In this document: positions 1 through 52,266 of the stretch, piece by piece
Layout of the letters: every line of letters begins with the position of its first letter
How positions within the stretch are numbered: position 1 is the first letter of the stretch
Assembly (NCBI RefSeq): GCF_010692325.1
Contig: NZ_JAAHHW010000044.1
Location: 1 to 52,266 of the forward strand
Reading direction: 5' to 3'
Source: Moorena sp. SIO3I8
GTDB taxonomy: Bacteria > Cyanobacteriota > Cyanobacteriia > Cyanobacteriales > Coleofasciculaceae
DNA length: 52,266 nt
Program-made: the position numbers and the translations under genes
Notes under the pieces: model-generated
Database searches by the model: none
What the model was told of the DNA's origin: nothing
What the model saw: only the letters and a program-made list of their open reading frames with translations

Positions 1-1946
1 TGTAGTAAAGCGCCCTGATTTAAATTTAGTTAATTAAAGCAATTTTAAGCAATCTTAATTTAACTTTCATTAAACTTATAAAAATCAAGAAGACTCTGGC
101 GATATTATTTACCCTGAATTTTATGTTAATCCTCTTCCGAATCTAATCATTTCGAGATAGATTTATATGGCAGTGAACTTAAGAGTAAATAAACCTGCAT
201 CTATACAATATTGACTTATACATATTAGTAATTGGTTGCCATTTTGGCAAAATTTTCAGTGATGAGGAAGGAGAGACCGTGGGCCACGCTACGCGATTGA
301 CCGTAGGTCAAGCTAAGGGAACGGATATTCTGGAGGAGCGAGAAAATCCCGATGACCAGCAATATGTTGATCAGTAAGGATGAATAAAACGATGACGACT
401 GATCATACTATGAAACTATTTATAGTTACTGGTTTAACGTTGATTAGTTTTACAATATGCGATCGCGTCCAATCAAAGCATGTCTTGTGAATCCAATGGT
501 GTCCTTTAGCTCAACCTCCTCTTACCGAAATTAAAGTCAATCATTATGATTCCAAATACTAGCAGTGATTTTTGGGATACTTTGGGGGGTCAAACCTAGG
601 TATATTTTATAACCGATAGCTTGAAATCAATTTAATAGGGTTACAGTTGACGCTTGACCCTTGAGTGTGAAGGATAAACGCTCAAAAAAAAGTAAACTAG
701 TGAACTCAAATAATCCAAAACGGAACTATCTAAGGAAGTAGATATAGTTAAGCATCTTCAATATCTCAATATCTCAATTGATTTAAAACTCCCGTTTAGG
801 ATACTTGTTTTATTTGCCAATCAAGTATATAATAGTTAATGGGAATCAAATCAATTTTAATCCTAACTGTTAAAACTCTTCTGAATAACCAGGGTCACTG
901 GTATTTTGTTGCCACTAAGCTTAACTAGTTGGTAATGATTCAGCAGTCAGCTCTCGCTTCTGAGCTTCTCAAGATAGGTATCCACAATAGCTCATCTCTT
1001 CCTGCTGAGATAGGTACTACGGAATTATTCTGATCAGCAGATTCGGCACCATGTCACCCACATAAGAAGTTGTCGGTCAAAAGCAATGCAACGCAGCCAA
1101 AGGGAAGCCAGCCCAGTCTTGGGGTACCTCCCATAGCGCGACTGCATCAAGACAATGTCACCACAATCTCAGCAAAAATGTCACAAAGAGTACTCATCAA
1201 GGGTACCGTCAAACTTGACACTCCCCGCTCTAAAGAGACGGGGATTCCTAGATCTACGACCGGCCTTAAACCTCCGTATCCAAGTCTCTAACTCTGTCAG
1301 AAGCTTGGCAGTATCTGAACCGAAATCCCGTCAAAACCAAGACTTTAGTTCAGTTTACGTGCATACCCAGCGGGCTAGTCTCGCGATAGCGTTTAGTTAC
1401 TTTTTGAGAAGTGCCTTATGAAGTCCGTTGCTTCCCTGTTTCACTTGGTTCCGGCGTGCCCCGCCGTACCGTTTTTTTTCTCAAGTTGTGTCTTGCTGGG
1501 TTCACACGCCAACTGTTAATTGACGATTGGGTTTTTAAGGAGGATTTTCCCTACCCTCCGGGCATTACTACTTTAAGGTCAAGCAGTGGCGGGTCTCTGA
1601 CCCGGTTGCGCCTCGGTTTTTCAGCCTGTACCCATATCTCACTAATACTCTAGCGCGCAAGTATTGTCAACTACGCGACTAAAGTCGGTGCGAGCCTACA
1701 TCCGGTGGTTTAAAAACACGGGGTTTTGGCTTGTGGGAATTCCCATAAAATAAAACTTGCCAGCATACTAGATATATCAGTAAGCCCACCCACAACAGTC
1801 TTTTTCCCCGAGCTAGACTGTTTTACCTCTCAAGGTGTAAGCTGAGCGGGAACTGGCAAGGGGTTCAGTCATTCATGTATAAAAGGTACAATAATCCCGC
1901 CGATGGCGGAGTATAACGACGAGTAAAGTAGAAAAAGACACAATAA
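1..1946. other. gene-poor stretch with repeat remnants
   Basis: No convincing gene is seen. Short open frames here are interrupted and overlap repeats. A possible secreted-protein remnant lies at 411-561: a hydrophobic signal-like start beginning MKLFIVTGLTLIS, a stop at 485-487, then a second frame reading LAQPPLTEIKVNHYD. Repeat fragments of the family with GGCCACGCTACGCGA lie near 280-310 and of the ACTGCATCAAGAC family near 1085-1155. A transposon-end scar occupies about 1213-1700. A short inverted repeat ACAGTC/GACTGT followed by TTTT sits at about 1795-1830, upstream of the MFS gene. Confidence 0.5.
1213..1700 (-). mobile_element. IS200/IS605-type (TnpB) 3' end scar, inverted
   Basis: At 1217-1250 a GC-rich hairpin, CTCCCCGC then a short loop then ACGGGG followed by ATTCCTAG, reads on the minus strand as the 'aggaatccccg...cggggagtgtca' right-end signature also present at 46120-46153. 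Upstream of it on the minus strand (to about 1700) the sequence aligns by eye, in short blocks, with 45.95-46.12 kb: a block with GGGGCACGCCGG, a block AGCCCGCTGG, and a block with CTTGGTTTTGACGGG ending ACTGCC. Both copies lack an intact transposase. This fits the conserved noncoding 3' end (omega-RNA region) of a TnpB element. The family assignment is inference. Confidence 0.4.
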
Positions 1947-3272
1947 ATGCAGATTTTCTTTCTGATCTGGTTGGGACAACTAGTATCCCTTCTGGGGTCT
2001 AATCTTACCGAATTTGCTCTGGGTGTTTGGGCTTACCAGACCACTGGTTCAATCACCCAATTTGCCCTAATTTCTTTATTTATTCACCTACCAAATATTA
2101 TAATCTCACCCATAGCTGGTACATTCGTAGACCGGTGGAATAGACGCTGGGCGATGATTCTCAGCGACTCCGTGGCAGGGGCTAGCACACTGGTGGTTAT
2201 GGCTCTGGTGTTCTCGGGCAGGTTAGAGATCTGGCACATTTACCTAGTCGTAGCAATCAGTTCAACGTTTAAGGCTTTCCAGTTGCCAGCCTATACAGCA
2301 GCTACGACTCAGCTGATGCCTCAAGAACATCTTAGCCGTGCTAATGGCATGATGCAAGCCTCTAGGGCAACTGCCAAGATTCTTGGACCGACCTTGGCGG
2401 GTGTGCTGCTGGAGACCATCCACTTGCAGGGAATTCTATTAATAGACTTCATCACATTCATCTTTGCCCTAGCAACATTGCTAAGTATTCAGATTCCCCA
2501 TCTCCAGTCTACCCATCACACTAATCAAAAGCAAGCCCACTTCTCTCAACTGCGCCAAGATCTAGTATTAGGCTGGCGTTACATTGCCAAACGCCAAGGA
2601 CTACGAGGGTTGCTGATGTTCTTTGCCGTGGTCTACTTCAGTATGGGTATTCTTCAGGTGTTGTTCTGGCCACTGGTGTTAAGTTTTGCCTCCAGTGCTG
2701 AACTTGGGGTGATTTTATCTATTGGCGGTTGTGGGATGCTGATTGGTAGCTTGGTCATGACTACCTGGGGAGGACCCAAGCCCAGGATATACGGTATTTT
2801 TAGCTTTGTAATCCTGCAAGGCTTGTTCTTACTTTTAGGTGGGTGCCGCGCTTCTGTGAGCTTGGCTGCTCTTGGGGCTTTTGGTGTCTTATTTGCTCAA
2901 CCCATTATCGTTAGCTGTAATCAGACTATCTGGCAGAACAAAGTCCCAGCTAATCTGCAAGGACGGGTCTTCGCCTTACAACTGGCCATCGAAAACTCCT
3001 TATTGATCCTTGCCCACATGCTAACCGGACCGTTAGTCGATCATGTTTTAGAACCGATGATGGCTACCGATGGATTGTTAGCAGGTAGTATTGGCCATAT
3101 CATTGGAGTTGGTCCAGGGCGTGGCATGGGCTTGCTGTTACTGTTGATGGGAATTCTGAACATCCTGGCAAGCTTTATCGCTTATCGATATCCACCCATA
3201 CGGCGAGTGGAAAAGGAACTGCCGGATGCGATTCACCCTAACCTAGGTTTAACTACCTCTAGTAGTGTTTGA
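1947..3272 (+). CDS. MFS transporter (MFS_3-like exporter)
   Basis: A 441-aa integral membrane protein with about 12 hydrophobic segments. The N-terminus (IWLGQLVSLLGSNLTEFAL) and the loop 2-3 motif GTFVDRWNRRWAM at residues 58-70 are typical of the MFS_3 group, which includes enterobactin-exporter-like and macrolide-efflux-like proteins. It is expected to export a small molecule from the cytoplasm by proton antiport; the substrate cannot be read from sequence. In cyanobacteria such genes often sit beside natural-product genes, but none is seen next to it here. The ATG at 1947 lies at the expected N-terminus although no clear Shine-Dalgarno precedes it. It appears monocistronic. Confidence 0.85.
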   Translation: MQIFFLIWLGQLVSLLGSNLTEFALGVWAYQTTGSITQFALISLFIHLPNIIISPIAGTFVDRWNRRWAMILSDSVAGASTLVVMALVFSGRLEIWHIYLVVAISSTFKAFQLPAYTAATTQLMPQEHLSRANGMMQASRATAKILGPTLAGVLLETIHLQGILLIDFITFIFALATLLSIQIPHLQSTHHTNQKQAHFSQLRQDLVLGWRYIAKRQGLRGLLMFFAVVYFSMGILQVLFWPLVLSFASSAELGVILSIGGCGMLIGSLVMTTWGGPKPRIYGIFSFVILQGLFLLLGGCRASVSLAALGAFGVLFAQPIIVSCNQTIWQNKVPANLQGRVFALQLAIENSLLILAHMLTGPLVDHVLEPMMATDGLLAGSIGHIIGVGPGRGMGLLLLLMGILNILASFIAYRYPPIRRVEKELPDAIHPNLGLTTSSSV

Positions 3273-3526
3273 TAGCAAATCCGCTTCAAAAACCCTCTTT
3301 ATGATTCCAACATTCTTTCTCCTGTTCTCAGTCACGCTTAGTCACGCTTAGTCACGCTCCTCATGCTTTTTGCTTAAAAAGGGGGTAATTAACCCGGATT
3401 TGGTATGAAACGTTATTAGATTTGCCTGATCTGTTCTGCTGAGGATTTATGCAAAAATTGATCCATCCTCAATACTTTGGCTCTACAGATTAAACACGCT
3501 CTGAGTGTAATAGATTCTACTAACCT
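3273..3526. repeat. intergenic with triplicated 11-mer
   Basis: About 254 bp between the MFS and glycosyltransferase genes. Three tandem copies of an 11-mer (AGTCACGCTT type) lie at about 3330-3360. No hairpin with a T-run is evident. Confidence 0.5.
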
Positions 3527-4759
3527 ATGAAAATTGCTATTATCACCTCTGGATTCTTGCCTGTCATTGATGGCGTAACAGTTAGTGGATTATCTAGGCT
3601 ACAACGACTGAGTCAGTGGGGACACCAGGTGTTGTTATTTTGTCCTGACTACAGTGCGTTAGAAGATGTCTATCCCAATTGGCGAGATTATACTGGTCAA
3701 ATCCTGCCTGGAGTGAGAATCATCAATTTACCGAGTACCTCATTCATGGACTTAGAGTTTGAGCGTCAGGTGCGTAGAAGTTCCTATTCAATCCTCCTCC
3801 AGGAGTTAAAAAAATTCCAGCCCGATATTATTCATGTTGATGAACCAGAAAGACTGTTTTTTGGCTTTTTTAGAGTGCCTGGGGTGGCTTTTGCTAAAAA
3901 GGCTGGTATTCCCTGTGTGAGTTTTTTTAGGACTAATTTTCTCGACTATGCCGAAGATTACTTTTCTCTACCGTCTGTGGTCGTCGCTGGAATTAAATTT
4001 ATTTTTAAAACCATATTGCTTTCAGTGTATAATTCTTATGATGTCACCCTAGTGTCTAGTCGGATTACCCATAAAAAGATTATCGATCTAGGCATTAAAA
4101 ACACCACTTATGCCAATTTACTTGGCTTTGATGCTAGTAAATTCTCTGCGGATTTACAGGAGGAACAGTTTTTTGAGAAGAACTATGACCTTAGAGGGGT
4201 TGACAGTAAAGTTAAGTTAGTTTTTCTAGGTAGGTTAACTCCAGATAAGGGGTGGGAATTTACCCTAAATGCCTTTTTACGAGTTGTACAAGAGGTCAAC
4301 AGTGACCAAATCGCACTGATCATTGTTGGTGATGGTCCGATGCGGGATGAGATTGCTACCAGGTTAAGCAAGTTAACACCAAATAGTTACTTCCTCGGTA
4401 GAGTCCCACCGGAAAATGTTCCAGCTTTGTTGGTCAATAGTGATATTCATATCACTGCATCAGAAAAGGAGACTAGAGGGCTAACTATATTAGAAGCCTT
4501 CGCTGCTGGAATTCCTGTGCTCGCTCCTGAAGCAGGTGGGGTAGTGGAGAATATCCAAGACGGATGGAATGGTTTTTTGTTCACTCCCCAGAATCAGGAA
4601 GATTTCTGCGATAAGCTCAAAGTACTAATTGAGAACCCAGCGTTGCGACAGGAAATGGGTCGCAACGGTAGGGAGTGTGTTTCCCAGTATGGTTGGGATC
4701 AGAGGGTTCAGAATTTAGTTGCTATTTGGGAAAAGCAGATTGCTAAGAAAACCCACTGA
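3527..4759 (+). CDS. GT4-family glycosyltransferase
   Basis: A 410-aa GT-B fold enzyme. The N-terminal domain starts with MKIAIITSGFLPVIDGV, the usual acceptor-side opening of group 1 transferases. The C-terminal donor domain has GRLTPDKGW at 235-243, a GDGP segment near 268-271, and the E-x7-E motif (E315, E323, within ETRGLTILE). The family transfers an activated sugar to lipid, sterol or polysaccharide acceptors at the cytoplasmic face of the membrane. It resembles the SqdX/PimB-like group in layout, but I cannot assign the acceptor. It stands alone, followed by a tandem 7-mer repeat. Confidence 0.88.
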   Translation: MKIAIITSGFLPVIDGVTVSGLSRLQRLSQWGHQVLLFCPDYSALEDVYPNWRDYTGQILPGVRIINLPSTSFMDLEFERQVRRSSYSILLQELKKFQPDIIHVDEPERLFFGFFRVPGVAFAKKAGIPCVSFFRTNFLDYAEDYFSLPSVVVAGIKFIFKTILLSVYNSYDVTLVSSRITHKKIIDLGIKNTTYANLLGFDASKFSADLQEEQFFEKNYDLRGVDSKVKLVFLGRLTPDKGWEFTLNAFLRVVQEVNSDQIALIIVGDGPMRDEIATRLSKLTPNSYFLGRVPPENVPALLVNSDIHITASEKETRGLTILEAFAAGIPVLAPEAGGVVENIQDGWNGFLFTPQNQEDFCDKLKVLIENPALRQEMGRNGRECVSQYGWDQRVQNLVAIWEKQIAKKTH

Positions 4760-4805
4760 TATCAAGTCCAGTTAATTACTCAAGAGAATAGCCTATCGCT
4801 TTTTG

Positions 4806-4856
4806 GGAATGGGTAATGGGTAATGGGTAATGGGTAATGGGTAATGGGTAATTGCC
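4806..4856. repeat. tandem heptamer (GGGTAAT)n
   Basis: About six to seven head-to-tail copies of the 7-mer GGGTAAT, first copy variant. This is an STRR-type array as described in cyanobacteria, downstream of the glycosyltransferase gene. Confidence 0.9.
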
Positions 4857-4931
4857 TATTACCAGCTAACGGATAGGATGAGTACTCCAATAGACTTGAT
4901 ATGATTGAGTGGGGTTCTGTGTGTTTAAGGT

Positions 4932-5183
4932 TTAAAAGTAGTCGGTTTCTGGCTGCGGCATTGGTACCATCTCAAAGTTGGATGGATCACGAAGATAACG
5001 AATGGCATCTTCTTCTAAGCGGTAGGTTATATAGGATTCAAGGGTATTTGTGTGTTTGAGGGCAGAAAGATAGCCATCGATATATAGCCGCAATTCATCG
5101 AAGCTATAACCTCGATTCCACAAATCGACTAGGGAGTCAGTAAGTTTTTGATAGCAGCGTATAGCTTGAGGATCTTGCAGCAT
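4932..5183 (-). CDS. small conserved protein, DUF6761-like
   Basis: An 83-aa acidic, mostly helical protein that begins MLQDPQAIRCYQKLTDSL and ends with a PEPETDYF-like tail. The pattern (LTDSLVDLWNRGYSFDELRLYIDGYL, then a YxxRLEEDA segment) is what I know from the cyanobacteria-restricted DUF6761 proteins, whose function is unknown. There is no signal peptide or membrane segment. It is convergent with the upstream glycosyltransferase. The assignment rests on memory of the family; the gene itself is well supported by its composition and by a start at the expected position. Confidence 0.7.
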   Translation of the reverse strand: MLQDPQAIRCYQKLTDSLVDLWNRGYSFDELRLYIDGYLSALKHTNTLESYITYRLEEDAIRYLRDPSNFEMVPMPQPETDYF

Positions 5184-5559
5184 AGTCTTAATAAATTTTG
5201 AGTATCAACAGTAGTGGTATTGGCTCACTCAGTAGAAACTCGGATACGCCAACTTAATTTCAGTTTAGCAAAAGTAGCAAGTCCTCGATACGTTTCTCAA
5301 TTATTTGTTATGTTAGCTAGACTAAATTGCATCTTATATGCTATAATTAAAAATGGTCAGTTAAAATTAATGGTAAATTGAAATTTTACTATTGTCCTTA
5401 TTGTCCCTCTGACCTGGTCGCGATCGTGCCACTAGGAAGTCGTATTTTAAGAACCCAAGCCAATATCGGTATCATCAGTAGCAGTTGTTACAGAATGTTG
5501 ACGTGACCTTTGCTAGGATTAGATCCCAACGGCTAAGGCTAAGAGGACTTTAAAGTGCC
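5184..5559. other. divergent intergenic region
   Basis: About 376 bp between the divergent DUF6761-like gene and the response regulator gene. It is AT-rich around 5300-5395 and must hold both promoters; no clear operator was found. An RBS-like AAGAGGA at 5541-5547 precedes the GTG at 5560. Confidence 0.5.
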
Positions 5560-6282
5560 GTGGGCTCAGTTAGAATTCAGATTATTGAAGGAAACCCTCA
5601 TTTGCGATCGCTTCTAGGGTCGCACCTGAAGAAATCCGGCTATGGGGTGTATCAATCACAAAATCTTGATCAAGCCAAGGAAGACTTTCACCATCGCCAA
5701 CCCACTCTGGTTATCCTAGACTCTGATTTACCAGACAGCGATGGGGTTGAATTTTGCTGCTGGCTTCAGCAACAGCGAAAATCTCTAATTTTAATGTTGT
5801 CTGCTCGTAATAGTGAAAGAGATATCGTCACTGGTCTTAAAGCTGGGGCAGATGATTACCTGACCAAGCCCTTTGGTATACAGGAATTTATGGCACGGGT
5901 AGAAGCCCTAATTCGTCGCCTCCGCATTACGGTGGCTCCCCTGTCTCTAGACTACGGTGATCTCAAAATTGATTTAGTCCAGCGTCGTGTCCGCTTTAAA
6001 GAAGAGTTTATTGACCTGACTCCCCAAGAATTTAGTTTGCTCTACGTACTTGCCCAAGCAGAGGGAATGGCTTTGAGTCGCTCTGAATTATTGCGCCGCG
6101 CTTGGCCCAATGCGATTGACAATCCGCGCACCATCGATACCCATGTCCTTGCCCTGCGCAAAAAAATAGAAACCGATCCTCGACAACCCAGCATTATTCA
6201 AACGGTTCGCAATGTTGGCTATCGGTTTAATCAAGGGATAAGTGAGAATAATCCAACACCTGGGACAGAATTGGCAATTTAA
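5560..6282 (+). CDS. OmpR/PhoB-family response regulator
   Basis: A 240-aa two-domain regulator. The receiver domain (about 4-118) has the phospho-acceptor D54, S81 and K103 (in TKPF). The OmpR-type winged helix (about 128-228) ends with the typical RNVGYRF. The acidic pair near the N-terminus, usually ED or DD, reads E10-G11, so one of the Mg2+-coordinating acids is missing; phosphorylation may be weak or altered. The start is GTG, chosen because AAGAGGA lies 12 bases upstream and the receiver begins at once. No kinase is adjacent; the kinase at 12.3-13.7 kb is not clearly its partner. Confidence 0.88.
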   Translation: MGSVRIQIIEGNPHLRSLLGSHLKKSGYGVYQSQNLDQAKEDFHHRQPTLVILDSDLPDSDGVEFCCWLQQQRKSLILMLSARNSERDIVTGLKAGADDYLTKPFGIQEFMARVEALIRRLRITVAPLSLDYGDLKIDLVQRRVRFKEEFIDLTPQEFSLLYVLAQAEGMALSRSELLRRAWPNAIDNPRTIDTHVLALRKKIETDPRQPSIIQTVRNVGYRFNQGISENNPTPGTELAI

Positions 6283-6322
6283 AAAATTTATTAGAGGTTC
6301 TGCGTCAATTAATCATCAACCC

Positions 6323-7423
6323 TTAAATCCTGATCAACCAGCGTCGCCGATACATCCCATAGAGAATCACCCACCACAACAGTACATTCACTATCGCAAA
6401 GATCAAAGAACCATTCATGGCTCCAGCCCACGACCGAAACAGATTTTCATAAATCCAAGTATAGGTACTCACAGCATTATCACCTGTCCCTACCTTAGTT
6501 CGATATAGGATACGAACTACTAAACCAGATGCGACAAACAGAAAAATTGCGTTTAACCCCATCACTTCTAAGGGCCATCCCCATTGGCGAAATCCCCGCA
6601 CTTCAATTAACTCATAACAAGCAGCCAGTAACACCATCGACCAACCAGCAGAAAAGACTACATAGGAACTTGTCCATAGCTGCTTGTTAATTGGGAACCA
6701 GAAATCCCAAACCCAGCCTAAACCAAGACAACCTAGACCAAATAGTACTAATCCCAAACTAGTACGGGACTGTATCGGTTGATGGCGTAGCCAATCCCCA
6801 ACGAAATAGCCAGCCAAAACAGTTACTACCGCCGGGAAGGTGCTAAAGAGTCCTTCTGGATCAAATTGAGCTTGTTTATACAAATGGTTTGTTCCCAATA
6901 CCATACGGTCGATATAGGCAGCAAAATTCCCTTCCGGTGTGAGATTACCAGCACCATAATCAGGAACTGGCAATAAAGACATCGCTGCCCAGTACCCTAG
7001 CAAAACTATTCCGGTCAGTACCCACAAACCCCGTCGTCTTAGATTTAGCACTGCTACAGCACAAAGGAGATAGGCAAGACTAATGCGCTGCAAGACACCC
7101 ATAATCCGAATAGTATCCCAGTTGTAAGTCGGAAAACCATTGAGCAATAAGCCTAGGGCAAATAGAATGGCGCATCGCCTGCCAATACGCCAATATCCTT
7201 GGGATAGGGATTGGTTGTTATTGGTGTACTTGACTAAGGAAAAAGCCATTGCTACACCAGCAATAAATAAAAAGGCAGGAAATACTAAGTCTGTGGGTGT
7301 AAAACCATGCCACTTAGCGTGAAGTAAGGGGGGATAGACATAAGACCAACTTCCTGGATTGTTGACTAGAATCATGCTAGCCATGGCAATACCTCGAAAG
7401 ACATCAAGAGAGGTTAGACGCAT
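6323..7423 (-). CDS. NagX/HGSNAT-like membrane acyltransferase (DUF5009)
   Basis: A 366-aa protein with about ten membrane helices. It opens MRLTSLDVFRGIAMASMILVNNPG, the hallmark of the bacterial relatives of heparan-alpha-glucosaminide N-acetyltransferase (NagX). Conserved WHG and PTDLVFPAFLFIAGVA segments follow. These proteins are thought to move acyl groups to sugars across the membrane; the substrate is unknown here. The open frame extends 15 codons further upstream, but that extension is encoded by a GGCAAGA-type repeat, so the start at 7423 is preferred. It is convergent with the response regulator gene. Confidence 0.82.
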   Translation of the reverse strand: MRLTSLDVFRGIAMASMILVNNPGSWSYVYPPLLHAKWHGFTPTDLVFPAFLFIAGVAMAFSLVKYTNNNQSLSQGYWRIGRRCAILFALGLLLNGFPTYNWDTIRIMGVLQRISLAYLLCAVAVLNLRRRGLWVLTGIVLLGYWAAMSLLPVPDYGAGNLTPEGNFAAYIDRMVLGTNHLYKQAQFDPEGLFSTFPAVVTVLAGYFVGDWLRHQPIQSRTSLGLVLFGLGCLGLGWVWDFWFPINKQLWTSSYVVFSAGWSMVLLAACYELIEVRGFRQWGWPLEVMGLNAIFLFVASGLVVRILYRTKVGTGDNAVSTYTWIYENLFRSWAGAMNGSLIFAIVNVLLWWVILYGMYRRRWLIRI

Positions 7424-7427
7424 GATA

Positions 7428-7510
7428 GGCAAGAGGCAAGAGGCAAGAGGCAATAGACATGCTAGCAATAGACAATAGGCATGCTAGCAATAGGCATGCT
7501 AGCAAAATTC
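7428..7510. repeat. tandem GGCAAGA heptamers and TGCTAGCA repeats
   Basis: Three to four copies of GGCAAGA followed by repeats containing CATGCTAGCA. They sit just upstream of the NagX-like start and create an artificial N-terminal extension of that frame. Confidence 0.8.
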
Positions 7511-7537
7511 AAATAACCGTCAACTGTCAACAAATGA

Positions 7538-8311
7538 TTAAGACCACTCTTGAGATGCTTCAGCTTCTGCTTGTACTAATCTCTCTCGTAATTGTTGCCA
7601 ATTAATCTGCTCAGCGGTCGTGTCTTGGAGTAACTGAGTATTTTGGAAATACAATACTCGATTACAAAATAACTCAGCCATATCTAGCTGATGATTGACC
7701 ATCAAAATTGTGATCTGCTCCTTTTGCGCTAAATCTGTAAATACCCTGATCACCTGAGAGGCTATACCAGCATCTAAGGCTGAGGTGGGCTCATCGAGTA
7801 ACACTATTCTTGGTTGGACAACTAGTGCTCGTGCGATCGCAACCAATTGCCGTTGTCCGAAAGACAGTTGTAACTCTGTACGCTCTAACCACTCGGCTGG
7901 GATGCGCAGTCTCTCTCGAATCTCTTGTATCCGTTGTGCGTTCGCTTTTTTTGGCAACTGTTGCAATACCAACGGATAAGCTAGAGCCTCCTGAACGGTC
8001 ATCCCTAACAGTTTTGGTTCTTGAGGGACCAGCATGATCTGTCGCCGCAATTCTAGGACAGGGATATTCCGGATGTTCTGATTATCTAGATAAATTGTTC
8101 CCTGGGTGGACTCACTGAGTCGGTTCAACAGCCGCAACAGAGAGGTTTTACCCGCACCAGATGGTCCAATCACGCTGATGCGATCGCATTGGCTGACCTC
8201 GAAAGAAATATCACTTAATATAGGTATTCCAGCTGCTTTAGCCCTGGTTGAGAGGGTCAGGCTTACCTGTTTGAGCTGCAACAGGGGATTAGTCAATCGC
8301 TTTGCTCCCAT
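7538..8311 (-). CDS. ABC transporter ATP-binding protein (FetA/YbbL-like)
   Basis: A 257-aa ATPase subunit. Walker A is GPSGAGKT at 49-56, the signature loop is LSFGQRQ at 148-154, Walker B is IVLLDE at 168-173, and the switch histidine is H206 in VNHQ. The short LSFGQRQ signature and overall length fit the FetA/YbbL group, which pairs with a FetB permease in metal export or stress resistance. No FetB-like permease is next to it, so its membrane partner must be encoded elsewhere. The 199-aa membrane protein just upstream is not a typical permease. The exact subfamily is uncertain. Confidence 0.85.
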   Translation of the reverse strand: MGAKRLTNPLLQLKQVSLTLSTRAKAAGIPILSDISFEVSQCDRISVIGPSGAGKTSLLRLLNRLSESTQGTIYLDNQNIRNIPVLELRRQIMLVPQEPKLLGMTVQEALAYPLVLQQLPKKANAQRIQEIRERLRIPAEWLERTELQLSFGQRQLVAIARALVVQPRIVLLDEPTSALDAGIASQVIRVFTDLAQKEQITILMVNHQLDMAELFCNRVLYFQNTQLLQDTTAEQINWQQLRERLVQAEAEASQEWS

Positions 8312-8327
8312 TCAAAATTATCAATGT

Positions 8328-8364
8328 CTTGATGCAGTCGCTCATGGGGAGGAGCTGCATCAAG
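8328..8364. repeat. inverted repeat CTTGATGCAG/CTGCATCAAG
   Basis: A perfect 10-bp inverted repeat with a 17-base loop between the 199-aa membrane protein gene and the ABC ATPase gene. Related sequences (ACTGCATCAAGAC) occur near 1140 and 14195, so it is a dispersed repeat that may also act as a terminator. Confidence 0.7.
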
Positions 8365-8373
8365 GTATTGTGA

Positions 8374-8973
8374 TTAATAAATCAAACCCTGATTAATAGC
8401 TGTGGTTATTGTCCAGCCATCTACAAGTAATAGCAAGAGGGTGAATCCGAACAAAATTAGATACATCCAAGGCTGGGCTAGGGGACGAATATCGGTAGTA
8501 TCTATCCCGGTATAGTTTTGTACTAACTTAACTAAGCGATTAAATCCCACTACTCGCATTGGCAGCAAGTAAGCTTGGTCAGAAGACTGGCTAACGAAAT
8601 AGTAAACAAGCCCTCCTTGACCTGTGGTGCGCATTTTTAAGTCTTTCACCTCCTTCCAGTGTAATTGCCAACCTTTGCGGAAAAATCGGGGCACCCAATT
8701 GGGATAAGCCACCTGAATTTTTTCGTCATCTACAATCACCTGTTCGCTTAAGGCACCATAGAGGGCTAGAAATCCTAAGCTAATTCCTATCCACAGGACT
8801 ATTGGCGATACTGGAGTCGATGATACTTTAGCTAAAAACGGTAATGGTATCAACAGCGCCCAATAAAATGTTATTAGGGTAATCCGAATTATAGGAGAGA
8901 TGCGAAATACAGAAGGGCTATACTGTTTAGTCTCAGGGTTAGTTTCAGATGCTGTTTGTTGATTTTGTAACAT
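8374..8973 (-). CDS. membrane protein with PH-like region
   Basis: A 199-aa protein I do not recognise with confidence. After a polar N-terminus (about 1-28) it has two hydrophobic segments (about 29-75), a soluble stretch of roughly 90 residues of beta character (EQVIVDDEKIQVAYPNW, then WKEVKDLKMR, then YLLPMRVVGFNRLVKLV), and a C-terminal hydrophobic helix (about 170-190). This layout resembles bacterial PH-like (YdbS-type) membrane proteins. It lies 62 bp upstream of the ABC ATPase gene on the same strand and might share a transcript. Function unknown. Confidence 0.65.
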   Translation of the reverse strand: MLQNQQTASETNPETKQYSPSVFRISPIIRITLITFYWALLIPLPFLAKVSSTPVSPIVLWIGISLGFLALYGALSEQVIVDDEKIQVAYPNWVPRFFRKGWQLHWKEVKDLKMRTTGQGGLVYYFVSQSSDQAYLLPMRVVGFNRLVKLVQNYTGIDTTDIRPLAQPWMYLILFGFTLLLLLVDGWTITTAINQGLIY

Positions 8974-8992
8974 AATTAAAAAGGGTTGAATA

Positions 8993-9046
8993 AGGGAATA
9001 GGGAATAGGGAATAGGGAATAGGGAATAGGGAGTAGGGAGTAGGTA
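8993..9046. repeat. tandem heptamer (GGGAATA/GGGAGTA)n
   Basis: About seven copies of GGGAATA changing to GGGAGTA, an STRR-type array, upstream of the 199-aa membrane protein gene. Confidence 0.9.
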
Positions 9047-9192
9047 AAAATTACTGTTTACCTCAGGTGCGACCCGTGGCGAATTTAATTCTTAATGGCT
9101 CAAGCGTACCTCATAGCTATGATAAATGTTATCTCAACTTCAAATTCTATAGTCGATTGAGCGCATCAAAACTCATAGCCGAGGAAAACCAA

Positions 9193-9211
9193 CCCCACGG
9201 TCAAGGTGGGG
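9193..9211 (-). terminator. terminator candidate of Rpn-like gene
   Basis: CCCCAC and GTGGGG form a 6-bp stem with a 7-base loop just downstream of the 9227-10066 gene. On the minus strand it is followed by GGTTGGTTTTCC. Confidence 0.5.
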
Positions 9212-9226
9212 TGTGGGTCTATTTAA

Positions 9227-10066
9227 TTAATTGGGCAACTGTTGAGTAAACTCATCTAAAGAATTCACAGTTAATGCTATGGCGATTAACTCGTCTAATT
9301 TTTCGAGAGTTAAAGCTGGCATTTTCCGGGATATATCTAAAGTAATATCTCCAAATCGCAGGTTAAGGATGCGCTCTAAACTCCGGCGACGTTCTTGTTG
9401 AATTCCTTCTTGTAAAATTTCTTGATACCAGGGTGATTCTCGTAATACTGTCATATCCCACCTCATGATTTGTTGAATTAACGGTATCTTATGTACAAAA
9501 CTAGCAAAGAAAGCTAACAATGGTTCTAGTTGGTTCAAAGTTTGATCCGCTCGTAGTGCCTGCACTGCTGAGCGTAATTTCGATTCACTACCACCTCCTT
9601 TTAAGATTGGGACAAACGGTAGTAAGGATGGTAAAGGTTGTGTCAGTACCAAGTCAGCATCTACTTCCCACAGATTAATTACCCGATAATCTTGATGCGC
9701 CTTTAATCCCATGAATTCACTGTCGTAGCAGTCTTCAATGGTAACGGTGGCTGGGGGCGGCAAGATGTTAATTAATACTGGATAAGTGGATAGGTTATAT
9801 TTCTCCTCAGCTAAGGCAACATAATTGCGCATGCGCTTAGGCATGGCCTGGCTATAGCGCAGTTGTAATTCGTTGAGAATCAGAAATTCTTGATGTTCAG
9901 GACTCTTTGCTTTGACGATTACGTCGCTTTCCCGACTAATCCACTGGAATTCAGCATCGAGTAACTCCGATGCTCGCACTTGGGGATTACCGGTTACCCA
10001 TTGCACCCAAGCATTGGGGGCGAGACTGATTAGACGTTTGCTACCAATATCTGCACGTTTTGCCAT
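9227..10066 (-). CDS. Rpn/PD-(D/E)XK-like protein with DUF4351-like C-terminus
   Basis: A 279-aa protein of a family that is very common in filamentous cyanobacteria. The N-terminal part contains an acidic residue (D38 in LLDAEFQ) and the segment FLILNELQLRYS, consistent with a degraded PD-(D/E)XK nuclease core of the Rpn or PDDEXK transposase-associated type. The C-terminal 70 residues (RRSLERILNLRFGDI ... LTLEKLDELIAIALTVNSLDEF) match what I know of DUF4351. Rpn relatives promote recA-independent recombination, and some act in phage defence; nothing more specific can be said here. It stands alone. Confidence 0.75.
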   Translation of the reverse strand: MAKRADIGSKRLISLAPNAWVQWVTGNPQVRASELLDAEFQWISRESDVIVKAKSPEHQEFLILNELQLRYSQAMPKRMRNYVALAEEKYNLSTYPVLINILPPPATVTIEDCYDSEFMGLKAHQDYRVINLWEVDADLVLTQPLPSLLPFVPILKGGGSESKLRSAVQALRADQTLNQLEPLLAFFASFVHKIPLIQQIMRWDMTVLRESPWYQEILQEGIQQERRRSLERILNLRFGDITLDISRKMPALTLEKLDELIAIALTVNSLDEFTQQLPN

Positions 10067-10196
10067 AGACTATTGACTGAATTAAGACTAATTACTGAAG
10101 AACGCCCACTCTACTTTGCAGAGCTGTTTCTGGGGTCAGACTAAAATTTGATTGCTGGGGAGCTGGGTCTCCCACACTTCCCACACTCCCTGCTCC

Positions 10197-10433
10197 TTAA
10201 GATTCTTCTTCTATAGGCTCGTCGTCTATAGGCTCGCCGTCTATAGGCTGGGCGTCTATAGGCTGACCAATATCGAAGATAATGATAAATTTCCTATCAG
10301 GCATCAGTCGTTTCAGAGCCTGCAAGTGACCTTCCGCATCAGAACGGTTGCGGAAACGAGCAACAACCACCCGTTGCATTTCGGGCAACAGCCGAACAAC
10401 TACCCATGGGTGTAGGCGTTGAGAGTACGACAT
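10197..10433 (-). CDS. small basic-to-acidic protein with PID repeats
   Basis: A 78-aa protein. The first 55 residues (WVVVRLLPEMQRVVVARFRNRSDAEGHLQALKRLMP) form a conserved-looking beta-alpha unit seen in short cyanobacterial hypotheticals. The tail carries four copies of a 5-residue unit (QPIDA, QPIDG, EPIDD, EPIEE) encoded by a 15-bp tandem repeat (CGTCTATAGGCTCGC type) at about 10205-10265. A good RBS (AAGGAG) lies upstream at about 10447-10452. The longer frame on the opposite strand is a shadow of this repeat. Function unknown. Confidence 0.7.
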   Translation of the reverse strand: MSYSQRLHPWVVVRLLPEMQRVVVARFRNRSDAEGHLQALKRLMPDRKFIIIFDIGQPIDAQPIDGEPIDDEPIEEES

Positions 10434-10468
10434 AAAATATTAGGTATCTCCTTAACTGGGGGTCTAGA

Positions 10469-10534
10469 GCCAGCCTGGGGTCCTGGAGAAACTGTCGGCT
10501 GGCTTTTACCGTGGAACGTTTTAGCGCCCACGGT
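10469..10534. promoter_or_regulatory. tandem hairpins in leader of the 78-aa gene
   Basis: GCCAGCC (10469-10475) pairs with GGCTGGC (10497-10503), followed on the plus strand by TTTT. Immediately next, ACCGTGG (10508-10514) pairs with CCACGGT (10528-10534). On the minus strand both lie between an AT-rich upstream region and the AAGGAG of the 78-aa gene, so they would be in its 5' leader. They could instead terminate antisense transcription. Confidence 0.5.
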
Positions 10535-10874
10535 AATTTTATTATAACACAAAAAAAATTATATTATAACATTTTTTAAGAACTTTTGTAACAAATTTTT
10601 TAGGGAGTAGGGAACAGGGAATCGGGAATCGGGAATCGGGAGTAGTGGAGTGGGGAAAAATCCTGTGTAACAAATTAATTAATTTTTTAGAGAACTATGG
10701 GTGATGCGACCTTGGAGCCGCTTCCAATTCCCGATTTCCTAACTATTCCGGTATTAACGCAGTCGCTAATAGTGGAAACAACAGCACTTGACTTGCTACC
10801 CACCCTTACACTATTTACCACCTTTACCACGCTTTCCTCCCTATTCCCGATTCCCGATTCCCGATTCCCTGACA

Positions 10875-10903
10875 TTGTCAATTTTTATTTTCTCTCTTAT
10901 AAT
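10875..10903 (+). promoter_or_regulatory. sigma70-type promoter of first HTH gene
   Basis: TTGTCA at 10875-10880 and TATAAT at 10898-10903 are separated by 17 bp. The second HTH paralog has an equivalent pair, and the sequence after the -10 box is also similar between the two. Confidence 0.75.
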
Positions 10904-10937
10904 AGTATTATAGGAATAGTTAAAGGAGAGTCAACTG

Positions 10938-11390
10938 ATGAACAAGTGTGTTGGTACTACTGAAGCGGCATCTTTATTAGGAATTTCCTCTAGACGATTG
11001 CGCCAACTTCTAGAGAAGGGTCGCGTCCGGGGTGCCTATAAAACCGGGAAATTCTGGATTATTCCTTTGTTCAACCATTTGCCACAAATTACCAAAGGTA
11101 CCCGTGGACCAAAGGGCAAATGGCGCACTAGTCGTCCCCCTGCTTTAGCTAAGATTAATGTCAATCGCAATCACATTGGCTCGAATATCAAGAAAAGTCC
11201 CAAAGACCGGAAGCCAGTGATTTCAGTAAAACGAAAGGGCACCAATCTCTACGGCAACGAGGTCGAAATCCTCGGTCCGTGTAAGATTGTGTATCAGCCG
11301 GATAATCCACTCGATTGTGGCGCTCGTTTGTGGATCGAAACTTTCAGCGATATTCACTTCATTGGTGGCAGTTTCCCCGCCACTCGCTAA
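10938..11390 (+). CDS. excisionase/MerR-like HTH DNA-binding protein, copy 1
   Basis: A 150-aa protein. The first 50 residues (TTEAASLLGISSRRLRQLLEKGRVRGAYKTGKFWIIP) form the winged HTH of the MerR/excisionase (HTH_17) type. A basic stretch (KGTRGPKGKWRTSRPP) and a beta-rich C-terminal half ending IHFIGGSFPATR follow; I do not recognise that half as a named domain. AGGAG at 10924-10928 precedes the ATG. A paralog at 20109-20600 is nearly identical in protein sequence except for an 8-residue insertion. It is expected to be a cytoplasmic DNA-binding regulator; the target is unknown. Confidence 0.8.
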   Translation: MNKCVGTTEAASLLGISSRRLRQLLEKGRVRGAYKTGKFWIIPLFNHLPQITKGTRGPKGKWRTSRPPALAKINVNRNHIGSNIKKSPKDRKPVISVKRKGTNLYGNEVEILGPCKIVYQPDNPLDCGARLWIETFSDIHFIGGSFPATR

Positions 11391-11467
11391 TGATCATGGC
11401 AACAGTCTTTGACTGTCGGGATTGACGGTAGGTCACGCTAGGTGATTGCATTTACCAATCCTAAGAC

Positions 11468-11809
11468 TTACTTGATAGCAAACCCGGTATCTGCTCGCCT
11501 AATTGGTGAGATGAACCCTAATACGATATCTGATTTAGGAATTGAGAGCTGTACCAATTGCTCTGCAATACGCAAATCAGTGCCATCGTAGTGTACCCAA
11601 ACTTTCCCATCGTGACTAACATCAATGTGTAGATAACAACCGTAAGTTCGTTTAGAGCCACGCCATCCATTGAAATAAAGCAGGTAGTGTCCTCTCTCAT
11701 CATCTAAAATAATCTGACTCTTCACCTCATCATCAGGACGCTCACCCAGCTTCCCAGTTTCTATGGTGATTTGACGAACAATTGACTTATATTTAGCTAC
11801 TTTATCCAT
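11468..11809 (-). CDS. xisI: XisI-family protein
   Basis: A 113-aa protein that matches the XisI (fdxN element excision controlling factor) family over its whole length: KYKSIVRQI near the start, the conserved IILDDERGHYLLYFNGW, then VWVHYDGTDLRIAEQLV and the end LGFISPIRRADTGFAI(K). In Anabaena, XisH and XisI are required with XisF for excision of the fdxN element; in most cyanobacteria stand-alone xisH/xisI pairs occur without any such element. Its start lies inside the end of xisH (13-bp overlap), the usual operon arrangement. xisI itself looks intact. Confidence 0.88.
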   Translation of the reverse strand: MDKVAKYKSIVRQITIETGKLGERPDDEVKSQIILDDERGHYLLYFNGWRGSKRTYGCYLHIDVSHDGKVWVHYDGTDLRIAEQLVQLSIPKSDIVLGFISPIRRADTGFAIK

Positions 11810-12213
11810 CGTTCAATAATTGCTTCATCTATCCGATACACCAGCATTTTCACCTGATAGCGATCCAGTAGTTCCATAATAAAGTCTTCCTTGAAAAAAT
11901 CGTCATAGGTATCATCTGGTACAGCTAAAAATAATGTTCGTTCTGGCATCTTTTTTTCAAGAGCAAACTTATAAAAACTAAATTGCCCCAAAGCTTGGTA
12001 AAAATCATGAAGCGTTGAGACACCAATAAAGCTTTTTATCTATACAGCAATCTTTTCACCATCTTTTTGAGCAGCAATTAACCGTTCAGCTCCCAAATCA
12101 ACCTGAATCTTACGTTTGCCAGCTTCTACAATGAGCGGGTCATCCGTAATCATCAGCCATCTTTCCTTGACTAGCGCTGCTTTGACTAGTTCATGATACT
12201 TGTCTCTTGCCAT
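11797..12213 (-). pseudogene. xisH: xisH with in-frame amber codon
   Basis: Read through, this frame gives a 138-residue XisH of normal length, beginning MARDKYHELVKAALVKER and ending IDEAIIERWIK. Codon 58 is TAG (12042-12040), where the family has glutamate in the segment EKIAV-E-IKSF. The rest of the frame is uninterrupted and well conserved, so one GAG-to-TAG change explains it. XisH has a PD-(D/E)XK nuclease-like fold and this glutamate is the E of the E-x-K pair, so the stop falls at the predicted catalytic residue. A 64-aa frame from 11991 would be the only downstream piece translated without readthrough. Confidence 0.85.
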
Positions 12214-12293
12214 AGTAAAATAGCAATATCTTCAGGAAAACCCTACCGATAATAGGATAGTCATACCAAAATCCTGATGCCCGGCAATATTTC

Positions 12294-13736
12294 CTAGTAC
12301 TTTAACGGTAAACAAACTGTAAATGTACTTCCTTTGTTTAACTGCGATCGCACTTTGACATTCCCCCCCATGCCTTCGACCAACGTCCTGACAATGGATA
12401 GACCCAAACCCGCGCCACCAGTTGAACGTGTTCTAGTTTCATCGACCCGATAGAAGCGGTCGAAAATACGGGCTTGTTGTTTTAAAGGTATACCAATACC
12501 ACGATCACAGACCTCAATTCTGCCACGGCCATCCACCTGAGATAAGTTAACGGTGACTGGTTTTTCGACACTTGAGTATTTTACCGCATTATCAATCAAA
12601 TTCAGTAAGACTTGTTTGAGGCGATTGATATCAGCTTTGACCCAAATCCCAGGTTTATTACTCTCTACTTTAATAACTCGCTTACTATATTGTCTTGCCA
12701 TCTCAGCCACCTCTTCGACCAAGTCATCTAGAACAAAGGTTTCTAGATTGAAGTGTATATGACCACTATCGGCTCGTGCTAAATCCAGTAAATCCTGCAA
12801 CATTTGCACCGTGCGGTCAGCTTCTGAAGACGCAATTTCTAGGGCTTCGCGCTGAGGTGGAGTCAAATTAGCACCGCGACGTAACGTACTTTGGACATAG
12901 CCAGAGACTAAGGTTAAAGGAGTACGCAATTCATGGGATACATTGCTAACAAATTGCCGTTGATTTTCTAAGGCATCATTCAGACGCACGAGCATTTCGT
13001 CAAAAGTTTGCGCCAATTCTCTGACTTCACTGGGAGCATTATCGAGCTGTATTTGCACATCTCCCAAATCATCCGCAGAAATACTCTCAGTTAGCTGACT
13101 CATCATCTGTAGTGGTTGGAGCGATCGCTTAATATAGAATGCGATCGCAATACACATTCCTCCAATAGCGAGTGCTGTAGCAATCCCCAGACTCCGGATC
13201 AGCTGCAAAAACATCTTTTGATCACTAGTAATGTCTTGGGCAATGTAAAACTTACCAAGTAGGGAGTGCTTTACTTCCAAAGTAGTGCCGCAAACCACCC
13301 AGTAGCTGCCATTTACTTCCAAGACTTCCGGCATGGGCGGTATTTGTGACAAAAACTTTGGAGACGTCAGGGTTTCTATTACCTCTTGCGCTTCAGATTG
13401 AGCAACAATACCATTGTTGGGATGCTTTACCCAGAGTAGAGTGTTACTATTGCTGAGTTTATCAATTGCTTTTTGCATTCCAGTTTCCATGGTAACCATA
13501 TCGCTATAGATTTCCACATCCTGGGGGAAGCGCTCTGCAATATAACTAATACTCTGTTTGTGAGTAGAAACCAGAATATCCTGCATTTTCCAGCTGGTCC
13601 AAATTGCCAAACTCCCCATACCTAAGGCTGAAACCGCCGCAATTCCTAAGGTTAGTCTTACCCGTAGGGAACGTAAATCAAGGTTTAGGTAGGAGTTAGT
13701 CAAGAATATTTCCAGCAAACGGCTGGGGAACTTCAT
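12294..13736 (-). CDS. sensor histidine kinase
   Basis: A 480-aa transmembrane kinase. TM1 lies at about 26-48 and TM2 at about 182-202, with a periplasmic sensor region of about 130 residues between them. A HAMP linker (about 203-255) leads to the HisKA domain with the autophosphorylation site H268 (NVSHELRTPL). The ATPase domain has the N box NLIDN at 379-383, a DRGIGIP G1 box at 411-417, and an F/G2 region FDRFYRVDETRTRSTGGAGLGLSIV. All catalytic motifs are present. No response regulator is adjacent, so it is an orphan kinase; its signal and partner are unknown. Confidence 0.92.
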   Translation of the reverse strand: MKFPSRLLEIFLTNSYLNLDLRSLRVRLTLGIAAVSALGMGSLAIWTSWKMQDILVSTHKQSISYIAERFPQDVEIYSDMVTMETGMQKAIDKLSNSNTLLWVKHPNNGIVAQSEAQEVIETLTSPKFLSQIPPMPEVLEVNGSYWVVCGTTLEVKHSLLGKFYIAQDITSDQKMFLQLIRSLGIATALAIGGMCIAIAFYIKRSLQPLQMMSQLTESISADDLGDVQIQLDNAPSEVRELAQTFDEMLVRLNDALENQRQFVSNVSHELRTPLTLVSGYVQSTLRRGANLTPPQREALEIASSEADRTVQMLQDLLDLARADSGHIHFNLETFVLDDLVEEVAEMARQYSKRVIKVESNKPGIWVKADINRLKQVLLNLIDNAVKYSSVEKPVTVNLSQVDGRGRIEVCDRGIGIPLKQQARIFDRFYRVDETRTRSTGGAGLGLSIVRTLVEGMGGNVKVRSQLNKGSTFTVCLPLKY

Positions 13737-14289
13737 CAGTCTTTGTAGGATTATTTATATTAATATTACTAATTATCACGTTGACAGAACAATCTGAGAA
13801 ATTACTGATAGAGGAGTTAAAATCAGATAACTAATGGAGGATGGGGATTGTCAAGCTATACCAAAGGGAACAGCGGATCTGGGAACAGGGAACAGGGAGT
13901 AGGGAGTAGGGAAAAGGGAACAAAAATTCTCGCAATTCTTTTAGGATTGGTATAGGGGAATTGGGATTTGGGAACTAGAATTACTTTCGAGGGATAACTA
14001 CTGGACTATAAACACTACCGATAACACTTGAGTATTCAGCTATCAGCTATCAGCTATCAGCTAATGCGCACGCGTGCGCGTTCAGCTTTTGAATAAAACA
14101 GGTAAACATTGGAATAATGCTGAGTTACGTATGCTGACAGCACCTCAAGTAGCGATGCAGCGCGGTCTTGGGGGTTTCCCCCATGAGCGACTGCATCAAG
14201 ACAGCGTGGCCATTCGGGTCGCGTGGCCAAGGCTGACGGCATTATGCTGAATGCTTACAATAACACTACCAAAACAAGTGAATAAAAAA

Positions 14290-14422
14290 GGGTGCATCTC
14301 ATTTTTCCTGTTTGACATGGTGGTGCGTTACGGGGCGGCCTGTCCAAACCCTGACTACGAGGAGAAAAATTAAGGCCCCCCTAACGCACCCTACGGCAAA
14401 TTTTAAAAACTGAGATGCACCC
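14290..14422. mobile_element. 133-bp MITE with 12-bp terminal inverted repeats
   Basis: The element starts GGGTGCATCTCA (14290-14301) and ends with its exact complement TGAGATGCACCC (14411-14422). The interior has no coding frame and contains further imperfect inverted pieces (GGTGCGTTACGG and CTAACGCACC). Both flanks are A-rich, so a short target duplication cannot be proven by eye. Fragments of the same terminus (AGGTGCATC) appear near 14634 and 47703. Confidence 0.75.
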
Positions 14423-14833
14423 AGAAAATCTGATTGGGTAGACTAGCCTAAGGTTAGTAACAGTAAGTATCTTCTTGTAGCCGAGTAAAAAGCCACCGTG
14501 TTGAACGGGATTGATTTAACTCCCTATCGTAATTTATTTCATTTGATGAACATAGCCCAATTATGAGTATCGGTAATCAGTAAAATAACGTATATTTATA
14601 CTATCTACCAATGGGAATTCATTTGTGAACAAGAGGTGCATCGCTATTCCGTCTTATCTCTTCCCTGTTCCCAGAACCGCTGTTCCCTGTTCCCTAAAAT
14701 CTAGAAATTGTGTACCTCACAAGTCGTAGAATTGCTATATATTAGACCTCTTGCAAAAGTCCAAAACTAGTCTCCATAATCCTTCCGAGATCGGATATCC
14801 GAATTTTTAGACTGCTGTAAGAAGTCTAATTTC

Positions 14834-15324
14834 ATGTTCTATCCAAATGCCGTTCTAGTCATCCTTAAGAGCAAGGAGACTCCCGTTATACCCGTAGGGT
14901 TAGCGGGAGACGGGGCTTATAAAGTGCGGACGCAGGTTCAGCACACAGCCCCTCAGGAATTGCGTCCGTTGACGATATCAATGAGACTAGCTAGAATAAA
15001 GATGGTCAACGACCCACCCGAGACGATGGATTCAGACAGCCTATACGAGCGAAGTCCAGTAATCTGGCGGCGCAGCAAAATCGGTAGACCGGGAAAAGAG
15101 GATGGGGCAATGGAAGTCCAACCCTTGAATCAAAAGTATATCAATACTTTGTAAAAATTCGACACATGAGAACCGCAGGGCTTGCGGGGATAGTCTGTGG
15201 AGCGAACGTAAGACCATAAAACCCCGCTTAGGGTGGAGGCTGTTGCTAAGAAGCAGAAAACCTAAATCGTGAGGTTTAGGAATCCCCCGCTATAATCTTT
15301 GATTTAGCGGCGGGAGGATGTCAA
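14834..15324 (+). mobile_element. IS200/IS605-type (TnpB) 3' end remnant
   Basis: A 106-codon frame (14834-15154, GLAGDGAYKVRTQVQHTAPQ...) may be a drifted TnpB C-terminal tail, but no Zn-finger CxxC or RuvC motif is present, so I do not call it a gene. Downstream, a GC-rich structured stretch (15175-15260) leads to the hairpin GGAATCCCCCGC-loop-GCGGCGGG followed by AGGATGTCAA (15279-15324), which resembles the right ends of cyanobacterial IS200/IS605 elements. The remnant ends 17 bp before the M48 protease start. Confidence 0.45.
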
Positions 15325-15340
15325 TACCGACAATTTAATT

Positions 15341-17443
15341 ATGAAACGTTTTGGAAATTTACTGCTAATTTTGTCAGGAATCCTAATGGCGGGTGAAGCC
15401 TCAACTGCCTTAGCTGAGTCTCCCAAAATCGGGGAATCGGAACCGATCCAACACAGTAGTGAACCTCTAACTGTCTCAGATGCATGGGCTACTGAGGTTT
15501 CTGACATGTCAGAGTATACTGAAGTTCCTAGGTCGGGGGATATATCTGAAACTGAAGCACCGACTACCGATGCCTCTACCGAAACTTCCGATACTGGTAT
15601 ACCTATACCTAGAAATCCTATAGATATAGAAGTGCCATTACCGGATAATTCCACTGAAGACACGGAGCAGCAAGATACCTTAGTAGATAGGGAGCTTCCA
15701 GAAACAGACAGCTCTACGACAACTGTACCTACAATAGACTCAGATACCAAAGATACTGATTCCGATACAGAGGCTTTGGATACAGAAACTGCGGATACAG
15801 AGGCTTCGGATACAGAAGCTTCAGATACAGAAACTGCGGATACAGAGGCTTCGGATACAGAAGCTTCAGATACAGAAACTGCGGATACAGAAACTGCGGA
15901 TACAGAGGTAGAGAAAGAAGAAACCACAACGGCTGTTGACGCTAACGAAAACGACCTGGAAGCAGAAGCTGAAGAAATCAGCCCAGAAGAACTGGCAAAA
16001 CAGCAGAAACTGATTGAAGCCGATAGACTTTATCTAAGTGGAGATATAATTGGTGCTGAACAACTATATCGTGAAGCCAAGAATCCTTTTGATAATCCAG
16101 AACCAGTTCAAGAACTACCGGAGGCAATTTACGACACCGCTCAACTCTCTCCCGCTGGTGGAGTGTACTGGCGTAACTATGAGTCAGGGTTAGAAAAGAA
16201 TTTAGAAAGTAAAATTCTGATTCCCCTAAAGTTTTTAGTAGAGCAGCAACCAGAATTTATTCCCGGTCATATACGCTACGCTCAAGCTCTAAAAGATTAT
16301 GAGCGGCTTGATGAAGCCTTAGTAGTTTTAACGCAAGCTAAAAATCTATATCCCCATGAGCCGGAATTAATCAAGGTAACCATGGCAATGCTAGCAGACT
16401 CAGAAAATTGGTTTGAAGCATCTCTGGTAGCTCGTGAATTTGCCCTGTTTAATACTGAGCATCCTCAATCGGAAGAGTTTCTTCAGCTCGCTGATCAGCA
16501 TCTAGACCGCCACATTTCCCATCTCCGGAATGAAATTACCGGTAATACAATAATGAATGTGATTACTGGCACATTAGGTTATGTTTTTACTGGTAATCTC
16601 TTTGGTCCGCTATCAGCAATAGAGTCAACGGTATTAATGCTTCAGGGAGAATCAGGCATTGGGAAAAGAATTGCTAAGCAAGCACAAAAGCAATTACCGA
16701 TGCTAGAAGACGAAGAAGTGCTGGAGTATGTGCGGGAAATGGGAAATGAACTTACCAAGGTAACAGGTCGCGATGAGTTTAACTACGAGTTTTATGTAGT
16801 TATGGATGACCAACTCAATGCTTTCGCTTTACCGGGAGGTAAAATATTTATCAACGCTGGGGCTATCCTAAAAACCAAGTCCGAAGCAGAATTAGCTGGT
16901 TTACTGGCTCATGAACTATCCCATGCTGTGTTATCCCACGGTTTCCAGTTAGTCACTCAAGGTAACTTGACTGCTAACATTGCCCAATTTATCCCCTATG
17001 GTGGCACTGCTGCTAATTTAATTGTACTTAACTATAGCCGGAATATGGAACGTCAGGCTGATGATTTAGGAACTAAAATTCTTGCGGCTAGTGGCTATGC
17101 AGCAGATGGATTGCGCAATTTGATGATTACTCTCCATGATCAAGGTGGACCAAAACCCTTATTTCCTTGGCTTTCAACTCACCCAGAGACTAAAGAACGG
17201 ATTAATAATTTAGAAGTTATAATTGACAGGAATGGTTACAACCGTTATACTTATGAAGGTGTAGAAAAACACCTAGAAATTCAGAAGCGAGTTGCTGAAC
17301 TTCTCAAAGAATATGAGGAAAAGCAGAAGGAAGAAGAAGAGGGAAAACAGGAGCTAATGCAAGAAGATGAGCAGGAGCAACAACAGGAGGGAGAACAGGA
17401 GCTAATGCAAGAAGATGAGCAGGAGCTAAAACAGCAGGAGTAA
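15341..17443 (+). CDS. M48-family metalloprotease with TPR-like region
   Basis: A 700-aa exported protein. A signal peptide spans about 1-26 (MKRFGNLLLILSGILMAG...ALAES). A Thr/Glu/Asp-rich linker follows, including a run of TDTEAS/ADTE repeats at about 140-190. A TPR-like helical region lies at about 205-380. The protease domain has the zinc motif HELSH at 524-528 and the third ligand E570 in MERQADDLG, as in BepA/Oma1-type M48 enzymes, which handle outer-membrane or exported proteins. The C-terminus is a highly charged Glu/Gln tail with a duplicated QELMQEDEQE unit. The gene begins directly after a transposon-end scar, which may have replaced or supplied its promoter. Confidence 0.88.
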   Translation: MKRFGNLLLILSGILMAGEASTALAESPKIGESEPIQHSSEPLTVSDAWATEVSDMSEYTEVPRSGDISETEAPTTDASTETSDTGIPIPRNPIDIEVPLPDNSTEDTEQQDTLVDRELPETDSSTTTVPTIDSDTKDTDSDTEALDTETADTEASDTEASDTETADTEASDTEASDTETADTETADTEVEKEETTTAVDANENDLEAEAEEISPEELAKQQKLIEADRLYLSGDIIGAEQLYREAKNPFDNPEPVQELPEAIYDTAQLSPAGGVYWRNYESGLEKNLESKILIPLKFLVEQQPEFIPGHIRYAQALKDYERLDEALVVLTQAKNLYPHEPELIKVTMAMLADSENWFEASLVAREFALFNTEHPQSEEFLQLADQHLDRHISHLRNEITGNTIMNVITGTLGYVFTGNLFGPLSAIESTVLMLQGESGIGKRIAKQAQKQLPMLEDEEVLEYVREMGNELTKVTGRDEFNYEFYVVMDDQLNAFALPGGKIFINAGAILKTKSEAELAGLLAHELSHAVLSHGFQLVTQGNLTANIAQFIPYGGTAANLIVLNYSRNMERQADDLGTKILAASGYAADGLRNLMITLHDQGGPKPLFPWLSTHPETKERINNLEVIIDRNGYNRYTYEGVEKHLEIQKRVAELLKEYEEKQKEEEEGKQELMQEDEQEQQQEGEQELMQEDEQELKQQE
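15766..15908 (+). repeat. in-gene 15-bp-class tandem repeats (DTEAS/DTETA)
   Basis: Tandem units reading GATACAGAGGCTTCG or GATACAGAAACTGCG, about nine to ten copies within the linker of the M48 protease. The unit is a multiple of three, so copy-number change keeps the frame. Confidence 0.85.
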
Positions 17444-17655
17444 GCATATGCGCTACGCGCACGCTGGGCGAACAGCAGTCAGCAGTCAGCAGTCAGCCAT
17501 TCCCGTAGGGTAGCCATAGGCCAAGGCTCAAGCTAAGTGAACAGCTTATTTTATTCAAAATCACCTCAAGTAGGGTGGCCACCAGCCCCTGATAGCTGAT
17601 AGCTGAACGCGCACGCGTGCGCGTAGCGCTTAAGCTGATAGCTGAATACTTACGA
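17444..17655. repeat. intergenic heptamers and GCGCACGCGTGCGC palindrome
   Basis: Contains CAGCAGT heptamers (about 17470-17497), a GCC-rich dispersed repeat, and a perfect GCGCACGCGTGCGC palindrome near 17608-17622 that also occurs near 14065-14080. Confidence 0.6.
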
Positions 17656-19050
17656 TCACATGGCTTCGAGTTCCTTACCTTTGGTTTCCCGAACTGCGAA
17701 CACAACTAAGAAAAAGGAGATAGCAGCAGCAATGGTATAAAGACCATAAGCAGTACCTAAACCAAACCTAGTCAGGAGAATGGGGAAGGTGATGGTAATG
17801 AAAAAATTTGCCAGCCATTGAGTTGAAGCACCAACAGACAGTGCAGACCCTCGAATCTGGTTGTTGAACATTTCCCCTAGCATCACCCAGACCACTGGTC
17901 CCCAGGAAAAGCCAAAGCAGAACACATAGAGGTTAGCGGCGAAGAGGGCAACAATCCCTTGAGAGTGAGTCAGAATCAATTCACCAGCGCTATCCAAGTG
18001 GGCGAAAGTGAAAATAAATGCCATTATCCCCAAAGTCAAGGTCATCCCAATAGACCCGATCAGCAGAAGGGGTTTGCGTCCAAATTTGTCGATGTATGCG
18101 ATCGCTAAAAGGGTAGTAATAAGATTAATAGCGCCAGTAATAACATTAATTAGCAGGGAATCTCCTTCTGAAAACCCTACCTCTTGCCATAACACATTAC
18201 CATAGTAGAATACTACATTAATTCCCACAAACTGTTGAAATAGAGATAGTCCCATGCCTACCCAGACAATGGGAAGGAGCATACCATTTTTACCAATCAG
18301 ATCAGACAGTTTAGGCTTGCGCTCCTTGAGAAGTGTTTGCTGAATTTCCAAGACCTTGGCTTGGACATCACCACTCTCAATCTTGGCGAAAACAGCAGCA
18401 GCTTTTGTCAATCGGCCAATAGAGACCAAAAAGCGGGGAGATTCAGGAATCAACCAAGCCCCGACCCAATAAACAGTTGCTGGAATAAGCTCCATCCAGA
18501 ACATCCAGCGCCAAGCCGGTATAGAAAACCAAAGTGGTGCTTCTGCTGAACCGGTAGCCATACTAATCAAGTAGTTGCTGACAAAAGCAATAAAAATACC
18601 AATAACAATGGCCAATTGCTGCAGAGAACCTAACCTTCCCCGCAGGTGAGCTGGAGAAACCTCTGCGATGTAAGCTGGACTAATTACACTAGCGGCACCC
18701 ACAGCAATGCCACCCACCAGTCGATAGACTATAAAATCCCAGATACTGATTGCTATACCAGAGCCAATGGCACTGATCGTAAATAAAGCAGCAGTCATCA
18801 GCATCACCTTTCTACGGCCATACCAATCCGCCATTTGTCCAGCGTAAAACGCCCCAACTGCAGAACCTAGCAGCATCGAAGATACTGAAAATCCCGTCCC
18901 GACGCTAGTGGAGTCAAAGGCTTTTTGCAGTGCTGTAATGGTGCCATTGATCACTGCACTGTCGAAACCGAATAAAAAACCACCAATGGCAGCTACTGCG
19001 GAAATCAGAATTACAAAAGATATATGGTATTGTTGTTGGTCATTTATCAT
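17656..19050 (-). CDS. sugar:proton symporter (GlcP/XylE-like MFS)
   Basis: A 464-aa, 12-TM member of the sugar porter family. Signatures are GGFLFGFDSAVINGT in TM1, the loop motif DWYGRRKVML, R-x-x-G-G-x-x-x-G (RLVGGIAVGA), PESPRFLVSIGR between the two halves, QQFVGINVVFYYG in TM7, GRKPLL, and the C-terminal VRETKGKELE. Closest in style to the cyanobacterial glucose transporter GlcP/GtcA and to XylE, so it should import a hexose or pentose across the plasma membrane with protons. The exact sugar cannot be read. It stands alone and is convergent with the M48 gene. Confidence 0.9.
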   Translation of the reverse strand: MINDQQQYHISFVILISAVAAIGGFLFGFDSAVINGTITALQKAFDSTSVGTGFSVSSMLLGSAVGAFYAGQMADWYGRRKVMLMTAALFTISAIGSGIAISIWDFIVYRLVGGIAVGAASVISPAYIAEVSPAHLRGRLGSLQQLAIVIGIFIAFVSNYLISMATGSAEAPLWFSIPAWRWMFWMELIPATVYWVGAWLIPESPRFLVSIGRLTKAAAVFAKIESGDVQAKVLEIQQTLLKERKPKLSDLIGKNGMLLPIVWVGMGLSLFQQFVGINVVFYYGNVLWQEVGFSEGDSLLINVITGAINLITTLLAIAYIDKFGRKPLLLIGSIGMTLTLGIMAFIFTFAHLDSAGELILTHSQGIVALFAANLYVFCFGFSWGPVVWVMLGEMFNNQIRGSALSVGASTQWLANFFITITFPILLTRFGLGTAYGLYTIAAAISFFLVVFAVRETKGKELEAM

Positions 19051-19534
19051 TTATAGCAGTTCTCAATGGGATGAGGTACTTAAGCCGGTAGGGAGTAGGG
19101 AGTAGGGAGTAGGGAGTAGCGCTGCATCACTTTTCAATTTTCTATATTCATACCAAGTTGCGGTCAAAGGTACAACAATCTCATCCGCCCATCTCCCCAT
19201 CTCCCCATCTCCCCATCTCCCCATCTCCCTATCCAACCAATTTAATCTGTTTGAATGCAACTCGGTATCATCCATACCTGGAAGCTTTTTGCCCTAATTC
19301 TTTAGGTGGACAAGTTGCCAGTTAAGCAACTGTCTATCGAAAGAACGACCTATCACCTTAGGCATAGTAGCGTCCAATAATAGACAGAGCTAGGATTACA
19401 GCCAAATATTGCCAAGACCCTAACTACCACGGAATTGTGTACAGGTTTAAATAGTGGCATGGGATACCTCACCAGGCTTTAAAGAAGGAAAGTAGAGTTT
19501 AAAGGTAAGGTAAAGCTGAGGGAGCTTGCAGCAA
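19051..19534. other. intergenic with heptamer arrays
   Basis: GGGAGTA heptamers at about 19089-19120 and CCCATCT heptamers at about 19190-19230. Short frames here are repeat-driven. The rest must hold promoters for the sugar transporter (minus) and the NfeD-like gene (plus); none is clear. Confidence 0.5.
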
Positions 19535-19852
19535 ATGGAATCAACTAAAAACCCCACCATGGAAGAAATGAACCTATTCTCAGAGCCTGGCACTGGCAAG
19601 GTAGAAAAGACAATTACCCCTCATAAGCCAGGACGAGTCAAGTTTAAAGCAACTTACTGGCCAGCAGAAGTATGCTCTGATTTTCAAGTCACCCTTGAAC
19701 CTGAAGACCCAGTTACAGTTGTTGGTCGGCGGGGCATTACCCTGATTGTGGTACCAGTGGGTTATATTTTTCCCGACGATTCCCAAGAGTCAAGCCAAAA
19801 CCTAGCCAGAGGGATTGTCTCACGCTTGTTTAGTTGGACTCAACGAGTGTGA
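19535..19852 (+). CDS. small NfeD-like OB-fold protein
   Basis: A 105-aa protein. After a polar N-terminus the core (GTGKVEKTITPHKPGRVKFKATYWPA, then VVGRRGITLIVVP) resembles the soluble OB-fold C-terminal domain of NfeD proteins, here without the membrane part. Such short cyanobacterial forms have no proven role. A TTG at 19526 would add three codons, but GAGGGAG at 19517-19523 is correctly spaced for the ATG at 19535. A strong hairpin follows the stop. Confidence 0.7.
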   Translation: MESTKNPTMEEMNLFSEPGTGKVEKTITPHKPGRVKFKATYWPAEVCSDFQVTLEPEDPVTVVGRRGITLIVVPVGYIFPDDSQESSQNLARGIVSRLFSWTQRV

Positions 19853-19890
19853 GTGTTTACAGTATTCTGTAATCCAAACTAATTAACTTC

Positions 19891-19933
19891 AGAAGCCCAA
19901 TACTGAACCTAGGGTTGACAGTATTGGGCTTCT
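19891..19933 (+). terminator. strong 15-bp stem terminator
   Basis: AGAAGCCCAATACTG (19891-19905) pairs perfectly with CAGTATTGGGCTTCT (19919-19933) around a 13-base loop, 38 bp after the NfeD-like stop, followed by AGGTTTACTTG. Confidence 0.75.
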
Positions 19934-20047
19934 AGGTTTACTTGAACTTTGCCACTAAGATCACTATTTTGAGCGACTTAGGAAATAACTCTACCGTTAA
20001 AGTTCCTTAATAATTAACCCTATTTAATAGCTGAGTTTACTAGAAGT

Positions 20048-20077
20048 TTGACACCAAGGTTACTTTTTCTTTATAAT
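20048..20077 (+). promoter_or_regulatory. sigma70-type promoter of second HTH gene
   Basis: TTGACA at 20048-20053 and TATAAT at 20072-20077, spacer 18 bp. It matches the layout before the first HTH paralog, including the downstream TATAG(T)3 stretch. Confidence 0.75.
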
Positions 20078-20108
20078 AGTTTTATCGGTATAGTTTTTAG
20101 AAACAGCT

Positions 20109-20600
20109 ATGAACAAGTGCGTTTGTACTACTGAAGCCGCATCTCTTTTAGGTATTTCTCCTCGGCGATTGCGCCAACTCCTAGAGAAGGGTCGCGTCCG
20201 AGGTGCCTATAAAAGTGGGAAATTCTGGATTATTCCCCTGTTCAACAATCTGCCTCAAATCATTAAAGGCACTAGAGGACCAAAAGGAAAATGGCGTACC
20301 AGTCGTACTCCGGCTCTAGCCAAGATTAATGTCAACCGCAATCACATTGGCTCGAATATCCACAAAAGCCCGGAAGAGCGCAAGCCAGTGATTTCAGTAA
20401 AACGAAGTGGCAACAATGTATACGGCAACCAGGTAGAAATCCTCGGTCCTTGCCGGATTGTATATCAGCCAGACACTCCACTGCCTTGTGGCGCTCGTCT
20501 GTGGATTGACCTACGGTCACGCTACGCGAACGAAACCTTTAGTGATATTCACTTCATTGGTGGTAGTTTTTCTGCTCGTGGTGGAAACTCAAGTTGCTAG
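20109..20600 (+). CDS. excisionase/MerR-like HTH protein, copy 2, with repeat insertion
   Basis: A 163-aa paralog of the 10938-11390 protein with the same N-terminal HTH (TTEAASLLGISPRRLRQLLEKG) and basic region. Relative to copy 1 it carries eight extra residues (DLRSRYAN) between LWI and ETFSDIHFIGG, encoded by 24 bp at 20508-20531 that match a dispersed repeat of this genome. It also has a slightly longer C-terminus (ARGGNSSC). The insertion preserves the frame, so the protein is probably still made. Unlike copy 1 it has no clear Shine-Dalgarno. Confidence 0.8.
   Translation: MNKCVCTTEAASLLGISPRRLRQLLEKGRVRGAYKSGKFWIIPLFNNLPQIIKGTRGPKGKWRTSRTPALAKINVNRNHIGSNIHKSPEERKPVISVKRSGNNVYGNQVEILGPCRIVYQPDTPLPCGARLWIDLRSRYANETFSDIHFIGGSFSARGGNSSC
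20508..20531 (+). repeat. 24-bp dispersed repeat inserted in-frame
   Basis: The segment GACCTACGGTCACGCTACGC plus GAAC is absent from the paralogous gene at the same place. Close relatives lie at about 23305-23330 and 285-312 in intergenic DNA. Confidence 0.8.
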
Positions 20601-20660
20601 TTATGCAGAGCAGAACAGAGATATCAAATCACAGAACTATCTGAAAGCCCCCGAATGTTA

Positions 20661-21839
20661 TCAGTGGCCATTGATTTGTTGCAAAAACTTTTCCAACCGA
20701 TCCATCCCCTTCTCAATGGAAGCCATATCCGTAGCATAGGAAAGACGGATACAATCATCAGCACCAAAGGCAATACCAGGAATTGCAGCAACTTGCTCGG
20801 AACTGAGCAAGCGATCGCAAAATTCCAAAGAGGTTAAACCAGTTTGACTAATGTTAGGGAATAAGTAGAAAGCAGCGTCTGGCTTCACACAAGTCAGTCC
20901 AGGCATGGCCGTGAGGCGCTCTAACATCACCTTTCGCCGTTCGGCAAAGGCTTGGCGCATCTGTTCTACACAGTCAAGGGGACCTTCCAAAGCTGCGATC
21001 GCACCATACTGAGCAAAGGTACAAACATTAGAGGTGCTATGACTCTGAATTGTGGTCATTGCTTTAATTAGCTCTACTGGACCGGCTATATAACCGATAC
21101 GCCAGCCGGTCATGGCAAAGGCTTTAGCAAACCCATTACTAATGATAGTGCGCTTGAATATTTCTGAGCCTACTGCCCCAATACTAAGGTGTTGAGCCCC
21201 ATCGTAGCGAATTTTCTCGTAAATTTCGTCAGAAACCACCAGAATATCTTGCTCTACCACCACCTCCGCCAAGGCTTTTAGCTCGGCGGGAGTATAAACC
21301 ATACCGGTGGGATTAGACGGAGAGTTGAGAATAAATAATTTAGTTTGGGGTGTGATGGATGAACGGAGCTGAGCCGGTGTAATTTTGTACCCTTGAGTGG
21401 CATCTGTAGGGACAATCACAGGTTTGCCACCAGCCAGCTTCACCATTTCTGGATAGGAAAGCCAGTAGGGAGCAGGAATAATCACCTCATCTCCCACTTC
21501 AATCAGAGCCAGCATCAAGTTGAATAGGGATTGCTTACCGCCGTTGGTGACAATAACGTTGTGTGTATCGTAATCCAGGTTATTCTCATGGCGCAGTTTA
21601 TTTGCGATCGCAACTCTTAGCTTCGGTTCCCCAGCAGCTGGACCATACTTAGTCTTTCCTTCATCCAGGGCTTGCTTACTGGCTGCTTTAATATGAGCGG
21701 GAGTGTCAAAATCCGGTTCTCCGGCGCTAAAACTACAAACATCAATCCCATCTGCCTTCATGGCTTTGGCTTTAGCAGCAATGGCTAAAGTTAAGGAAGG
21801 GGTAACTTGACCAACTCTTGATGCCAGCTTCATGCTCAA
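20661..21839 (-). CDS. aspC: aspartate/aromatic aminotransferase, class I (subgroup Ib)
   Basis: A 392-aa PLP enzyme of fold type I. It has the start [16 protein letters not shown], the substrate-binding [21 protein letters not shown], the PLP-contacting SDEIYEKI, the Schiff-base lysine K239 in [16 protein letters not shown], and a C-terminal [12 protein letters not shown] arginine. This pattern is that of the cyanobacterial AspC/PatA-type subgroup Ib enzymes, which transfer the amino group between glutamate and oxaloacetate and in some cases prephenate. Length is standard. It is monocistronic and convergent with the second HTH gene. The gene symbol reflects the family; prephenate specificity cannot be excluded. 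Confidence 0.88.
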
Positions 21840-22466
21840 AAATAATAACTGAGGAATTGTTAATCCGATTGCCTTGACAATCTTATCATTTTCTCATACT
21901 AGCTAGCCATTCAGAATTAATTTTAGATTTTTTTTAGCTTTTTTTAATATTTATTTTATCTTTCAGCCTTGTGCCTTTGTTACCTAATCAGGGCTAATCA
22001 ATGCTGTAGAGGTTTGCTGTCAAACCATGAACTTACGTTAACTAAAGACTAGAAACTATATATTTCTTAAATTGATGTGTTTTTTTGCTGCAATTTACTG
22101 CCAATTAATTCAGACTTAAATTTATTGTTTACTTGACTAAGTAGCAGAACAAACGCATCTAAATTCTAGAAGCCTTACTGAAATAAGATTACAAAAATAA
22201 TAAGCAAAATTACTTATCTTATGACTCTTAGATCGAGTAGGTATTTCAAAATAAGATGCCTTTATCCTGAACTAAGTAAGTAGCTATAAAAGTAAAAGTT
22301 TGTCAGTGCTGAGTGTTAAAGTCCTGAGTTTTTTCCAGCACTTTGGTAGTGAGGAACTGACTCAAGGGCTTTCATCACAGCGCGAAATTTGCCCCAACAA
22401 GTTTGTTTGGGCTTCTTTGTGTCTACTAATTGATTTTCCTGTCACTGTCGGAAGAGGATATTGTAA
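21840..22466. other. 630-bp AT-rich divergent intergenic region
   Basis: Lies between the divergent aminotransferase and J-domain genes. It is AT-rich with no tandem repeats and no open frame of note. I see no clear ncRNA structure. Promoters for both genes must lie here. Confidence 0.5.
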
Positions 22467-22877
22467 ATGTTAGAGGTAGAGAAATACTACAGAATCCTGG
22501 AGCTGGAGCCTGGAGCTTCACAGGAGGAGATTCACCAGGGCTACCTCGATTTGACCTGGGTATGGCATCCTGACCGTTTTTCTGGTAATCCCCGGCTACA
22601 ACAGAAAGCTCACTCCAAGCTACAACAAATCAATGAAGCTCATGCCCAATTGCGCTCTTTACAAAAAACTCTCAGTTGGAAAAATAGACACCCCAAGCCT
22701 AAAGCCCAAAACCAATCACCATTAAAAAACAAATATCGTCAGTCAGGCTTATATAAAAGGGAAGTTGATCCTGTGACCACCGAAGCTAGTGAAAGTAAAA
22801 CTGGGAGTCAGAATCAGGGAAATCCAAAGTCTAGGCGTGTCTATCCCAGCCAGAAAATCGATGATTGGTTAGATTAA
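22467..22877 (+). CDS. J-domain protein
   Basis: A 136-aa protein with an N-terminal J domain (about 6-65): YYRILELEPGASQEEIHQGYLDL, then the HPD motif (WHPDRF) and QINEAHAQL. The remaining half is a polar, basic, probably disordered tail without the glycine-rich or zinc regions of DnaJ, so it is a class C J-protein. It should recruit DnaK-type Hsp70 chaperones to a specific but unknown client. The long leader upstream and the single-gene layout suggest independent regulation. Confidence 0.85.
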   Translation: MLEVEKYYRILELEPGASQEEIHQGYLDLTWVWHPDRFSGNPRLQQKAHSKLQQINEAHAQLRSLQKTLSWKNRHPKPKAQNQSPLKNKYRQSGLYKREVDPVTTEASESKTGSQNQGNPKSRRVYPSQKIDDWLD

Positions 22878-22914
22878 CTGACTGGTGATTATTTGTGATT
22901 ACTTGATTGGTGCT

Positions 22915-23223
22915 CTAATTGCTTAAGGTTTCTATATCCTGTCGGTAGGCAATTAAGGCGTGACGATTGCGGTATTCGGCTATAGCACGCAGAATTGCAT
23001 CAGACACTTCCCGGGATACGATCGTCTTAATTTCAACATTGGTGTTGTAGCCGGGAATATCTCCTAGGCGTCTGCCGTGACCCCCCTCTCCCCGTACATC
23101 ACTAACAGTATAACCAGTAGCCCCGTGGCTTTTGATTAGCTTCACCAGGCTTTCTCGAATTACTGATTCACCAATGATGGTGACTAAGACAGCACTATTG
23201 ATGGGAGCATCTTCTGTAGACAT
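22915..23223 (-). CDS. PII-like (GlnB/CutA-fold) signalling protein
   Basis: A 102-aa protein with the PII-like beta-alpha-beta pattern: VLVTIIGESVIRESLVKLIKSHGATGYTVSDVRGEGG, then NVEIKTIVSREVSDAILRAIAEY. The segment ATGYTVSDVRGEGG corresponds to the start of the PII T-loop, but the tyrosine-bearing loop of GlnB is missing, and the CGPxGC end of SbtB is absent. It is thus a divergent cyanobacterial PII-superfamily member of unknown ligand. An open frame extends 20 codons further upstream, but those codons are formed by a 40-bp palindrome, so the ATG at 23223 is preferred. Confidence 0.72.
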   Translation of the reverse strand: MSTEDAPINSAVLVTIIGESVIRESLVKLIKSHGATGYTVSDVRGEGGHGRRLGDIPGYNTNVEIKTIVSREVSDAILRAIAEYRNRHALIAYRQDIETLSN

Positions 23224-23241
23224 AGGAAATTTCTTAATCCT

Positions 23242-23281
23242 GACATCTACTAGTCTAGAATCTTCTAGTCTAGTAGATGTC
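23242..23281. promoter_or_regulatory. 40-bp near-perfect palindrome before PII-like gene
   Basis: GACATCTACTAGTCTAGAA and TTCTAGTCTAGTAGATGTC are complementary over 19 bp with one mismatch and a 2-base centre. On the plus strand it is followed by AATTTTT. It may be a terminator (for plus-strand readthrough) or an operator for the PII-like gene. Confidence 0.7.
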
Positions 23282-23357
23282 AATTTTTAGTTATCAATGG
23301 GATTGACCTACGGTCACGAATCGCGAACCCATTGACAACCAAGCTTAACTATACCGA

Positions 23358-23654
23358 TTAGTGGGTAATTTCAAATCCCTGCAAACCTTCTGGTGTCTCA
23401 TTATTAACCACCACATTGTCAACGACAGCATTTAACGGTCCGCTATGACACCAACGAACCATAGCTTCTACTGCTGCGGTATTTCCTTCAAACACTGCTT
23501 CCACACGCTTATCAAGAAGATTTCTGACCCAGCCGTTCACCCCTAGATGCTTAGCTTGAAGCATTGTGGCGTAGCGATAACCAACTCCTTGAACTCTTCC
23601 GGAAATGAAAACATGGGTGCGGATTTGCTTGTGTGGTGTTGATGAGTTTTGCAT
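23358..23654 (-). CDS. acyP: acylphosphatase
   Basis: A 98-aa protein of standard acylphosphatase length and fold. The phosphate-binding loop GRVQGVGYR (19-27) contains the catalytic arginine R27, and the catalytic asparagine is N45 in NGWVRN. It hydrolyses acyl phosphates such as acetyl phosphate or 1,3-bisphosphoglycerate in the cytoplasm. It lies 160 bp downstream of the double phosphatase gene, separated by an inverted repeat, so the two are probably not strictly cotranscribed. Confidence 0.92.
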   Translation of the reverse strand: MQNSSTPHKQIRTHVFISGRVQGVGYRYATMLQAKHLGVNGWVRNLLDKRVEAVFEGNTAAVEAMVRWCHSGPLNAVVDNVVVNNETPEGLQGFEITH

Positions 23655-23679
23655 TTAGCAGTTTGCTGTTGACTACACC

Positions 23680-23782
23680 AATTAATGTTGAAGGTTGTTC
23701 GCCCTAAGCATCCTTTGTCGGGGAGGTTGAGTGTAACACGCTTTGCTTAGGGTCAACCTTCAACCAACCTTCAACATACTTA
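23680..23782. repeat. inverted repeat downstream of double phosphatase gene
   Basis: GTTGAAGGTTGTTCGCCCTA near 23688-23707 faces a complement-like TAGGGTCAACCTTCAACC near 23748-23765, suggesting a long imperfect hairpin between the two genes. Its role as terminator is possible. Confidence 0.45.
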
Positions 23783-23815
23783 CCCCAAAGCATGGGACTT
23801 GATCCTATTGTTTAG

Positions 23816-25165
23816 CTACAGCGCACCAGCCGCTGTTTTATCCAATACACCTCCAGATAGGTGTGTGGTGATATTCATCGCTTGCAATACTGGGGCTTTG
23901 TCTAAGCCTTGGGGATAATCAATTACGCTGACAGCCCCATTTCCCTGCTTGATATTCCAAATTAATGCTGGACTCAAGCCAAGAATGTCACAAAGTACTA
24001 CTTTATTGATAGCATCATGAGCCACCACTAAGCCAGTCTGAAATCCTGAACCAGATGCCGTAGCCGATTGAACCATCCCATTCCAGGATGCCACTGCTCT
24101 TTCCAAAACATCCTGTAGGTTCTCTCCTTCTGGCATTTGTACCGTTTCTGGGGCAACTTTCCACTGATGCAGCAATTCACCATACTCTTGGGCTATCTCT
24201 GACTCTAATTTGCCCTCCCATAAGCCATGACTGATTTCCCGGAGTCCATCATCAACTTGTAAATTGACATTGGGGTGAGACTGGAGAATAATTTCAGCAG
24301 TTTCCTTAGGACGCAGCATCGGGCTACTCACTGCAAAATCAATGGAGACATCTTTTAGAAACTCACCCGCTTGCTGTCCTTGTTTACGACCATTATCATT
24401 TAAAGGCACATCAATCTGTCCCTGAAAGCGAGACGCACGATTCCAATCGGTTTCACCGTGGCGCACCAACAACAGACGCAACCCTTGGTCAATATCTCCC
24501 CTTCTTGGCAAGGTTTCTCCCAAGTGGGAGGTTTGATTAAGGGATTCCAATTGTACGGTTTCTCCCCAACCACCAGTGAAATTTAGTACATTGATGCCAC
24601 AATTGGATTGCCTGATACTATGGTAACGAGCAGGAGTTACCCCAATGGCACTGCTAATTAAGCAGCGATTGATACCATTATGGGCTACGATTAAAATCGT
24701 ACCTCCTTGATAGAGGCGGATAACCTCTTGCCAAAACTGCTCTGCTTGTTTGTATAGTTCAAGCACAGGAAAATGTTCTTTTGACCCGACCCCTGTGGGA
24801 ATGACCATGGAAAATTCGTGGGGGCTTTCTTTCCAGCGCTGGTAGTCTTCTGGGAATTTTTCCAAAACTTCGTTCTTTTGCAGATTTTCCCAAAGGGGTA
24901 AATCGATTTCCATCAGCTGATCTGATGGCTGTAACTGGGGAGGGTTTGGCAAATAGGATAGGATAATATCTGCGGTTTGCTTTGCCCGTTGTAAAGGGGA
25001 GCAGTAGATGGCATCAAAGCTGAGGCTACTGAGGGCAGTACCAACTTTTTGGGCATCAGCACGACCTTTTTCGGTCAGGACTGACTGATCACTGCGTCCT
25101 TGAATGATCTGCTGAATGTTGTAAGTACTTTGACCGTGACGGACAATAACGACGCGGGTAGCCAA
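23816..25165 (-). CDS. double-domain histidine phosphatase (phosphoglycerate mutase-like)
   Basis: A 449-aa protein made of two fused histidine-phosphatase domains. The first begins MATRVVIVRHGQSTYN (RHG at 9-11) and contains SPLQRAKQTA and LIVAHNGINR; the second begins LLLVRHGETDWNRASRFQG near residue 230 and contains SSPMLRPKETA and LVVAHDAINK. Both have the catalytic histidines. This double layout is typical of cyanobacterial GpmB-like proteins related to phosphoglycerate mutase and to 2-carboxy-arabinitol 1-phosphatase. Substrate unknown; metabolite repair linked to Rubisco inhibitors is one possibility, but that is inference. Confidence 0.87.
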   Translation of the reverse strand: MATRVVIVRHGQSTYNIQQIIQGRSDQSVLTEKGRADAQKVGTALSSLSFDAIYCSPLQRAKQTADIILSYLPNPPQLQPSDQLMEIDLPLWENLQKNEVLEKFPEDYQRWKESPHEFSMVIPTGVGSKEHFPVLELYKQAEQFWQEVIRLYQGGTILIVAHNGINRCLISSAIGVTPARYHSIRQSNCGINVLNFTGGWGETVQLESLNQTSHLGETLPRRGDIDQGLRLLLVRHGETDWNRASRFQGQIDVPLNDNGRKQGQQAGEFLKDVSIDFAVSSPMLRPKETAEIILQSHPNVNLQVDDGLREISHGLWEGKLESEIAQEYGELLHQWKVAPETVQMPEGENLQDVLERAVASWNGMVQSATASGSGFQTGLVVAHDAINKVVLCDILGLSPALIWNIKQGNGAVSVIDYPQGLDKAPVLQAMNITTHLSGGVLDKTAAGAL

Positions 25166-25395
25166 TCTCTTATTCCTCCATGAGCAGGTATGTGGTTCAG
25201 CCGGGTCAGCTAGGGTGACAAATGTATACTCGGTATACTGAGATGATTCCGAATCATCAAGGTCATTGTAACTTAGCTAGCTCATCCCTAAACTGGCAGT
25301 GTATAGTTGGTGACTGGTTATTGGTTACTTGTCCGTTGACCAGCAACAAATAACTAGTAACTAATGAGCAAAATGCTTGTGTGTTGGGGGGTTCG

Positions 25396-27006
25396 ATGAC
25401 TAGAAAACGGTTGGTTTTAATTGTACTGACGATTTTTGCGATCGCTAGAATTGGCCTTTCTCTGGTAGAAAGCTGGGGTCAGCCCCAGATTCAAACTAAT
25501 CTGGAACTTCGCCAAACCAATCTAGTACTTCATGGCTGGCAGTGGCAGAACACAAACCCTGATTCTGATAAATCTGAGCAGCTTAATCAGGAGTCTAAGA
25601 TAGATTGGACTGTGGCTCGTAATGCTTTGATTGGTGCTGAGCCGTTTCAATCTGCTCAAAAACAGTATGAAACAGCCCGTCAATTGGCTCAGACCAATCA
25701 GTCAAAGGTCCTGACCAAACTCCAAAAATTTTCCATAGGGAAGGTAACCACACCGAACGATAGGGGGCAATCACAATCACCAGTCACTCCCCTGACCCAA
25801 AACGCCTATGCCTCGGAGCAGCAGCAATTGCAAGAGTCATTGTCTGACATCGAACAGCTGATTGCTCGGCTGGATTTGCGTATTGGCATTCTCCAAGCTC
25901 AACAAGGAAAAACCGATGCTGCTATTGAAACCTGGGATAAACAGACATACTCTAATGGCTCATTAGAAACTGCTGGGGTATTAATGGGTCTATGGAGTGA
26001 TCCACCCCTGGTAATACCAGATGCTGAGCAAAAAATTGAACAAAACTTAGATAATTGGTTCCGCTATCGGGCGTTGAGTCAGCTGTATCAAGTGCAGCAG
26101 CGCCAAAGTGACCTATTGTTACTCCAAACCCAAGAACAAGAAACCGCTGAACAAGCAATTGTCAAATTATTCGTTATCGCTGTCATCCCAGGATTTAACA
26201 CCCTATTGGGTTTGATAATCTTAGTGTGTTTGGTTGGTCAGTTGTTATTTCAAGGTAAGCAATCCCTGATAGCAACGAATCATAATGTGCCATGGAAAAC
26301 AGCTTGGGATGGGGAAATTATTTGGCAAGTGCTGATTTTTGGTTTTTTCGCTATCGGTCAACTGCTGTTACCGGTTTTAATTGGTTTGTCACTGGGGATT
26401 GTTGGAATTAACCCAGCCAATTTTACGGTACAGATGAGTGCTTTCTATGTGTTGCTAACTTACCTAATCATGGCATTTGGGGGCTTGTTAGTGATGTATC
26501 TTTCCATTAAGCCCTTTTTGCCCCTGCCAGAGGATTGGTTTAGCTTCAAGTGGCGCAGCAACTGGATTGTCTGGGGAGTCGGTGGCTATTTGATAGCACT
26601 CCCCTTGGTGATTGTGGTATCTCTGATTAACCAACAGTTATGGCAAGGAAACGGCGGTAGTAACCCACTGTTGCCCCTAGCTTTGGAGGGACAGGACACC
26701 ATAGCTTTGACGATATTTTTTCTGACAGCAGCTGTGGCAGCACCAGTGTTTGAAGAGATAATCTTTCGAGGGTTCTTGTTGCCCTCTTTGACTCGTTATC
26801 TACCAGTTTGGGGAGCGATCGCATTAAGTAGTCTGATTTTTGCGATCGCTCATTTGAGTCTCTCAGAAGTCCTACCCCTAGCCACATTGGGAATTGTCTT
26901 GGGATTCGTTTACACGCGATCGCGTAATCTTTTAGCTCCCATGCTGCTCCATAGTCTCTGGAATAGTGGTACGCTTCTGAGTTTGTTTGTTTTAGGCAGT
27001 AGTTAA
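25396..27006 (+). CDS. CPBP-family intramembrane metalloprotease
   Basis: A 536-aa membrane protein. An N-terminal signal anchor is followed by a soluble helical region (about 30-245) rich in Gln, then several TM helices. The C-terminal CPBP (Abi/CAAX protease) domain has EEIIFRG with E453-E454, FAIAHLSL, and a HSLWNS end, the three motifs that make the metal site. Members cleave prenylated or other membrane substrates in eukaryotes; in bacteria they act in bacteriocin immunity or are of unknown role. A GTG 15 bases upstream is possible, but the ATG after GGGGGGTTCG is preferred. Confidence 0.85.
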   Translation: MTRKRLVLIVLTIFAIARIGLSLVESWGQPQIQTNLELRQTNLVLHGWQWQNTNPDSDKSEQLNQESKIDWTVARNALIGAEPFQSAQKQYETARQLAQTNQSKVLTKLQKFSIGKVTTPNDRGQSQSPVTPLTQNAYASEQQQLQESLSDIEQLIARLDLRIGILQAQQGKTDAAIETWDKQTYSNGSLETAGVLMGLWSDPPLVIPDAEQKIEQNLDNWFRYRALSQLYQVQQRQSDLLLLQTQEQETAEQAIVKLFVIAVIPGFNTLLGLIILVCLVGQLLFQGKQSLIATNHNVPWKTAWDGEIIWQVLIFGFFAIGQLLLPVLIGLSLGIVGINPANFTVQMSAFYVLLTYLIMAFGGLLVMYLSIKPFLPLPEDWFSFKWRSNWIVWGVGGYLIALPLVIVVSLINQQLWQGNGGSNPLLPLALEGQDTIALTIFFLTAAVAAPVFEEIIFRGFLLPSLTRYLPVWGAIALSSLIFAIAHLSLSEVLPLATLGIVLGFVYTRSRNLLAPMLLHSLWNSGTLLSLFVLGSS

Positions 27007-27208
27007 CAATTACAGCGGTTTACGATTGGGTGAGCTACAAATTCCTGGCTTTTAGGGAACAGGGAACAGGGAACAGGGAACAGGTAAGAGGGAACAGGGA
27101 AAAAATCCTGTGTACCTGATAGTTATGAAAAACGCTGTAAGTATGAAGTTTCAAGTATCAAGTGTAAATTATGACTTGTGAAGTATTACGTATTACATTC
27201 TTCATCCT
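27007..27208. repeat. tandem heptamer (GGGAACA)n
   Basis: About six copies of GGGAACA at 27055-27101 in the convergent space between the CPBP protease and amidase genes. Confidence 0.85.
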
Positions 27209-28612
27209 TCAAAAAACACCATAAAGCTGTTTAATAAATACCATAATCTGATTCCCGTACTCCAAATCTGGATTCCAACGTCTGCCTAAGTCATAAACTG
27301 AAGGAGCAACACCTCTGGGCACATATTCAAAACGAGGGTCTACTATCGGGGTCTCGTTAATCATATCAGTACTGGCATATGCCTTCAGGTGCTGAATGTG
27401 AGCTTTAACTCCTGTTTTCGGGTCAGGAAACGTAGCACCAGCAGCACTAGCCTCAACGGTACCCAATCCACAGAAGTTATTCTGCTCAGGTTTGACCTTA
27501 CCTCCAAAGCGTAAATAATCGGTTTCCAGACACATCTGACAGAAGGCAACATCATGGTTCACTCCCTCATTTTCCGCTTCTTCTATGTAAAGTCTGGGTA
27601 AGTCAGGAAATTGTTTTAAACCGTCTTCATTGTTTTTCTCAAGAAAGCTTTTCAATTGGCTTTCAGTGGCATTTCCCATCCCCATAATTTGATCACCATC
27701 TTCGAGTAAGGTGCGGGGAAGTGAATTTAAAATAACAGTTTTTGTCTGATTTTCCCAGGATGCAGCTATATTAAACTCCTGTAAGTCTACCGCTTTGACA
27801 TAGACAACATTTCCATAACTGATTTGGCGAATATTTTCTCGATCAGTTAGGCTAATCCCGAGCATTTCCACTAAATCAACGGGGATAAAGGCATTGCTAT
27901 TAATTAAAATCCCTTTTTCGTCATACTTCTGTTGTTTAATAAAGATATTGATAGTAGGAAACTCAGGAGTTTTTGGAGTCTGACCGCTCCATTTAATTAA
28001 TCCTTGAGCAATCCCTTTGGCAAATTTTTCCCGCTGATTTTGCAGTAACTCTAGGTCTTGAGGATTGTCGAGAAAACACAACTGCATCAGTACGGAAGAG
28101 ACTGCTACCTGACGACAAAAGGATAAGCCGCGCCGATTGGGAGAGTGGATATCCGCTTGAATGCCACGACTGGGAAGTTCAGGAATTTCTTGGAGTAAGG
28201 CATTCAGTAAGAGCTGAGCATCCAGCTGCCTTTCATCGTTACCATAGATGTAAAAGGCTTCAGCCCCTCGCAGGGAACCGTTAAAGGCATTACCATGGAT
28301 TTCCAAGGCTACGTCACCAGGCACAGCATTGGCATTGATCCATCGAATTGTGTCTCGACGACTGAGAGAGTCAGGAACAACTATACAATCTACTCCCCGT
28401 AATTCCAGCTCTTTAACAATTTCATTACGGGTAAGTATCATTTCCCGAGACTCTGTTGTGCCTAAAGCCACTACTCCCGGGTCTTTGAGGTCATGACCAG
28501 CGGAAATTATAATACGTGCCATGGGTGGGTTTCTTCTCCTTAGTTTACCGTTTTTTGGTCGGAAAATAATTCGGTAGATTGCTTTAAAAAATCGTGCTAA
28601 TAGCTTACGCAT
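27209..28612 (-). CDS. N-acetylmuramoyl-L-alanine amidase with glucosaminidase domain
   Basis: A 467-aa putative bifunctional peptidoglycan hydrolase. The amidase_3 domain (about 33-215) has ISAGHD with the first zinc histidine, RE downstream, LEIHGNAF with the second, and a terminal FLDNPQDLELL in place of the usual ECGFLSNP. A linker domain (about 225-305) resembles a copper-amine-oxidase N-like fold. The C-terminal part (about 325-467: LYIEEAENEGVNHDVAFCQMCLETDYLRFGG...NNFCGLG) is glucosaminidase/FlgJ-like with a candidate catalytic Glu. A start at 28522 (M31), with AAGGAG upstream, is a good alternative. It lacks a classic signal peptide, though the N-terminus is basic and amphipathic. 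Confidence 0.85.
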   Translation of the reverse strand: MRKLLARFFKAIYRIIFRPKNGKLRRRNPPMARIIISAGHDLKDPGVVALGTTESREMILTRNEIVKELELRGVDCIVVPDSLSRRDTIRWINANAVPGDVALEIHGNAFNGSLRGAEAFYIYGNDERQLDAQLLLNALLQEIPELPSRGIQADIHSPNRRGLSFCRQVAVSSVLMQLCFLDNPQDLELLQNQREKFAKGIAQGLIKWSGQTPKTPEFPTINIFIKQQKYDEKGILINSNAFIPVDLVEMLGISLTDRENIRQISYGNVVYVKAVDLQEFNIAASWENQTKTVILNSLPRTLLEDGDQIMGMGNATESQLKSFLEKNNEDGLKQFPDLPRLYIEEAENEGVNHDVAFCQMCLETDYLRFGGKVKPEQNNFCGLGTVEASAAGATFPDPKTGVKAHIQHLKAYASTDMINETPIVDPRFEYVPRGVAPSVYDLGRRWNPDLEYGNQIMVFIKQLYGVF

Positions 28613-28769
28613 TTCGCATTTAAATTGTCAGTTACGGAGAAATAATAAATGAAACCATCAATGATGATTTAGGAATGATGAATACCTCGGGAACTTCTGA
28701 ATGAATGAATGAATGATAGATTGTTTCGCCATTGACCATTACCATTCGGTTAGGGTCAATGGTGTTCAA

Positions 28770-29876
28770 TTAAAGTCCCATTTTGGCACGGGTTGCTGGG
28801 CCGACAATTCCATCTACATCTAAACCGTTTTGTTGTTGGAACTGCTTTACAACTGCCTCGCTACCTCGTCCATAGACACCATCCACATCCAGACTATAGC
28901 CTGCTTTGGCCAAGGCTTGTTGAATAGCACGTACGTCTTCTCCCTTCATGTAAGGTTGGCTTAGGCGCAGTACCCGAAATTGTATTGACTTCTCAGATTC
29001 TTTCTTGGAGGGTACCGAGATCGAAAACCCTTCTGAAAAACTATTGTTTAGTCGTCTCTCGGTTGATGGTCCGTAGGAACCATCTTCGGAAATCCGGTCA
29101 TTGATATTATAGCGGTTCCAAACTCGCTGGAATGCCCGCACTGCTAGGGCGCGAATGTCTCGGGTACCTCTGCCTACGTAGTCGAAATGAACTGGGTCCC
29201 CCCAACCGAGCCATCGCCAGCCGTACTTCTGGAGGTAAGGTCGCCACCTCAGGTAATCTGAAATATCAATGGCTAGACCACTTTGGTGATTACTGCGAGA
29301 CGGACGGGCAGCAATGGGAATACCGCAACGGCGATTTCTGTAGTGGTTATATAGTATTAATTGCTGCGCAATGGTCCGATAGGCTGAATTAATTACCATG
29401 GGAACGCCCCGGTCTTGAATAGCACGTTCGAGGGCTCTTTTGGCAGCGGGTTGGAGCATAGCCCAGACAGCAGGACCTAGTTGCACATCTAAATCATCAA
29501 AGCTGATTAGTACATTCGGGATAAGTCGGTTCATTTCATCAATAATCTGCTTGTCTAGCCCCCGAACCACTTCTGTAGAGCAGGAGGTAACATTCCTGAC
29601 CTTGATGGATATTTTCTTAGGGAACAACTGCTTGTCATCATCCCAAACCTCCACATGGGGTTCGTAGACGTACCAGGTATTCTTGCCATTAAATTCATCT
29701 TTGGTCAAAGCAATCCGCAGGTAAGACTTCTCTTCTTTGAGGTCTACCCAGCTGTGCAGCTCTAGTTCCCTGCCTTTTTTGACCCAAACTTTATCCTCTT
29801 CATTTTCGATCTTCTGGCTGGGTACGGGTTGCTGTTTTAGGAAGGTATCATGTACGATTTTCAAAGATAAGACCAT
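28770..29876 (-). CDS. M15 peptidase with peptidoglycan-binding domain
   Basis: A 368-aa protein. Residues about 1-90 form an SH3-like or beta-rich domain. The middle (about 130-235) is an M15 (VanY/D-Ala-D-Ala carboxypeptidase-like) domain with SNHQSGLAID and GDPVHFDY, which carry the zinc ligands. Residues about 305-368 are a PG_binding_1 domain (KGEDVRAIQQALAKAGYSLDVDGVYG). It should trim peptide stems of the cell wall. It is 157 bp upstream of the amidase gene on the same strand and likely works with it. GAGGGA precedes the ATG. A clear signal peptide is missing, as in its neighbour. Confidence 0.88.
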   Translation of the reverse strand: MVLSLKIVHDTFLKQQPVPSQKIENEEDKVWVKKGRELELHSWVDLKEEKSYLRIALTKDEFNGKNTWYVYEPHVEVWDDDKQLFPKKISIKVRNVTSCSTEVVRGLDKQIIDEMNRLIPNVLISFDDLDVQLGPAVWAMLQPAAKRALERAIQDRGVPMVINSAYRTIAQQLILYNHYRNRRCGIPIAARPSRSNHQSGLAIDISDYLRWRPYLQKYGWRWLGWGDPVHFDYVGRGTRDIRALAVRAFQRVWNRYNINDRISEDGSYGPSTERRLNNSFSEGFSISVPSKKESEKSIQFRVLRLSQPYMKGEDVRAIQQALAKAGYSLDVDGVYGRGSEAVVKQFQQQNGLDVDGIVGPATRAKMGL

Positions 29877-30486
29877 CAGTTTCCCTCATAGATGAAATGG
29901 TGGCAGTAGTCGTGATTGGTGAGTCGTGATTGGTGAGTCGTGATTGGTATTTGTTAGTTCAAGTACACTCCTGCCTAGGAGGAGTGATTAGGACGTTTCA
30001 AGCTAGCTGTTGTTAGCCCTACCAAGCTCAAGACTCTTCCACTATATATTCATATTCAATACTAGAGCCTGGGATTACGGCCAAATCTTTGACAAAATTG
30101 GGCAGAATCCTCCGCTTATAACAGTTAGAGTCAAGAGGATATTAATGTCCTTGGTTAGTTCGACAGGAAACAGCTAATGACTGGGTTACCATGCCCAATC
30201 CCTGTTAATGCAATCAGCATCTCACCCTTAAGTCATATTATGTCTGCTTTAACAATTCCTCGGAAAGGTATAGTAAAATCAGAGGGTAAAAATTTTTTTT
30301 GCTTGTGCCAGTTTAATAACTGGCATATTAGTTAGTAACAAATTACTAATTTGTGATATTCAGCAACTATTATAATAGTTAGGGCGCACGTTTGTGCGCC
30401 CTAAAAATAGCGTTAATCTTCTGATGCAAGCGCTGTCTGTTGTTGAGAGCGCTTCGCTTCCCATCAATTAAGATTATTCGATGATC
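29877..30486. other. 610-bp intergenic with repeats and hairpin
   Basis: Holds three copies of a TCGTGATTGGTGAG unit at about 29910-29950, an AT-rich block at 30270-30300, and a GC-rich hairpin at 30379-30404. No gene is seen; it separates cell-wall genes from the dioxygenase cluster. Confidence 0.55.
30379..30404 (-). terminator. hairpin at 3' end of dioxygenase cluster
   Basis: TTAGGGCGCAC pairs with GTGCGCCCTAA around a 4-base loop, 83 bp past the stop of the last dioxygenase gene. There is no T-run on the minus strand, so termination is a guess. Confidence 0.5.
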
Positions 30487-31791
30487 TCAAACATAGCGAT
30501 CTGCGAGAATTTCCAAAGCACGGTCTGAGCATCCCATTAACCACAGGTTTGACATCCCAGTTTTCTCCCCTAGCAAAATTCGCCGTCTACAGCGGAAGGT
30601 TTCTTCCTCCAAGTAGGCTCCTAGCAAAGTTCGTTTCAGGGAAGGACTCCAGATACCGGTACGTCCATGGAGCACTCGCCAGTTGTCAACTACTAACACC
30701 TGTCCGGGAGTCAGTAGAAATTCGGCATTATAGTCAGGATCTTGTAAGAGTTGGGCAAATCTTCGGTAGGCTGTCAATAGGTCTTGAATTTTATCGTAGG
30801 AAACCTCTAGGGGTATCCTGGTGTTGTGGTTATACCGAATCTGATACACTTCTCCATTTTCATCCAAGTTAATTAGATGATTACGCCGGTAAGCTTCCCA
30901 TTCGTATTTCCGAGCGCTGGAATCATTTTCCGATAGTTTCTCCTCCACAGACAGTCGTCGGCGACCTGCTGGTATATATTCTGTGGTAAGTAGCTCAAAG
31001 AAGTAGGGGTTTTCTGTTTTGATTACCTCTGCTAATTTGAAACCATCAACGACGGTGGAATAGGCTTGTCTGTCGTTATCCGGGTTGTCGTAGAGGGTAC
31101 ATTGCAGAAATTGGATTCCAGTGGGAATATCGTAGGCAGTAACGTCTGTATGATTTCTTAAACGTCCCAATTGATAAGAATGTTGGATAGCCTGAGCAAC
31201 TGCGTTCTTTCTATCCATAGTAAATACATTGGTGGGATGATAACGTTGTCGTAAAGGCCCCACCCGTTCCACCAATGCCCGAAAGCTTTGTTCGTCATTT
31301 GGAGCATTCTCAATTACTGCTACCCCTAGTTCGACGAGCTGATTCAGGTAGGACAATAAAACGTCGTCATCATTCATCACCTCATGATAATCAAAATAAG
31401 AGATAGATACTGATGCATCCCAAAGTTGAGGTTTTGATTTTTGTTTAAGGGCTGGGTCATCGTAACAATGAACTCGTAGCCAGGAAGGATCGAATACACT
31501 GTGATGCCCTGTTTCTTGACCACCCCAGACAATATCCAAATTGCCTTCAGGATCAATTGTCACCTCTTGAGGAGTTGGGTTTAAAGGAATTTTGAGGAGG
31601 TCATGTCCACTATTATTGAGGCTTAAGGTATCTCGCTGAAAGCATTTAGGACAGCGACAGCTATCTAGGAGCCAGAGATGATGGTAAAAGCTTTGATGGC
31701 CATCTTTCCAAGTGATCTCTACACCATTGTCATGGGTTGCTATGGATTCGATGCGAAAAGAAGGTTTGAGTTGTCGAAGTAGCGTGGTCAT
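30487..31791 (-). CDS. gamma-butyrobetaine hydroxylase-like dioxygenase, copy 2
   Basis: A 434-aa Fe(II)/2-oxoglutarate dioxygenase of the GBBH/TMLH type. The N-terminal GBBH-like domain (DUF971 fold) has the zinc cysteines C45, C47 and C50 in CRCPKC and a histidine in TGHHSVFDPSWL. The TauD-type catalytic domain has the iron ligands H-T-D at about 215-217 (RNHTDV) and the distal histidine in VLHGRTGI. A C-terminal extension (MSNLWLMGCSDRALEILADR) is shared with copy 1 and is not typical of carnitine-pathway enzymes. It should hydroxylate a trimethylammonium or related acid; the substrate is unknown. It starts 48 bp after copy 1, with AGGAG upstream. Confidence 0.85.
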   Translation of the reverse strand: MTTLLRQLKPSFRIESIATHDNGVEITWKDGHQSFYHHLWLLDSCRCPKCFQRDTLSLNNSGHDLLKIPLNPTPQEVTIDPEGNLDIVWGGQETGHHSVFDPSWLRVHCYDDPALKQKSKPQLWDASVSISYFDYHEVMNDDDVLLSYLNQLVELGVAVIENAPNDEQSFRALVERVGPLRQRYHPTNVFTMDRKNAVAQAIQHSYQLGRLRNHTDVTAYDIPTGIQFLQCTLYDNPDNDRQAYSTVVDGFKLAEVIKTENPYFFELLTTEYIPAGRRRLSVEEKLSENDSSARKYEWEAYRRNHLINLDENGEVYQIRYNHNTRIPLEVSYDKIQDLLTAYRRFAQLLQDPDYNAEFLLTPGQVLVVDNWRVLHGRTGIWSPSLKRTLLGAYLEEETFRCRRRILLGEKTGMSNLWLMGCSDRALEILADRYV

Positions 31792-31839
31792 TTTAATTTC
31801 AAGCTCCTATTTATCAAGCTCCTAATGTATTTGGTTTCT

Positions 31840-33159
31840 TTAGATTGTGGTGCGGTCTGCCAGAATTTCTAAAGCACGGTCTGAGCATCCCATTAACCAG
31901 ATATCTGACATACCGCTTTTTTTGCCTAGTAACAGTCGCCGTCTGCTACGAAATGTTTCTGGTTTCATGTAGGCTCCCAGTAAAACTCGTCGCAGCTGAG
32001 GATTATGAATGGCGGTACGCCCGTGGAGTAATCGCCAGTTGTCGTTAACTAATACTTGTCCCGGAGCGATCAGAAATTCGGCGTTATATTCAGGAGCTTC
32101 AGCTAGTGCCGTAAATGCTTGGTAGGCTGCATATAAGTCTTGAATCTTATCAGGGGAAACCTCTAGTGGCACTCGGTCTTTTTCATGGTGACGAATCTGG
32201 TAGACTTCACCGGTTTCATCCAAATTAATTACATGCTGGCGATGATAAGTTTCCCATTGGTACTTCTTGGTGCCAATTTCATGCTTAGATACCTTTTCTT
32301 CTACACCAAGGCGACGGCGACCTGTTGGCACATACTCTGTGGTCAGCAACTCGAAGAATTTTGGCTGTTGGGTTCTGAGAACTTCGACAATTTTGAACCC
32401 ATCCACTAGGGTAGAATAAGCCTGTTTGTCATTGTCTGGGTTATCGTATTGGATACATCCGAGAAATTGCAGTCTGGGAGGAACGTTGTAAGATACATGG
32501 TCTGTGTGATTATCTAAACGTTTCATATACTGATAGGCGTGGTGAATATTCCCTGCCAGTTTGTTTGCTGTATCCAAGGTAAAGATATGGGTGGGATGAT
32601 ATCGTTCTTGGATCGGTCCAATCCGCTCTATCAGTGCCTGAAAACTTTCTCGATTCTTGGGCACGTTGTCAATGATGACTACTCCCAATTCCAGCATCTT
32701 GTCCAACCACAGCAACAGTGCCCAATCGTCTTTCATCACTTCGTGGTAATCAAAATGAGGGATGGACACTGATGAATCCCACAGTTGGGGTTTTCGTCGC
32801 TGTTTGAGGGCGGGGTCTGTTTGACAGTGAACTCGCAGCCAAGATGGATCGAATACACTGTGATGTCCAGGTTCTTGACCGCCCCAGACTATATCCAAAT
32901 TGCCTTCACGATCGACCTTGACCGCTTCAGTGATGGGATTGAGTGGCATTTTCAGGGGGTCATGTCCTTCCCCTTCTGAGCTGTTAAGGCTCAATGTATC
33001 CCGCTGGAAGCATTCGGGACAGTGGCAAGCATCCCGCAGCCAGAGGTTATGGTAAAAGCTGTGATGACCATCTTTCCAAGTGACTTGTACACCGTTGTTG
33101 GTCACTGCAACTGATTCGATCCGAAAAGCGGCTTTGAGTTGCCGAAGTAGGGTTGTCAT
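31840..33159 (-). CDS. gamma-butyrobetaine hydroxylase-like dioxygenase, copy 1
   Basis: A 439-aa paralog of the next gene, similar along its full length. C45, C47 and C50 (CHCPEC) with H99/H100 form the expected structural zinc site of the N-terminal domain. H218, D220 (NHTDH) and H379 (LLHGRT) form the iron triad; R390/R391 are placed to bind 2-oxoglutarate. The two copies differ around the substrate region (HVSYNVPPRL here, VTAYDIPTGI there), which suggests successive or alternative hydroxylations rather than redundancy. It follows panD by 47 bp on the same strand with AAGGTG upstream of the start. Confidence 0.85.
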   Translation of the reverse strand: MTTLLRQLKAAFRIESVAVTNNGVQVTWKDGHHSFYHNLWLRDACHCPECFQRDTLSLNSSEGEGHDPLKMPLNPITEAVKVDREGNLDIVWGGQEPGHHSVFDPSWLRVHCQTDPALKQRRKPQLWDSSVSIPHFDYHEVMKDDWALLLWLDKMLELGVVIIDNVPKNRESFQALIERIGPIQERYHPTHIFTLDTANKLAGNIHHAYQYMKRLDNHTDHVSYNVPPRLQFLGCIQYDNPDNDKQAYSTLVDGFKIVEVLRTQQPKFFELLTTEYVPTGRRRLGVEEKVSKHEIGTKKYQWETYHRQHVINLDETGEVYQIRHHEKDRVPLEVSPDKIQDLYAAYQAFTALAEAPEYNAEFLIAPGQVLVNDNWRLLHGRTAIHNPQLRRVLLGAYMKPETFRSRRRLLLGKKSGMSDIWLMGCSDRALEILADRTTI

Positions 33160-33206
33160 GTTTCACCTTTATCTTTTGTTTTACTTGGTTTCCATGTATT
33201 TGAGGA

Positions 33207-33424
33207 CTAGGCTTGAGCCCCCACCATTACCTTTGACTTAGACGTCAATTGTTTGCCGTTAGTGGTTTGATAGCCGTTGTATTCTAGTGTCTCTCCATTA
33301 GGGCTGAGAGTAGGGGTCAGAGTCTGGTAAAAAACTTCCTGACAGCAGTTGTTTTCGTCAGCAATCAGTACCCGCGCTTGGTGTCCGCTAGTCAAAATTT
33401 CAGCGCGATGAAGCGAAGCTTCCG
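33207..33424 (-). pseudogene. displaced 3' part of panD
   Basis: Bases 33207-33404 encode AEILTSGHQARVLIADENN and a tail, 65 residues in all. This fits the C-terminal end of the upstream decarboxylase (the strand that follows CDR), but it is in another frame because of a 26-bp insertion at 33405-33430. Without the insertion panD would be 161 residues. A start (MSQW) further upstream in this frame overlaps the first part and is probably unused. Confidence 0.7.
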
Positions 33425-33430
33425 CTAAAA
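33405..33430 (-). repeat. 26-bp palindromic repeat interrupting panD
   Basis: The core contains GCGGAAGCTTCGCTTC, a near palindrome, and is flanked by a 5-bp direct duplication (GCGAT on the plus strand at 33405-33409 and 33431-33435), like a target duplication. Removing 26 bp joins CDR directly to AEIL in one frame. Confidence 0.75.
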
Positions 33431-33718
33431 GCGATCGCATTGCTCGTTTGCCCAGATAATCAAGGTATCTCCCTCTTTGCACAGTAGCGCTCCCCCTCCA
33501 TTGGGACATATTTGTCCTGAACCTGCTTCTCCTGGCAACACATAGGTTGACCAGCGATTGCCATTGTCAATGTTGACAATTTCTACTTCTTCGAGGGGTA
33601 AAATCCCTACCTGTGCCAGCAAGTCGGAGTCAATCGTGACACTGCCCACATAGTGGCGGTTTGCCTCAGTCACACGCACTCGATGTAGCTTGGCGTGCAT
33701 TAGTTTGATGGTCGCCAT
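33425..33718 (-). CDS. panD: aspartate 1-decarboxylase (PanD-type), 3' truncated
   Basis: A 97-aa protein that aligns with PanD from its start ([21 protein letters not shown]). All active-site residues are present: K10, H12, Y23, the G25-S26 self-cleavage site that yields the pyruvoyl group, R55, T58 and Y59; the [12 protein letters not shown] strand also fits. PanD makes beta-alanine from aspartate. The frame stops at TAG soon after CDR because of a repeat insertion, so the final strand and helix (usual length 115-130) are lost unless ribosomes shift. GGAGGA lies just upstream of the ATG. Being second in a cluster with methyltransferase and GBBH-like genes, it may serve secondary rather than pantothenate metabolism. 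Confidence 0.8.
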
Positions 33719-34180
33719 GATTTATCCTCCATTGAGTTTAATGAATTAAAATTCAATTGACTTGAACGAGCCTATTTCTGGACTTAGCCATTGGCATTTT
33801 ACGATCTCTATTTGAGATTGCTATACCATCGCTCCAACAATCACCAAAAACCTAAATCACTTCGGTTAATCAGTGATTTATGAGTCTCGAAATACGGATT
33901 TTTTCTCGTCTGCCATGATTACTAAATAGGCGATTTTTAGCAGCTATTCAGTAATAGAAGTTGACACATTTTTTGATACATCACTATTTTCATGAAAATA
34001 CATCGATTTACCTTTCTCCCTCCCGCCCTATCCCTTTCTATCCATTGAAATAGCCAGTTTAACAGTTACTTAACTGGCGCTCTAGCTCCTTTAGAAGCGG
34101 CTAGGGGAAATACTTGCACTTCAAATTATATAAAATCATCTGTTTCTATCCATTCCGTGCTGTGTTTGCTATCTATATTC
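33719..34180. other. 462-bp intergenic upstream of panD
   Basis: AT-rich, with no open frame of note. It likely carries the promoter for panD and the two dioxygenase genes and the end of the methyltransferase/AllA-like transcript. I cannot point to a convincing -35/-10 pair. Confidence 0.45.
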
Positions 34181-34786
34181 TCAGTCTTCTTCAGGTTTAC
34201 GAAGGGGAATCTTTAGACAAGTATCTTGCTCCTTCAACAATAGACAATCTACGGTAGCATAGATACTGCCTTGTTTATTTTTATAGACTACTTCTCCAGA
34301 CAGTGGTAAGGGAGCTGTGTGCCATACTCCAGGATGAATTGATATGCCGTAACTACCATCAGAGTAAAGCGCTACAAAATCTTCTGCTTTGACATTGTCC
34401 CCAGGAGGCGCTAATAAAAAGATGCTAGGTTCACCATTTTTAGGAATAAAAGCCTCTCCTGCATCTAGATGGGCGCTAAGCCAATGCACTAGCACATAGT
34501 TAGAGTTAGTTTCAGGATCAACTACAGCCTTTCCAGTTGCACCACCGCGAGCATTTTTATGGTCAGCGGAAAGCACCGTAGAACCACGCCAATATACTTT
34601 GAATTCGTCTTCAATAAATGTACCATAACCCCCCCTAGCAATAAGAGGTCGTTTCCCTGGGTTTGGCCATTTACACAACTCTATTTCAACATCTTCAAAA
34701 TCCGTGAATACATTTCCTAATCCTTCAGCATTTTTTGAGTTTAGCTTTTTTAATGGAACGTCATAGTATTTGCATGGTGTAGCCAT
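34181..34786 (-). CDS. ureidoglycolate lyase (AllA)-like cupin
   Basis: A 201-aa protein. The C-terminal half has the AllA pattern: AGEAFIPKNGEPSIFLLAPPGDNVKAEDF, then SDGSYGISIHPGVWHTAPLPL, matching the AFIP...G and GVxxxxGxWHxPLLPL segments of ureidoglycolate lyases. AllA releases urea from ureidoglycolate in purine breakdown; here no other allantoin genes are near, so a recruited role on an amide, ureido or imidate group is more likely. It begins 24 bp after the methyltransferase stop with AAGGGA upstream, so the two are cotranscribed. AllA proteins are usually around 160-170 aa, so this one is longer at the N-terminus. Confidence 0.7.
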   Translation of the reverse strand: MATPCKYYDVPLKKLNSKNAEGLGNVFTDFEDVEIELCKWPNPGKRPLIARGGYGTFIEDEFKVYWRGSTVLSADHKNARGGATGKAVVDPETNSNYVLVHWLSAHLDAGEAFIPKNGEPSIFLLAPPGDNVKAEDFVALYSDGSYGISIHPGVWHTAPLPLSGEVVYKNKQGSIYATVDCLLLKEQDTCLKIPLRKPEED

Positions 34787-34810
34787 GATTTTCCCTTAAA
34801 CTATCAGCAA

Positions 34811-36205
34811 TTAGTGCTTTTTAAGCACGAGAGCAACCATTGGTTCTGTTTCAAAGATGTTAAACTCTACTCGATCGAGTATACTCCATGACAGCTCTTC
34901 GAGAATCTCTTGTAATGAATCGTTGCTTTCGTAGTAGTCAACTCGCAGGGTGAGGACAAAATATCCTCCAGACTTCAATAGTTCGAATAGGTTTCGCAAC
35001 CCTTTAGGATGGGCGTGACCAAAGGTGAATACCCCCAACACCACAATCCCGTCGAACGCCTCAGGAGTAGAGAAGGTTAGAGGTTCTGCCACGTTCCCTT
35101 GGTGCAAGGCCGTGTAAACTTGCTTCTTCCTAGCTACCTCCAGCATTTCCTCGGAGAAGTCAACTGCTGTAATGTTGGTGTATCCTAGGTCTGCCAGAGC
35201 CTCACCTACCATTCCTGTACCTGCTCCAACATCAAGAATGCTTGCTGCTTTATTTGGCAGTACCTTTGCCAGAGCCCTAGCGGATAGAACGGGAGAGCAA
35301 CGATAGGTCTCGTCTAAGTCAGCATCGTAAATGGTCGCCCAAGCATTGTACTTATCTTTTAAAGTTTTTTCATCATTAGTTCCGTAGATCCACGACACGC
35401 GATCGCTTACCTTTTGACAGCGATAGAAACTCCATCCGAGTTCCCGAGCTGCAATCGCCTCGCACATCTTATTATAGGAAGCGCTAAGTTGCGGATACTT
35501 GCTCAGAGCTAGCTCTGACAACAGTTGGTAGCTCTTATTTAGGTGTTCGCTCAAGTCTTTAGCGTCCAACACCATCAAGCCAATTTCACTGAGTGTTTTT
35601 GCGTAGGACTCATAGCTAAATGTTGGTTCAAACAGTAGTCGTTGATAAACGTGCTTTTGGCCTTCTGCGCTGATCTCGGACACTGGCGTGATCAGATCAT
35701 CGAATAGGAAGATGCCTTGTTCTTGAAGAACACGGTAAATCTCCTTCAGAGCTAGCTCCCGCTGGTGGACATGGTAAAGGGTGGCTTGGCTCCAGACATG
35801 GGTAAAGGAATTGTCTGAGAAAGGTAGGCTAGTTACTGATGCTTTCTGAAAGGACAGGCGTAGGGAGGGATACTCCTGAGCTAATGCCTTGGCATTGTCA
35901 ACCCGGACTGCACTGATGTCAATGCCCACAACTTCACATCCTGTCTGCTGGGCTAGCCAGATAGCGGTGTTGCCGTTGCCGCAACCGATATCAAGTACCC
36001 GAGATTCAGTAGTCAGCCCACTGCAGGCTAGCATATATTCATTCCAACGGTGGCAAGCTGGGACAAAGTCTTGAGCACGAGCGTCCGCTAAGTTTTCAAA
36101 ATAGCCCCAATGTAAACTGCCTTCAGAATCCCAGAAGCTACGATACATGCTGTCTTCGTGATCGTAAAACGCTTCTGTGTCCGCTTCTGTATATTTTTGT
36201 GTCAT
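34811..36205 (-). CDS. two-domain SAM-dependent methyltransferase
   Basis: A 464-aa protein with two class I methyltransferase domains in one chain. Domain 1 (about 15-260) has motif I VLDIGCGNGN and the motif IV-like SLPFSDNSFTHVWSQATLYHV, in the style of sarcosine/dimethylglycine or phosphoethanolamine N-methyltransferases. Domain 2 (about 280-464) has ILDVGAGTGMVGEAL and FDGIVVLGVFTFGHA, like Williams-Beuren/UbiE-type enzymes. Fused tandem domains often carry out successive N-methylations. It is first of five genes on this strand and divergent from ctaA. The substrate is unknown. Confidence 0.85.
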   Translation of the reverse strand: MTQKYTEADTEAFYDHEDSMYRSFWDSEGSLHWGYFENLADARAQDFVPACHRWNEYMLACSGLTTESRVLDIGCGNGNTAIWLAQQTGCEVVGIDISAVRVDNAKALAQEYPSLRLSFQKASVTSLPFSDNSFTHVWSQATLYHVHQRELALKEIYRVLQEQGIFLFDDLITPVSEISAEGQKHVYQRLLFEPTFSYESYAKTLSEIGLMVLDAKDLSEHLNKSYQLLSELALSKYPQLSASYNKMCEAIAARELGWSFYRCQKVSDRVSWIYGTNDEKTLKDKYNAWATIYDADLDETYRCSPVLSARALAKVLPNKAASILDVGAGTGMVGEALADLGYTNITAVDFSEEMLEVARKKQVYTALHQGNVAEPLTFSTPEAFDGIVVLGVFTFGHAHPKGLRNLFELLKSGGYFVLTLRVDYYESNDSLQEILEELSWSILDRVEFNIFETEPMVALVLKKH

Positions 36206-36686
36206 GTTGTTCGTCTAAGTTGAGACTTACAAGTCAGACTTACTAGATTTTCAAGGAAATTCCCTTCATGAGAGTAAAATCATAAGTGCTCGTTTCTTGA
36301 AATACTTCATATTTACTTCATATTTCCTTGATATTCTCCTTCATAATTCCCTGGCCTTTTGGCCAAAAGGCCAAGGTCAATCGCAATTTCAAGACTAAGC
36401 TACTGGCACAGTTAATCTATTTAGGGCTTTTTTTATCAACTATTAACACGTCCAAAACTTGTCGAAACCCTTAAGTTAGTGCGATCTGAATTATCTAAGC
36501 TGGGGAAGCTTTTTTTTTCCAAGTCTCCTGCTGTCGTCATTTACATAAACACCAAAATAATGATAACCATTAACAAAAACCTGTAGCCTAGTTGAGCAGC
36601 TGTTAGCCTAAGCTAGAAATAAGAGGCATGTGTTCTTCTTAATCATCTAGGCATTGCCACTATTACTGAAGCTGTTCACCAAATCT
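36206..36686. other. 480-bp divergent intergenic with 22-bp palindrome
   Basis: Contains a perfect palindrome (TGGCCTTTTGG then CCAAAAGGCCA) at 36352-36373 and three ACTTCATATTT-like units at about 36303-36325. It separates the methyltransferase and the copper ATPase, so operators for both may be here. Confidence 0.5.
36352..36373. promoter_or_regulatory. 22-bp perfect palindrome
   Basis: TGGCCTTTTGG followed by CCAAAAGGCCA, self-complementary over 22 bp, about 150 bp upstream of the methyltransferase start. It could be an operator, or a fragment of the TTGGCC-type dispersed repeat also seen near 45757 and 44940. Confidence 0.6.
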
Positions 36687-39086
36687 ATGCCAAAATCTAT
36701 CCCAACTTATCCCAAGACTACCTTAACTCAACCAGCTTTGCCTGTAGAAACCATCACATTAGATGTAACTGGCATGAAATGTGCTGGTTGTGTTGGTGTA
36801 GTGGAACGGCAACTGAGCAGTAACCCTGGGGTATCGAAAGCCTGTGTCAATCTGGTAACTGGGGTAGCTGTGGTAGAGTATCAAGCTGGTGAGGTAGAAC
36901 CAACTGTCCTAGCTGAGCTGCTTACATCAAAAGGGTTTCCTAGTCAACCCCGTTTACCTGAAACTGAACAGGGAACTAAGAGCCAAGATAGGTTAACACC
37001 AGCCCAGAGACATCAGCAAGAAGCCAGAGCATACCGCCAGCAACTAGTGATTGCTGCTGTGCTGATTGTCTTCTCTACAGTGGGACATATCGGTCATTGG
37101 TTCCATGGACCAATGGTGCCAGTATTGAGTACTTTGTGGTTCCATTGGGGATTGGCAACTCTAGCGCTATTACTTCCGGGACGCTCTATTATCGTAGAGG
37201 GTGGGCGCGGTTTGTGGCACGGTGCTCCCAATATGAATACGTTGATCGGACTGGGGGCGGTGACGGCTTACACCACTAGCTGTGTGGCATTACTATTCCC
37301 TAACCTGGGATGGGAATGTTTCTTTGATGAGCCAGTGATGTTGCTGGGTTTTATTCTTTTAGGTCGGACCTTAGAGCAAGGGGCAAGATATCAAGCTACT
37401 GCTGACTTTGAGTCTTTGCTATCCCTACAGCCTCAGGTAGCCCGGTTGATTGGAACATTAGACAGTAAAGAAGGTGATCAAGGGGGTATCGAAATTCCTG
37501 TGGAGCAAGTCCGGGTGGGAGAATGGTTAAGGATATTACCTGGGGAAAAAGTTCCTGTCGATGGGGAAGTGATTACTGGACTCTCATCGATTGATGAGTC
37601 AATGCTAACGGGGGAATCTCTACCAGTATTGAAGCAAGCAGGGGACATGGTTACTGGTGGTACGTTGAATCAATCGGGAGTGCTGGTGCTAAAGGCAACC
37701 CGTACTGGTAAAGAAACTACTCTGGCACAAATTGTAGCACTAGTGGAGGAAGCGCAAACTCGGAAAGCGCCAGTACAGCAGTTAGCGGATTTGGTAGCAG
37801 GGTATTTTACCTATGGGGTGATGGCGATCGCATTTTTAACGTTCCTATTTTGGTACGTGGCTGGGACTAAAATCTGGCCGGAGGTCTGGTCAACCATGGC
37901 GGCTTCTCCATTACTGTTGAGTTTGAAATTAGCGATCGCAGTTTTAGTGATTGCTTGTCCCTGTGCCTTGGGTCTAGCCACACCTACCGCCATTCTAGTC
38001 GGTACTAGCCTGGGGGCAAAGCGGGGCTTATTAATCAAAGGCGGTGACATTTTAGAACAGGTGCATCGGCTGGATACTGTGGTTTTTGACAAAACCGGTA
38101 CCCTAACTCAGGGTCAACCTACGGTTACCGATTGCCTGCTGATTCAACCTGATACAGAGAATAACAAACCGAGCGGGATTGCTACGAAAACCATTGCTCT
38201 ATCTTCTGCTAGCCAATTGCTGCAACTGGCAGCAGCAGCAGAAAGTGGCACATCCCATCCCTTAGGTAGGGCAATTGTTACCGAAGCTCAACAGCAACAG
38301 TTACCGATGTTAGGGGCTCAAGATTTTTACACAGAACCAGGATTGGGACTATCAGCTTTAGTAGAAAACCAACGGGTAGTGCTTGGCAGTGCAGACTGGT
38401 TGAGTAAGCAGGGTATTACGATTAGTGATACTGCTCAAGGTGAAGTCAAGGCTTTGGCAGATGGGGGTAAAACAGTAGTTTATGTAGCTGTTGATGGGGT
38501 ACTAGCTGGATTAATTGGTGTCAATGATCTTCCGAGATTGGAGGCTAAAGAAACAGTAGAACACCTCAAAGACCTGGGATTGCAGGTGATGATGCTAACT
38601 GGTGACAGACCGGAAGTGGCGGCTGCTGTGGCCAAAACTTTGTCAATAGACCCAGAGGATGTTATCGCTGGGGTGCTTCCGGATGGCAAAGCTAATGCGA
38701 TCGCAAACCTTCAAGACCAGGGACACTGTGTCGCTATGGTGGGAGATGGCATCAATGACAGTCCAGCTCTAGCACAAGCTGATGTTGGGATTGCCTTGCA
38801 TGGGGGAACCGATGTGGCAGCGGAAACAGCAGGAATTATTCTGATCAGAAATAACTTGCTCGATGTGGTCAAGTCCATAGACCTATCACGAGCCACCTTC
38901 AACAAAATCCGCCAGAATCTGTTTTGGGCATTCGGTTACAATATATTGGGTATTCCCATAGCGGCTGGTGGGCTACTACCAGGATTTGGGATAGTACTTT
39001 CTCCTGCTGCTGCTGGTGCCTTCATGGCTTTCAGCTCAGTTAGTGTTGTCACAAACTCTCTGCTGCTAACCCGTTTGCGGAATTAG
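36687..39086 (+). CDS. ctaA: copper-transporting P-type ATPase (CtaA-like)
   Basis: A 799-aa P1B-1 ATPase. One heavy-metal-associated domain at the N-terminus carries GMKCAGC (29-35). The ion channel has the CPC motif at 424-426. The phosphorylation site is D468 in DKTGT; further motifs are SHPLGRA, the TGDRP hinge and [10 protein letters not shown]. The metal-site and the [13 protein letters not shown] form match cyanobacterial CtaA (copper import toward the thylakoid pathway) rather than PacS. A TTG at 36654 would add eleven codons; the ATG at 36687 is preferred. No copper regulator is adjacent. Confidence 0.9.
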
Positions 39087-39366
39087 TTCAAGTTCGCTTG
39101 AATACCTAGAATAGACCATCAGAGCAGCAAGGTTTCAGAAGGCTACAGTATCCTGGGTGGTCGGAAGCCACGGCCATAGGGTAAGCTTGGCGTCTGGTAG
39201 TTTACTATTATTGATTCAAGGAATAATCAGGTAATGCTGAGCACTCAGGAGATTTTTCTAGGTAAATCAGTCCTTAAGTCAGTCGCAAGCTGGTTGAGAC
39301 CTGTGCCAATGTAAGTAAATAAGAGTATTGTTCTCAACCAATTACCCTTTTGATCACGAGCGATTC
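39087..39366. other. intergenic, nothing recognised
   Basis: About 280 bp between ctaA and the FHA gene with no repeat array, terminator with a T-run, or open frame that I can support, apart from a short fragment (CCACGGCCATAGGGTAAGC) of a dispersed repeat near 39170. Confidence 0.45.
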
Positions 39367-39807
39367 ATGGCTACACAATCCGACCACAACCATTTATTGA
39401 TTATTGAGGATGACAAGGGAAGCAAGCAGATTCCTTTGGAAGATGAGGTATATTCTATCGGTAGAGATCCAGAGTCTGATATCCGCCTGTTTTCAAAGTT
39501 TGTGTCTCGCCGACATGCGACCTTAGTAAGGCGTAGACGTTCTGATGGTAGTCCCTACTACCGAATTTTTGATGGTAACCTCAAAGGGAAGGCTAGTTCC
39601 AATGGCATTTTAATCAATGGTCGTAAGCTTCAAGCCCATGATCTCGAAGATGAAGATGAGGTAATTTTCGCACCTAAGGTCAGTGCTAAATATTATCTAC
39701 TGAAGCGAGAGAATACCCCAACTGATCCAGTAGATCAAATGGATGAGTATGATATTACCCTAATTAATCCCGGTATGATTGATGATTCGGAAGAATGGGA
39801 TAATTAG
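39367..39807 (+). CDS. FHA-domain protein
   Basis: A 146-aa protein with a single forkhead-associated domain. The key pieces are YSIGRDPESDI (the arginine that binds phosphothreonine), SRRHATL, and SSNGILINGRKL. The C-terminal tail is acidic. FHA proteins bind phosphothreonine peptides and so link Ser/Thr kinases to their targets; no kinase is adjacent. A TTG start at 39328 would add 13 residues (MFSTNYPFDHERF), but the ATG at 39367 leaves the domain complete. It is convergent with the AAA pair across a shared hairpin. Confidence 0.88.
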   Translation: MATQSDHNHLLIIEDDKGSKQIPLEDEVYSIGRDPESDIRLFSKFVSRRHATLVRRRRSDGSPYYRIFDGNLKGKASSNGILINGRKLQAHDLEDEDEVIFAPKVSAKYYLLKRENTPTDPVDQMDEYDITLINPGMIDDSEEWDN

Positions 39808-39827
39808 TAAGTAAATGACCGCCAAGT

Positions 39828-39856
39828 TAACCTTAAAATTTATAATTTTAAGGTTA
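39828..39856. terminator. bidirectional terminator candidate
   Basis: TAACCTTAAAATT pairs with AATTTTAAGGTTA around a 3-base loop between the convergent FHA and AAA genes. The outer ACCGC/GCGGT bases extend the pairing. Confidence 0.7.
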
Positions 39857-39889
39857 TAGTTTGAGCGGTTAGCTACAGGATGTTAAAGT

Positions 39890-42505
39890 TTACCAGTCGC
39901 AACGGGAGAATAGATCACTAAGAAAAGACTTGCGCCAATCCGTCACTGGGTCTTCTCTCCGGAAAGTCACAGTACGATTTTCCTTGGTGTTCCACGGTGC
40001 CAAGGGTAAGTGACCTTCCTCCGCTTTGTTTTTGTTGAAAATTTCTGCATACCAGTTTACTTTTTCCCACCACTCGTACCATGTTTCATCTAATAATTCA
40101 TCATACTCTCCCTTGGGTAAACCACGCTCAGCAATAATTTTGTCCAAGATCTGCTTTTGTACACTGAAGCCAAACTTTCCATCTGAGTGTTTGACCCAAA
40201 GGGTGTTAAGAGTACGTAGCTTTTGGCAGGAACATTGTTCAATATGTTTGAGATCGAGCCAACCTTCTTTTTCTCGATCAGCGATGTAAAGCATGATACG
40301 AACATTTTTTAGCTCAGCATCTTTCCAGTTTCCCGACTTCATAAAGAAGTGAAGTTCAGCGAGGAAGTGATTCAACAGAGAGTCTTTGATAATTTGAGAG
40401 TCTCGACCGTTTTCAGATAGTAACTCAATGTATTCTCGATGAAAATTTTCTACGGCATTCGTTGAGAGGATTGACTGTTCTTGAGGAATAAAGCTAGGTA
40501 TAGGAATTTCTGTATCAATATCAACGTTTGGAAACTTTTGCCAAGCAGTATCAAGGATATAAAAGGCTTCTTGGTAAGCTTTTAAGGCTTTCTCGATCTG
40601 CCCTTCTGTTCTCAACAAGCTCCCTTCTACTCTTTTGACATGAACCTGAATTGCCCATTCTTCGGGGACATCTGAATTTGGTTGTGAGGGTAAGAGATTG
40701 TTTTTCTTGATCTGTTTAATCATTTGTCTAGCCTCATTCCACCGTTCGGTTGCTTTACTATCCTGTTCAAATTCTTGGTACTTCTGACTAAGTTGCTGAT
40801 TTGCTAAAGAAATTGAAGCTAGCAGCATGGCTTGCTTGAGATTGCGTTTGTCTTCTCGGATTAGTGTAGACTTACTGACTTGAACCCATGCCTCTTGTGC
40901 TTCAGAAGACAGCCCCTTGTTTTGGAGTTCTGCGGCAACTTCAGAGAGGCGATTAATGGTTTCGATATCTTCTTTGATTATTTTATGAGCAGCTTTAGCT
41001 TGCTGTACTCTGATCACTTCCTTACCTGCCACTACTCCTGAAAAAATTGCTCCCAACACAGCTATACTTAGCACCACAGCGCCGATCTGAATCCGCTGTT
41101 GAGCCTTCCGATTCGCCTCAGTTAGTACCTGATTTCTCTTCTGGGTCGCTTCCCTATCCTTCCTCTCTCTGTCTAATTCTGCTTCCAGCTTTTCTTGAGC
41201 GATTTGCTCCTCAATCCCCTTCTTTTCACTAGCCGCCAAAAACTGTTGATCTAAATAACTTAAATTCTTTCTTTTCGCCCAAGCCTGAGCATCCTTGAGA
41301 GCCTTCCCCCGCAACAACAGCGACTCATCCTGACATCCCGACGCCACCCAAGCCCTAAACCCTTCCGAATAGGGACGTAATGCAGCTAATTCTTGTTCAA
41401 TCCAGTCTTGATTAAAGACTTGATGGTAGATACGGTTATAGACTTTAAGAACTGGAAAAGCTCCAACTCTCTGCTTCACCACTAATCCAGATAACTGTAA
41501 CTTACCTTCCTCAAAACTGTTATTGGCAACAACTTCCCCCTGCTGCCACACTTGCTGATACAATTCCAACAAGTAGGCAGACCGTTGCTCATTACTCAAG
41601 ATGCGGTCGCGTATGGTCTTCAAATGTTCTGGCTCATCGGTAGCTTCCCAGTTCGAGATGATATGCGATCGCACCAATTGCTCAATCCATTCCTTCTCCC
41701 CCTTTTTTAAGGGATCGAAAACCGAGGCAGAACTAACCACCAACTGACACAGCTTTTGGGTAAGAAACGGCTGTCCTCCTGTCCAGTCTAATATTTCCTG
41801 GAGAACAGCCTGGGGGTTGCTGACCTGTCCCGCCAATCCCCTAACTAACGGCTCAACTTCATGGCGTTGAAAGCCATGTAACTCCACGGCCCGTCCGATA
41901 TTAAACGGGGTTCGGTCTTTATCTCCAATTAAATCCCCCGGTGTCGCCACCCCCAACAGGACAAAACTGAGGCGATTATAGGCAGAATTTTCTGCCCGTT
42001 TGTTGTAACAAGCTCGAATTAGGGCAAAGAAGTCATCTTTGAAACTTAATTGCAGAACACTATCGATTTCATCAATAAAAATAACAATCGGTTGAGCAAT
42101 ATATTCAAACAATACCTCTTTGAGAAACTTACCAAAGCACTGCACCGGAGAAATCTTTTGGTGCTGTTGAAGCCAATGGTATTCGTCAAACCTATCGTAG
42201 AGTTCCAACTCAGACACCAACCCACTAATCAAACCGCCATACCATTCCCGTGGGGGAATCTGTTGCGACCCGAGCATGGTAATATCAATAGAAGCACAAA
42301 CAATGTCTTCTTGTTGCAACCGTTTTATGGTTTGAACTTTCAGGGAAGACTTCCCCATCTGACGGGAATTTAAGACATAACAAAATTCCCCTGCTTTTAG
42401 GTATTGATACAACTCTTCATCGGCCTGACGCTTGACATAACTGCTAGCATTAAGGGGTAATGCGCCGCCTACTTGATAAATTTGCATAGTCTGGGTTCCC
42501 ATCAT
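39890..42505 (-). CDS. AAA-like (AAA_35) ATPase with TM helix and C-terminal region
   Basis: An 871-aa protein. The N-terminal AAA_35-type domain has a P-loop variant SRQMGKSS (47-54) and Walker B VIFIDE (141-146), followed by [15 protein letters not shown] charged coiled coil and a TM helix (about 475-495: [18 protein letters not shown]) lead to a 370-residue helical C-terminus, TPR-like in part, without a recognised effector. The longer frame starts 45 codons upstream, but the ATG at 42505 overlaps the stop of the preceding gene as ATGA and has AGGAGA in front, so I choose it. Cyanobacterial AAA_35 proteins are predicted sensors or conflict-system ATPases. Confidence 0.82.
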
Positions 42506-43797
42506 GGGGTCTCCTGGAATCGCGCTTGAAAATACTCCCGATACAACTGACAACGGAGAGTTACCTGATGTGCTTGTAAATGAACTAATCCCATACTGTG
42601 TAGTTTGTAAGCCGATCGGGATTCTAAGGGAATCGGACAACTGGCCTCAATCACATCTTTAAAAGCATCAGCCAAAGCTTGGTGTTGCTGTAGCATCTGC
42701 CAGAGGTGTCGTAGATGGTTGCGATAAATCCCAGCTTCGGTGGCAGCATTGTTTAATACTTTCTCGAGGGAACCAATACCATTAAATTTGAGATGGTTAA
42801 AGCATTCGCCAATTAAATAGGGATGTCCGCCTACTAACCCCTGCAATTGCTCAACCTCAGATGCTGTACAATCAAGTTGGTATTGTTGCGCTAATTCAAT
42901 AATTTGCTCTTGGGTCAATTCCGGTAACTCAATCGGAACACCAACATTAAACGGGGATTCGTTAAGGTTAAGGGGAATATAAACTTCTGTGGAATGAACC
43001 ACCACTAATCGGAGCCGTTCTAAACGTTTACCCATCTTGGCTTTCTCATGCCAAGCCCTTAGCATTCCTAAAAAGTCCGATGCCACATCACGATGAGGAA
43101 AAACTCGGTCAACTTCATCCAAACATAGAACTACTGGCCTGTTAACCTGCCTTAGCAAATACCGTTCAAAGTAGTTGGTACAAGCCATTTTACTAGTCGA
43201 TAATCCTTCGTACCAATAATCAGCTAATCGATTAGCTAATCCTAAACTTTCACTGACACAGAAGCTAAACCACTTGAGTAATGAATTAAGATTGCCAAGG
43301 TCAGCATGGTTAGCCAGGTGTAGGTTAATATAAACAGTTTGATAGCCCTGCTGGGCAACCAACTTTTTCAGCACTCTAGCTATCAGTAAGGTCTTCCCCA
43401 TTAGACTTGGTGCTTTAATTCTCACCAAGGCACCTGGACGTAAAAGTGTTTGATAACAAGTGCTTTCAATGGGAGGACGTTCAACATAATAGTCAACGTC
43501 AGGGATAGCTTCCTCCTGATCTAAATCCGGTGTCCACGGATCTGGATTAACATTGCTATTGCTTGGTGCGCTTTCTTGATCTAGAAAAGCGATCGCTTTC
43601 CAGTCTTGCCCCAATTTTTCACTAATTTCTTGAAAATTCAGGTTATCGACAGGTCGGCCATTGAGATAATTATTGAGGGTTGATAGAGATATCTCCAATT
43701 CCTCAGCTAAGTCTTTCTGGCGAGGATAACCGTTGCGCTTAAGAGCTAATTTCACCTGGTCAATAGACTCGGGATGAACTCTGAGTGAGCGAGACAT
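42502..43797 (-). CDS. HTH plus AAA-like (AAA_35) ATPase
   Basis: A 431-aa protein. Residues about 10-65 form a Cro/XRE-like HTH ([25 protein letters not shown]). The ATPase domain (about 100-430) has a P-loop variant SLMGKT (the usual G-x4-GK region reads [10 protein letters not shown]), Walker [13 protein letters not shown], and [10 protein letters not shown], the same order as in the gene downstream. It is thus a regulator-like sibling of that protein, coupled to it by an ATGA overlap. The pair probably acts together, the HTH half perhaps sensing or controlling expression. Confidence 0.82.
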
Positions 43798-43992
43798 AGT
43801 TGTCGGTTCGATGAACTACTCAAACTATAACTATCTTTTATAGTCACTCAGCCCAACTCAGGTACAACTCAGGTACAAGTCGGCAATCAACTATAAGTTG
43901 GCCATAAGTCACCTGATCTCAATAGCTTTCAAGGTCTCAACTGCTTTAGCCCCAGGGTTTGATGAAATTGTAGTTCACCTGAAACAATTTTC

Positions 43993-44148
43993 ATGAACAA
44001 TCTCGAAAGCTTCCAAACCCTTCTGGAAATTGTGTTACTAGTTCTAACCCTCTCTACTGAATCTCCATTGTTAGGTATTGTTGCTGCTATTTGTGCATTG
44101 TTGTATTTGTTAATCGACTCTGATGATTCAGATAACGGTGAGGAGTGA
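43993..44148 (+). CDS. 51-aa hydrophobic small protein
   Basis: An unlisted short gene, divergent from the HTH-AAA gene. It reads MNNLESFQTLLEIVLLVL..., has a hydrophobic core of about 30 residues split by STESP (two short TM segments or one bent one), and ends with an acidic tail DSDDSDNGEE. It has no clear Shine-Dalgarno. The order polar-hydrophobic-acidic and a proper stop support a real gene, but there is no family I can name. Its position 195 bp from the HTH-AAA start suggests it may belong to the same system. Confidence 0.55.
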   Translation: MNNLESFQTLLEIVLLVLTLSTESPLLGIVAAICALLYLLIDSDDSDNGEE

Positions 44149-44363
44149 GGCGGTTGTCTAGCTCCGGAGATGGGAAGATAGGGAGATAGGGAAATGGGGA
44201 GATACGGAAATGAAATTGATCTTTAGTCCTAATTTCCACCATTGGTATAAAGATACCAACTTAATCGATAACTACTTCATCAAAAGTTCCCGATTCCCGA
44301 TTCCCGATTCCCGATTCCCTGAACTATAGTCGTTAATTGTTAAACTATCCAAGTACAATTATA
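44149..44363. repeat. intergenic heptamer arrays
   Basis: GGGAGATA-like units at about 44170-44205 and GATTCCC heptamers at about 44288-44322. Confidence 0.75.
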
Positions 44364-45665
44364 CTACGAATTTTGCCGATTCACTAACTGAATTTTATTG
44401 ACAAAATAAGCTTCTCGATGCTGCAATGATTCAGCTAAGTCTAGCCCTTTTTGAAAGGCTGCTAAGGCTTGAGGATAGTTGTTCATATCCAGATAAATTT
44501 GACCAATTTTGTCGTAAGTGTTCATCAAGCCATAGTAATTATAGGATTTTTGCTCAACTTGAAGCAAAACCTCATAAACTTGCAAGGCAAACTCTGGCTG
44601 CTTAGAGGTCAGGTAAAGTTCTGCTAGAGGTTGTAGTGCTTCGCTAGCATGGGCAAACTGCTGTAGAGACCAGGCTAAGGCATAGGCTTCTTGATAGGTT
44701 TGACTAGCTTTTTCTGGTTGATTGAGGCTGTTGTAGTCAGATGCGATCGCAATTTTCAGGGCTGGAATCTGGGTATCATTGCCTTGATTGAGGTAAATGT
44801 CCACTAATTGCTGCTTTTTGGGCAATGCCTGGTCTGGTTGTTGGTCTTGGTCGTAGATATAAGCTAGCTCTTGTAAATAAGCCACTTGTTCTTGTTCATT
44901 TATGCGTTCGCGAAGCGGTTCCATTCGCGTAGCGTGGCCCAAAGGCCAAGGAACATCGCGTTGATTCTGAGCTTGATTCTGAGCTTGAGCCAGTAATTCC
45001 TCATAGGTTTCTGCTGCTTTGGGATAATCAAACCAAGCCATGTGCAATTGACCCATGGTCTTCAAGGTAGCCTCAACCGCTGCCATATCTTCCTGGTTGC
45101 GAGCATCAGCGAGAATTTGCTCATAAACTGTCAAGGCTTGTCCTGGTACTCGGATCTGTTCATAAGCCTTACCCAAAGCTTTTAAGAGTGGCAGATTGAT
45201 CGAGTCTTCTGCTTTATTTTCCTGCTGAATCTCTTCCAAGCGTGCCGTAATTAGTTGCACTGACTGCTTATTGTTTTCATTCCAGGCAACTCCTCCTACT
45301 CTGCCCAAAGTTTGCACTTCTGCCACTGGATCCCCTAGCACTCGCCGCAGTCGGATTTCCCGATACCAGATCTCAAAGGCTTTGGATTGATTACCAGCTT
45401 TGAATTCAGCTTGAGCTTCAGCATTCAGTTCATCCAAAGCTTGGCTGAGTCTAGAACGTTCGGAAGGGTTGAGAGGTTCGTCTGGGGATAACGAAGGAAG
45501 GAGGGGATCAGGAGAAGTCAGTTCCAATGGATTGGGATTATCATTATCATTGGATTGGCACAAGGTCACACTAGCAAAACATAACGGGAGTATAGCAGCG
45601 GATAATGCTATAATTGCCCAGTTGCTTAGTTTGAGTCTGAGAGGATGTAAGCGCAAGGTAGCCAT
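44364..45665 (-). CDS. exported TPR-repeat protein with repeat-derived insertion
   Basis: A 433-aa protein. The N-terminal signal segment (about 16-36: WAIIALSAAILPLCFASVTLC) suggests export, with a possible lipobox-like cysteine. The rest consists of TPR-like helix pairs (KAFEIWYREIRLRRVLGD, YEQILADARNQEDMAAVEATLKTMG, YEELLAQAQN, YEVLLQVEQ, ALAAFQKGLDLAESL). Around residues 239-254, between two repeats, the stretch WPLGHATRMEPLRERI is encoded by a dispersed repeat that has entered the gene in-frame. The role is unknown; TPR proteins of this type scaffold protein complexes in the periplasm or at the membrane. Confidence 0.8.
   Translation of the reverse strand: MATLRLHPLRLKLSNWAIIALSAAILPLCFASVTLCQSNDNDNPNPLELTSPDPLLPSLSPDEPLNPSERSRLSQALDELNAEAQAEFKAGNQSKAFEIWYREIRLRRVLGDPVAEVQTLGRVGGVAWNENNKQSVQLITARLEEIQQENKAEDSINLPLLKALGKAYEQIRVPGQALTVYEQILADARNQEDMAAVEATLKTMGQLHMAWFDYPKAAETYEELLAQAQNQAQNQRDVPWPLGHATRMEPLRERINEQEQVAYLQELAYIYDQDQQPDQALPKKQQLVDIYLNQGNDTQIPALKIAIASDYNSLNQPEKASQTYQEAYALAWSLQQFAHASEALQPLAELYLTSKQPEFALQVYEVLLQVEQKSYNYYGLMNTYDKIGQIYLDMNNYPQALAAFQKGLDLAESLQHREAYFVNKIQLVNRQNS
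44903..44952 (-). repeat. dispersed repeat inserted in-frame in TPR gene
   Basis: The block contains GGCCACGCTACGCGAATGG and GAACCGCTTCGCGAACGC on the minus strand. GGCCACGCTACGCGAA also occurs in intergenic DNA near 45763-45780 and, with variants, near 281-296. Confidence 0.7.
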
Positions 45666-46382
45666 AAGGAAACTAAAGAAGGTTACTACCAGTTAGGCTA
45701 GCGATTTTAGGTTCAAATTGACCAAAAAGATGGGTTTCAAGCCCCGTCCTTCGTTGGCCTTTGGCCACGCTACGCGAACGACGGCTTTTAATTAATTTGC
45801 TATACTAAAGGAGTAGCCTAGCACAGACAGGATTCGTCGGTACTGTCATTAAGCCCACGACGTAAAGCGATGCTAGTACATGAGGCGCGAAAAACCTCAT
45901 TAAAAACGTATGGATCCTAGCGGATACCAAAAACCAGTAAAGCAAACCTTAGAAAATGAAAGTACCGTGGGGCACACGGGAACTGAGGAAACTCAACGCT
46001 TAGGGAGATAAGCCCACTGGCATTAGTTAAATTAGGCTAAAGACTTGGTTTTTAAACGGGTATTCGGCTTAAGTATTGCCTTTTAGGATAGCTAATTTTA
46101 AGGCATGTCGAGGAACTAAGAATCCCCGTCCATAAGCGGGCGGGGAGTGTCAAATCTGGCCATATTCTGCGGTAAGCCACCTGATCCGCCTGGGGAGTTA
46201 TACCAATTCTTAGGGCTGAGACACCTACACATCAATTTCATCTGACCATCTCCCCATCTGGCCATCTGCATCTGTAGTCCTACTTTGAAGAATTGGTATT
46301 ATTTATGCCCGCCTGCACTAGTCCGACCGCTTCCGGGACGAAGTTTGTTCCTGCCACTAAGATTTAGGACTGCTAGATGATA
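45666..46382. other. intergenic with TnpB-type scar
   Basis: About 717 bp without a gene. It contains a dispersed-repeat copy (45750-45785), a TnpB-type 3' end scar (about 45800-46153), and CCATCTGGCCATCT heptamer-like repeats near 46245-46270. Confidence 0.6.
45800..46153 (+). mobile_element. IS200/IS605-type (TnpB) 3' end scar
   Basis: The right end GAATCCCCGTCC-loop-GGGCGGGGAGTGTCAA lies at 46120-46153. Upstream blocks (CCGTGGGGCACACGGGAACT, AGCCCACTGG, AGACTTGGTTTTTAAACGGG, AGTATTGCC) align by eye with the inverted scar at 1.2-1.7 kb. No transposase frame remains. The conserved blocks fit a structured noncoding RNA region at the end of a TnpB element. Confidence 0.45.
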
Positions 46383-47474
46383 TCATAACGCCTTCTGCTC
46401 CAGGTCAGAGAATAACTCCAGCAGTCCTTGAGTATAAGGAAGCAACAGGTACATCTGATCTGACTCTATACGAGCGTTTAGTTCATCCACCAGCAACTGC
46501 AACATTTTTTCCGCCAGCTTCCAACTTACGTCTACGCTAGGAAATACCAGTAAACACAACGGCAACAGTTCCTGTTCTATTGATGTCATATTCCCCTCCA
46601 AAGCACATAGCCATAGGTAACCCTGGAACATTTCTAAATCTCTGATAGTCGAAGCCTTAATTCCTGGATCGTCCAGCCCTCCCCGACGGCTAAAATGACC
46701 AGATTGCAATTCCACTGTGCGTTGGTAGACAGTCTGAGCAATATCCTGACTAGCAGGTAAGAGTTGCTCCACTAAGGCTAAGGTAGGTGAGTTAAAATCA
46801 TGCAAAGCCGCTGCATTACAGATTCGTTGCCAGGGGATAGAAACTTGCTCCTCCACAAACTTAAAGTAGGGACTGAGCAAAATTTGTTCTGGCAATGTCA
46901 GCCGATTGAGTACTAATTTAGTGCTGAAGTGAAACTGTGTGGTAACAAAACCAATGGCCCGACGGTCTTTTGCTGATATATGTTGCTCCCGGATTTGCCG
47001 CAATACAGGTTCGAGAGAGGTGGCTAGCTTTTCTATAGCTGGCAACTCTAGCGCTACCATTGTCCACGGGCTAGAGAAATCTGTGAAGAAATTAATTGTC
47101 TCTCCTAGTCGTATTGCTGCCATTAAACTAGGATTCGGCGATTGCTCCTGGTAAATTTCCAGTACCTTTTGGTAAACGGAGCAAACAAATTCAGCAATTC
47201 GCTTAGCCTCGGTCAAATTAACCACATTAGGAATATACGAGAACATAGCATCTGTTTTAATTCCCGCACACTCACAGTTAATTTGGATTAAACGGTGTAA
47301 CTTGGTAACTGTTTGAGTGCGCCCCTTTCTAGAAGCAACGTCTAGCAAATCATAAATCTTTAAAACATCATTATTTTTAGAGATAATTGATAAATCTGGT
47401 ACATAGCGATTTGACCAAAAATTGACTAAGCGCTCAACCGATGTTTTGTTGAATCTTGAAGTGTTTATCAGCAA
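46383..47474 (-). CDS. helical protein of unknown function
   Basis: A 363-aa soluble, mostly helical protein that I do not recognise. It has no signal peptide, no TM segment, and no evident catalytic motif. Features include an N-terminal LVNFWSNRYVPDLSII, a central IREQHISAKDRRAIGFVTTQFHFSTKL, and a conserved-looking HFSRRGGLDDPGIKASTIRDLEMFQGYLWLCALEGN. The start appears to be TTG at 47474 (MLINTS), preceded by GAGG ten bases upstream; no ATG suits. It is single-gene and flanked by long AT-rich spacers. Confidence 0.65.
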   Translation of the reverse strand: MLINTSRFNKTSVERLVNFWSNRYVPDLSIISKNNDVLKIYDLLDVASRKGRTQTVTKLHRLIQINCECAGIKTDAMFSYIPNVVNLTEAKRIAEFVCSVYQKVLEIYQEQSPNPSLMAAIRLGETINFFTDFSSPWTMVALELPAIEKLATSLEPVLRQIREQHISAKDRRAIGFVTTQFHFSTKLVLNRLTLPEQILLSPYFKFVEEQVSIPWQRICNAAALHDFNSPTLALVEQLLPASQDIAQTVYQRTVELQSGHFSRRGGLDDPGIKASTIRDLEMFQGYLWLCALEGNMTSIEQELLPLCLLVFPSVDVSWKLAEKMLQLLVDELNARIESDQMYLLLPYTQGLLELFSDLEQKAL

Positions 47475-48221
47475 AGCTTTTTCCTCGGATTTCTTAAAAC
47501 TACTATACTTAATTTAAAGTAAAGTAGTTTTAAATTTTGGCGTTAATATAAATAATTTTGATAAGCTTTTAAAAAAAAGCTATAGATCACTCTATTTTAA
47601 TCATAAATACAAATTATTCGGTGATTTACATTACAATAAATAGGTAATAATTAAGGAATCATTAGTAATGAATACTTGGTAATGGATAATGGGTAATTTG
47701 AGTAGGTGCATCCCGTTGTCATAGAAATAAAATCGTAAGCACTCAGCCTAATCCTTAAAATAAACCTCGTTCCCCTAGGGTGCGCCGATACGCAATGCGC
47801 AAACAGGACAATTTAATAGTTCGAGATTCATGAGAATTCAAAGGTAAGCATATGCTGATAGCTTACGTTTTTGTATTATTTATACACATGATAAACGTGA
47901 TTCATGATAATTATGTAAATTTTTGTTAAAGTTTAAAAAAAAAAAACAACACAATGATCAGATATAGCGCTAAATGAGTCGTGAACACAAAACTAGCTGA
48001 AAGTCTTAGTTAAAGACAGTGCTTGTTTCACACATCAAATGGAAACGCTATAGGAAAATTAACAACTGATATCATGTCTGGTTACCAATCACCGGTTACC
48101 AATTACCAATTACCAATCACCAATTACCAATTACCAATTACCAATTACCAATTACCAATTACCAATTACCAATTACCCTAAATCATTCCATTAATCAGCC
48201 AAGCCGTGCAGCCCAAACCAC
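47475..48221. other. 750-bp AT-rich intergenic with ACCAATT array
   Basis: Very AT-rich around 47500-47660 and 47870-47950. An ACCAATT heptamer array lies at about 48083-48177. No gene or ncRNA structure is supported. Confidence 0.55.
48083..48177. repeat. tandem heptamer (ACCAATT)n
   Basis: About thirteen copies of ACCAATT, with ACCGGTT and ACCAATC variants in the first third; STRR-type array downstream of the HAD phosphatase gene. Confidence 0.9.
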
Positions 48222-49007
48222 TTATCCAGTAAAGGTTTTCAGTAGTAACAATTGTGCTAACTCGCAAAAGCCTTCAGATTCTTTAGCATAAGTCACATAA
48301 GCTGGCTTATGAGTCAAATAACTAGTGTAGTCTAAGACATTAGCCACCCCTACTGATAAAGGAAACTTGCTGGTATCAAACATAGACTCATCATTAGGAC
48401 TGTCACCAACGGTGATAATCTCCTCTGGTTTGAGTTGGGGAAAGTGTCTGGTTAACACTTGTAGCAAGCCTGTTGCTTTATCTTGCTCGATTGGCTTAAT
48501 ATGGCACTGAACTGTACTGTAAGTGAAGCCCCAACCCTGTTGTTGACAGAGTTCTGCCAGGGTTTGTAATTGGACAAAGGCTAATCGATTAACATCAAAT
48601 GTCCAATCCGTCAACCGAAAGCGGTTATCCACAGATTCTTGTAGCTGGGGAAATTGAGCTTTTAGGACTTGGAAGGTGTGATTGAGACTCTGGCGATGCT
48701 GGTTTAAATCTTCAATAGGGGTTAAGATATCTGGGATTTCACTATCTTTGGGGAAATATAGACCGCCATTTTCTGCGATCGCTCCTGTGACCGGCAGATA
48801 AGTTTTCAGAGCATTAACCCAGCCAGCGGAACGACCAGTAATCAGCAATACTTGGATTCCTGTCTTGGTCAATTCTTCTAGGGCATGGAATAAGGAGGAA
48901 GTAAATTTGCCACTCAGAGTTAGAGTGCCATCAATATCGGTAGCAATTAAACTAATACTTTCAAAGCGATTAGTCTCAAAAGCCTCAGACAGAGGTGCAA
49001 GGGACAT
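48222..49007 (-). CDS. HAD-superfamily (Cof/IIB-type) phosphatase
   Basis: A 261-aa HAD hydrolase. The nucleophile motif ATDIDGTLTL has D24 and D26; ITGR follows, and motif IV GDSPNDESMF provides the Mg2+ aspartates. A C2-type cap (about 85-195) places it in subfamily IIB, which includes sugar-phosphate and mannosyl-3-phosphoglycerate phosphatases. The exact substrate is unknown. It is a cytoplasmic, single-gene enzyme. Confidence 0.85.
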   Translation of the reverse strand: MSLAPLSEAFETNRFESISLIATDIDGTLTLSGKFTSSLFHALEELTKTGIQVLLITGRSAGWVNALKTYLPVTGAIAENGGLYFPKDSEIPDILTPIEDLNQHRQSLNHTFQVLKAQFPQLQESVDNRFRLTDWTFDVNRLAFVQLQTLAELCQQQGWGFTYSTVQCHIKPIEQDKATGLLQVLTRHFPQLKPEEIITVGDSPNDESMFDTSKFPLSVGVANVLDYTSYLTHKPAYVTYAKESEGFCELAQLLLLKTFTG

Positions 49008-49262
49008 AAAATTATAGGAACTTCCAGCTAATTATTCACCGAATGTCATACTAAACCCTGGGAGGACAGTTTGAGTGGTGAACAGTTGATTAAGTTTTAG
49101 TAAGTTTTAGCCTCATGTCAGTTTCCTATCCAACGCGATTGGCCGTAGGCCACCCGGGGCGCGTTCGCAATCGGATCGGCTGAGTAGAATTGCTCGATAT
49201 CCTACTAGACTTTGGGATTCGGTCCTGATTGAGCTGATCAAAATCTGGCTTCAACTGTTCAA
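49008..49262. other. intergenic with dispersed repeat
   Basis: Contains a repeat with GGCCGTAGGCCACCCGGGGC near 49141-49160, a member of the same GGCCACGC-type family seen in genes elsewhere in the window. Confidence 0.5.
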
Positions 49263-50102
49263 CTATTGATGCTGACTGCCACTTGGCATGATCGCTTTGC
49301 TAAGTTTAGCTTCACGCAGGTTAGCCTGATTCAGATTAGCATCAATTAAAACAGCTTCAATCAATATTGCCTCGCTAAGATTCGACCAACACAGGTTAGC
49401 TCGGTATAAATTAGCCTTGGTGAGATTAGCACCATGGAGAATTGTCCAACTCATCCTTGCTCCTCTGAGATTCGCATCCGTTAGGATAGTGTTTCTCATG
49501 GTGCAGCCACTTGCTATGGCACCACTCAAGTCTGCTTGATTGAGATTGGCCTTAGTCAAGTTGGCTCCATTGAGTAGGGTATGGGACAAATTTGCCCCAA
49601 TCAGATTGGCTTCGATCAGAATACAATTGTTGAGGGATGCTCCCTCCAAAATCGCTCCCTCCAAGAGGGCTTGGGAAAGCTTGGCTCGGTTCAAGGATGT
49701 GCTAATCAGTTTTGCGTGACTCAAGTTAGCATCCTGGAGAATTGCCTCACTCAGAATTGCTTCACTCAGATTAGCTTTACTGAGATTGACTCCAATCAGG
49801 CGGCAACTGCGTAGATTGGCATTACTCAAGTTAGCCTTGGCTAGATTTGCTTGACTGAGGTTACTAACAATGAGGTTGGCTTCACACAGGTCACTTCCCT
49901 GTAGATTAGCACCAGATAAATTCGCTTCTCGCAGATTGACACCTTTAAGAATAGCGTCCTTGAGACAACTCTGGCTGAGATTAGCACGTCGTAGGTTAGC
50001 TTGGCTCAGGTTTACTCCCGCCAGAGATACTCCCTGTAGATTAGCTTCTGGAAAGTCCCGTTCTCCAGCAGCATATCGCTTCAGTAATTCTTCCCCATCC
50101 AT
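49263..50102 (-). CDS. pentapeptide-repeat protein
   Basis: A 279-aa protein made almost entirely of A(D/N)Lxx pentapeptide repeats from about residue 20 to 270, expected to fold as a right-handed quadrilateral beta helix. The N-terminal MDGEELLKRYAAGERDFPEANL is the usual cap. Long runs without gaps suggest a rigid rod. Some such proteins bind gyrase or act in membranes; no role is certain here. Three ATG codons lie in tandem at 50108-50100; AAAGGA is best spaced for the third (50102). Confidence 0.88.
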   Translation of the reverse strand: MDGEELLKRYAAGERDFPEANLQGVSLAGVNLSQANLRRANLSQSCLKDAILKGVNLREANLSGANLQGSDLCEANLIVSNLSQANLAKANLSNANLRSCRLIGVNLSKANLSEAILSEAILQDANLSHAKLISTSLNRAKLSQALLEGAILEGASLNNCILIEANLIGANLSHTLLNGANLTKANLNQADLSGAIASGCTMRNTILTDANLRGARMSWTILHGANLTKANLYRANLCWSNLSEAILIEAVLIDANLNQANLREAKLSKAIMPSGSQHQ

Positions 50103-50463
50103 CATCATTCCTTTAACCTTGACAACTAATAAGCTAGGTGGTATTGCTATATGGCATCTAATATGAATTATTATTGCTAGACTATGCTACTTTTATTTGC
50201 CAAAGTGCCAGCAAAAAGCGCAATGATAGTGTAATCGTGTATTGGTCAGACAATTATGAAATATTAGGGAATCGGGAATAGGGAATAGGGACGGGGGAAT
50301 CACGAGAGTGTGTTTGTGTTAACCAACAGATAAAGGTGCGATTGGTTCCGGTGTCTTCCTCCTCTTTCGGTTTCTTCTTAATCTCAGCACCTATCTAAAT
50401 TTGCTATATAGACCAATATTATAGTATAATGGTGAGTTAACTCCTCACTAAAATTTGGTGTTC
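50103..50463. other. divergent intergenic region
   Basis: About 360 bp with a short GGGAATA/GGGAATC array near 50268-50292. Promoters for the pentapeptide gene (minus) and the 124-aa gene (plus) must be here; TATAGT/TATAAT-like boxes lie at about 50421-50430. Confidence 0.5.
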
Positions 50464-50835
50464 ATGGCAGACTTAACTGGCACTTGGCTCGGAACTTACT
50501 GGCAAGGGGGAGTACCCACCCGGTTTGAAGCAACTCTGGTTCAAAGCAAGAATACCATCACTGGCAATAGTTTGGATGACGGCTACTTAGGAGAAGCCCA
50601 GCTAAGTGGTGAGGTAATCGGACGGCGCATCCAATTTACCAAGCGATACATCTCCAGCTCATCGACTCCAATCCAGTATATTGGTACCCTGGCTGAGTCA
50701 GAAGATTTTATCAATGGGCAGTGGATAATCGATAAATATAACACCGGTCCTTGGGAAGCTCGTCGTAGTGGCAATGACCTACTTGCAGACCTAAACAGTC
50801 GTCTGAGTGAGCGGATGCCTGTGGCAGTGCCATAA
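50464..50835 (+). CDS. small beta-rich protein of unknown function
   Basis: A 123-aa protein. Alternating polar and hydrophobic residues (GTWLGTYWQGGVPTRFEATLVQSKNTITGNSLDD, then GEVIGRRIQFTKRY and FINGQWIIDKYNTGPWEARR) suggest a small antiparallel beta-barrel, avidin- or lipocalin-like in pattern. I do not recognise a named family. A TTG three codons upstream is possible, but the ATG at 50464 is preferred. It precedes the site-2-type protease by 68 bp, so the two may be cotranscribed. Confidence 0.65.
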   Translation: MADLTGTWLGTYWQGGVPTRFEATLVQSKNTITGNSLDDGYLGEAQLSGEVIGRRIQFTKRYISSSSTPIQYIGTLAESEDFINGQWIIDKYNTGPWEARRSGNDLLADLNSRLSERMPVAVP

Positions 50836-50903
50836 CCCAGAACAGAGGAGTTAATTTATCCTGGATAGTACAGGTATCGAAGGTCTCAGAGAAGGAAAAT
50901 GTG

Positions 50904-52115
50904 ATGCTATCAGGTTGGCGAGTTGGCTCTCTATTCGGAATCCCACTGTTTTTAGACCCATCGTGGTTTTTCATCTTGCTATTGGTAACGATGATTAATG
51001 CACGAGAGTTCGACTCTAGCCTAGGGTCGATTTTGGCTTGGGTAGCTGGATTGGCGATGGCACTGTTGTTATTTAGTTCTGTACTTTTACATGAATTAGG
51101 TCACAGTCTAGCTGCCCTCTCCCAAGGCATCAAAGTTAATTCGATTACCCTATTTATATTCGGCGGGATTGCGTCCATTGACCGAGAATCAAAGACTCCA
51201 GCAGAAGCCTTTCAAGTAGCGATCGCAGGACCATTAGTGAGTTTCATCCTCTTTGGTCTGTTTTATGTGCTAACTCTGACATTACCCACCTCGGCTTGGG
51301 GATATACCATCGCCAATGAGATAGCTAGAATCAACCTAGTCTTGGCATTATTTAACCTAATTCCTGGTCTACCTTTAGATGGTGGACAAGTGTTGAAAGC
51401 AGCAGTCTGGAAACTAACTGGGGATCTATTTACAGGTGTCCGTTGGGCTGCCAGAACGGGTAAGGGGTTTGGGCTTGTAGCCCTATCCTTGGGATTAGGA
51501 ATGACTCTGCTGACTGGTACCTTGTCATTCATTTGGCCAACTCTGATTGGCTGGTTTATTTTTCGCAATGCCAGCGCCTATGACCAGCTAACCACCATAC
51601 AAGAAGTCTTACTTAAGCTTATGGCATCTAATGCCATGACCCGTGACTTTCGGGTGGTGGAAGCCAACCAGACCTTACGTTCTTTTGCTGATGAGTATAT
51701 CTTAACCGATAGGCAAAACCCAATGCCCTACTACGCTGCAGCTAATGGACGCTATCGTGGGCTAGTGAAAATTGAGGATTTACATTTTGTCGAGCGTAGT
51801 CGTTGGGACACTGAGACGTTGGAAACTATAGTGCGCCCTTTATCAGAAATTCCCACAGTGGAGGAGAAAACACCGTTGGTGGAGGTGATTAACAGCTTAG
51901 AGGAGCTTAACCTTAAGCGTATAAGCGTACTTTCTCCCGCAGAAGCTGTGGCAGGTGTCATTGACCGGGGTGATATAGTCAGAGCTGTTGCTAGAAAGCT
52001 AAATTTGGCTATCCCACCGGCTGCTATTGAGCGCATCAAAGCTGAGGGGGTTTATCCTCCTGGGTTTCAGCTGGTAGAAATTGCTAAAACCCTTAATTCT
52101 CTAACAAACACCTAA
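50904..52115 (+). CDS. site-2-type intramembrane metalloprotease with CBS region
   Basis: A 403-aa membrane protease of the M50/S2P-like group with a C-terminal regulatory part. The zinc motif is HELGH at 63-67 and the third ligand is D159 in NLIPGLPLDGGQ. About six TM helices span 1-225; residues about 250-370 form a CBS-like pair (AMTRDFRVVEANQTLRSFADEYI, then IPTVEEKTPLVEVINSLEEL). This arrangement is common in cyanobacterial Rip1-like proteases. A GTG one codon upstream is less well spaced from GAAGGA (50891-50896). It would cleave membrane-bound regulators such as anti-sigma factors; the target is unknown. Confidence 0.88.
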   Translation: MLSGWRVGSLFGIPLFLDPSWFFILLLVTMINAREFDSSLGSILAWVAGLAMALLLFSSVLLHELGHSLAALSQGIKVNSITLFIFGGIASIDRESKTPAEAFQVAIAGPLVSFILFGLFYVLTLTLPTSAWGYTIANEIARINLVLALFNLIPGLPLDGGQVLKAAVWKLTGDLFTGVRWAARTGKGFGLVALSLGLGMTLLTGTLSFIWPTLIGWFIFRNASAYDQLTTIQEVLLKLMASNAMTRDFRVVEANQTLRSFADEYILTDRQNPMPYYAAANGRYRGLVKIEDLHFVERSRWDTETLETIVRPLSEIPTVEEKTPLVEVINSLEELNLKRISVLSPAEAVAGVIDRGDIVRAVARKLNLAIPPAAIERIKAEGVYPPGFQLVEIAKTLNSLTNT

Positions 52116-52140
52116 TACCGAGTTGCATTCAAAGAGAGTA

Positions 52141-52266
52141 GATAGGGAGATAGGGAGATAGGGAGATAGGGAGATAGGGAGATAGGGAGATAGGGAGATA
52201 GGGAGATAGGGAGATAGGGAGATAGGGAGATAGGGAGATAGGGAGATAGGGAGATAGGGAGATAGG
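52141..52266. repeat. tandem octamer (GAGATAGG)n at window end
   Basis: The 8-mer GAGATAGG is repeated about sixteen times and runs into the window end. Most other arrays here have a 7-base unit, so this one differs in period and length. Confidence 0.92.

Follow-up and report, generated by a model that had tools for sequence, protein, structure and literature searches.

The window, by which we mean the whole 52,266-nucleotide stretch analyzed from Moorena sp. SIO3I8, contains a discrete five-gene cassette that is absent as a block from one congener, and encodes a two-domain methyltransferase (MT), an AllA-like cupin, the aspartate decarboxylase PanD, and two dioxygenases (GBBH1 and GBBH2). 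Co-function of the cassette genes is well supported, and the cassette probably makes a methylated, oxidized β-alanine derivative. We would give a probability of about 40% to the fuller reading, suggested by the sequences, that a β-alanine-derived zwitterion is formed via PanD, MT, GBBH, and AllA steps, and the identity of the product stands at less than even odds. Literature searches, within the portions of the sources that were accessible, yielded no published description of this cluster. The original prediction of five same-strand genes was right as to the strand, all five lying on the minus strand of the window (from a genome of 8.0 Mb in 510 contigs), but it had overlooked a 26-bp insert that breaks the panD frame. 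The features are as follows.

34811..36205, minus strand: MT, 464 aa, two SAM-methyltransferase domains, with homologues in relatives
34181..34786, minus strand: AllA-like (PF04115) cupin, candidate hydroxy-acid lyase/decarboxylase of the DsyD type
33425..33718, minus strand: panD frame, 97 aa, Gly-Ser self-cleavage site kept, C-terminal part outside the frame
33410..33435, minus strand: panD-breaking insert, 26 bp, a piece of a 29-bp repeat
33207..33409, minus strand: remainder of panD, out of frame, from alignment to congeners
31840..33159, minus strand: GBBH1, Fe(II)/2OG dioxygenase, TauD plus GBBH-like N domain
30487..31791, minus strand: GBBH2, dioxygenase paralogue of GBBH1
30401..36606, no strand assigned: whole block, present in the window genome, missing from congener G294

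In congener G294, 1.7 kb of DNA with a TnpB-like ORF replaces positions 30,401–36,606 of the window, the flanks matching at about 94–96%, and a readily lost biosynthetic cassette is the best explanation of the block. In congener G292 the block is intact. Of 22 gene comparisons with relatives (PanD being compared over 90 codons), 19 give dN/dS values between 0 and 0.29; the other three, namely two MT comparisons with saturated dS and the PanD comparison between the window and G292 (0.64 on three changes), lend no support.

Because of the insert, the window panD stops after 97 codons, the PanD proteins of two congeners without the insert being 157 and 161 aa long. The 29-bp repeat (window 33410–33438, beginning GCGATCGC) occurs in 16 copies in the genome, including that in panD, when up to three mismatches are allowed (reversed control, zero). 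The Gly-Ser self-processing site is found in 20 of 20 aligned PanD sequences, the window copy included, and since this site survives, the truncated protein may retain residual activity. Against TIGR00223 (aspartate 1-decarboxylase, cut-off 106 bits), the truncated protein scores 105.1, below the cut-off, and its orthologue in M. bouillonii 110.6. A search of the window genome for a second PanD found none, the cassette copy being the sole match; the genome may have lost the entry step, or may be fed by β-alanine from elsewhere. In Moorena sp. SIO3H5, panD is present without its 5′ half.

Co-occurrence of the genes in other genomes, set beforehand as the test of the original prediction, was found in 13 named-genome loci chosen by AllA. 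A scan of the genome collection with an AllA alignment, in which the best 80 of 147 relatives were kept, gave 13 cyanobacterial loci at 70–98% AllA identity and 67 distant loci. The former, selected at an AllA identity of at least 70% and with members scored by tblastn, belong to Moorena, Hormoscilla, Okeania, Symploca, Crocosphaera, Paraprochloron, and Calothrix, and contain AllA in 13, GBBH1 in 12, PanD in 11, MT traces in 11, GBBH2 in 10, and an asparagine-synthetase homologue (AsnB) in 8, these counts being lower bounds because several contigs stop close to the cluster. Where the set is full, the order is most often MT-PanD-AsnB-AllA-GBBH1-GBBH2. AllA stands ahead of PanD, with no AsnB, in the Moorena and Crocosphaera loci, the latter also being without GBBH; some Hormoscilla and Symploca loci likewise lack AsnB and keep other genes, and several loci that retain GBBH and AllA have a broken or absent MT, PanD, or both. 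When 57 relatives of the window genome were searched with GBBH2, seven (window genome included) gave matches of at least 62% identity, and all seven also hold the cluster MT, which is truncated in M. bouillonii. A draw of 386 genomes across the phylum yielded GBBH2 at E 1e-100 from the window genome alone; at E 1e-150, MT turned up there and in just one other genome, G355, where it is broken. Such draws show rarity only, because most genomes known to carry the cluster were left out. Of the 354 plasmid records matched by MT, none has a single place covering 80% of it.

Further genes stand between GBBH1 and GBBH2 in a few loci. Three have a PhyH gene there (L088:12004-13188, L080:12244-13185, and L085:13517-14572; two of the three were scanned), in which the customary HxD iron motif reads HQN, and the one scanned against NCBIfam, that of L088, resembles chlorinating enzymes at 152 bits, below the 226-bit cut-off. 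At one other locus, the intervening gene matches a radical-SAM model weakly, with a score under the cut-off.

The MT N domain is related to sarcosine/dimethylglycine methyltransferases, although its score of 92.8 bits against NF041675 (sarcosine/dimethylglycine N-methyltransferase) is far under the cut-off of 550, and the C domain is a second class I methyltransferase. By eye, both domains contain what we take to be the glycine-rich SAM-binding motif. Full-length homologues at 65–68% identity are present in 6 of the 13 loci, and the protein is shortened to 128 aa in M. bouillonii; a structure model of MT was poor (pLDDT 58) and was not used. That PanD and the methyltransferase act together, as originally proposed, is backed by a fusion protein of Symploca SIO1C2, PanD::MT::MT with 674 aa (L067:10644-12668), and by an operon of the order TauD-PanD-class I aminotransferase-MT-MT, which two Moorena genomes contain and which in M. 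bouillonii has a HalD-like gene nearby; in G355, PanD adjoins a degraded MT. As PanD and the MT family thus meet in three further arrangements, one of them a fusion, the pairing favors β-alanine as the compound that would be methylated. Among 31 control panD loci, an MT-like gene lies within 3 kb in two, both weak (25%, E 1e-6; 33%, E 1e-12), and an additional panD locus (L164) gave no MT match. These controls were drawn from 42 PanD matches in relatives, the other 10 being cassette, operon, or fusion copies; the PanD ORF was recognized in 30 of the 31, some loci being cut by contig ends. A distance of about 0.7 kb separates the Symploca fusion from the cassette MT; the fusion adjoins a 2Fe–2S protein.

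The substrates of the MT-N family probably vary, since its members also adjoin class III aminotransferases. At locus L159 on contig C179 of the window genome (also at L163, L165, and L166), a single-domain methyltransferase, 61–65% identical to the MT N domain, is found next to two class III aminotransferases that look EctB-like. A D-glutamate cyclase-like gene is present in L159 (scanned) and in L163, L165, and L166 (by eye), and a TauD-family gene in L166; such loci are a second candidate betaine-type cluster. Locus L076, on contig C39 of the window genome, groups a homologue of the MT C domain with a decarboxylase of the Orn/Lys/Arg type, a pair of PhyH genes, and a CmcI-like methyltransferase.

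The Fe/2OG chemistry of GBBH1 and GBBH2 is well supported by their sequences; their substrate is not. The two proteins are 67% identical, the GBBH2 orthologues of relatives group separately, and the 12 cluster dioxygenases that were aligned all have HTD and HGR, the segments carrying the Fe(II) ligands (HxD...H). Both score below the cut-off of TIGR02409 (gamma-butyrobetaine dioxygenase; 222.5 and 228.2 bits versus 414.75), and the only solved relatives found were BBOX, TmpA, and DfmD. Using residue numbers that we take to be those of the aromatic cage around the trimethylammonium group, sequence alignment alone indicates two positions changed relative to BBOX/TmpA and two tyrosines kept. All 12 cluster dioxygenases carry His-Pro at the site of the TmpA Tyr-Gly; the second position is Val/Ile in one alignment and Asn/Asp/His in another, the alignments being one residue apart. 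With two cage positions differing, the original proposal that these enzymes act on trimethylammonium acids is not established. 2-Trimethylaminoethylphosphonate (TMAEP) is β-alanine betaine with a phosphonate in place of the carboxylate. It is the compound used by TmpA and DfmD, according to the accessible part of the source (PMC9296572).

The AllA fold is present in the AllA-like protein, and despite this fold, a role in allantoin/ureidoglycolate metabolism was rejected, the scores being far under the AllA equivalog cut-offs (32.2 bits at best versus 230 for ureidoglycolate lyase AllA, the best-scoring NCBIfam model). The alignment used for structure comprised 23 of the 29 first-listed sequences, L096 (stop) having been dropped together with L095, L098, L106, L133, and L146, which were left unchecked. 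The earlier suggestion that the gene has been recruited looks correct, and a closer precedent than allantoin metabolism is the DsyGD protein, in which PF04115 is the DsyD decarboxylase domain acting on DMSHB (PMC11306096, in the portion available). When the D domain of a DsyGD-like protein of 491 aa is compared with 51 sequences, the window protein is its top BLAST match, at 36%; in a tree of 88 sequences in all (AllA ORFs under 300 aa), the node uniting DsyD with the cluster AllA has a support of 0.15, too low to place the window protein with DsyD. Possession of a PF04115 domain by itself says little, because 268 of 388 genomes of the order have one (most open frames about 160–250 aa among the matches listed). 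Of the 67 distant AllA-like loci, 12 are near aminoethylphosphonate-like or TmpA/TmpB-type genes, labeled by eye with marker proteins named from three distant loci plus L003 and excluding loci with only an ABC-ATPase or DAO match; BLAST located the AllA ORF in 50 of the 67. In Oceanospirillum beijerinckii (L094:8441-10633), the AllA-like domain belongs to a 730-aa ORF, whose N-terminal part appears aminotransferase-like by eye.

PanD catalyzes the decarboxylation of aspartate to β-alanine, and this would be the first step of the predicted pathway, in which we infer every catalytic step, each substrate, and the step order. The two-domain MT would then N-methylate β-alanine, up to β-alanine betaine, and hydroxylation of this product by one or both of the GBBH-like dioxygenases would follow, by analogy to TmpA at the carbon beside the acid group. 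The AllA-like cupin, whose chemistry in the cassette is speculative, might cleave or decarboxylate the resulting 2-hydroxy acid in the way DsyD acts on DMSHB, and in relatives AsnB may amidate a carboxylate, so that the end product would be a small zwitterion derived from β-alanine. β-Alanine betaine becomes the natural candidate when the PanD–MT linkages are taken together with a methyltransferase/aspartate-decarboxylase fusion of the red alga Porphyra umbilicalis, which showed neither MSM nor DDC activity in the part of the study available (PMC11306096), and with the accumulation of β-alanine betaine by the red alga Pyropia haitanensis, as stated in the accessible part of that report (PMC12113544). 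The originally proposed product, a simply hydroxylated β-alanine betaine, is not established. Hydroxylation of the betaine beside its carboxylate by a GBBH-like enzyme, followed by decarboxylation by a stand-alone DsyD-type AllA homologue, would amount to a new onium-acid pathway that shortens the betaine chain, with AsnB amidation and PhyH-type tailoring in some strains, and we regard this specific version as a long shot. Dysibetaine, an idea prompted by sponge-associated hosts, was also considered as the product and rejected, the literature search giving chemistry and nothing on genes.

Three other explanations were weighed against this reading. One is a sulfonium (DMSP-like) route, in which MT would S-methylate a methylthio hydroxy acid, the AllA-like protein would decarboxylate it as a stand-alone DsyD, and PanD and the dioxygenases would be tailoring or incidental. 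Besides the PF04115 domain shared with DsyD and the BLAST match described above, this is favored by the fact that DsyGD was assayed from Symploca and Oscillatoria; however, in the same source, as far as it was available, neither the Gynuella DsyD domain on its own nor either of two algal DsyD-like proteins of a single domain showed DMSHB decarboxylase activity, and the red-algal fusion lacked both DMSP activities (PMC11306096). Moreover, no methionine aminotransferase or MTOB reductase is found among the conserved cluster members, and the MT N domain and the methyltransferase of the DsyGD-like protein share only 28% identity over 167 aa, for which reason an assignment of MT as DsyG was rejected. 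We consider the sulfonium route improbable. An aspartate/asparagine-amide pathway, in which AsnB would amidate aspartate or a β-alanine derivative, the dioxygenases (with PhyH in some strains) would oxidize the amide, and MT would perform a late N- or O-methylation, giving a modified β-amino amide and no betaine, draws on the presence of AsnB in 8 of the 13 loci and on a GBBH pocket unlike that of betaine hydroxylases. The one AsnB copy scanned, from Symploca SIO1C2, scores 577 bits, over the NF006949 cut-off of 499, and AsnB stays with GBBH1 in two copies (L072 and L073) that lack MT and PanD, the genomes concerned (G292 and G296) each having a main cluster without AsnB elsewhere. Nevertheless, AsnB is missing from the loci noted above, the PanD–MT pairing recurs without it, and the window genome has no AsnB orthologue, its one match (47% over query residues 1–160) lying in a 649-aa frame. 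In our predicted pathway AsnB has no clear role. The amide pathway seems unlikely to us.

It may also be asked whether PanD is a housekeeping coenzyme A gene placed here by chance, the window cassette being a decaying island with no present function. Cluster PanD is 63–74% identical to 12 of the 30 control PanDs, and given this similarity it may have been recruited from coenzyme A synthesis or may still be shared with it; it is also the sole PanD match of the genome, and the breakage of panD in the window and of MT in M. bouillonii points in the same direction. Against decay stand the mostly low dN/dS values and the association of PanD with the MT family in several arrangements, compared with the two weak cases among the 31 controls. 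The absence of any PanD match from 14 of 50 good-quality relatives (36 having one; 57 relatives in all) likewise speaks against it, and because of this absence these 14 may have another source of β-alanine or pantothenate. A decaying island seems improbable to us, and the β-alanine-derived zwitterion is the preferred reading.

The cassette is worth comparing with known systems that use similar enzymes. Glycine betaine synthesis by GSMT/DMT in Aphanothece halophytica also involves two SAM methyltransferase activities, and the MT N domain is related to the SDMT model; β-alanine betaine, the proposed product of the first half of the cassette pathway, is made in plants by Limonium BANMT (both from the available part of PMC9699165). 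In contrast to GSMT/DMT, the cassette MT is far below the SDMT cut-off and has PanD, AllA-like, and dioxygenase genes alongside, and in contrast to BANMT, the cassette consists of several bacterial enzymes with their own PanD. DsyGD, the DMSP synthase of Gynuella, Symploca, and Oscillatoria, likewise brings a methyltransferase together with a PF04115 domain, whereas the cassette has separate genes, a distantly related MT, and the extra PanD and dioxygenases; the DsyGD authors found no single-domain DsyD, according to the part of their paper available (PMC11306096). TmpA and DfmD of TMAEP metabolism share GBBH-like dioxygenases with the cassette, for which carboxylate chemistry is proposed instead and whose GBBH1 and GBBH2 have changed cage positions. 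Altogether, the cassette is conserved yet patchy in marine cyanobacteria, and its product could be a betaine-type metabolite not described before. The cassette is a candidate for β-alanine betaine synthesis in bacteria, and its AllA-like protein is a possible single-domain relative of DsyD, whose step, the decarboxylation of DMSHB, remains poorly known.
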